From positions 1-31,736 of IMG/VR virus record IMGVR_UViG_3300042351_000104: DNA of 31,736 nt; one strand, 5' to 3'. Both the position numbers and the translations under genes were made by a program. Shown one piece after another: positions 1 through 31,736 of the stretch (position 1 is the stretch's first letter; each line of letters begins with the position of its first letter). Under the pieces are notes generated by a model. The model searched no databases and was not told the DNA's origin. It was given only the letters and a program-made list of their open reading frames with translations. The stretch comes from a virus.

Positions 1-75
1 TTCTACATTGGTAATTTTCCATCAATGACAGTAAATGAAATTGATGAGATTTGTGAAATAATTAATAAGGTATAA
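1..75 (+). CDS. C-terminal end of a DegT/DnrJ-type sugar aminotransferase (partial)
   Basis: The first frame is open from the left edge to a TAA at 73-75 and gives 24 residues beginning FYIGNFPSMT and ending EICEIINKV. The pattern F-[YF]-I-G-N-x-P followed by a helix with EIDEIC is what I know from the C-terminus of PLP-dependent sugar aminotransferases (DegT/DnrJ/EryC1, for example RfbH-like enzymes). It is followed after one base by an epimerase gene, which fits a nucleotide-sugar pathway. Only the tail is visible, so the family assignment rests on a short match; the open frame itself is clear. Confidence 0.55.
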   Translation, partial: FYIGNFPSMTVNEIDEICEIINKV

Positions 76-76
76 A

Positions 77-1003
77 ATGGCAAATATTTTAGTGACAGGC
101 GGTGCAGGGTATATTGGTTCTACACTTGTACCAATTCTTTTAAGTAAAGGACATAACGTAACTGTACTTGATAACTTTATGTATGGCCAAACGTCTTTGA
201 ACCAATTGGCACACTTGAAAAACTTTAATGTGTTTAGTGGTGATGTTCGTATTAAATCTGACATTGCACCAATGTTAAAACAAGCTGATGTTATTATTCC
301 ATTGGCTGCATATGTTGGTGCACCATTGTGTAACAAGGATCCAATTGGTGCATCTTCTACCAATAAAGATGCCATCTTTTTGATGCTTGATAACTTGTCA
401 CAGAATCAAGTCGTATTGATGCCTACAACTAATAGTGCCTATGGTACAGGTACATATTGTACCGAAGAATCATCATTGAATCCTATTTCACTTTATGCCA
501 AAGATAAAGTTGAAGTCGAGAAACGTTTGATGGATCATCCTAACTCCATTAGTTACCGATTGGCAACAGTATTTGGTATGTCACCACGTATGAGAATTGA
601 TTTGCTTGTCAACGATTTTGTACACCGAGCCGTTAATGATGGATGTGCTGTGTTATTTGAAGGCCATTTCAAACGTAACTATGTTCATGTACGTGATGTT
701 TCTAATGCATTTGTACATGCGCTAAATAACTTTGAAGACATGAAAGATGAAATCTACAATGTGGGTTTATCAGAGGCTAATGTTTCTAAATGGGAACTGT
801 GTGAAGTGATTAAGAAATATATTCCTAGTTTCACATTTTTGGAAGCTGAAGTTGGTAAAGACCCTGACCAACGAAACTATATTGTATCTAATGAAAAGAT
901 TGAGGCAACTGGTTTCAAAACTCAACACACATTAGATTCAGGTGTTGAAGAACTCATTAAGGGTTATCGTATGATTAACAACCGTAAATATGGTAATGTT
1001 TAA
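77..1003 (+). CDS. NAD-dependent sugar epimerase/dehydratase (extended SDR)
   Basis: This 308-residue protein starts with a Rossmann dinucleotide-binding motif GGAGYIGS at about residues 8-15. An acidic residue ends the second strand (VLDN near 31-34), and a catalytic Y-x3-K (YAKDK) follows near 140. These are the marks of extended short-chain dehydrogenases that act on nucleotide sugars, such as UDP-glucose 4-epimerase or dTDP-glucose dehydratase. The substrate cannot be read from sequence. It lies one base after an aminotransferase-like tail and overlaps the next start as TAATG. It is most likely part of a glycan-decoration pathway carried by the phage. Confidence 0.85.
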   Translation: MANILVTGGAGYIGSTLVPILLSKGHNVTVLDNFMYGQTSLNQLAHLKNFNVFSGDVRIKSDIAPMLKQADVIIPLAAYVGAPLCNKDPIGASSTNKDAIFLMLDNLSQNQVVLMPTTNSAYGTGTYCTEESSLNPISLYAKDKVEVEKRLMDHPNSISYRLATVFGMSPRMRIDLLVNDFVHRAVNDGCAVLFEGHFKRNYVHVRDVSNAFVHALNNFEDMKDEIYNVGLSEANVSKWELCEVIKKYIPSFTFLEAEVGKDPDQRNYIVSNEKIEATGFKTQHTLDSGVEELIKGYRMINNRKYGNV

Positions 1004-1401
1004 TGGAATACAATAAGAAGAATTTAAAATTGGTGTCAGATATCATTATTAGAAATCTATCACCAGACTTATTACCTAAGAAATGGGTTGAACGTAATTC
1101 AAACAACCCAATGTTTGGCCATTGTCATACCGCTTCTGGTTGCCTACAGAAAGTATTTGGTACAAAGAATATTAAACTATACCGTGCTTTAGATGATGAA
1201 CAAATCTGGCATTGGTGGGTAGTAGATGTTAACGGAGATTTGATTGACCTGACTGCCGAACAATACTATTCTCAAGGGAGAAACCCACCCTACAATGATG
1301 GGACCAAGGCATCGATACTAGGATTTGACTATCGTAAACGTGTCTTGAGGTTACTGGAAAAGGTAACTAAAGAATTATCTGAAAACGGAACACCGCTATG
1401 A
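1003..1401 (+). CDS. YunG-like small protein with a Cys/His pattern
   Basis: This 132-residue protein is translationally coupled to the epimerase (TAATG). It has an N-terminal helix and then MFGHCHTASGCLQKVFG, an HWWV stretch, and DLIDLTAEQYY. The order G-x-C-x-x-[AT]-[SA], then H-[WY]-W, then IDLT-x-[ED]-Q[FY] resembles the Bacillus YunG family as I remember it, and has the layout of a compact papain-like or NlpC-like fold with Cys and His facing each other. No activity is known to me for the family. The function is unknown; a small hydrolase or transglutaminase-like role is only a guess. It stands between sugar genes and the gp55 operon. Confidence 0.6.
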   Translation: MEYNKKNLKLVSDIIIRNLSPDLLPKKWVERNSNNPMFGHCHTASGCLQKVFGTKNIKLYRALDDEQIWHWWVVDVNGDLIDLTAEQYYSQGRNPPYNDGTKASILGFDYRKRVLRLLEKVTKELSENGTPL

Positions 1402-1460
1402 TATGCTTATTTGAAGTTGTTGTCAAGCGCTAATACAGGCAAATGTGAAAGAATATTATT

Positions 1461-2000
1461 ATGACTGAAAAGAAACCTAAACACTATATTAACAACCCAG
1501 ACTTCCTTGCCGCCTTGGTAAAGTATAGAAGTCAATGTGATGAGGCTAAGACTTTAGGTAAAGAAGACCCCAAGATACCAAACTATATTGGTGAATGTTT
1601 CTTAAAGATTGCAGAACACCTATCACGTAAGCCAAACTTCATCTCCTATTCCTTCCGTGATGAGATGATTGCCGATGGTATTGAAAACTGCCTGATGTAC
1701 TTCAGAAACTTTGACCCGGTAAAGAGTAACAATCCATTTGCTTATTTCACTCAAATAGTGTATTATGCTTTCTTACGCCGTATTATGAAAGAGAAAAAAC
1801 AGCTCTATGTCAAATACAAGGCAACACAACAGATTGGTATACTAGACGAATTTGAAATGTTTGAAGATGCAGATGGGCATCAGAAACAGTTCCAATTATA
1901 TGACAATATCTCCGAATTCATTTTCAACTTTGAAGAAAGTAAGAGAAAGAAGAAAGAGGGTAAAGCTAAAGGTCTGGAAAAGTTTATTGAAGAAATATGA
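1461..2000 (+). CDS. 55: Late-transcription sigma factor (T4 gp55-like)
   Basis: This 179-residue protein (T4 gp55 is 185) follows gp55 closely in its centre: IAEHLSRKPNFISY, then EMIADGIENCLMYFRNFD, then NPFAYFTQIVYYAFLRRI-KKE. This corresponds to sigma region 2, which binds the core polymerase coiled coil and melts the TATAAATA late promoter. In T4, gp55 works with gp33 and the gp45 clamp on DNA; the clamp is also present here at 12061. The C-terminus is basic and lysine-rich. It overlaps gp47 by 4 nt (ATGA), the same neighbourhood of gp55, gp47 and gp46 found in many T4-like phages. Confidence 0.93.
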   Translation: MTEKKPKHYINNPDFLAALVKYRSQCDEAKTLGKEDPKIPNYIGECFLKIAEHLSRKPNFISYSFRDEMIADGIENCLMYFRNFDPVKSNNPFAYFTQIVYYAFLRRIMKEKKQLYVKYKATQQIGILDEFEMFEDADGHQKQFQLYDNISEFIFNFEESKRKKKEGKAKGLEKFIEEI

Positions 2001-3067
2001 AATTAGTTATTCTTGGTGACACACACTTTGGTGCTCGTGGTGATTCGTTAGATTTCCACAGATTCTTCCAAAGATTTTATGATGAGGTATTTTTCCCATA
2101 CCTATTAGAGAATGATATTAAGGTAGTTGTACAGTTGGGTGATTTGTTTGATAGACGCAAGTTTATTAATTTCAATTCACTCTATCTTGCTCGCAAATAC
2201 TTTTTTAATAAGCTCAAAGAACACAACATTACAATGTACACTCTATTAGGTAACCATGATGTTGCCTATAAGAATACACTTGAAGTTAATTCATCAAGTA
2301 TGTTATTGAAAGAGTATGATAATGTCACGGTGTTCGATGAGTTCGCCACAATCGATTTTGGTGGTGTTCCTATCGATGTGATACCATGGCTATGCGATGA
2401 CAATGAAGATGAAATCTTTACCAAAATCAAAGAATCGAAATCACAAATTTGTTTTGGGCATTTTGAGATTTCAGGCTTTGAGATGGATAGAGGCAATGTT
2501 AGCGATGTAGGTATTGACAAGAAGACATTAAACAAGTATGATATGGTCATTACTGGTCACTTTCATCACAAATCGGATGATGGGAATATCTTCTACACAG
2601 GCACTCCTTATGAGATGACTTGGGCAGACTATCAGGATGATAAAGGCTTTCATGTCTTTGATACTGATACTAGAAATATGGAGTTCATAGTAAATCCAAA
2701 TCGTATGTTCCGAAAGGTAATGTATGATGATTCAAAACAAGACTTTGAATCTTGGAAACAATATGACTACCCATCTTTGAAAGACTGTTATGTGAAAGTT
2801 GTTGTTATCAATAAACAAAATCCATATTTGTTTGATAATGTATTAGACAACCTATACAAAGCAGGCCTATCTGATATTTCTATCGTAGAAGATTTTACTG
2901 ATACCGCATTTGATACTGACCAAGATATTATTGACCAAGCGGAAGATACAATGACAATACTTTCAAAGTACATTGATAACCTTCAATTGCAGGTTGAACC
3001 AGAGAAATTAAAAAACATAATGCGTGAACTCTATGTTGAGGCATTGAATACAGAAGTAGCTGAATGA
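1997..3067 (+). CDS. 47: Recombination nuclease subunit (T4 gp47, SbcD/Mre11-like)
   Basis: This 356-residue protein carries the calcineurin-like phosphoesterase motifs of Mre11/SbcD in order: GDTHFG (7-12), GDLFDRR (48-54), GNHD (85-88), GHFE (154-157) and GHFHHK (187-192). The Asp, His and Asn residues of these motifs bind the two Mn ions. With gp46 it forms the complex that resects double-strand ends and supports recombination-dependent replication in T4. The length is close to T4 gp47 (339). It overlaps gp55 upstream and gp46 downstream by 4 nt each, so the three are translationally coupled. Confidence 0.96.
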   Translation: MKLVILGDTHFGARGDSLDFHRFFQRFYDEVFFPYLLENDIKVVVQLGDLFDRRKFINFNSLYLARKYFFNKLKEHNITMYTLLGNHDVAYKNTLEVNSSSMLLKEYDNVTVFDEFATIDFGGVPIDVIPWLCDDNEDEIFTKIKESKSQICFGHFEISGFEMDRGNVSDVGIDKKTLNKYDMVITGHFHHKSDDGNIFYTGTPYEMTWADYQDDKGFHVFDTDTRNMEFIVNPNRMFRKVMYDDSKQDFESWKQYDYPSLKDCYVKVVVINKQNPYLFDNVLDNLYKAGLSDISIVEDFTDTAFDTDQDIIDQAEDTMTILSKYIDNLQLQVEPEKLKNIMRELYVEALNTEVAE

Positions 3068-4776
3068 TTATTTTTCGTAAGGTTCGTTGGAAGAATTTAC
3101 TTTCAACGGGCAACCACTTTACTGAGATACAACTTGATGGTAACTCCAACACATTAGTTGTTGGTGAAAATGGATCAGGTAAAAGTACAATGCTTGATGC
3201 ATTGTGTTTCGGCCTGTTTGGCAAAGCATTTCGTAATGTTAACAAGCCACAATTGTTGAATTCAATCAATCAAAAAGATTGTGTCGTTGAAGTTGAGTTT
3301 GATGCCAATAATAAATCATATAAGATTATTCGTGGTATTAAACCAAATGTGTTTGAGATTCAACAGAATGGTGACTTGTTAAACCAAGATGCGGCTGCAA
3401 GAGACTACCAAGAATTCTTAGAGAAGTTCATTCTCAAAATGAATTACAAATCTTTCACACAGATTGTTATTCTTGGTTCGGCATCATTCACGCCATTCAT
3501 GCAGCTATCATCTTCTGACCGCAGAACTATTATTGAAGACTTACTTGACATTCAAATCTTCTCTACAATGAATGGGTTGGTAAAAGGTAGATTATCAGCC
3601 AATAAAGATTCAACTTCAAATAAGAAGTATGATATTGATTTGACAAAACAAAAATATGATTTAGAAAAGAAACATATTGATGAGTTGAAACAGAACAATG
3701 ATGAGAAAGTGAAACAATATGAAGGTGAGATTGAACGTAATAATCAAACCATACAAACCTTACATGCAGAAATTGCTAATGCCTCAACATACGTTGCAGA
3801 CTACTCTACCAAGGTGGCATTACAGGTTGAAACTGAGAATAAGGTTAAAAAACTTGGTAAGCTTGAATCACAAATTGAAAGCAACTTATCCAAATTTCAG
3901 AAAGATATCAGTTTCTTTTCACACAATGATGATTGTCCAACGTGTAGGCAATCCATTGCCGCCGAGTTTAAAGAAGGACAAATACAGTCCCTACAAACCA
4001 AGACTGAACAATGTGAACACGGGTTAAAAGAACTAGAAACGAAACTGTTAGAAGAACAGTCTAAGTTGAATGAGATTGCTGAAGTACAGAGAGCTATTCA
4101 GAAGTTACAAATTGATATTGCAACAAAGAACACTACCATTGTAGAAGTTAACAAGTATATTGTTAAGATGCAAAAAGAGGTAGAGTTATTGAAAGAGACA
4201 AAAGGTTCAACACAGCTACAAGAAACACAGCTGCAAGAACTCGCAAGTCAGTTGAAACAACTAGAATCAGACTTAAAAGAATTGATAGAAGAAAAAACAT
4301 ATTATGAAACGGCAACGTCATTGTTAAGAGATACTGGTATTAAGACCAAGATTATCAAACAGTATTTGCCTATCATCAATAAGTTGGTCAACAAATATTT
4401 ATCATCACTAGATTTCTTTGTAAACTTTAACCTAGATGAATCATTTAAAGAAACAATCAAATCAAGGCATCGTGATGACTTTTCTTACCACAACTTTTCT
4501 GAAGGTGAGAAACAACGTATTGATATGGCCTTGATGTTAACATGGCGTGCTGTTGCTAAGTTAAAGAACTCATCTAATACCAACTTGTTGATTTTGGATG
4601 AAACATTTGATTCTTCATTAGACACTACTGGTACGGAAGAATTGATGAAGATTCTACACATGCTTGAGGGTGTTAACCTATTTGTTATTAGCCACAAGGG
4701 TGACATTCTACAAGATAAGTTTGCTAACGTAATTAGATTCGGTAAAGAAAAGAATTTTTCAAGGATAATAAAATGA
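3064..4776 (+). CDS. 46: Recombination nuclease ATPase subunit (T4 gp46, SbcC/Rad50-like)
   Basis: This 570-residue SMC-type ATPase (T4 gp46 is 560) has Walker A GENGSGKST at 34-42. Long heptad-rich coiled coils flank a zinc-hook CPTC near residues 291-294. The signature FSEGEKQRIDMAL and Walker B LLILDETFDSSLD are near the C-terminus, and a late SHK corresponds to the H-loop. The domain order is N-lobe, coil, hook, coil, C-lobe, as in Rad50. It partners gp47. It ends in a 4-nt overlap with the deformylase gene. Confidence 0.96.
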   Translation: MIIFRKVRWKNLLSTGNHFTEIQLDGNSNTLVVGENGSGKSTMLDALCFGLFGKAFRNVNKPQLLNSINQKDCVVEVEFDANNKSYKIIRGIKPNVFEIQQNGDLLNQDAAARDYQEFLEKFILKMNYKSFTQIVILGSASFTPFMQLSSSDRRTIIEDLLDIQIFSTMNGLVKGRLSANKDSTSNKKYDIDLTKQKYDLEKKHIDELKQNNDEKVKQYEGEIERNNQTIQTLHAEIANASTYVADYSTKVALQVETENKVKKLGKLESQIESNLSKFQKDISFFSHNDDCPTCRQSIAAEFKEGQIQSLQTKTEQCEHGLKELETKLLEEQSKLNEIAEVQRAIQKLQIDIATKNTTIVEVNKYIVKMQKEVELLKETKGSTQLQETQLQELASQLKQLESDLKELIEEKTYYETATSLLRDTGIKTKIIKQYLPIINKLVNKYLSSLDFFVNFNLDESFKETIKSRHRDDFSYHNFSEGEKQRIDMALMLTWRAVAKLKNSSNTNLLILDETFDSSLDTTGTEELMKILHMLEGVNLFVISHKGDILQDKFANVIRFGKEKNFSRIIK

Positions 4777-5348
4777 GTGAAATACTAAGAATTGATACTA
4801 GTGCTGGTGTAACAAAAGCAACAGACACTATTGAAGACCTGCCTTTATATAATGATAATCATCCTATGTTAAAGGCTGTTATTCCAGAATATAGAATACA
4901 GTTGCCTAACCCATTGATGACCAAATTGGTTAAAAGGTTGAAACAAACAAAACTAAAATATGGCGGCATTGGCCTTTCTGCAAACCAATGTGGTGTTATG
5001 GAAAGAGTATTCGTTATTGGGTATGAAGAAACTAATATGGTTTGTATCAACCCTAAAATCATTGATGCTTCGGCAGACTTGATTAAAGACAATGAAGGTT
5101 GCCTCTCTTTCCCTGGTTTATATGTTAAGATATCAAGGCCTAGTTGGTTGGAAGTAGAGTACGTTACTGAAAATGGCGAACTAATACGACAAAGAATTGA
5201 AGGTCTGACTGCAAGATGTTTTGCACATGAATTGGATCATATGAATGGTACTAAGTTTACCGAACATGTTGGTCCAGTTGCACTCAGACTGGCTAAAGAT
5301 AAACAAGAAAAACGCATTAAGAAACATGTGCGAAATAGAAAGAAATAA
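4773..5348 (+). CDS. def: Peptide deformylase
   Basis: This 191-residue protein has all three deformylase motifs: GIGLSANQ (65-72), EGCLS (108-112) and HELDH (152-156). The Cys of the second motif and both His of the third bind the catalytic metal, and the Glu is the general base. The enzyme removes the formyl group from nascent proteins. Phage-borne deformylases are known from aquatic T4-like phages, where they are thought to support rapid synthesis of viral or photosystem proteins. Here the gene sits inside the gp55-47-46 operon, with a 4-nt overlap upstream and TAATG coupling downstream. All catalytic residues are intact. Confidence 0.95.
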   Translation: MSEILRIDTSAGVTKATDTIEDLPLYNDNHPMLKAVIPEYRIQLPNPLMTKLVKRLKQTKLKYGGIGLSANQCGVMERVFVIGYEETNMVCINPKIIDASADLIKDNEGCLSFPGLYVKISRPSWLEVEYVTENGELIRQRIEGLTARCFAHELDHMNGTKFTEHVGPVALRLAKDKQEKRIKKHVRNRKK

Positions 5349-6625
5349 TGGCATACGGATTTGACCCAAAAGATGATGTAGATACGCAATGGACAAAATG
5401 GCATGCAGACTTTAAAGAGCCTGCTGTTTTGACTGATGAGACTTTACGTGAGAAAATCATTAGTGACCTTACATTTGTATCAAAGATGGATGTCAAAGAA
5501 TATACATTATACCAAAAATGGTGTGAAGTGCAAGACAGATATCCTACAATGACTGTTAATGATTTGTGGGAAGGTGAGAAGGTTGTATTACAGAGTGATG
5601 TTCAACGTGATGCTATTGATGACATTAAGAACAACTTTTGGATTCCAGAAACACTTGAAGATTATCTGAAACTTGAACCTGAAATGATTTACACAAACAA
5701 AGGTGAGAACTTGCCTGAATTGTGGAATTGTATTCGCACCTTTTCTTCTACAATGAAGAACAACTCTAACATTGGCCGCAATCTAAACTTCATCATTCGT
5801 GATAAGGTAACAAAGAAGTATCTTGGTGTTATTTGTATTTCATCAGACTTTCTTGATTTGACACCAAGAGATAATCACATTGGTTGGCCAAGAGAACTTA
5901 AAACACAAGGCGGTATGATTAACCATACTGCAATTGGTTCTACAATTGTTCCATTGCAGCCACTTGGTTTTAATTATGTTGGTGGTAAATTACTGGCACT
6001 TCTATGTCTTGCCGATCCTGTACAAGAATTGTGGAAGAAATTATATGGCGACACATTAGTTTCTGTAACTACAACTTCATTGTATGGTAGAACTAAGGCT
6101 GATGGACTTTCTCAGTATGATGGTCTAGACCACTGGCAGAAAATGGGATTTACGGCAGGTTCGGTATCATTTGAACCAGAAAAAGAAACACGATATGATA
6201 TTCGTGATTGGTTGAAAACAAAACATACACGTAAATACTTTGAATGGTATGTTGCAAAGAAGCCAAGCGGACAACCACATAAGCGTGACCATAAGAATCG
6301 TTCACTTCAGTTTGTTTATTCTAAATTGAATATTCCTAAAGAGTTGATTCGTACAGACCATGCTCGAGGCATTTATTGGTCGCCACTATACGATAACTCT
6401 ATTGATTACCTTAATAAGAAAATTGGTGATGATGACTTGGTTAAATCATTTGATACAAGCGTTGAAGCCTTAGTTGATATTTGGAGAACTAAACATGCCA
6501 AACCACGTATCAAACAATTGGCCAAAAAAGGCCGTAACAATAACGAAACCTTGTTCTATGACGACCTCTGTTATCTAACATGGGAACAGGCAAAAGAGAA
6601 GTATCTTTGCCAAGTTGGTCGTTAA
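5348..6625 (+). CDS. DUF4338 / DruA-like protein, copy 1
   Basis: This 425-residue protein has a core at about 125-260 that reads LGVICISSDFLDLTPRD, then HIGW, then NYVGGKLLALLC, then TTTSLYG. This is the pattern I associate with DUF4338, the domain of DruA in the Druantia defence system: a strand with a small residue pair, R-D-x-x-IGW, a conserved hydrophobic stretch, and a [ST]-T-S-x-[YF]-G element. A second copy is encoded at 23129. The molecular activity is not known to me. The gene is coupled to def by TAATG and ends the gp55 operon just before a strong promoter. The C-terminal 150 residues are basic and may bind nucleic acid (inference). Confidence 0.72.
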   Translation: MAYGFDPKDDVDTQWTKWHADFKEPAVLTDETLREKIISDLTFVSKMDVKEYTLYQKWCEVQDRYPTMTVNDLWEGEKVVLQSDVQRDAIDDIKNNFWIPETLEDYLKLEPEMIYTNKGENLPELWNCIRTFSSTMKNNSNIGRNLNFIIRDKVTKKYLGVICISSDFLDLTPRDNHIGWPRELKTQGGMINHTAIGSTIVPLQPLGFNYVGGKLLALLCLADPVQELWKKLYGDTLVSVTTTSLYGRTKADGLSQYDGLDHWQKMGFTAGSVSFEPEKETRYDIRDWLKTKHTRKYFEWYVAKKPSGQPHKRDHKNRSLQFVYSKLNIPKELIRTDHARGIYWSPLYDNSIDYLNKKIGDDDLVKSFDTSVEALVDIWRTKHAKPRIKQLAKKGRNNNETLFYDDLCYLTWEQAKEKYLCQVGR

Positions 6626-6630
6626 AACGC

Positions 6631-6659
6631 TTGACAAACAGCCTATATAATTATATAAT
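6631..6659 (+). promoter_or_regulatory. Consensus sigma-70-type promoter for the cloverleaf-like RNA
   Basis: TTGACA at 6631-6636 and TATAAT at 6654-6659 are both perfect matches, with a 17-bp spacer. Transcription would start near 6666-6667, only a few bases before the folded RNA at 6670. There is no open reading frame directly behind it until 6838, so this promoter seems to serve the RNA. Confidence 0.85.
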
Positions 6660-6669
6660 AGACACAAAT

Positions 6670-6732
6670 GCGGAGAGTCCGAGACAGCCCGTCCCAACGG
6701 GCAGACAGGTTTAACTCCTGTTATCCGCTCCA
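6670..6732 (+). ncRNA. Cloverleaf-like small RNA with a T-arm and 3' CCA (tRNA-like)
   Basis: The 63 bases fold into a four-way cloverleaf. The closing stem is 6670-6676 with 6722-6728 (six of seven pairs, one G-A mismatch). A tiny arm GTC-CGA-GAC lies at 6677-6685. A 6-bp GC-rich hairpin with a CCCA loop lies at 6687-6702. A T-arm-like hairpin, ACAGG-TTTAACT-CCTGT, lies at 6705-6721. The fold is followed by T and then CCA at 6730-6732, as in a mature tRNA-Gly end. It is 13 nt shorter than a normal tRNA: the D-arm is rudimentary, and the middle arm cannot form a 7-nt anticodon loop. It is probably not a decoding tRNA. It may be a degenerate tRNA-Gly or a tRNA-like regulatory or decoy RNA. The promoter directly upstream supports real transcription. 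Confidence 0.6.
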
Positions 6733-6758
6733 TTCCTAAGTCCCATGCGACTTCCCAA

Positions 6759-6778
6759 CTGTTGTTTTTACGCAACAG
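6759..6778 (+). promoter_or_regulatory. Hairpin/inverted repeat just upstream of the 6783 promoter
   Basis: CTGTTG (6759-6764) and CAACAG (6773-6778) form a 6-bp stem around an 8-base T-rich loop, ending 4 bp before the -35 box. There is no U-tract after it, so it is a poor terminator. The same arrangement occurs at 9143-9161 before the CobS promoter, which suggests an operator or a shared promoter module rather than chance. Confidence 0.5.
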
Positions 6779-6782
6779 GCTC

Positions 6783-6810
6783 TTGACAAATCCTCCAGTT
6801 TTGATATAAT
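6783..6810 (+). promoter_or_regulatory. Consensus promoter for the metallopeptidase/VWA gene
   Basis: TTGACA at 6783-6788, a 16-bp spacer, and TATAAT at 6805-6810 preceded by TGA (extended -10). The start would be near 6817, giving a leader of about 20 nt that contains AAGG (6828-6831), six bases before the ATG at 6838. Confidence 0.82.
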
Positions 6811-6837
6811 GGTTAGATAAATTCAAAAAGGTTTTGC

Positions 6838-9141
6838 ATGACAGCATTTACAGTAGAACAAAAATCTCAGCTTGCCAAGTTGATGGCAACTGAGAACCTT
6901 ACCATTCAACATTCAAAAATCCATACTGCCAAATTTGACCCAACTAAACGGATTCTTTATCTTCCTATGTGGAAAGATATGTCAAGTTTCATGTATGATT
7001 TGCTTGGCGGCCATGAGGTCGGTCATGCTCTTTATACTCCTGCGGATGGTTGGCATGATGTTGTTACCGATAAAAACAGAGGTAAGAATTATAAAGCTTT
7101 CCTTAATGTGATTGAAGATGCTCGCATTGAGAAAAAAGTTATTCGTAAATATCCAGGCCTTAAATCATCATTCCGTAAAGCATATGCTGAATTAAGTGAC
7201 CGTGATTTCTTTGGCATCCAACATCGTGACATTAACCATATGTCATTCATTGACCGATTGAATATCTATACCAAGAGCCAATACAGCGAAAACATTAGAT
7301 TTTCTGTTGAAGAAATGCAAATGATTGGTGAAGTTCAAATGCTTGAAACATGGAATGATGTGCTTCGGGTAACTGAAAAGATTTATGGTTATTGTAAGAA
7401 TGAACAATTTGAATTATCAATTGGTGATGATTTTGAATATGACGCTGAAGGCAATCCCTTAGATGAAGATGATACCAATTCCGATTATGATTATGATACT
7501 GAATTGGATAATGGTGAATCTGGCGACAGCGAAGATTCGGATGAAACCTCAGATGAAACTACCGATGAAGAAACCGATGGTAACTCTGATGGTGAAGGTG
7601 ACGATTCCGATTCTGATGATGACGGCAACAATGTGAATCGTGATAAAGATTCGCAAATGTCCAATTTCGATTCAGAAGATTTTGATCCAGAATGTGTAAC
7701 TGACGATAACTACCGCAAAAACGAAGTGACATTGCTTGATGAAAAATGCAAGCCTTATGTGTACGCTAATATGCCTACACCTATTTTGTCTAAAATTATC
7801 ACACCTGCAAAACGGGTTCAAGAGTTGTTGACATTAGATTTTGCAAATCAGGTTAAAGATGGTTATATAACAGATGAAAGAATCAATGGTTTTGTACAAG
7901 AATTTCGTAATAGAAATGAACGTTACATTGCATTGCTTGCCAAAGAGTTTGAAATGCGTAAGGCTGCCAAATCATTCAGTAAGGCAAAGCAATCGGATAC
8001 TGGTGATGTTGATGTTAACAAACTGGCTTCATACCGTTTTGATGACAATATCTTCCGTAAAATCATGCAAGTGCCAAAAGGCAAATCACATGGTTTGATT
8101 CTGTTGCTTGATTATTCTGGTTCTATGTCAGATAACATGGCAGGTTCTATTGAACAAATCTTGGTTCTTTCCATGTTCTGCCGTAAAGTAAACATTCCAT
8201 TCCATGTTTATGCATTCAGTAATGATTCTTCCACATGGTCAATTGATAATCCCAAGACTACTGCTGTACCACTTAGCGTTCTTGGAAATCCTATGGAAGT
8301 TCGTCAATGTTTTATGTACCAATCTGGTGAATTAAAATTTGAAGCTATTTCATTGCGTGAATATTTAAATTCTAAAATGACAAATGCTGAATTTACCAAG
8401 GCCTTGCGTAACATGGTATTGTTGAAAAAGTCCTATGAAGGCGGTCGTTATGCTCGTGTTGTGCAAAGACCACATTCTGAAAGACTTTCAAATACTCCTT
8501 TGACAGAAGCTTTGGTTGCAACACAAGCAATTATGAAAAACTTTAAACGTAGCAACAATTTGGATATTACAAACTTGGTAATTATCCATGACGGTGATGC
8601 TGACTCCACTAATTGTGTGGCAAATGATGAAGGTGGTTACAATTGGTTTCATCCATTGTATGAGAATGTTATCCTTCAAGATAACAAATTAAAATACCAG
8701 AAGCTAGTTAAGTCTAACAACTTAAGCAATGAAATGTTTGTTTCGGTTGCTGAGTGGTTTACCGCTACAACCAACTCTAAGATTTTTGGTTTCTTTATTG
8801 TTCCTCCTCATCGTTCAAAGGGCATCATTAGACATTACTACCATAATGAAAATAGATTACCTCTATACACTAAGCGTTCTGATGCTAACATAGATGCTGA
8901 GTTGATTAAACAACTGAAGCGTAAATTGGATACTCAGAAGTTTTTACATTCATTCAATCCTGGTTATGATTCGTTCTTCCTAATTTCTGGTGGAAATGAT
9001 TTAATGACCAATGATGGTGAAATTGAGGTTGATGGTAAACTTACAGCATCTAAGCTCAAGAATGCTTTTATGAAGTTCAATAAAGGCAAACAGATTAACC
9101 GAGTGTTAGTCTCCAAGTTCATTCAAGGCATTGCTGCCTGA
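6838..9141 (+). CDS. CobT-like protein: zinc metallopeptidase-like N-terminus, acidic linker, VWA domain
   Basis: This 767-residue protein has HEVGH at 59-63, a zinc-peptidase-like HExxH, followed by a conserved helix NVIEDARIEKKV that may supply a third ligand. Residues about 195-280 are a strongly acidic low-complexity linker rich in Asp, Glu and Ser. A von Willebrand A domain follows, with its metal site DYSGSMS at 425-431. The layout matches CobT-like VWA proteins, which pair with MoxR-type AAA ATPases such as the CobS-like gene downstream. In aquatic T4-like phages this pair is conserved but its substrate is unknown. Cobalt chelation is unlikely without CobN; remodelling or proteolysis of a host complex is a reasonable inference. 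It has its own promoter. Confidence 0.85.
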   Translation: MTAFTVEQKSQLAKLMATENLTIQHSKIHTAKFDPTKRILYLPMWKDMSSFMYDLLGGHEVGHALYTPADGWHDVVTDKNRGKNYKAFLNVIEDARIEKKVIRKYPGLKSSFRKAYAELSDRDFFGIQHRDINHMSFIDRLNIYTKSQYSENIRFSVEEMQMIGEVQMLETWNDVLRVTEKIYGYCKNEQFELSIGDDFEYDAEGNPLDEDDTNSDYDYDTELDNGESGDSEDSDETSDETTDEETDGNSDGEGDDSDSDDDGNNVNRDKDSQMSNFDSEDFDPECVTDDNYRKNEVTLLDEKCKPYVYANMPTPILSKIITPAKRVQELLTLDFANQVKDGYITDERINGFVQEFRNRNERYIALLAKEFEMRKAAKSFSKAKQSDTGDVDVNKLASYRFDDNIFRKIMQVPKGKSHGLILLLDYSGSMSDNMAGSIEQILVLSMFCRKVNIPFHVYAFSNDSSTWSIDNPKTTAVPLSVLGNPMEVRQCFMYQSGELKFEAISLREYLNSKMTNAEFTKALRNMVLLKKSYEGGRYARVVQRPHSERLSNTPLTEALVATQAIMKNFKRSNNLDITNLVIIHDGDADSTNCVANDEGGYNWFHPLYENVILQDNKLKYQKLVKSNNLSNEMFVSVAEWFTATTNSKIFGFFIVPPHRSKGIIRHYYHNENRLPLYTKRSDANIDAELIKQLKRKLDTQKFLHSFNPGYDSFFLISGGNDLMTNDGEIEVDGKLTASKLKNAFMKFNKGKQINRVLVSKFIQGIAA

Positions 9142-9142
9142 G

Positions 9143-9160
9143 TGTTGTATTAATACAACA
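9143..9160. repeat. Perfect 18-bp palindrome before the CobS promoter
   Basis: TGTTGTATTAATACAACA is its own reverse complement. It begins two bases after the stop codon of the VWA gene and ends 6 bp before the -35 box. As RNA it can form a hairpin for the upstream transcript, and as DNA it can be an operator. Its arms match the inverted repeat at 6759-6778. Confidence 0.7.
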
Positions 9161-9166
9161 GGGTGG

Positions 9167-9194
9167 TTGACAATACCTCCTGTTGTGTTATAAT
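9167..9194 (+). promoter_or_regulatory. Consensus promoter for the CobS-like gene
   Basis: TTGACA at 9167-9172, a 16-bp spacer, and TATAAT at 9189-9194. The bases around the -35 box (CAACAG, a few G/T-rich bases, then TTGACAA and CCTCC) closely repeat those of the 6783 promoter. The -10 context GTGTTATAATATA is shared with the promoter at 10425. Confidence 0.82.
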
Positions 9195-9220
9195 ATACCC
9201 TATATTATGAAAGATTTATT

Positions 9221-10387
9221 ATGACAGCTCGTACTGAAATCCGTGAAAAGTTTATGTCCACTCTGCAAGCACTTGGCAAAGCCGAAGTGACTAAAGCAGA
9301 AATCAAATCCATTTGTGCAACTCTTGGCATTTCTGGTGCTCAATGGTTTACCAAAGAAGAATCGAACCGTGTTGGTCGTGGTAAATACCTTGTACCTAAT
9401 CCCGCATTAATATCAATGCAAGCCAATGTTGTGCCTATGAAAAAACCAGTTGAACAATCAAATCATAGAATTGTTAATGTAGTTACTGACCTTGATACTA
9501 CAAACTTAATTCCAACACCATATCGCAATTATGTCCCATTCGGTGACTTTGACGATATTGTTTCAATCGTGAAATCAAATCGATTCTTTCCAGTATTCAT
9601 TACTGGTCATTCAGGTAATGGTAAAACAATGTCTATTGAACAGGCCTGTGCAAAGGCTCGCCGTAAATTCATTTGCGTATCAATGACACCTGAAACTGAT
9701 GAAGGTGATTTGCTTGGTAACTATGTGTTGATTGATGGTAATATGGAATGGCGTGATGGTCCTGTAACAACAGCGGCTCGTCAAGGCGCTGTGTTATGTA
9801 TTGATGAAATCGATTATGGTGCTCAGAACCTTTCCTCTTTGCAACGTGTACTTGAAGGCAAACCTTTCATGTTGAAAAAGAAAGGTGAATTGATTACACC
9901 TGCTGAAGGTTTCACCGTGTTTGCTACTGCAAATACTAAAGGTAAAGGTTCAGATGATGGTCGTTACATGTTCACCAATGTTTTGAACGAAGCGTTCCTT
10001 GAGCGTTTCCCCAATACATACGAACAACAATGGCCACCAACTAATATTGAAAAGAAAATCATTAAGAAAGAATTGGTTTCTGTTGGTCGTGATGATGAAG
10101 ACTTTGCCGACAAACTGGTAATGTGGGCAGATACCATTCGTAAAACATTCTTGGATGGTGGTTGTGATGAAGTGATTTCCACTCGCCGTTTGGTACACAT
10201 TGTGAATACATTTGGTATTCATGGTGATAAAATGAAATCTATTGGCTTGTGCTTAAACCGTTTTGATGATGACACAAAGGCAAGTTTTGTTGATTTGTAT
10301 ACCAAGATTGATGCAGGTATTAATCCTGATGCGCCACCTGTTATTGTGCCTGAAACCACACAACAATCGGAAGAAATTCCATTCTAA
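9221..10387 (+). CDS. cobS: CobS-like AAA+ ATPase (MoxR type)
   Basis: This 388-residue protein has an N-terminal wing of about 60 residues. The AAA+ core follows, with Walker A GHSGNGKT (129-136), Walker B VLCIDEID (191-198), a sensor-1 region ending FATANTKGKG, and an ERF motif (Arg finger region) further on. It matches the CobS-like proteins widely carried by T4-like cyanophages. CobS with CobT and CobN inserts cobalt in aerobic B12 synthesis. With only a CobT-like VWA partner next door (6838), a MoxR/VWA chaperone-type role is more likely than cobalt insertion. It has its own promoter, and the ribosome-binding site is weak. Confidence 0.88.
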   Translation: MTARTEIREKFMSTLQALGKAEVTKAEIKSICATLGISGAQWFTKEESNRVGRGKYLVPNPALISMQANVVPMKKPVEQSNHRIVNVVTDLDTTNLIPTPYRNYVPFGDFDDIVSIVKSNRFFPVFITGHSGNGKTMSIEQACAKARRKFICVSMTPETDEGDLLGNYVLIDGNMEWRDGPVTTAARQGAVLCIDEIDYGAQNLSSLQRVLEGKPFMLKKKGELITPAEGFTVFATANTKGKGSDDGRYMFTNVLNEAFLERFPNTYEQQWPPTNIEKKIIKKELVSVGRDDEDFADKLVMWADTIRKTFLDGGCDEVISTRRLVHIVNTFGIHGDKMKSIGLCLNRFDDDTKASFVDLYTKIDAGINPDAPPVIVPETTQQSEEIPF

Positions 10388-10390
10388 TAA

Positions 10391-10418
10391 ATGCGGCAGA
10401 GATTATTCTTTGCCGTAA
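10391..10418 (+). promoter_or_regulatory. Stem-loop between the CobS gene and the next promoter
   Basis: CGGCAGAGA (10394-10402) pairs with TCTTTGCCG (10407-10415) around a TTAT loop, with one G-T pair. It is followed by AAAAAG rather than a T-run. It ends about 10 bp before the -35 box of the HTH gene, so it takes the same position as the inverted repeats upstream of the 6783 and 9167 promoters. It could protect or end the cobS transcript or mark a regulatory site. Confidence 0.55.
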
Positions 10419-10424
10419 AAAGTG

Positions 10425-10453
10425 TTGACACACTCACTTAAACGTGTTATAAT
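10425..10453 (+). promoter_or_regulatory. Consensus promoter for the small HTH gene
   Basis: TTGACA at 10425-10430 and TATAAT at 10448-10453 are separated by 17 bp. The start would be near 10460, giving a leader of about 70 nt that contains inverted repeats. Confidence 0.85.
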
Positions 10454-10462
10454 ATATCATAT

Positions 10463-10510
10463 TTTGAGAGAATGAATCTCCTCTCAAATACTTCCCCTCA
10501 ATTGAGATTC
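10463..10510 (+). promoter_or_regulatory. Structured 5' leader with alternative stems
   Basis: TTTGAGAG (10463-10470) can pair with CTCTCAAA (10481-10488). The loop of that hairpin holds GAATCTC (10474-10480), which is complementary to GAGATTC (10504-10510). A palindrome CTCAATTGAG (10497-10506) overlaps the last arm. The stems compete or form a pseudoknot, so the leader could switch between folds ahead of the ribosome-binding site at 10522. Regulation by folding is inference. Confidence 0.5.
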
Positions 10511-10531
10511 GTTTTTATTATGGAGACTACT

Positions 10532-10804
10532 ATGTCCGCTAAATCTAAAGTCCTCGCCTATCTTTCCAAGACTGGTTCTTACAACACATTGACACCTACC
10601 AAGATGCAATCTGTTTTCGGTGTTGCAAATCCTTCCGCAACCATCAATGAATTGCGTAACGAAGGCTATGCAATCTACTTGAACAGCCGTGTTACACCAT
10701 CTGGTGACAAGGTTTCGTTCTATCGTTTGGGCACACCAACTAAACGTGTAGTTGCTGCTGGCATCGCCGCAATTCGTTCACAAGGAACACGTGCTTTTGC
10801 CTAA
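10532..10804 (+). CDS. Small helix-turn-helix DNA-binding protein
   Basis: I choose the ATG at 10532 because GGAG (10522-10525) lies 6 bases upstream. An in-frame ATG at 10472 would add 20 unlikely residues that overlap the structured leader. The 90-residue product reads SKVLAYLSKTGSYNTLT, then a helix with SATINELRNEGYAIYLN and a strand ending VSFYRLG. This is a winged-HTH layout (HTH_39-like) known from aquatic phages. It ends in a basic, alanine-rich tail. It has its own promoter and is followed by a strong terminator, so it forms a single-gene transcription unit; a role as a phage regulator or a small DNA-packing protein is likely. Confidence 0.78.
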   Translation: MSAKSKVLAYLSKTGSYNTLTPTKMQSVFGVANPSATINELRNEGYAIYLNSRVTPSGDKVSFYRLGTPTKRVVAAGIAAIRSQGTRAFA

Positions 10805-10824
10805 TTCTTTATAGAATAACACTC

Positions 10825-10863
10825 AGAGGAGGGATATATAATAGTATCCCTCCTCTTTTTTAT
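10825..10863 (+). terminator. Strong rho-independent terminator
   Basis: AGAGGAGGGATA (10825-10836) pairs perfectly with TATCCCTCCTCT (10845-10856), a 12-bp stem with an 8-base loop, followed directly by a T-run to 10863. It closes the promoter-rich segment 6631-10804 and insulates the glycosyltransferase and clamp genes downstream. Confidence 0.93.
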
Positions 10864-10877
10864 TTTATGGATACATT

Positions 10878-11693
10878 ATGGAAATTGAAGTTAAACTTGA
10901 AGAACTAAAAAAGGCAAAGTTGTTTATTGCTACACCAATGTATGGTGGCATGTCACACGGCCTTTATGTTAAGTCTTGCTTAGACTTACAAACTACAATG
11001 GCGAAATACGGAGTTGAAACTAAGTTTTCATTCCTGTTTAATGAATCGCTAATCACTCGAGCTAGAAATTATTTGGTTGACGAATTCTTGCGCTCTGGTT
11101 TTACACACTTATTGTTTATCGATTCTGATATTCATTACAGTCCGCAAGATGTGTTAGCACTTCTAGCACTTGATAAGGATGTTATTGGTGGTCCTTATCC
11201 TAAGAAATCTATCAACTGGGGTAATATCGCTTCTGCGGCACGTACACATCCAGGTTTGGAACCTAGAGAGCTTGAGAACCTTGTTGGCGAATATGTCTTC
11301 AACGTTGTTAAAGGCACATCACAATTTACTGTAACAGAACCACTTGAAGTTATGGAAATTGGTACAGGTTTCATGTTGGTTAAGAGTGAAGTGTTTGAGA
11401 AAATGGAAAAACAATATCCAACTATCAAATACAAACCAGACCATGTTGGCCAAGCAAACTTTGATGGCTCACGATACATCCATGCTTTCTTTGATACAGT
11501 AATTGATACCAAAGATAGTATTACAGGCGGTGGTTCTGAACGTTATCTAAGTGAAGACTATATGTTCTGCCAAATGTGGCGCAAGATGGGTGGTAAAATC
11601 TTCTTGTGTCCATGGATGAGAACACAACACATTGGTACATATGCCTTTACTGGTAATATGCCTGCTGTTGCACAGTACACAGGAAAACTATGA
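10878..11693 (+). CDS. Glycosyltransferase (GT-A fold)
   Basis: This 271-residue protein begins with KLFIATPMYGG. It then has ITRARNYLVDEFL and HLLFIDSDIHYSP, where the DSD is the metal-binding DxD motif of GT-A transferases. GTGFMLVK and LSEDYMFCQMWRKMGG follow, and the SED-x-x-FC stretch is the usual catalytic-base region. The family is common in T4-like phages of aquatic bacteria. The donor and acceptor sugars are unknown. It overlaps the next gene by 4 nt. It may modify phage DNA, virion or host glycans; the window gives no sign of modified cytosine enzymes beyond a dCMP deaminase. Confidence 0.83.
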   Translation: MEIEVKLEELKKAKLFIATPMYGGMSHGLYVKSCLDLQTTMAKYGVETKFSFLFNESLITRARNYLVDEFLRSGFTHLLFIDSDIHYSPQDVLALLALDKDVIGGPYPKKSINWGNIASAARTHPGLEPRELENLVGEYVFNVVKGTSQFTVTEPLEVMEIGTGFMLVKSEVFEKMEKQYPTIKYKPDHVGQANFDGSRYIHAFFDTVIDTKDSITGGGSERYLSEDYMFCQMWRKMGGKIFLCPWMRTQHIGTYAFTGNMPAVAQYTGKL

Positions 11694-12043
11694 CGCCAAG
11701 GTTTGATGAAGAAGATACGGATGTAGTAAAAGCTTCTCAAACCGCCACTACTGGTGGTCGCAAATTCGATGGTAACAAGCTAGAATACGGCTTGTTACCG
11801 CCGAAGGCATTAGAAGCTACTGTTGACGTTCTTACATTTGGTGCCCAAAAGTATGAGCGTGATAATTGGAAAAAAGTACCTGATTCAAAACGCAGGTATT
11901 TTGATGCCCTACAGAGGCATTTATGGGCTTGGAAAACGGGTGAAATTGAAGATGTTGAATCTGGCAAACATCACCTTGCTCATGCTATGTGTTGCCTCAT
12001 GTTTCTATATGAACATGATACAATCCATTCTGTGAATGATTAA
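11690..12043 (+). CDS. dATP/dGTP diphosphohydrolase-like protein (MazG superfamily, MazZ-like)
   Basis: This 117-residue protein has the pattern of the dATP/dGTP diphosphohydrolase N-terminal domain family: GRKFDGNKLEYGLLPP, then AQKYERDNWKKVPD, then RYFDALQRHLWAWKTGE and SGKHHLAHAMCCLMFL. The helices with K-Y-x-R-x-N-W and HHLAHA are the all-alpha NTP pyrophosphatase layout. Relatives include MazZ, which hydrolyses dATP and dGTP in phages with 2-aminoadenine DNA, but many family members occur without that pathway. No PurZ-type enzyme is seen here. It sits between a glycosyltransferase and the sliding clamp. Confidence 0.82.
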   Translation: MTPRFDEEDTDVVKASQTATTGGRKFDGNKLEYGLLPPKALEATVDVLTFGAQKYERDNWKKVPDSKRRYFDALQRHLWAWKTGEIEDVESGKHHLAHAMCCLMFLYEHDTIHSVND

Positions 12044-12060
12044 TTTTTTTGGAGTATATT

Positions 12061-12747
12061 ATGAAACTATCGAGTGAAACCCTTTCCGTCTTAAAGAATT
12101 TTGGTACTATTAACCAAGGTCTGTTCTTTAAAACTGGTAAAACCCTAAAGACCGTATCGTCACACAAGAACATTCTTGCACAAGTGACAATCAATGAAGA
12201 AGTGCCTACAGATTTTGGTGTTTATGACCTAAACAACTTTTTGTCGGTTGTTTCTTTACACAAAGATGACCCATCATTTGAGTTTGATGAAAAACATGTT
12301 GTAATCGTTGGCAACAAAGGCCGTTCTAAGATTAAGTACCGCTTCTGTGACCCTACAATGATTAACACGCCACCAGAAAAAGAACTGACAATGCCTGAGG
12401 CTGAAATTACTTTCAACCTAACGTCAGAAGATTTTGATTGGATTCTCCGTGCGGCATCTGTGTTGTCTTCACCACAAATTGCTATTGAATCTGATGGTAC
12501 AGAAGTAAACATTGTGACATTAGACACACAAAATGATTCTGCTCATACTGATGCATTGAAACTTGATACTGTTGGTAATGGTAGTAAGTATCGTATGATT
12601 TTCAAAACAGAAAATGTTAGCAAGATTTTGCCTGGAACATATGATGTATCCATTTCATCAAAAGGCATCTCACATTTCAAAAACAAAAATGTAACATTGC
12701 AATACTGGATTACTACAGAACAAGGTAGTAAATTCTCCAAAGAATAA
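12061..12747 (+). CDS. 45: Sliding clamp (T4 gp45-like)
   Basis: The ATG at 12061 has GGAG at 12051-12054. A TTG at 12049 is rejected because it lies at the ribosome-binding site. The 228-residue product has exactly the length of T4 gp45 and the same opening, MKLSSETLSVLKNFGTINQG. Two clamp-fold repeats follow. The trimeric clamp tethers gp43 polymerase and activates late transcription through gp55 and gp33. It heads the 45-44-62-RegA block. The 17 bases across its ribosome-binding site and start (12050-12066) recur exactly at 27467-27483. Confidence 0.95.
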   Translation: MKLSSETLSVLKNFGTINQGLFFKTGKTLKTVSSHKNILAQVTINEEVPTDFGVYDLNNFLSVVSLHKDDPSFEFDEKHVVIVGNKGRSKIKYRFCDPTMINTPPEKELTMPEAEITFNLTSEDFDWILRAASVLSSPQIAIESDGTEVNIVTLDTQNDSAHTDALKLDTVGNGSKYRMIFKTENVSKILPGTYDVSISSKGISHFKNKNVTLQYWITTEQGSKFSKE

Positions 12748-12760
12748 TTGTTCTTTTTTT
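12739..12760 (+). terminator. Weak AT-rich terminator-like hairpin after gp45
   Basis: AAAGAA (12739-12744) can pair with TTCTTT (12751-12756) across a 6-base loop, followed by more T. The stem has only two G-C pairs, so termination would be partial. It could lower clamp-loader expression relative to clamp, as needed for their stoichiometry (inference). Confidence 0.35.
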
Positions 12761-12786
12761 TATTATGATTTATGTGAAAGGTTCCT

Positions 12787-13719
12787 ATGGAACATCTATT
12801 GTGGACAGAGAAGTATCGGCCTCAAACAATCGAGGATTGTATTCTACCAGAAAGGTTGAAAAAACCATTCCAAGAATACGTGAATCAGAAAAACATTCCC
12901 AATCTTCTGCTGGCTGGTGGGGCAGGAGTAGGGAAGACAACAGTAGCGAAAGCCATGTGCAACGAAATCGGTTGCGACTACATGGTAATCAATGGTTCTG
13001 ACGAATCAGGTATTGACACATTCAGAACCAAGATTAAGAATTATGCCTCGTCAATGAGTTTAACTGGTGGCCGCAAGGTCATCATCATTGACGAAGCTGA
13101 TTATTTGAATCCTAATTCTACACAACCAGCCTTACGTAATGCTATTGAAGAATTTGCAAGCAATTGTTCATTCATTTTCACATGTAATTACAAGAATCGT
13201 ATCATTGAACCATTGCATTCACGTTGTGCAGTTATTGAATTCTCGTTGAAGAATGGTGAGAAAGCCAAGATGGCCTCTGCGTTCTTTAAGAGAGTTCAGA
13301 ATGTTTTGCAAAGTGAAAATGTTGAGTATGAAGACAAGGTTATTGCTGAGTTAACAAAGAAACACTTTCCAGATTTTCGCCGTATTCTAAATGAGTTACA
13401 GCGTTACTCACAGTTTGGTAAAATCGATACAGGCATTCTTGCTCAAATCGGTGATGTTTCTATTGATGAAGTTGTAAAGTTTATCCGTGATAAGGACTTT
13501 GGTGCTATTCGTAAATGGGTTGCAACCAATGAAGTGGATTCTGGTACATTATTCCGTAAGATTTACGATTCGATGTATGATGTAATGAAACCTCAATCTA
13601 TTCCACAAGCAGTATTGATTCTTGCTGACTACCAGTACAAGTCTGCTTTTGTGGCCGACCATGAGATTAATACAGTTGCTTGCTTGACAGAAATCATGGT
13701 GAATTGTGAGTTTGTATGA
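12787..13719 (+). CDS. 44: Clamp loader large subunit (T4 gp44-like)
   Basis: This 310-residue AAA+ ATPase (T4 gp44 is 319) has Walker A GGAGVGKT (44-51), Walker B IIIDEAD (99-105) and the clamp-loader arginine-finger motif SRC (145-147). It begins EHLLWTEKYRPQTIEDCILP, the usual RFC/gp44 opening. Four gp44 subunits with one gp62 open the gp45 ring and load it at primer ends. The gene overlaps the following membrane-protein gene by 4 nt. Confidence 0.95.
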   Translation: MEHLLWTEKYRPQTIEDCILPERLKKPFQEYVNQKNIPNLLLAGGAGVGKTTVAKAMCNEIGCDYMVINGSDESGIDTFRTKIKNYASSMSLTGGRKVIIIDEADYLNPNSTQPALRNAIEEFASNCSFIFTCNYKNRIIEPLHSRCAVIEFSLKNGEKAKMASAFFKRVQNVLQSENVEYEDKVIAELTKKHFPDFRRILNELQRYSQFGKIDTGILAQIGDVSIDEVVKFIRDKDFGAIRKWVATNEVDSGTLFRKIYDSMYDVMKPQSIPQAVLILADYQYKSAFVADHEINTVACLTEIMVNCEFV

Positions 13720-14006
13720 TTTTAGATTTATTCAAACCTACAGTAGAATGGATTAAAAATGACTGGTACAGTAATCGTTTTCGTTTTGGCGTTGAGCTTA
13801 TTGCTTGGGGTATCAGTATTGGGTGTTCTATTACCATGGCTCTCACAGTCCCGAATCCTCCCCTACTATATCTTTACCCTATTTGGATTGTCGGCTGTGG
13901 TCTCTACGCTTGGGCTGCTTGGACTCGCAAATCTTTTGGCATGTTGGCTAACTACATGCTTTTGGTAACAATTGATTCTGTTGGATTGATTAGGATGCTA
14001 ACATGA
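13716..14006 (+). CDS. Small membrane protein inserted in the clamp-loader operon
   Basis: This 96-residue protein has three hydrophobic segments, at about residues 25-44, 49-66 and 75-94, preceded by a basic, aromatic N-terminus (KNDWYSNRFRF). The stretch PLLYLYPIWIVGCGLYAWAA recalls small transporter-like membrane proteins, but I do not recognise a family. It starts inside the gp44 stop and its own stop overlaps the gp62 start (ATGA at both ends), so it is clearly a real gene, translated together with the clamp loader. Its role is unknown; membrane anchoring of replication or a superinfection function are guesses. Confidence 0.8.
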   Translation: MILDLFKPTVEWIKNDWYSNRFRFGVELIAWGISIGCSITMALTVPNPPLLYLYPIWIVGCGLYAWAAWTRKSFGMLANYMLLVTIDSVGLIRMLT

Positions 14007-14386
14007 GTCCATTTGATTATGTCAATTCAATCCTACAAAACAAGAAACAGTTAATTGTAGATGAGGCTACAGAAAAGGAATATGCACCTTTTCTAGTCAA
14101 TCGCAGTCTTTCCTATCATAAAGACTGTATCATGTATGCAAATGAGATGAACCGGAGGCACTTCCTCGATAAAAAACTACAGAATGATTTCCTTCTAAAT
14201 ACGGTAAGGTCACAGAAAAGACCATTTGCTAAGTGGGCTAAAGTTGAAAAAAGTGAAGATTTAGAATGTATAAAGCAAGTCTATAATTTCTCCAATTCTA
14301 AAGCTCGTGACGCCTTGCGTCTCCTTAGCAAAGAACAAATCCAAGAATTAAAAGAAAAAACCGACACCGGTGGATTAAGGAAATGA
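14003..14386 (+). CDS. 62: Clamp loader small subunit (T4 gp62-like, short)
   Basis: This 127-residue protein sits where gp62 is expected, between gp44 and RegA. It has the family features YEPF-like FLVNRSLSYHKD, then MNRRHFLDKKLQNDFLLNTVRSQKRPFAKWAK, ending with a helix rich in Lys and Glu. The segment RPFAKWAK corresponds to GKRYGKWAK in T4. T4 gp62 has 187 residues, so this is a compact form, as in other aquatic T4-like phages. It forms the A-position of the gp44/62 loader and lacks ATPase motifs. It is coupled to the membrane protein upstream by ATGA. Confidence 0.86.
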   Translation: MSPFDYVNSILQNKKQLIVDEATEKEYAPFLVNRSLSYHKDCIMYANEMNRRHFLDKKLQNDFLLNTVRSQKRPFAKWAKVEKSEDLECIKQVYNFSNSKARDALRLLSKEQIQELKEKTDTGGLRK

Positions 14387-14387
14387 T

Positions 14388-14792
14388 ATGGTTGATTTAT
14401 CAAAGTTCGTTGAGGTTATTCTTAACGAACAGGATGATTTTTTAAAGGTTCGTGAAACCCTAACAAGAATTGGTGTATCCTCTCGCAAAGAGAAAGTGTT
14501 ATACCAATCTTGCCATATTCTGCATAAGCAGGGTAAGTATTATATTGTACACTTTAAAGAATTGTTTGCATTAGACGGAAAACCATCTAATATTTCTGAG
14601 AATGATATTCAAAGACGTAATGCTATTGCCAATTTATTAGAAGAATGGGGTCTGATTAAAATCTTGAATAAAGAAATTATGACTGACAACATTGCACCAT
14701 TACATCAAATTAAAATTATAGCTTTCAAAGAGAAAGACCAATGGGAACTTATTGCTAAGTATAACATTGGTAAGAAAACTCAGGATTATTGA
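14388..14792 (+). CDS. regA: RegA translational repressor
   Basis: This 134-residue protein matches T4 RegA (122 residues) along its length: DDFLKVRETLTRIGVSS, then KVLYQSCHILHKQGKYYIVHFKE, then RRNAIANLLEEWGLI, and a C-terminal KYNIGKK. RegA binds around start codons of early phage mRNAs, including clamp and loader messages in T4, and blocks ribosomes. It lies one base after gp62, in the T4 order 45-44-62-regA, but the polymerase gene is not next to it here; about 3.1 kb of accessory genes intervene. Confidence 0.95.
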   Translation: MVDLSKFVEVILNEQDDFLKVRETLTRIGVSSRKEKVLYQSCHILHKQGKYYIVHFKELFALDGKPSNISENDIQRRNAIANLLEEWGLIKILNKEIMTDNIAPLHQIKIIAFKEKDQWELIAKYNIGKKTQDY

Positions 14793-14806
14793 TATGGTGA
14801 TACATT

Positions 14807-14989
14807 ATGAAAACAGAACCAAAAAAAGTACAATTGAAAAACCTCTACACGGGTGATATTGTGTGGACGGATAATTATAATGATGTTAACAAAATAAATG
14901 AAGTTGAGTTTATACTTGTCTATAAAGAGAGTAACCCACAACGAAAGTATTTTGTTAACCGCTTGGCATTCGAAACGCTAACTAAATAA
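14807..14989 (+). CDS. Conserved 60-residue phage protein of unknown function
   Basis: The product has a compact beta-rich look: VQLKNLYTGDIVWTDNYNDV, then EFILVYKESNPQRKYFVNRLAF. I know similar small proteins from aquatic T4-like phages, without an assigned role. It starts 14 bases after RegA and precedes the structured leader of hsp20. Its ribosome-binding site is poor (GGTGATACATTATG). Confidence 0.7.
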   Translation: MKTEPKKVQLKNLYTGDIVWTDNYNDVNKINEVEFILVYKESNPQRKYFVNRLAFETLTK

Positions 14990-15011
14990 TTAAACCCACT
15001 CGGGATGGGAC

Positions 15012-15084
15012 AAGGTGGGAGGTAACCTTGTTAAACACCTTCAACGAACCCACCTTAGGGCCGTTTGATGCTACGGTAACAAGG
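15012..15084 (+). ncRNA. Predicted pseudoknot RNA in the hsp20 leader
   Basis: AAGGTGGG (15012-15019) pairs with CCCACCTT (15049-15056). CCTTGTTA (15026-15033), which lies inside that loop, pairs with TAACAAGG (15077-15084) outside it. Two perfect 8-bp helices in this order make an H-type pseudoknot. A small hairpin CCGT/ACGG (15061-15076) fits between, and a competing local hairpin CAAGGT/ACCTTG (15011-15030) would exclude both. No reading frame covers the region. The complexity and the position in a 5' leader suggest a riboswitch-like or other cis-acting RNA. Rfam motifs from aquatic phages such as manA and wcaG should be compared; I cannot claim identity. Confidence 0.6.
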
Positions 15085-15140
15085 CGTCCGTGCAATTGAA
15101 CTGCCACACGTTAGTTGGTCCAGTATAAAGTAAGCTGGAT

Positions 15141-15159
15141 GATATGCCTTCGGGGTATC
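15141..15159 (+). promoter_or_regulatory. UUCG-tetraloop hairpin in the hsp20 leader
   Basis: GATAT (15141-15145) pairs with GTATC (15155-15159), including one T-G pair, and CC (15147-15148) pairs with GG (15153-15154). A bulged G lies between them, capped by a C(TTCG)G tetraloop, one of the most stable RNA loops. It lies 32 nt before the hsp20 start codon, between the pseudoknot and the ribosome-binding-site hairpin. Confidence 0.6.
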
Positions 15160-15170
15160 AATTTTATCAA

Positions 15171-15185
15171 CTCGCTTAATAGGAG
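15171..15185 (+). promoter_or_regulatory. ROSE-like RNA thermometer hairpin over the hsp20 ribosome-binding site
   Basis: CTCGCT (15171-15176) folds back on AGGAG (15181-15185) across a TAAT loop: C-G, T-A, C-G, bulged G, C-G, T-A. This is the arrangement known from ROSE thermometers of small heat-shock genes, in which a U(U/C)GCU stretch with a bulged G masks the AGGA ribosome-binding site. The ATG at 15192 follows 6 bases later. The short, weak stem in front of an hsp20 gene makes temperature control plausible; it is a prediction. Confidence 0.55.
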
Positions 15186-15191
15186 AAAACT

Positions 15192-15662
15192 ATGACTCGC
15201 TTTACAACATTGTATCCTCAGTTTGTTGGATTTGACCAATTGTTTAATGAGCTCGAAAGACTCGTTGAAGGTCAAGCACCGACACGCAACACTTCTTTTC
15301 CACCACATAACGTAATCAAAGTAGATGACAGTCATTATGTCGTTGAACTGGCCGTTGCTGGTTTTGCCAAGGATGAAATCGACATTGAGTTGGACGATGG
15401 ACTTCTTGTTGTCAAAGGTGAAAAGAAAGATAAGGACACCGAAGTAACATATATCCATCGTGGTATTGGTACTCGTTCGTTCACAAAATCTTTAACAATT
15501 GCTGATACAGTTGAAGTCCGTGGTGCAGAATTCAAGGATGGAATTTTGCGAATTGGTTTGGAGAATGTAATTCCTGAACACAAGAAACCACGTAAAATTG
15601 AAATCGGTAATGGATTAAAGTTACCTAAACCACAACTGCTTCAAGAAAAAGAAACAGTTTAA
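15192..15662 (+). CDS. Small heat-shock protein Hsp20
   Basis: This 156-residue protein has an N-terminal arm with FVGFDQLFNELERL (compare IbpA: VGFDRLF). An alpha-crystallin domain from about 35 to 135 follows, with YVVELAVAGFAKDEIDIELDDGLLVVKGEK and an A-x-x-x-x-G-[IV]-L element (AEFKDGILRIGL). Small heat-shock proteins hold unfolding proteins and are frequent in aquatic T4-like phages, where they may aid virion assembly or protect replication proteins. The C-terminus lacks a clear I-x-I motif. The gene has AGGAG in a masking hairpin and a structured leader, and is followed by its own terminator. Confidence 0.93.
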   Translation: MTRFTTLYPQFVGFDQLFNELERLVEGQAPTRNTSFPPHNVIKVDDSHYVVELAVAGFAKDEIDIELDDGLLVVKGEKKDKDTEVTYIHRGIGTRSFTKSLTIADTVEVRGAEFKDGILRIGLENVIPEHKKPRKIEIGNGLKLPKPQLLQEKETV

Positions 15663-15665
15663 TTG

Positions 15666-15686
15666 ATGGAGCTTCGGCTCCATTTT
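15666..15686 (+). terminator. Rho-independent terminator with UUCG loop after hsp20
   Basis: ATGGAGC (15666-15672) pairs with GCTCCAT (15677-15683) around a TTCG tetraloop, then TTT. The stem is perfect and the T-run is short. It separates hsp20 from the DUF4422 gene, so hsp20 appears as its own unit. Confidence 0.85.
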
Positions 15687-15694
15687 AATATATT

Positions 15695-16483
15695 ATGTCA
15701 TTACTTGTTCTCAGTCATTTCCATAAAGATTTTCCAATTAACCTCAATTCGTCTTGGTTGATTCCATCCTTTGCGGGTGATAAACTATCAATTAAGGCAG
15801 TTGATGCTACAGAAGAAATCAAAGACTTCCGACACTACTATGTTGGTGTAAGTGACGAACAATTTTATCGTGCAATGGGTGCTCAAGCAACTGAGTATAT
15901 GATGTTAAAGTCTTCAACAAATCTTCCTGATTATGTTGGATGTTTAACCTATCGTAGATATCTTTTGCTGAACGACCAGATACCACAAGATAAAGTCAAT
16001 ATGCCTCCGACACAAGAGGTTGCTGACCAATTTGGTACAAAAGAAGAAAAAGATTTGATTGAAGAACTATTCAAGTCATATGATGTAATCACCAATAAGA
16101 ATGTTACCTTTAATTGTTCAATCGAGCAACAATACTTAATGTATGAACTGCCTGAACATTGGTTCCTATTCAAAGAGGCTATTACAAAATTATGTCCTGA
16201 ATATGTAAATGATATGTCGTGGTTTACAGAGAACAACTCAATGCACGCTGAAACATCCTATATTATGAAACGTGAATGCTTTGTTAAGTATGCTACTGAG
16301 TTGTTCCAAATATTAAAGTATGTTTTCGATAATTGTAGTGAAGTTTATCCAGTACAAGATGGAAGATGTAGTGAAATATATCCTTGGAGATATCCTGGTT
16401 ATTTGGGTGAAAGGTTTTTACCTTTCTTTGTTTATGCAAATAAATTGAAAGCGAAGCAATTTCCACTTGCTATTTTAATATGA
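15695..16483 (+). CDS. DUF4422 glycosyltransferase-like protein
   Basis: This 262-residue protein has the marks of DUF4422, found in capsule and lipopolysaccharide glycosyltransferases: an N-terminal strand VLSHFHKDFP, DYVGCLTYRRYLLL (the family has G-x-x-H-[YW]-R-R-Y), a stretch with a conserved EIYPWRYPGYLGERFLPFFVYAN ending, and aromatic-rich helices between. The usual His before YRRY is Thr here. Substrates are unknown. It overlaps the dCMP deaminase gene by 4 nt, although their functions seem unrelated. The start at 15695 has no clear Shine-Dalgarno sequence. Confidence 0.85.
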   Translation: MSLLVLSHFHKDFPINLNSSWLIPSFAGDKLSIKAVDATEEIKDFRHYYVGVSDEQFYRAMGAQATEYMMLKSSTNLPDYVGCLTYRRYLLLNDQIPQDKVNMPPTQEVADQFGTKEEKDLIEELFKSYDVITNKNVTFNCSIEQQYLMYELPEHWFLFKEAITKLCPEYVNDMSWFTENNSMHAETSYIMKRECFVKYATELFQILKYVFDNCSEVYPVQDGRCSEIYPWRYPGYLGERFLPFFVYANKLKAKQFPLAILI

Positions 16484-16938
16484 AACAGAAATTTATAGAT
16501 GCACACATGAAAGTGGCTGAAGTATATGCAGGATTATCTTCAGCAAAGAGACTTCAAGTTGGTGCAATTATTGTAAAAGATGACCGCATCATTTCTATTG
16601 GCTACAATGGTATGCCAAGTGGATGGGATAACAACTGTGAATATGTTGCTGATGTTCATCCTAGTGATCCTAGATATGATTACAATAATTTTAGCAAAGA
16701 ACTTAAAACCAAACCAGAGGTACTACATGCCGAAACCAATGCAATCGCTAAATTGGCTAGGACTACTGAGAGTGGTTTAGGTGCTACTATGTTTGTAACT
16801 CATGCGCCTTGTATTGATTGTGCCAAGTTGGTTTTCCAAAGTGGTATCAATAGTGTTTATTATCGGAATAGTTATCGTGATGATGACGGAATTGAATTTT
16901 TAAAGAAGTGTAACGTAGAGGTAATTAAATATGACTAG
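16480..16938 (+). CDS. cd: Deoxycytidylate deaminase
   Basis: This 152-residue protein has the zinc cytidine-deaminase motifs HAE (83-85) and PCIDC (110-114). His83, Cys111 and Cys114 bind zinc and Glu85 is the proton shuttle. The loop GYNGMPSGWDN binds substrate. dCMP deaminase makes dUMP for thymidylate synthesis; T4 has the equivalent gene cd. The insert after NNCEY is typical of the dCMP rather than the cytidine branch. It is coupled to DUF4422 upstream and overlaps the MazG-like gene by 8 nt. Confidence 0.94.
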   Translation: MKQKFIDAHMKVAEVYAGLSSAKRLQVGAIIVKDDRIISIGYNGMPSGWDNNCEYVADVHPSDPRYDYNNFSKELKTKPEVLHAETNAIAKLARTTESGLGATMFVTHAPCIDCAKLVFQSGINSVYYRNSYRDDDGIEFLKKCNVEVIKYD

Positions 16939-17296
16939 TGTTTTTAAAGATGTTGAAACGTTTATGACGGCTGCAGGCCAAACTACAGATACGGATAATG
17001 GTGAACAAGCATTGTTGTACCGAAGGCTAATCAATGAAGAATACCACGAATTCATTGATGCTGTTAGTAAGAATGATGATGTTGAAACCATCGATGCCTG
17101 TTTTGATACTATGTGGGTAATCATTGGGTATATGAAGTCTCGTGGTTGGGACACAAAGGGTGTTTGGGATGAAGGTTCCCTTAGTAACCTAAAGAAGATT
17201 GATAGCAAAACTAAAACGGTAATCAAACGTGAAGACGGCAAAGTTCTTAAACCTGAAGGTTGGAAGAAGCCAGATTTCACCAAGTTTGCCAAGTAA
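16931..17296 (+). CDS. MazG-like nucleotide pyrophosphohydrolase
   Basis: This 121-residue protein is an all-alpha NTP pyrophosphatase of the MazG/HisE type. RRLINEEYHEFIDAV (about 31-45) supplies EE-x-x-E, and IDACFDTMWVIIGY (54-67) supplies D-x-x-x-D; both sets of acids bind Mg. The C-terminal part is lysine-rich. Such enzymes turn (d)NTPs or related nucleotides into monophosphates and are widespread in aquatic phages. With the dCMP deaminase and the dATP/dGTP-hydrolase-like gene it makes a nucleotide-pool set. Confidence 0.85.
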   Translation: MTSVFKDVETFMTAAGQTTDTDNGEQALLYRRLINEEYHEFIDAVSKNDDVETIDACFDTMWVIIGYMKSRGWDTKGVWDEGSLSNLKKIDSKTKTVIKREDGKVLKPEGWKKPDFTKFAK

Positions 17297-17300
17297 AAGC

Positions 17301-17329
17301 TTGCAATTTATTAAGAAGTCTGTTATAAT
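17301..17329 (+). promoter_or_regulatory. Promoter for the small genes before DNA polymerase
   Basis: TTGCAA (17301-17306, 4 of 6 matches), 17-bp spacer, then TATAAT (17324-17329) preceded by TGT (extended -10). The leader contains AGAGG 6 bases before the ATG at 17360. It is weaker than the set at 6631-10453 but has the same TGTTATAAT core. Confidence 0.72.
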
Positions 17330-17359
17330 ACATTATCGTATATTTTTTAAGAGGTAAAT

Positions 17360-17578
17360 ATGAATTTACGTGAAGTGGCCAAAAGGTTGGTCAATGAGTA
17401 CAAAATGCCTCATGCGGACAGATATGAACTGTTCTTGCGTGAGTTTGATAACAAGGTCGAGGTTGTTGGTTGGATGCAAGACCCAACCATTGATGCTCAC
17501 AAGTTTAACGGCCGTGAGATGCTTATCCCAAAACGTTGGGTTACCATTGGTGTAGTTGATGCGGAGGTTCGTGTATGA
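17360..17578 (+). CDS. Conserved 72-residue protein of unknown function
   Basis: Product begins MNLREVAKRLVNEYKMP, followed by a beta-rich part with FDNKVEVVGWMQDP and a final RWVTIGVVDAEVRV. I do not recognise a family. It has a good ribosome-binding site (AGAGG) and its own promoter, and overlaps the next gene by 4 nt (ATGA), which supports it as real. A small helix followed by strands would fit a protein-binding or nucleic-acid-binding module; this is a guess. Confidence 0.7.
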   Translation: MNLREVAKRLVNEYKMPHADRYELFLREFDNKVEVVGWMQDPTIDAHKFNGREMLIPKRWVTIGVVDAEVRV

Positions 17579-17871
17579 ATCTCCAATTAATTACTTTCAA
17601 AACAAACCACACCCTTTTGGCTGAGGTTGTGGAAGAATCAGGTTATATTCTGGTAAAGAAACCTGTTCAATGCATCATGCAACCAACTAAAGATGGCCCT
17701 ATGATGGCATTCTCTCCTTTTATCCAATTCTGTGAAGAATTTGAAACTGGTATCAGAATCAATAATGAGGACATTCTTTGTACCACAACTCCTTTACGGG
17801 AATTGATGAATCAGTATAGTGAAATGTTTGGGTCTGGCATTCAAATTGCCACATCTATTCCAAAATTCTGA
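17575..17871 (+). CDS. Conserved phage protein, Sm-like strand pattern
   Basis: This 98-residue protein starts LQLITFKTNHTLLAEVVEESGYILVKKPVQCIM, a run of five likely beta strands as in LSm-type barrels. It continues FSPFIQFCEEFETGIRINNEDILCTTTPLRELMNQY. I know close relatives as conserved genes of unknown function in T4-like phages of aquatic bacteria. Its place directly before DNA polymerase, with a 12-nt gap, suggests a link to replication or RNA metabolism. The Sm-like reading is inference from the strand pattern. Confidence 0.75.
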   Translation: MNLQLITFKTNHTLLAEVVEESGYILVKKPVQCIMQPTKDGPMMAFSPFIQFCEEFETGIRINNEDILCTTTPLRELMNQYSEMFGSGIQIATSIPKF

Positions 17872-17883
17872 TATAATGTATGA

Positions 17884-20424
17884 ATGACTAATCAATATTA
17901 CACTAACGTTGTCGGTGTTGGCAACAATATTTTCTATCGTGGTGTAAAAGACGGCCGGCGTGTTAAGTATAAAATTGCTTACACGCCGACTTTGTTTTTA
18001 CGCTCTAATAAAACCACTAACTTCAAAACACTTGAAGGTGAATATCTTGAGCCTATGAAGTTCGAAGGTATGCGTGAGGCTCGTGATTTCGTTAAACGTT
18101 ATGATGGTGTTCAAGGCTTTGATGTATTTGGTAATGCCAACTTTCAATATGCTTTCATTGCTGACCAACACAAAGGTATGATTGATTGGGACATTAACCA
18201 TGTTTCAATTGCAGTTATCGATATTGAAGTTGGTTCTGAAAATGGTTTCCCTGACCCATATCAAGCAAATGAACCTATCACAGCTATTTGTGTCAAGTAT
18301 TTGAATGGTGTTGCAACTGTATTTGGTTGTGGTGAGTTTAGAAATGACCGTGAAGATGTTATCTACACCAAGTGTGATGATGAATATGACCTGTGTAAAA
18401 AGTTTTTGGCCTTTTGGTCAGAAAATTGTCCAGATGTAATTTCTGGTTGGAATGTTAAGTTCTTTGATATTCCATATCTTGTGAATCGTATCACTAAAAT
18501 TCTCGGTGATGACGATGTTAAGAAACTATCACCATGGAATTATATCAATAGTCGTAAGGCTGTTGTGAACAATCGTGAGCTAATTGCATATGAATTCACA
18601 GGTGTTTCCACATTAGATTATATTGAATTGTACAGATGGTATGCGCCAGGTGGTAAATCACAAGAGTCATATCGTTTGGATAATATTTCACAAGTTGAAT
18701 TGGGTGAAGGTAAGATTTCATATGATGAGTTCGATAACTTGCATCAGTTGTATCGTTTAGATTACCAAAAGTTTATTGAGTACAACATCAAAGACGTAGA
18801 GTTGATTTTCAAACTAGAGAACAAGTTGAAGTTGATTGAGTTGGGCTTGACTCTTGCTTATGATACCAAAACAAACTACGAAGATATCTTTGCACAAACT
18901 CGTATGTGGGATTCTTTGATTTACAATTACTTGTTGGACAAAAAGATTATTGTTCCTCCTAAAGTTGTAAAGAGTAAGACTGCGGCCTTTGAAGGTGCCT
19001 ATGTTAAAGACCCACAAGTCGGTATGCATAACTATGTGGCATCATTTGACTTGAACAGTTTGTATCCTCACCTGATGATGCAATATAACATTTCACCTGA
19101 AACATTGGTTGAGCCACATGATTATACTCCTGAGATGAGACAAATCATTTCTTCTGGTGTAAGCGTTGATAAATTGTTGCTTAAAGAAGTTAATCTATCA
19201 AATATGAGTGGTGTAACTATTACTCCAAATGGTCAATTCTTCTCAACAACTAAAAAAGGTTTCTTACCTCAGATGCTAGAAGAAATGTATGTGGATCGTT
19301 CAAAGTTTAAGAAAATGATGATTCAAGCTAAGAAAGATTATGAAGTTGAGACTGATCCTAATAAAAAGTATGAACTGAAAAACAAGATTGCTCGTTATGA
19401 TAACCTGCAATTGGCCAAGAAAGTCTCTCTCAATAGTGCTTACGGTGCTCTAGGTTCCCAGTATTTCAGATTCTATGACCTTAGAATGGCCTTGGGTGTT
19501 ACTACTGCTGGTCAATTTTCTATTCGTTGGATCGAAGCTAAAATTAACCAGTACATGAACAAGTTGCTAGATAGTGATAAAGACTATGTGATTGCTTCTG
19601 ATACTGATTCGATTTACCTCCGTCTTGGTGAATTGGTTGAAAAAGTTTATGGTAAGAAAAGTGGTGTGCCTGAACAAAAGATTATTGAATTCATGGACAA
19701 AGTTTGTGAAGAAAAACTTCAACCACACATAGATAAATCTTATACAGAGTTGGCTGATTATGTTCATGCCTATGCTCAGAAGATGCAGATGAAACGTGAA
19801 GGTTTGGCTAACAAAGGTATTTGGACTGCCAAGAAACGTTACATTCTAAATGTGTTTAATAATGAAGGTGTGCAGTACAAAGAACCTAAGATGAAAGTCA
19901 TGGGCCTTGAGATGATTAAGTCATCTACACCTGCTGCCATCCGTGAGAAGATGAGAAAATCAATTGACATTATGATTAACGGCACCGAATCCGATATTCA
20001 TAAATTCATTGAAGATTTCAGAAATGAATTTAAGCAGTTGCCGGCTGAAGATATTTCTTTCCCCCGTGGTCTGAATGGTCTGAAAGAATACTCTGACAAT
20101 GTGACTCTATATAAGAAGGGTACACCAATCCATGTGAAGGGTGCTATTCTTTATAACACCAAACTGAAAGCAATGAAACTTGATAAAAAGTATGCATTGA
20201 TTCAAGAAGGTGAGAAGATTAAATTCACATATTTGAAACAACCAAATCCCATGAAAGATACGGTTATTTCATACCCAAATAGATTGCCAGTGGAGTTTGG
20301 CTTGCAAGAGTTTATTGATTATGATATGCAATTCAATAAGGCATTCCTTGAACCAATTAAAGTAATTTTAGATTGCATGAATTGGACAACAGAACAACAG
20401 AATTCCTTAGAGAGTTTTTTTTAA
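17884..20424 (+). CDS. 43: Family B DNA polymerase (T4 gp43-like)
   Basis: This 846-residue protein (T4 gp43 is 898) has a 3'-5' exonuclease with DIE at 113-115 and later FDIPYLVNR and YNIKDVEL. The polymerase domain has motif A DLNSLYP (Asp389), motif B KKVSLNSAYGALGS near 513, and motif C SDTDS (Asp573 and Asp575). A C-terminal tail ends in SLESFF, a likely clamp-binding hydrophobic end as in T4. All catalytic acids are present. No Shine-Dalgarno sequence precedes the ATG, and TATAAT at 17872-17877 lies only 6 bases before it, so initiation may be leaderless or coupled to the gene upstream. Confidence 0.97.
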   Translation: MTNQYYTNVVGVGNNIFYRGVKDGRRVKYKIAYTPTLFLRSNKTTNFKTLEGEYLEPMKFEGMREARDFVKRYDGVQGFDVFGNANFQYAFIADQHKGMIDWDINHVSIAVIDIEVGSENGFPDPYQANEPITAICVKYLNGVATVFGCGEFRNDREDVIYTKCDDEYDLCKKFLAFWSENCPDVISGWNVKFFDIPYLVNRITKILGDDDVKKLSPWNYINSRKAVVNNRELIAYEFTGVSTLDYIELYRWYAPGGKSQESYRLDNISQVELGEGKISYDEFDNLHQLYRLDYQKFIEYNIKDVELIFKLENKLKLIELGLTLAYDTKTNYEDIFAQTRMWDSLIYNYLLDKKIIVPPKVVKSKTAAFEGAYVKDPQVGMHNYVASFDLNSLYPHLMMQYNISPETLVEPHDYTPEMRQIISSGVSVDKLLLKEVNLSNMSGVTITPNGQFFSTTKKGFLPQMLEEMYVDRSKFKKMMIQAKKDYEVETDPNKKYELKNKIARYDNLQLAKKVSLNSAYGALGSQYFRFYDLRMALGVTTAGQFSIRWIEAKINQYMNKLLDSDKDYVIASDTDSIYLRLGELVEKVYGKKSGVPEQKIIEFMDKVCEEKLQPHIDKSYTELADYVHAYAQKMQMKREGLANKGIWTAKKRYILNVFNNEGVQYKEPKMKVMGLEMIKSSTPAAIREKMRKSIDIMINGTESDIHKFIEDFRNEFKQLPAEDISFPRGLNGLKEYSDNVTLYKKGTPIHVKGAILYNTKLKAMKLDKKYALIQEGEKIKFTYLKQPNPMKDTVISYPNRLPVEFGLQEFIDYDMQFNKAFLEPIKVILDCMNWTTEQQNSLESFF

Positions 20425-20436
20425 AAAGAGGTTAAA

Positions 20437-21492
20437 ATGAGTTTACTTGAGAAATTGAAAAAGAATTCGACAATTAAAGATAGTGCAATTCTATCTAAGT
20501 CTAAATTCTTCACAGAAAAAGATATGATTCCGACTGCCGTGCCAATGATTAACGTTGCACTATCTGGTCGGTTAGATGGCGGCATTACACCAGGCCTTAC
20601 AATGTGGGCAGGTCCATCTAAACACTTCAAGACAGCGTTTAGTTTGTTGATGGCTAAATCTTACATGGACAAATATCCAGAAGCAATTCTATTGTTCTAT
20701 GATTCAGAGTTTGGTACACCAGTTAAATACTTTGAAACATTTGGTATTGATATGGATCGTGTGTTGCATACACCATTGACCAATATTGAACAGTTGAAGT
20801 TTGATATTATGCAACAGTTTGAAAACATTGAACGTGGTGATAAACTTATGGTTATCCTCGATTCAATTGGCAATTTGGCTTCGAAGAAAGAAGTTGAAGA
20901 TGCTCTTGAAGGCAAATCAGTTGCAGATATGTCTAGAGCAAAACAAGTTAAGAGTTTGTTCCGTATGGTAACACCACACTTAACCATTAAAGATATTCCT
21001 ATGGTTGTTGTGAATCACACATACAAAGAAATTGGAATGTTCCCTAAAGATATTGTTGGTGGTGGTACAGGTTCATATTACTCAGCTGACAACATTTATA
21101 TTCTCGGTCGTCAACAAGACAAAGAAGGTACTGAAATTGTTGGTTATCATTTTATTATCAATGTCGAAAAATCACGTTATGTTAAAGAAAAATCTAAAAT
21201 TCCTATCTCTGTATCTTTTGACGGTGGCATCAGCCGTTACTCTGGTCTGCTTGACCTTGCTATTGAATCCGGACATGTGGTTAAACCTGCCAATGGTTGG
21301 TATGCAAAAGTAGACCAAGCAACTGGTGAAGTTGGTGACAAGAAACGAATTGCTGACACAACGTCAGCTGAATTCATGGAACCAATTTTAAAAGATCCGA
21401 AATTTAAACAATTCATTAAACACAAATATGAAATCGCTTATGGCAGCATTATGGGAGAAACTCCCGTGGTCGAAGAAACCGAAGAAAGTTGA
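20437..21492 (+). CDS. uvsX: UvsX recombinase (RecA/Rad51 family)
   Basis: This 351-residue protein (T4 UvsX is 391) has Walker A GPSKHFKT (59-66), very close to the T4 form and unlike the usual RecA GPESSGKT. The conserved acid FYDSEFG follows, then Walker B LMVILDSIGNL and the L2-like region DIVGGGTGSYYSADNIYIL. It coats single-stranded DNA and drives strand exchange in recombination-dependent replication together with gp46/47. It has AGAGG upstream, follows gp43 by 12 nt, and its last 65 bases overlap the next gene in another frame. Confidence 0.96.
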   Translation: MSLLEKLKKNSTIKDSAILSKSKFFTEKDMIPTAVPMINVALSGRLDGGITPGLTMWAGPSKHFKTAFSLLMAKSYMDKYPEAILLFYDSEFGTPVKYFETFGIDMDRVLHTPLTNIEQLKFDIMQQFENIERGDKLMVILDSIGNLASKKEVEDALEGKSVADMSRAKQVKSLFRMVTPHLTIKDIPMVVVNHTYKEIGMFPKDIVGGGTGSYYSADNIYILGRQQDKEGTEIVGYHFIINVEKSRYVKEKSKIPISVSFDGGISRYSGLLDLAIESGHVVKPANGWYAKVDQATGEVGDKKRIADTTSAEFMEPILKDPKFKQFIKHKYEIAYGSIMGETPVVEETEES

Positions 21493-21778
21493 GTATCGGT
21501 TCCAACAAAGTGAGTCTGATGACTCAACTTTGGTAGAAATCACATCGGGTGAATACACCGGTGTGGTTTACTCTTATGGTATGGTTAAATTGAAGCCCGA
21601 ATCGGTGATACCGATACTTCAGTTTAACTATAACATTTATCATTCAGGTCAACATGACAAGCAGGCCTTGCAAAATAATGATAATTTTGTTACAATCATA
21701 GGTGACATACTTACAGAAATTATTATACAAAATGAATCGACTAGAACAAACGATACTGAAGAATCTGATATACAATGA
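21428..21778 (+). CDS. Conserved small protein overlapping uvsX and gene 41
   Basis: This 116-residue product has a basic N-terminus (LPWSKKPKKVEYRF). A conserved-looking core follows: LVEITSGEYTGVVYSYGMVKL, then LQFNYNIYHSGQHDKQAL and NFVTIIGDILTEII. I know this family as the gene after uvsX in aquatic T4-like phages; its function is unknown. The start could be the ATG at 21428 or 21440; neither has a Shine-Dalgarno sequence. It overlaps uvsX by 65 or 53 nt and gene 41 by 47 nt, so both of its ends are read in two frames. Confidence 0.8.
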   Translation: MKSLMAALWEKLPWSKKPKKVEYRFQQSESDDSTLVEITSGEYTGVVYSYGMVKLKPESVIPILQFNYNIYHSGQHDKQALQNNDNFVTIIGDILTEIIIQNESTRTNDTEESDIQ

Positions 21779-23132
21779 GGACTTTACCCGTAAAGTTTTG
21801 CCATTCATCAAGTCGGATTACTTTGCCGACAATACAGAGAAGGTAGTATTCAAAGAAATCTTTGAGTTTGTAAACAAATACAAAAATCTACCGACTCATG
21901 AATCTCTCATCATTAATTTCACCGAGAGTAAAAAACTAACTGAACCTGAAGTAAGACAATCAATTGAACTTCTTAAAGAATTACATTCAAGTAAAGAAGA
22001 AAAGGTTGAGAGTAAATGGTTAATTGAGCAAACTGAGAAGTTCTGCCAAGATAAAGCCATCTACAATGCCATCATGGAATCAGTATCAATCCTTGATGAC
22101 AAACACGGAGATAAACCTAAGGGTGAGATTCCAAAACTACTGAGTGATGCTCTTGGTGTTTCTTTTGACCAACACATTGGCCATGATTACATGGCAGATT
22201 ATGATTCTCGTTTTGATTTCTATCACAAGGTAGAATCTCGTATCAAGTTTGACCTTGATATCTTCAATAAGATTACAAAAGGCGGACTGCCGACCAAGAC
22301 CTTGAACATTGCACTTGCAGGTACTGGTGTTGGTAAATCATTGTTCATGTGTCACGTTGCCGCTGGTTGCTTGAATCAAGGTCATAATGTTTTGTACATT
22401 ACAATGGAAATGGCCGAAGAACGTATTGCAGAACGTATCGATGCTAATTTGCTAAATATTGATTTGAATGAACTTCACACAATCAGTAAAGAAGACTATG
22501 AACGTAAATTCAAGGTGTTACAAAACAAGGCTCATGGTAAATTGATTATCAAAGAATATCCAACTGCTAGTGCTTCATCACTACATTTCAGAGCATTGTT
22601 AAGTGAATTGCATCTGAAGAAGAACTTTGTTCCACATATTATCTTTATTGATTATTTGAACATTTGTGCATCTTCACGTATCAAGGCAGGTGGTTCTGTT
22701 AACTCTTATACTTACATCAAGTCTATCGCTGAAGAACTGCGTGGTTTGGCTGTTGAACACAATGTGCCAATTGTTTCTGCAACACAAACAACTCGTAGTG
22801 GTTTCAGCAATTCGGATCCAGGCCTTGAAGATACTTCAGAATCATTTGGTTTGCCTGCAACTGCCGACTTTATGTTTGCATTGGTGACTAATGAAGAATT
22901 GCAACAATTAAACCAAATCTTGGTGAAACAATTGAAGAATCGATACTCTGACCCTAACAACTTCAAACGATTCGTTGTTGGTGTTGATAGAGCAAAGATG
23001 CGGCTGTATGATGCAGAAGATTCAGCACAGGCAGATATTGTTGATGCAGGTCAAGTTGAAGATAAACCTTTGAATACATTTGGAAACCGTGAGAAGAAAT
23101 TCAGTAAGAATTTTGGTGGACTTAAAGTATGA
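21732..23132 (+). CDS. 41: Replicative DNA helicase (T4 gp41-like, DnaB family)
   Basis: I place the start at ATG 21732 (MNRLEQTILKNLIYNEDF), because the first 30 bases of the longer frame, from GTG 21702, have no support. The product has 466 residues (T4 gp41 is 475). The N-terminal domain (1-150) is helical. The RecA-like motor has Walker A AGTGVGKS (Lys202), ITMEMAEERIAERI, Walker B HIIFIDYLN and the SATQTTRSG motif. It forms the hexamer that unwinds DNA at the fork with primase gp61. It overlaps the preceding gene by 47 nt and the next by 4 nt. Confidence 0.94.
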   Translation: MNRLEQTILKNLIYNEDFTRKVLPFIKSDYFADNTEKVVFKEIFEFVNKYKNLPTHESLIINFTESKKLTEPEVRQSIELLKELHSSKEEKVESKWLIEQTEKFCQDKAIYNAIMESVSILDDKHGDKPKGEIPKLLSDALGVSFDQHIGHDYMADYDSRFDFYHKVESRIKFDLDIFNKITKGGLPTKTLNIALAGTGVGKSLFMCHVAAGCLNQGHNVLYITMEMAEERIAERIDANLLNIDLNELHTISKEDYERKFKVLQNKAHGKLIIKEYPTASASSLHFRALLSELHLKKNFVPHIIFIDYLNICASSRIKAGGSVNSYTYIKSIAEELRGLAVEHNVPIVSATQTTRSGFSNSDPGLEDTSESFGLPATADFMFALVTNEELQQLNQILVKQLKNRYSDPNNFKRFVVGVDRAKMRLYDAEDSAQADIVDAGQVEDKPLNTFGNREKKFSKNFGGLKV

Positions 23133-24244
23133 CATTAACTAAAGAACAAGCCGTACATTGTGCAAATGTATTCTCCAACTACTTTGATAAGTTTGGTCGT
23201 ATTGATGAATACATGAGAGAACAGAAACTAAATTCAATGGCCGAAAGACCATTTACTTTGCCTGGCATGGGACCAGAAGAAGATTTGTTTTCTGATTTCA
23301 CTATGTCACCTGCTGATATGGAATTTGAAATCATGGAGTTACCACAAGATAGGTGGGACATTTATCTCAATATGATTTCAAGTCACTCAAACATGACCAG
23401 TATTCCTGGTCGGTGTTTAAGATTGGCAATTTGGGAAAAGAAATCACAGAAGTGGGTTGGTTTTATTCGTCTTGGTTCTCCTGTTATCAATTGTAAACCA
23501 CGCAACGAAATGCTTGGCCAAGTATTCACGCAACATGAAGGTGGTGCTCAATTGTTCAATCAATGTGCCGCTATGGGTTTTGTGATTGTACCTGCACAAC
23601 CATTTGGTTTCAATTATCTCGGTGGTAAATTACTTGCAGCCATTTGTACAACACATGAAGTACGTAGAATGTTGGATGAAAAGTATAAGATGACCACCTG
23701 CTTGTTTGAAACAACCAGTTTGTATGGTTCTTCAAAGGCAGTATCACAGTATGATGGTATGAAACCTCTGATTCGTTTCAAAGGTTTAACTGATAGTGAT
23801 TTCTTGCCGATGTTACATGGTAAAACTTATAGTGACCTCAAAGAATACATTGAGAATATCATTGGTGAACCACTTGCACCAGAAGGTGCTTCTTCACGCA
23901 AGTTGAAGATTTCTAATGCAATGGTGTCTATGATTAAGATTGGCCTCAAAGGCACACCAGAGGCTACTAAGTTTGCACAGACGATTGAGAATGCCAAGAA
24001 TCTGAATGAACAGAAACGTTACTTCATTTCAGACTATGGTTTTAAGAACATGGTTGATTTTGTAAATGGAAAGACTGACAAGTTAATTCCAGGTGAGAAC
24101 TATGAGAAACATAATCTGGCCAATATTACAGAGTGGTGGCGTAAGAAGGCTATCAATCGATTTGAGACCTTGAAGACAGAAGGTCGTATTCGTACAGAAC
24201 AAGAAGTCTGGACTGGTGATAAAGTGCTTGACATAATTCGGTAA
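23129..24244 (+). CDS. DUF4338 / DruA-like protein, copy 2
   Basis: This 371-residue protein is a paralogue of the one at 5348. Shared elements in the same order are a GR-x-L-x-x-x-I stretch, KxVGxIxxxS, P-x-GFNY-x-GGKLLA-x-[LI]C, and TTSLYG followed by SQYDG. In this copy the R-D-x-x-IGW element is altered (PRNEMLGQVF), so the copies have diverged at a site that is usually conserved in DUF4338. It starts inside the gp41 stop codon (ATGA overlap), which ties it to the helicase. The activity is unknown; association with recombination or replication is inferred from location of both copies. Confidence 0.72.
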   Translation: MTLTKEQAVHCANVFSNYFDKFGRIDEYMREQKLNSMAERPFTLPGMGPEEDLFSDFTMSPADMEFEIMELPQDRWDIYLNMISSHSNMTSIPGRCLRLAIWEKKSQKWVGFIRLGSPVINCKPRNEMLGQVFTQHEGGAQLFNQCAAMGFVIVPAQPFGFNYLGGKLLAAICTTHEVRRMLDEKYKMTTCLFETTSLYGSSKAVSQYDGMKPLIRFKGLTDSDFLPMLHGKTYSDLKEYIENIIGEPLAPEGASSRKLKISNAMVSMIKIGLKGTPEATKFAQTIENAKNLNEQKRYFISDYGFKNMVDFVNGKTDKLIPGENYEKHNLANITEWWRKKAINRFETLKTEGRIRTEQEVWTGDKVLDIIR

Positions 24245-24253
24245 TTCTGGTAG

Positions 24254-24261
24254 GATAAATA
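24254..24261 (+). promoter_or_regulatory. Possible T4-type late promoter
   Basis: GATAAATA followed by CTCC differs from the T4 late consensus TATAAATA in one base. The phage encodes gp55, which reads such sites. Transcription would start near 24267, inside the loop of the hairpin that covers the next ribosome-binding site. Confidence 0.45.
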
Positions 24262-24278
24262 CTCCAAAAAGGAGTATT
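24258..24278 (+). promoter_or_regulatory. Hairpin that hides the ribosome-binding site of the 24280 gene
   Basis: AATACTCC (24258-24265) pairs perfectly with GGAGTATT (24271-24278) around an AAAAA loop. The GGAG (24271-24274) is the only ribosome-binding site for the ATG at 24280, so a read-through transcript would mask it. A transcript started at the overlapping late-promoter-like site would lack the left arm. Confidence 0.75.
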
Positions 24279-24279
24279 G

Positions 24280-25611
24280 ATGACACCAGCAGATTTAAAG
24301 AAAGAAGCCGGCAAAGGTCCATATAAAGGAATTGCACGTAGTCAAATTATTAAATTGAAAATTGCTGACGGAAAAGAGTTTACTTTAAACAATGGAGCTA
24401 AAGTAAAAGGCACCAATTGGGATGAGAAAACCTATACTCTATTTGTCGGCACTCGTAAAATTTCTTTGAAAGAGGTTAAGAAAGACCCCGACTTTGGCGG
24501 TGGTGGTTCTGGTGCTGGTGCTGATGTTACTGCTATCGTTGAATGTGGTCAAGCATTAGTTTGTTCCTTGATTTATAATGTGATAAAAAAAGAAATTAAA
24601 TGGGAAGATTTGACGTATGATGGCCTACAAAAGGCAATGCAATATTGCGATTTGTCTGAAACCTTTGATACAATCATAGACCGTTCACCTCCAGAGTGGG
24701 TACAATCATATGTAAAATCAGCAAACATATTGTATAGAAATTATAAAATGTCTGGAACACCTGTGTATTTTCATAGAGGTTCTAAATTTATGAACGAAGT
24801 ATATTCTGGAAAAAAGATTGTATTTGATGCTGATAAAAAATCAGATAACCCACAAGCACCAGGTTCTTTTTCTGATGACAAATGGAATCCAGGAGATATT
24901 TGGATGACCACTTTAAAAACTGTGCCAAAAATTAGTACCGATTCTTGGGCTTCATTGAACAAAGACATTTATGACTTAGCTAGAGCCAAAAAATTAGTTG
25001 GTGTGTCTTTAAAAAAGGTTGGCGCTTCAGCACACATTGAAGAATATAACGCATTATCGGCTAAACAAACAAAAGAATATCGATATGCCAGTTTCAGAGT
25101 AACATCTGCTTCAGAACGTGGCCCATTACCTCCATTCTTCAATTCTATTGACTTGTACATGTCCATTGGCGATAGAGAAGTACAGTTTCGAGCTACATCT
25201 GGTGAAGCCAGCTGGCAAGGAGAAATTAAAGGAGCAACAGCTGCCGGTGGTAAAATTGGTGGTGGTAATGTCAACTTCTATTTGAAAAAATATGTTGGTA
25301 AAGGTTTATTTGATAAGAGTGAAGATGAAGTTTTAAAATTCGTTAAGACAAAAGACTTTTTTCCAGAATTTTATGCACTATATAAAAAACACTTTGATGG
25401 CAAAATATTACCATATGAAGAATTTGTTATGAATGCTAATAATAAACAAAAAGATTCAAAAGGATATCTGTTCTCTAAATATATGAACATGAAATTTATT
25501 GATATATTCCTAAGTGCAAACACGGCTACTCGTAATAAAATTGCTACCGACTTTGTGAGATATGCTGCTTCGAATACAGACCAAAGTTCCTTTTTCGTAA
25601 AAATATCCTAA
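24280..25611 (+). CDS. Unrecognised 443-residue phage protein, possibly nuclease-like
   Basis: I start at ATG 24280, since GGAG is 5 bases upstream; a TTG at 24277 sits in the hairpin stem. The protein has an N-terminal beta-rich part, a glycine-rich GGGGSGAG hinge near residue 75, and a helical middle. Then come SDDKWNPGDIWM (about 190-201) and LVGVSLKKVGA about 40 residues later. D-I-W followed by S-x-K is reminiscent of PD-(D/E)xK nucleases with an S-x-K variant, as in HaeIII-like enzymes. This is an inference from two short motifs. The family seems present in other aquatic T4-like phages. The next gene follows after one base and carries ligase-like motifs. Confidence 0.7.
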   Translation: MTPADLKKEAGKGPYKGIARSQIIKLKIADGKEFTLNNGAKVKGTNWDEKTYTLFVGTRKISLKEVKKDPDFGGGGSGAGADVTAIVECGQALVCSLIYNVIKKEIKWEDLTYDGLQKAMQYCDLSETFDTIIDRSPPEWVQSYVKSANILYRNYKMSGTPVYFHRGSKFMNEVYSGKKIVFDADKKSDNPQAPGSFSDDKWNPGDIWMTTLKTVPKISTDSWASLNKDIYDLARAKKLVGVSLKKVGASAHIEEYNALSAKQTKEYRYASFRVTSASERGPLPPFFNSIDLYMSIGDREVQFRATSGEASWQGEIKGATAAGGKIGGGNVNFYLKKYVGKGLFDKSEDEVLKFVKTKDFFPEFYALYKKHFDGKILPYEEFVMNANNKQKDSKGYLFSKYMNMKFIDIFLSANTATRNKIATDFVRYAASNTDQSSFFVKIS

Positions 25612-25612
25612 A

Positions 25613-26845
25613 ATGAAATTCACACAATTTTTAACCGAATCAAAAAAAGAAGGTGCTAACCTTCACCTAGAACACATTGAAGATGAAGTTCTGAATCGTG
25701 GTGTATCTGGTGTTAGAGATGCAATCAACTTCTTGCAATCTCTCCGTGACATGCTCGCAGGCCATTCTAATTCTAAAGTGAACCTAACTACAAAATGGGA
25801 TGGTGCACCTGCTATTTTCTGTGGTATTAATCCAGACAATGGCAAATTCTTTGTTGGTACTAAAGGTGTATTCAATGCCAATCCTAAGTTAAACTACACC
25901 GATGCAGACATTGATGCAAACCATGCTTCAGAAGGATTAAACTCCAAACTTAAAGTTGCATTACGTTATTTGCCAAAATTAGGCATTAAGGGTGTATTAC
26001 AAGGCGACATGATGTTTGCTAAAGGTGATATACAGAACAAAACAATTGATGGTGAAGACTACATCACATTTCAACCAAATACAATTGTCTATGCTGTGCC
26101 TGCTGATTCTAAGTTAGCACAAATGATGTTGGCTGCTCAGATGGGTGTGGTGTTTCATACTTCATATACAGGTAAAACATTCTCTGATATGAAAGCCTCA
26201 TTCAACATTGATATTAAGAATCTTACAACAACCAAAGATGTTTGGTTCCGTGATGCTTACTTTGTTGATGCTTCAGGCACTGCCTCATTTACCGAAGAAG
26301 AAACAAGAACTGTCACATCTATTCTGTCTCAAGCAGGCAGAACTTTTCAAACAATCAATTCATTAAACTTGAATCGTATTTCAACAAGTGATGTTATTCT
26401 TACATACATTAAAACATTCAATAACACCAAAGTGCGTGAAGGTCTGAAGATTAAAGACACAAGAGCTCACACACTAGAGTTGATTCGTTGGGTTGAGGCT
26501 AAATTGAACAAAGACATTATTGATGCCAAGAAGGAAGAAACCAGACAGAAACGTATCAAAGAGAAAACAGAGATTATGCGTTTCTTCCGTAATGCGTCAA
26601 CAGACTTGAAAAACATTTTTGATTTGATGAATCAGTTGGTTGATGTTAAGAATATGATTGTTAAGAAGTTGCAACAAATGAAACAAGTAACCAATACATT
26701 CTTACGTACTGATGATGGTTTCAAAGTTACCAATCCAGAAGGTTTTGTGGCAGTTGATAGGTTAAAAGGTAATGCTGTTAAGTTGATTGATAGACTGGAA
26801 TTTGCTCATGCTAACTTTAATGCCGCTAAGAATTGGAGCAAGTAA
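25613..26845 (+). CDS. DUF6267-like protein with ligase/nucleotidyltransferase-like motifs
   Basis: This 410-residue protein contains LTTKWDGAPAIF with K-x-D-G at 61-64, the form of motif I of ATP-dependent ligases, where Lys carries AMP. FVGTKGVF follows, then LQGDMMF (129-135), similar to motif III. Near the end EGFVAVD (376-382) and AVKLIDR (388-394) resemble motifs IV and V. A helical, charged insert of about 200 residues lies between. I believe the family is called DUF6267 in T4-like phages; its function is not known to me. No gp30-type ligase is in this window. Ligase activity is inferred from motif order only. It overlaps the next gene by TAATG. Confidence 0.72.
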   Translation: MKFTQFLTESKKEGANLHLEHIEDEVLNRGVSGVRDAINFLQSLRDMLAGHSNSKVNLTTKWDGAPAIFCGINPDNGKFFVGTKGVFNANPKLNYTDADIDANHASEGLNSKLKVALRYLPKLGIKGVLQGDMMFAKGDIQNKTIDGEDYITFQPNTIVYAVPADSKLAQMMLAAQMGVVFHTSYTGKTFSDMKASFNIDIKNLTTTKDVWFRDAYFVDASGTASFTEEETRTVTSILSQAGRTFQTINSLNLNRISTSDVILTYIKTFNNTKVREGLKIKDTRAHTLELIRWVEAKLNKDIIDAKKEETRQKRIKEKTEIMRFFRNASTDLKNIFDLMNQLVDVKNMIVKKLQQMKQVTNTFLRTDDGFKVTNPEGFVAVDRLKGNAVKLIDRLEFAHANFNAAKNWSK

Positions 26846-27123
26846 TGGATAAGAAATTTGATTTAACCGAAATCTTAGCCGAGTATGGTGAAGACGACTT
26901 TGGATTTACGGCAACTGACGAAGAAGAATACAATGCGGTTATTGCGGAAAAAGATGAAACAGTTGAAGAATACAAAGCAAGATTAGAAGCAGTTGAAAAG
27001 TTGATTCTGCCTTTCTTAACTAGGTTGTTAAAGACTGCTGACCAACCGATTATTAAGTGGCCTAACCGCAAGCCGGCATTAGAGGCACAAATTCAAAAGA
27101 TATTAAACCTAACACGAGGTTGA
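26845..27123 (+). CDS. Conserved small phage protein (WPNR motif)
   Basis: The start is the ATG at 26845, overlapping the previous stop as TAATG; a TTG upstream at 26833 lies inside the other gene. The 92-residue product has an acidic N-terminus with DFGFTATDEEEYNA, a helix EEYKARLEAVEKLILPFLTRLLKTA, and PIIKWPNRKPALEAQIQKILNLTR. The pattern of a helix, then Y/K-WPNR and a last helix is one I know from many T4-like phages of aquatic bacteria, without a known role. Confidence 0.8.
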   Translation: MDKKFDLTEILAEYGEDDFGFTATDEEEYNAVIAEKDETVEEYKARLEAVEKLILPFLTRLLKTADQPIIKWPNRKPALEAQIQKILNLTRG

Positions 27124-27124
27124 A

Positions 27125-27460
27125 ATGAAATTTACCGAATTCGATGAACTAATGGAAGCAGCCTATGCAGGCAATATCGGTATCATGGAACTGATTAAGT
27201 TTAAAAGTAATGCTAGTCCAGAACAGAAAAAACAGTTTGATGACCATGTGAAGAACAAGCGCCACAAAGACGCATGGAAGATGGTCCAAGACGTTACAGG
27301 AGTCAAACTACATAAGAGTGTGCATGAAGAAATTAAACCTGATATCCTGCCTAAATCTGGCGCAGGTGCATGGGGAACAGATACTCTGGCAAACAACTAT
27401 AAAAAAGGCACGCCAGGCCAAAACATTACCTCATTTAAAGACTACAAGACAACTAAGTAA
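27125..27460 (+). CDS. Conserved small phage protein of unknown function
   Basis: This 111-residue protein reads AYAGNIGIMELIKFKSNASPEQKKQFDDHVKNKRHKDAWKMVQDVTGVKL. The tail then has GAGAWGTDTLANNYKKGTPGQ. The first half is a helical, charged domain and the second looks disordered. The AGNIGIMEL and KxFxxHVKNKRxKEAW pattern is familiar from aquatic T4-like phages. It begins one base after the WPNR protein and ends the 24280-27460 block. Confidence 0.75.
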   Translation: MKFTEFDELMEAAYAGNIGIMELIKFKSNASPEQKKQFDDHVKNKRHKDAWKMVQDVTGVKLHKSVHEEIKPDILPKSGAGAWGTDTLANNYKKGTPGQNITSFKDYKTTK

Positions 27461-27477
27461 ACCAACTGGAGTATATT

Positions 27478-28314
27478 ATGAAAGATTTGATAATCGGTGC
27501 AAGTACCAACTATGATTGGGACAAATTAAAATATTGGATTAATTCCATTAATAAATCGGGATTTGAAGGTGATAAAGTCCTGATTCTAATGAACTGTGAT
27601 GCCGCCACAGTTAAAAAAGTTAACGCAGCAGGTTTTAAAGTTATTGGATTCAATCAAGATTCCGATGGTAACTTGACCTACAAATCAGAAATGCCAATCC
27701 ACGTTGAGCGATTTGGCCATATCTACGAATATCTCCGCAAAAATGAATATCGTTACGTCATTACGACAGACGTAAAGGATGTTATTTTCCAATCCAACCC
27801 TATTGACTTCTTAGAAGCAAATTGCCTTAGACATAATCTGGTGTTTTCTTCTGAGAGCATGTTATACAAAGACGAACCTTGGGGCAACCAAAACCTGTTG
27901 GAGACTTTTGGCCCTTATGTACACGGAATTTACAAAGAAAATGAAATCTATAATGTTGGTGTTCTTGCTGGTACTGGCTCTGCGGTGCGTGATTTGGCAA
28001 TTAACATCTTCACCATGGCAGCAAACTGTCCGATACCAATTTGCGACCAATCAACATTTAACTTCATGGTCTCTATGAGTCCTTATAAAGAAACTTCTCT
28101 TTATACTCAATCAGAAACAGGTTGGGCTTGCCAGTTGGGCACAACAGCAGACCCTAGTAAGATTAATCAATTTAAACCACATCTGTTAGAACCATCTCCT
28201 TCTATGTACCGAGGTATTGTGACCACATCAAAAGGAATTCCATACCATATTGTTCATCAATATGATAGAGTGCCTGAAATGCGCCGGATGATTGAGGAGA
28301 AATACGGTGAGTAA
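27478..28314 (+). CDS. Glycosyltransferase-like protein
   Basis: This 278-residue protein starts KDLIIGASTNYDWDKLKYWINSINKSGFEGDKVLIL and has RYVITTDVKDVIFQSNP near 100-115. The TTDVxDVIFQ segment is the form of the DxD region in GT8-like phage and capsule enzymes. NVGVLAGTGSAV and CDQSTFNFMV are further typical elements (acceptor loop and a DQ motif). The ribosome-binding site and start are a 17-base exact copy of those of gp45. It opens the glycan cluster at the right end. Confidence 0.75.
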   Translation: MKDLIIGASTNYDWDKLKYWINSINKSGFEGDKVLILMNCDAATVKKVNAAGFKVIGFNQDSDGNLTYKSEMPIHVERFGHIYEYLRKNEYRYVITTDVKDVIFQSNPIDFLEANCLRHNLVFSSESMLYKDEPWGNQNLLETFGPYVHGIYKENEIYNVGVLAGTGSAVRDLAINIFTMAANCPIPICDQSTFNFMVSMSPYKETSLYTQSETGWACQLGTTADPSKINQFKPHLLEPSPSMYRGIVTTSKGIPYHIVHQYDRVPEMRRMIEEKYGE

Positions 28315-29017
28315 CGCATTAGTAATGGCAGGTCATGTAAGAACCTTTAAAAGTATCGCAGAAGAACTAACACATTTTATTCGCTTCAATGAATTGGATG
28401 TGTATCTGTATATTTGGGATGAAGGCAACCAAGATGAAATTGATTTTGTTGTTAAGACTTTGAAGCCAATTAAATGGAAGGCAGAGAAGAATGAAATTTA
28501 TCTGCCAGAATTCCTTGAGGCTGAACAAAGAATCGTAACAAAAAATCCAAAAGAACTTATTACACCAGATAAAAACTTTGCAACACTATCGATGCACTTT
28601 GCACGTAGAAAAGCATTTGAGTTGATTGAAAAAGAATATGATAATGTTGTATTCTCCAGATTTGATACACATATGAATGCCTTCAGAATCAAAGCAATTG
28701 TTTCTGAATTTCCTGATGCAGTTGTTACACCAACCAATGAGCAGTATGGTATGGTGTCTGATATCTTTGCTATTGTTCCATGGAAATATGCAGACAACTA
28801 CTTCTTCTACCCACGAGCAGAAGATATCTTGTCACGTAGATTCAATAAGAAAATGAAAGAATGGTTATCAGTTAAATTCTATTGGGAAAATGCTCAAAGA
28901 GATATCCGTTTACATGATGAGAATAGATATTGCCCACACATGTTGTGTATGAGAAACTTTTTTGAAACAAACACACCATATACTGTTGTTGATTTGCCTG
29001 TATTTTTAAGAAGATGA
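28307..29017 (+). CDS. Glycosyltransferase-like protein A of a tandem pair
   Basis: I prefer GTG 28307 as start, because GAGGAG (28294-28299) lies 7 bases upstream, overlapping the previous gene by 8 nt. The 236-residue product starts SNALVMAGHVRTFKSI and contains DVYLYIWDEG and NVVFSRFDTHMNAF. These three points line up with LSGQARSFKQG, DIFIHTWEAEG and WVIKSRTDYALNV in the next gene, so the two are diverged relatives. The S-R-x-D element may act as the metal-binding motif. The family is found in phages and marine bacteria near glycan genes; no activity is known to me. Confidence 0.68.
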   Translation: MSNALVMAGHVRTFKSIAEELTHFIRFNELDVYLYIWDEGNQDEIDFVVKTLKPIKWKAEKNEIYLPEFLEAEQRIVTKNPKELITPDKNFATLSMHFARRKAFELIEKEYDNVVFSRFDTHMNAFRIKAIVSEFPDAVVTPTNEQYGMVSDIFAIVPWKYADNYFFYPRAEDILSRRFNKKMKEWLSVKFYWENAQRDIRLHDENRYCPHMLCMRNFFETNTPYTVVDLPVFLRR

Positions 29018-29018
29018 T

Positions 29019-29717
29019 ATGAAAATTGCTTTATGTTTATCTGGCCAAGCCAGAAGTTTCAAACAAGGTTATGAATACTATAAAAGAAACCTATTAGACA
29101 AACACGATGTGGATATATTCATTCACACATGGGAAGCTGAAGGCCTTGAAGAACTCCGTCAGTTGTATAAACCTGTAAAGATGGTGGTTGAGAAACCATT
29201 GGTTGGTGATTTTGATAAGAAGTACACAAACACACCAAATGCACAGGCACACCCATCACGCTTCACGGTGGCTATGTTGTATTCTATTTTCCAAACTATG
29301 TTGTATAAGACAGAACAGGAAATGGATAAAAAGTTTCTGTATGATTGGGTTATCAAGTCACGTACAGATTATGCCTTGAATGTGGAGATTCCATTTGCAG
29401 ATTTGGATCCAACTAAGTTGTATATTCCAAATTGCAGAATGGTGCCTGAACGTGATTTTGGTAATGACCAATTTGCATTTGGTAATTCAAATGTGATGAA
29501 TCGTAGAATGTCAATTTACTTGAATATGGAACACTACTATGACCAAGGTGTTCAGATGATTGGTGAAGATATGATGAGAGCTCATCTACACCACCACAGT
29601 CTTATTGGTGAGAATCTAGTTTATGTGAACATGAACAACCCATTTCCACCTGGCCAATTTAACGGCACTTGGCATAGTTTAATTAGGGATGATGCTGCCG
29701 AATGGAAGAAAAAGTAA
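29019..29717 (+). CDS. Glycosyltransferase-like protein B of a tandem pair
   Basis: This 232-residue protein reads KIALCLSGQARSFKQGYEYYKRNLLDKHDVDIFIHTWEAEG, the opening of a family of putative glycosyltransferases common in aquatic phages. It contains VIKSRTDYAL, GNDQFAFGNSNVMNR and a C-terminal GEDMMRAHL. The DQFAFG-x-x-x-x-M stretch is a usual acceptor or nucleotide-site feature of this family. It starts 1 base after its relative and overlaps the kinase gene by 16 nt. Confidence 0.72.
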   Translation: MKIALCLSGQARSFKQGYEYYKRNLLDKHDVDIFIHTWEAEGLEELRQLYKPVKMVVEKPLVGDFDKKYTNTPNAQAHPSRFTVAMLYSIFQTMLYKTEQEMDKKFLYDWVIKSRTDYALNVEIPFADLDPTKLYIPNCRMVPERDFGNDQFAFGNSNVMNRRMSIYLNMEHYYDQGVQMIGEDMMRAHLHHHSLIGENLVYVNMNNPFPPGQFNGTWHSLIRDDAAEWKKK

Positions 29718-30442
29718 TTAAAGAACTTAAAGGACATTCTGGTAGTAAAATCTATCTAATGTCTGATAAGTATAAAAAATTCATTAGAAAAGTTGGTAAC
29801 ACAGAAAGAAACTACGAGAGGTTAATTTCTCTCGCTGGTTATTATCCTGTACCTAACATCTTTGAATACAAAGACCCCGTGTTGGATATGGAATATATTC
29901 ATGGCCTAGACATGAAGAACTATTTGTTATCTGGTTCAACACAGAATTTAACCAATTTTCTATTAGATATATTAAGTAGTTTTGCGGATAGTGTGGTTGA
30001 CAAAGACTACACAGAAGTGTATAATAAGAAGTTGGAATGGGTTGATAAAGAAGATTTGCCTTTTACCAAAGATGAATTGATTGCTAAGTTGCCTAAAATT
30101 CTACCACAGTCACAGTATCATGGTGATTTGACTTTGGAGAATATACTGCATACAAGCAACGAATTCTATATGATTGACGCAGTTACTATTGAATATGATT
30201 CATACATATTTGATATTGCTAAACTCAGACAGGATTTAGAATGCAAATGGTTTCTACGTGATACAAACCTGATGTTAGATGTTAAGTTGTCAAGCATTCA
30301 GAAAAGAATTCTAAAAGAGTTTCCATTAGCCAACAATGATTATATTCTAATATTGATGTTGTTGCGAGTATACCTACACACAAAACCAGGCGACATGGAA
30401 AGACAATTTATAGTGAAAGAGATTAATAGATTATGGAAGTAA
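29702..30442 (+). CDS. Choline-kinase/APH-like small-molecule kinase (LicA-like)
   Basis: This 246-residue protein has the catalytic loop YHGDLTLENIL (139-149), with Asp142 as base and Asn147 as metal ligand. YMIDAV (156-161) follows, with Asp159 as the second metal ligand, taking the place of DFG. VLDMEYIHG (60-68) is the hinge. This is the aminoglycoside phosphotransferase / choline kinase fold. Directly downstream, overlapping by 10 nt, is a nucleotidyltransferase, the same pairing as LicA with LicC in phosphocholine activation. The substrate may be choline, another amino alcohol or a sugar. Confidence 0.82.
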   Translation: MEEKVIKELKGHSGSKIYLMSDKYKKFIRKVGNTERNYERLISLAGYYPVPNIFEYKDPVLDMEYIHGLDMKNYLLSGSTQNLTNFLLDILSSFADSVVDKDYTEVYNKKLEWVDKEDLPFTKDELIAKLPKILPQSQYHGDLTLENILHTSNEFYMIDAVTIEYDSYIFDIAKLRQDLECKWFLRDTNLMLDVKLSSIQKRILKEFPLANNDYILILMLLRVYLHTKPGDMERQFIVKEINRLWK

Positions 30443-31131
30443 TTGTACCGGCCGCAGGCCTATCAACTAGGTTTCCAAATATGAAACCAAAATATCTTCT
30501 GTTAGATAAAAATGACAGAATGATGTTAGCTAAATCCATCAACCCATATTTGTCTGAGGGTCACAATGTTACTGTTGGTATTCTTCAGGCACACATTGAC
30601 AAATACGATTCTTACAACCTTTTAAAGGCTCAGTTTGGTGATAAGATTAACATTATTGTTATTCCAAAAGTAACAAGTGGTCCTGCTGATACTGTTTATC
30701 AGATTATTAAGGCTGCAAATATACCTGAAGACTCTGAGTTTTTGATTAAAGACTGTGATAGTTACTTCACACATACCAATACACCTGGCAACTATGTCTG
30801 TATTAGTAGAATTGCAAACCATTTCATGTTAAGTAATTTGGCTGCCAAGAGTTTCGTGGTTTCAAATGAACAAGGCATTATTACTGATATCATTGAGAAG
30901 AAAGTGGTATCTGATAAGTTTTGTGTTGGTGGTTATAAGTTTGAATCCATCAAACTCTATGTTGATACATATGAGAAATTAAATAGTAATGTACATAATG
31001 AAATTTTTGTTTCACACATCATACAAGAATGCCTAATGAACGATTGTATCTTCTTTGAGAAGGATGTACAAGGTTATAATGATGTTGGAACAATAGAAGA
31101 TTGGCGAAAATATAATGAGTCTCTTACCTGA
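30433..31131 (+). CDS. Sugar or choline phosphate nucleotidyltransferase (LicC-like)
   Basis: This 232-residue protein begins MEVIVPAAGLSTRFPNMKPKYLL, the nucleotide-binding G-x-x-T/S-R-x-x-P-K motif of the GT-A-fold pyrophosphorylases. FLIKDCDSYF near 105 holds the metal-binding aspartates, and a late VGTIEDW is the usual last motif of this family. The short length fits CTP-using enzymes such as LicC or glucose-1-phosphate cytidylyltransferases more than the longer dTDP-sugar enzymes. With the kinase upstream it would activate a phosphorylated alcohol or sugar for transfer to a glycan. It overlaps the next gene by 17 nt. Confidence 0.83.
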   Translation: MEVIVPAAGLSTRFPNMKPKYLLLDKNDRMMLAKSINPYLSEGHNVTVGILQAHIDKYDSYNLLKAQFGDKINIIVIPKVTSGPADTVYQIIKAANIPEDSEFLIKDCDSYFTHTNTPGNYVCISRIANHFMLSNLAAKSFVVSNEQGIITDIIEKKVVSDKFCVGGYKFESIKLYVDTYEKLNSNVHNEIFVSHIIQECLMNDCIFFEKDVQGYNDVGTIEDWRKYNESLT

Positions 31132-31736
31132 TAAAAACCTAATCATTGTCACATCGGCATTGGCACCAAACATAGGTGTTATTCCAAATGAAGACAGATA
31201 TAAACAAACGATTGATTCGTTGGTGTCTCTACGTAAACACTTTCCAAATGATATCATTTTATTTACTGATGGTTCACCAAATGAAGTTGACCAAAAATGG
31301 TTAGAAAACATTTCAAACCATGCCGACATTATGGCAGTGTGGCACCAAGACAAAGATGTGAACCACTATGCAAGCGGTGGTATGAAAAGTCAGGCTGAAC
31401 TTGTGTTGTTAATGAAAACAATTAATGTGTTGTACAACAATCCAGACTTGATGAGTATGATGCATAGTGTTAAACGTATCTTTAAATACTCGGCACGTAC
31501 AGTATTGCTTGATGAGTTTGATTTAAAAGAGTATGATGGTCTATTTGGAAAGTATGTGTTTAAGAAGGCCATTCCATCTTGGATGCCTGATGAAGCTAAG
31601 TTGATGTTAACAGACCACTTGTACATCACTAGGATGTATTCATTGTGCCCATCATTGGTGAAGGATTACATGGCAACTTTGATGGCTTGTTTAGAAAATA
31701 CTAATCAAGGAATGGATACAGAACACGCACACCACA
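31115..31736 (+). CDS. Glycan-cluster protein, glycosyltransferase-like (partial, runs off the edge)
   Basis: From ATG 31115 the frame is open for 207 codons to the right edge. The protein starts LPDKNLIIVTSALAPNIG, then EDRYKQTIDSLVSLRKHFPNDIILFTDGSP, which looks like the first half of a Rossmann-like GT-A domain with a nucleotide-binding strand. GGMKSQAELVLLMKTI and RTVLLDEFDL follow. I do not recognise a specific family; similar proteins occur in phage glycan clusters. The C-terminus is missing. The 17-nt overlap with the nucleotidyltransferase gene supports translation as part of the same operon. Confidence 0.7.
   Translation, partial: MSLLPDKNLIIVTSALAPNIGVIPNEDRYKQTIDSLVSLRKHFPNDIILFTDGSPNEVDQKWLENISNHADIMAVWHQDKDVNHYASGGMKSQAELVLLMKTINVLYNNPDLMSMMHSVKRIFKYSARTVLLDEFDLKEYDGLFGKYVFKKAIPSWMPDEAKLMLTDHLYITRMYSLCPSLVKDYMATLMACLENTNQGMDTEHAHH

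Follow-up and report, generated by a model that had tools for sequence, protein, structure and literature searches.

The DruA family is known from anti-phage defence. Its DUF4338 domain has been described as a GNAT domain (PMC10853773), and enzymes of the GNAT fold are reported in PMC12945691 to take amino acids from aminoacyl-tRNA. The Mom protein of phage Mu modifies adenine with a glycine-like group, for which PMC7824862 gives an acyl-CoA such as glycyl-CoA as the proposed donor. In Gram-positive bacteria, according to PMC6097841, non-proteinogenic tRNA-Gly species serve the FemXAB enzymes in cell wall synthesis.

The DNA analysed here, called the window, is the virus record IMGVR_UViG_3300042351_000104 of IMG/VR, positions 1 to 31,736, in its full length of 31,736 nucleotides. 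It encodes a 63-nt cloverleaf RNA that resembles tRNA-Gly, with a gene of the DruA family on its upstream side; freshwater T4-like phages carry this RNA-DruA pair. The RNA is best read as a dedicated, non-decoding tRNA-Gly that would donate glycine to DruA, the most likely target being phage DNA; we assign to this reading a probability of roughly 0.55. The titles and opening parts of abstracts listed in literature searches yielded neither this virus-encoded 63-nt RNA nor anything tying DruA/DUF4338 to tRNA or Mom to glycyl-tRNA. A dedicated glycyl-donor tRNA is already known from Gram-positive cell walls; the virus-encoded, DruA-tied version of 63 nt is new to the literature so found.

The RNA and its promoter

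The features of the locus are collected in Table 1. The promoter agrees with the consensus at 12 of 12 positions and has a spacer of 17 nt. The RNA downstream of it begins with the acceptor strand GCGGAGA, continues with the three arms GTC-CGA-GAC, GCCCGT-CCCA-ACGGGC and ACAGG-TTTAACT-CCTGT, and ends with TATCCGC, T and CCA. In place of the 7-nt anticodon loop the middle arm has a loop of 4 nt on a 6-bp stem or one of 6 nt on a 5-bp stem; the acceptor stem, U73 and the CCA are present. Six of the seven acceptor pairs are formed, pair 6-54 being a G.A mismatch. The predicted fold has a minimum free energy of -25.8 kcal/mol (z = -3.55), which none of 200 shuffles equalled. ARAGORN called no tRNA in the window, and Rfam at E<=1 gave no match at the RNA locus, its four matches elsewhere in the window each falling under the gathering score.

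Table 1. Features of the RNA locus in the window
Feature	Position	Strand	Evidence
Proposed user of the charged RNA: 425-aa protein of the DruA/DUF4338 family with a GNAT fold	5348..6625	+	Pfam, PADLOC, models
Sigma-70-type promoter of the RNA, TTGACA-17-TATAAT	6631..6659	+	12/12 consensus; conserved in relatives' upstreams
Non-decoding tRNA-Gly-like RNA, encoded CCA, 63 nt	6670..6732	+	Fold, covariation, covariance model, viral-contig pattern
Acceptor stem 5' strand, partner strand 6722-6728	6670..6676	+	Sequence, covariation alignment
D-arm remnant GTC-CGA-GAC, 3 bp	6677..6685	+	All three pairs invariant in 42 63-mers
Middle hairpin, loop holding C-C	6687..6702	+	Covariation alignment, loop survey
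T-arm, loop TTTAACT	6705..6721	+	Covariation alignment
Discriminator U73 + CCA	6729..6732	+	Sequence, relatives' conservation

Two more hairpins lie 3' of the RNA (6738-6778), the second of which, of the TGTTG..CAACA type, recurs between the RNA and the downstream peptidase gene in many relatives. Promoter matches of 12/12 also stand at 6783, 9167 and 10425, each with a TG preceding the -10 hexamer, unlike the promoter of the RNA, which has no such TG. At 1003-1401 the window encodes a YunG-like protein (PF24585, E 2.4e-8) adjoining a sugar epimerase gene.

Conservation and covariation

Relatives were drawn from viral contigs in three ways, by the downstream peptidase, by the upstream gene and by the RNA itself. 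Near-identical regions were merged before the counts of promoters, regions downstream of DruA, peptidase-anchored regions and deformylase genes, and before the tree was labelled. The covariation alignment (A4) comprises 42 distinct ungapped 63-mers, with eight longer mini forms excluded from the pair count. Paired cells make up 92% of it as against 81.6% in shuffles, 11 of the 21 pairs are changed on both sides, and the covariation score is 0.296 compared with 0.099 (sd 0.009) for the shuffles, none of 500 of which scored that high; these shuffle counts are not probabilities, because the sequences are related. Slid controls scored at most 0.084. The three pairs of the D-arm do not vary and hence give no covariation signal. 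Pair 6-54 is nonstandard in 38 of the 42 sequences and pair 18-33 in 17. Relatives supplied 70 distinct upstream regions, of which 34 contain a promoter with at least 11 of 12 consensus positions, as against none of 350 mononucleotide shuffles. A search of cellular genome contigs with the pattern of the mini form gave no match.

An earlier note on this DNA, made from the window alone, had described a perfect TTGACA-17-TATAAT promoter and a cloverleaf resembling a shrunken tRNA-Gly that lacks a normal anticodon loop, both within 6631-6732. The coordinates are right for both elements, and the description agrees with the fold, with the covariation among the 42 relatives and with the ARAGORN and Rfam searches, which were among the checks it had named. 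It had also looked to covariation in homologues, which is present, and to the state of the RNA in close relatives, where it is neither absent nor scrambled. The fold, the conserved promoter and the covariation support its view that the element is not a plainly decaying gene and appears to have been kept by selection.

Descent from tRNA-Gly

In one relative (L231) the place of the RNA is occupied by an intact tRNA-Gly(UCC), which the covariance model R1 detects with an E of 0.0022. An intact gene at the same site shows the RNA to descend from tRNA-Gly. Other relatives have longer or differently shaped RNAs with different D-arms and T-loops, and in some of them the RNAs form tandem pairs. Tandem aberrant glycine RNAs, two differing types in each case, were seen in L037, L038, L041, L043, L087, L155, L156, L216 and L438.

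The pairs G1-C72, C2-G71 and G3-C70, U73 and the CCA are constant across the aberrant RNAs, with position 2 of L008 as the single exception, and the acceptor part of the glycine identity set is invariant in the 42 63-mers save one sequence. That set, as tabulated for bacteria in PMC9976931 (Table 1), consists of U73, G1-C72, C2-G71, G3-C70, C35 and C36; U73 is given in PMC6097841 as idiosyncratic to bacterial tRNA-Gly (231,855 of 232,109). Seventy of 73 distinct aberrant RNAs, 50 of them mini forms and 23 of them longer ones picked by the analyst, hold a C-C within the predicted middle loop, and this C-C would correspond to C35-C36. None of the 73 has a TTCRA T-loop. A GG in the D-stretch, by a crude check, is present in one of the 50 mini and four of the 23 longer forms and absent from the other 49 and 19. 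The predicted middle loops are mostly of 4-5 nt, with extra pairs closing them. Because extra pairs close the anticodon loop and the usual D- and T-loops are gone, the RNA appears unfit for normal use by the ribosome.

The upstream gene

DruA (PF14236) is the sole Pfam family matched by the upstream protein, with an E of 2.5e-17 and 63.4 bits at a cut-off of 27. The PADLOC model of DruA, against which three window proteins were run, matches it at E 3.7e-17, and PF14236 is matched at E<=1 by 25 of 25 relatives of the protein. AlphaFold models reach a pLDDT of 80 and a pTM of 0.81 at full length, and 86 and 0.75 for the core. In VIA-align these models match GNAT structures. The first row for both is 8bv8, identified as phage Mu Mom by its PDB title, with Z 9.5 (182 aligned, 4.5 A) and Z 11.2 (181 aligned, 4.3 A), other GNATs being tied within 1 Z. 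Plain Foldseek of the model against the PDB gave weak matches, the best with an E of 0.04. FemX and FemA structures were absent among the VIA-align rows listed for either model, and a viral FemAB appeared in one weak row (E 0.12). On sequence grounds, homology of DruA to Mom was rejected, hhalign probabilities against a 7-sequence Mom alignment being 0.4% and 0.3%.

A second DruA-family gene lies at 23129-24244 of the window (PF14236, E 1.9e-9; phrog_19197, E 9e-132) and is of the type found between the clamp-loader genes of cyanophages (L242-L246). The window has the D-arm core GTCCGAGAC at 6677 only, with none beside this second gene.

Linkage of the RNA to DruA

The RNA pattern marks 119 stretches in viral contigs, 118 of which were examined as RNA-led loci and contain 43 distinct RNAs. 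After exclusion of four loci with less than 150 nt upstream, DruA is found upstream of the RNA in 114 of 114; the RNA begins at most 100 nt from the DruA stop codon in 103 of these and 546-765 nt from it in 11. Taken in the opposite direction, from DruA to the RNA, the 88 distinct downstream regions include 79 in which the RNA is adjacent by the filter and one (L225) which the filter missed. One of 80 candidates counted, that of L212, was false at that place, the real RNA lying past an inserted ORF. The RNA is farther downstream of DruA in L123, L134, L212, L235 and L227, the region of L228 stops after 190 nt with no RNA within it, and two pelagiphages have no RNA directly after DruA. An insertion parts druA from the RNA in L123, L134, L212 and L235; to the eye it looks like an antisense ORF containing homing-endonuclease-like repeats.

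Joint presence and absence were followed with the peptidase as the anchor. In 36 distinct regions the RNA occurs in 23 of 23 with DruA and 0 of 13 without it, five DruA-minus loci with loose candidates without the CGCTCCA end being scored as RNA-negative. The peptidase tree has 79 rows: 66 have both DruA and the RNA, 10 have neither, three have DruA only and none has the RNA only. The three are the two pelagiphages and L008, and the latter is labelled RNA-minus because the search pattern demands GCG. At least 4-5 changes of the label for joint presence are needed on this tree, the deep part of which is unsure (long branches). The peptidase is downstream in 100 of 100 loci; the gene order is stable, and part of the RNA-DruA linkage could therefore be due to shared ancestry.

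A decaying tRNA-Gly remnant carried along by this stable gene order would accord with the descent from tRNA-Gly. It is disfavoured by the covariation and by the joint absence with DruA, and it fits poorly with the invariant identity elements, the conserved promoter and the aberrant copies found elsewhere in the genome, so that its probability is very small.

The DruA/GNAT gene directly upstream is the strongest association of the RNA. The earlier note had described the RNA correctly and left this partner unnamed; the roles that it offered, titration of host tRNA enzymes or a regulatory RNA, are unsupported as stated. More broadly, the RNA could act as a decoy, drawing off host defences or toxins directed at tRNA, such as anticodon nucleases and toxins that acetylate glycyl-tRNA, or it could titrate host tRNA enzymes. 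Its encoded CCA and the tRNA-Gly features kept outside the anticodon loop would suit that function, but a decoy predicts neither the tie to DruA nor the altered anticodon arm of most forms, and we consider it improbable. We give about equally little credence to the RNA serving DruA in some other manner, as substrate or as cofactor, in which the RNA or its glycine would be acylated, as by TacT, or the RNA would be a structural or regulatory partner. The same linkage evidence agrees with this, and PMC9976931 presents TacT as a GNAT acting on Gly-tRNA-Gly via U73 and G71. A pure binding partner, however, has no need of a kept G1-C72, C2-G71, G3-C70, U73, CCA and loop C-C amid a variable rest.

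Occurrence elsewhere in the genome

Among the first 11 long DruA contigs the RNA adjoins DruA in all 11, ten of the RNAs being aberrant and one ordinary. Three contigs (G001, G002 and G006) have separate ordinary tRNA-Gly genes besides the DruA-adjacent RNA, and glycine decoding is covered in them for this reason. Fourteen contigs have DruA without a nearby RNA. Seven of them carry an aberrant glycine RNA elsewhere, often in a tRNA array beside an ordinary tRNA-Gly, three (one of 170 kb) have only ordinary tRNA-Gly, and four, which are fragments of 29-65 kb, have none. It follows that the RNA need not adjoin DruA, and that in at least some phages, in which a separate ordinary tRNA-Gly accompanies the aberrant form, it is dispensable for decoding.

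That the RNA is an odd tRNA which continues to decode glycine codons, possibly with a ribosome altered by the phage, might be argued from the CCC- or UCC-like bases which persist in the middle loop and from the ribosomal protein S21 encoded near the locus in the two pelagiphages. The small size of most loops (4-5 nt), their closure by extra pairs and the ordinary tRNA-Gly in several of the same contigs make this reading highly improbable.

The two pelagiphages, Mosig and HTVC008M, are available in culture; each has a DruA gene together with an aberrant tRNA-Gly, the latter assigned in both by pattern and eye. In HTVC008M, tabulated with no tRNAs in PMC7029224, it lies 3.9 kb downstream of DruA; in Mosig it is on the minus strand at 7779-7852, inside an annotated hypothetical ORF. 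The model R1 misses the Mosig RNA and scores that of HTVC008M at an E of only 0.27. ARAGORN missed the Mosig RNA and those in six of six contigs given to it, out of the seven with aberrant copies elsewhere; in all relatives with aberrant forms submitted to it, its one call was the HTVC008M RNA, as tRNA-Gly with the anticodon ACC. Finders of tRNA can overlook such RNAs, as these two phages illustrate, and more may be hidden. The annotation of the hypothetical protein Mosig_000011 (MT647606.1, L239; 7774-7869) overlies this aberrant tRNA-Gly and probably does not represent a real gene.

At distant DruA loci in MAG contigs no glycine RNA was found nearby in 15 of 17. In the two exceptions the nearby RNA is an aberrant form (L413, 3598-3666) and an ordinary tRNA-Gly(UCC) (L415, 2635-2708). 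In six complete cyanophage genomes with DruA-like genes, nothing that matched the pattern GCG-N-CGCTCCA resembled an aberrant glycine RNA; one match was an ordinary-looking tRNA-Gly, in S-SCSM2R. The link to the RNA therefore concerns the subfamily of the window's upstream gene. As a control, 13 DruA-minus records (absence judged by protein search; 11 are contigs of 8-84 kb) had pattern matches in two, none of which is tRNA-like by eye.

Neighbouring genes

The genes near DruA are mainly those of replication and recombination. Of 97 distinct loci, 78 have a peptide deformylase gene immediately upstream of druA, as do, partly by position, the two pelagiphages. It occurs also in DruA-minus loci, and so is not tied to DruA. 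The deformylase suggests an alternative with a protein target, in which DruA would add the RNA-borne glycine to deformylase-exposed N-termini for tagging or degradation. The Leu/Phe-tRNA protein transferases, which are GNAT-fold enzymes, would be a model for such N-terminal addition. The presence of the deformylase in DruA-minus loci and the character of the other neighbours argue against a protein target, which we regard as unlikely.

In the DruA-minus loci L019 and L033 two genes fill the slot before the peptidase, one for a small GNAT and one for a protein resembling N6/N4 DNA methyltransferases (PF01555, E 3.6e-6 and 6.8e-6). The opposite side of the slot shows the deformylase in L033. A third DruA-minus locus, L071, has unrelated genes there. 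The pairing of GNAT and methyltransferase weakly hints at a DNA-modification role of the slot.

Proposed pathway

According to the preferred reading, that of a glycine donor for DruA, the RNA would be transcribed from its own promoter, and the host GlyRS would most likely load it with glycine through the bacterial identity elements and the encoded CCA. It would not normally serve the ribosome. Instead, DruA, a GNAT-fold protein whose gene is adjacent or lies at another site of that genome, would use the glycyl-RNA as its aminoacyl donor and transfer the glycine to its target, by analogy with phage Mu Mom most likely a base of the phage DNA. Several points count against this: the DruA contigs with only ordinary tRNA-Gly or none, the distant DruA loci in MAG contigs that mostly lack a nearby glycine RNA, the stable gene order, the lack of sequence similarity between DruA and Mom, and the poor R1 scores in the two pelagiphages. 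Further, the usual donor of GNAT proteins is acyl-CoA, and GlyRS might reject an RNA of 63 nt whose anticodon arm is altered.

The complete pathway of DNA hypermodification, in which glycine reaches DNA from a virus-encoded, ribosome-blind tRNA via a GNAT of the DruA family, is put forward as a tentative proposal. Glycyl-tRNA may likewise be the donor of Mom. N6-glycyl adenine and N6-carbamoylmethyl adenine are isomers, and the former could rearrange into the latter. If the proposal is true, it explains why a virus keeps a tRNA that is unable to decode, the DruA family gains a testable substrate in glycyl-tRNA, and the donation of groups for genome modification becomes a further use of aminoacyl-tRNA. 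The acyl donor of Mom-like DNA modification also becomes directly testable.

Comparison with known systems

The window protein is like DruA of Druantia (PF14236, DUF4338) in its Pfam and PADLOC matches, but its gene is located in the replication region of a T4-like phage and has a companion RNA. Phage Mu Mom (PF25680) shares the GNAT fold predicted for DruA and ranks first in both structural comparisons of the models, level with other GNATs to within 1 Z; the two belong to separate Pfam families, PF25680 and PF14236, and sequence similarity between them was undetected. We know of no companion RNA for Mom.

The FemXAB system resembles the locus in its glycine tRNA for non-ribosomal transfer, with U73 kept (PMC6097841), and in the user of that tRNA, which PMC12945691 describes as a GNAT-fold transferase. 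The FemXAB tRNA-Gly is cellular, whereas the window RNA is virus-encoded, has 63 nt with a remodelled D-arm, T-loop and anticodon arm, and is tied to DruA, to which it would pass glycine after charging. A tRNA-Gly of the FemXAB type is near full length. Toxins of the TacT type are likewise GNATs acting on charged tRNA-Gly, of which they read U73 and G71 (PMC9976931). There the tRNA is the target of the toxin, whereas in the window a dedicated RNA is encoded together with the GNAT gene.
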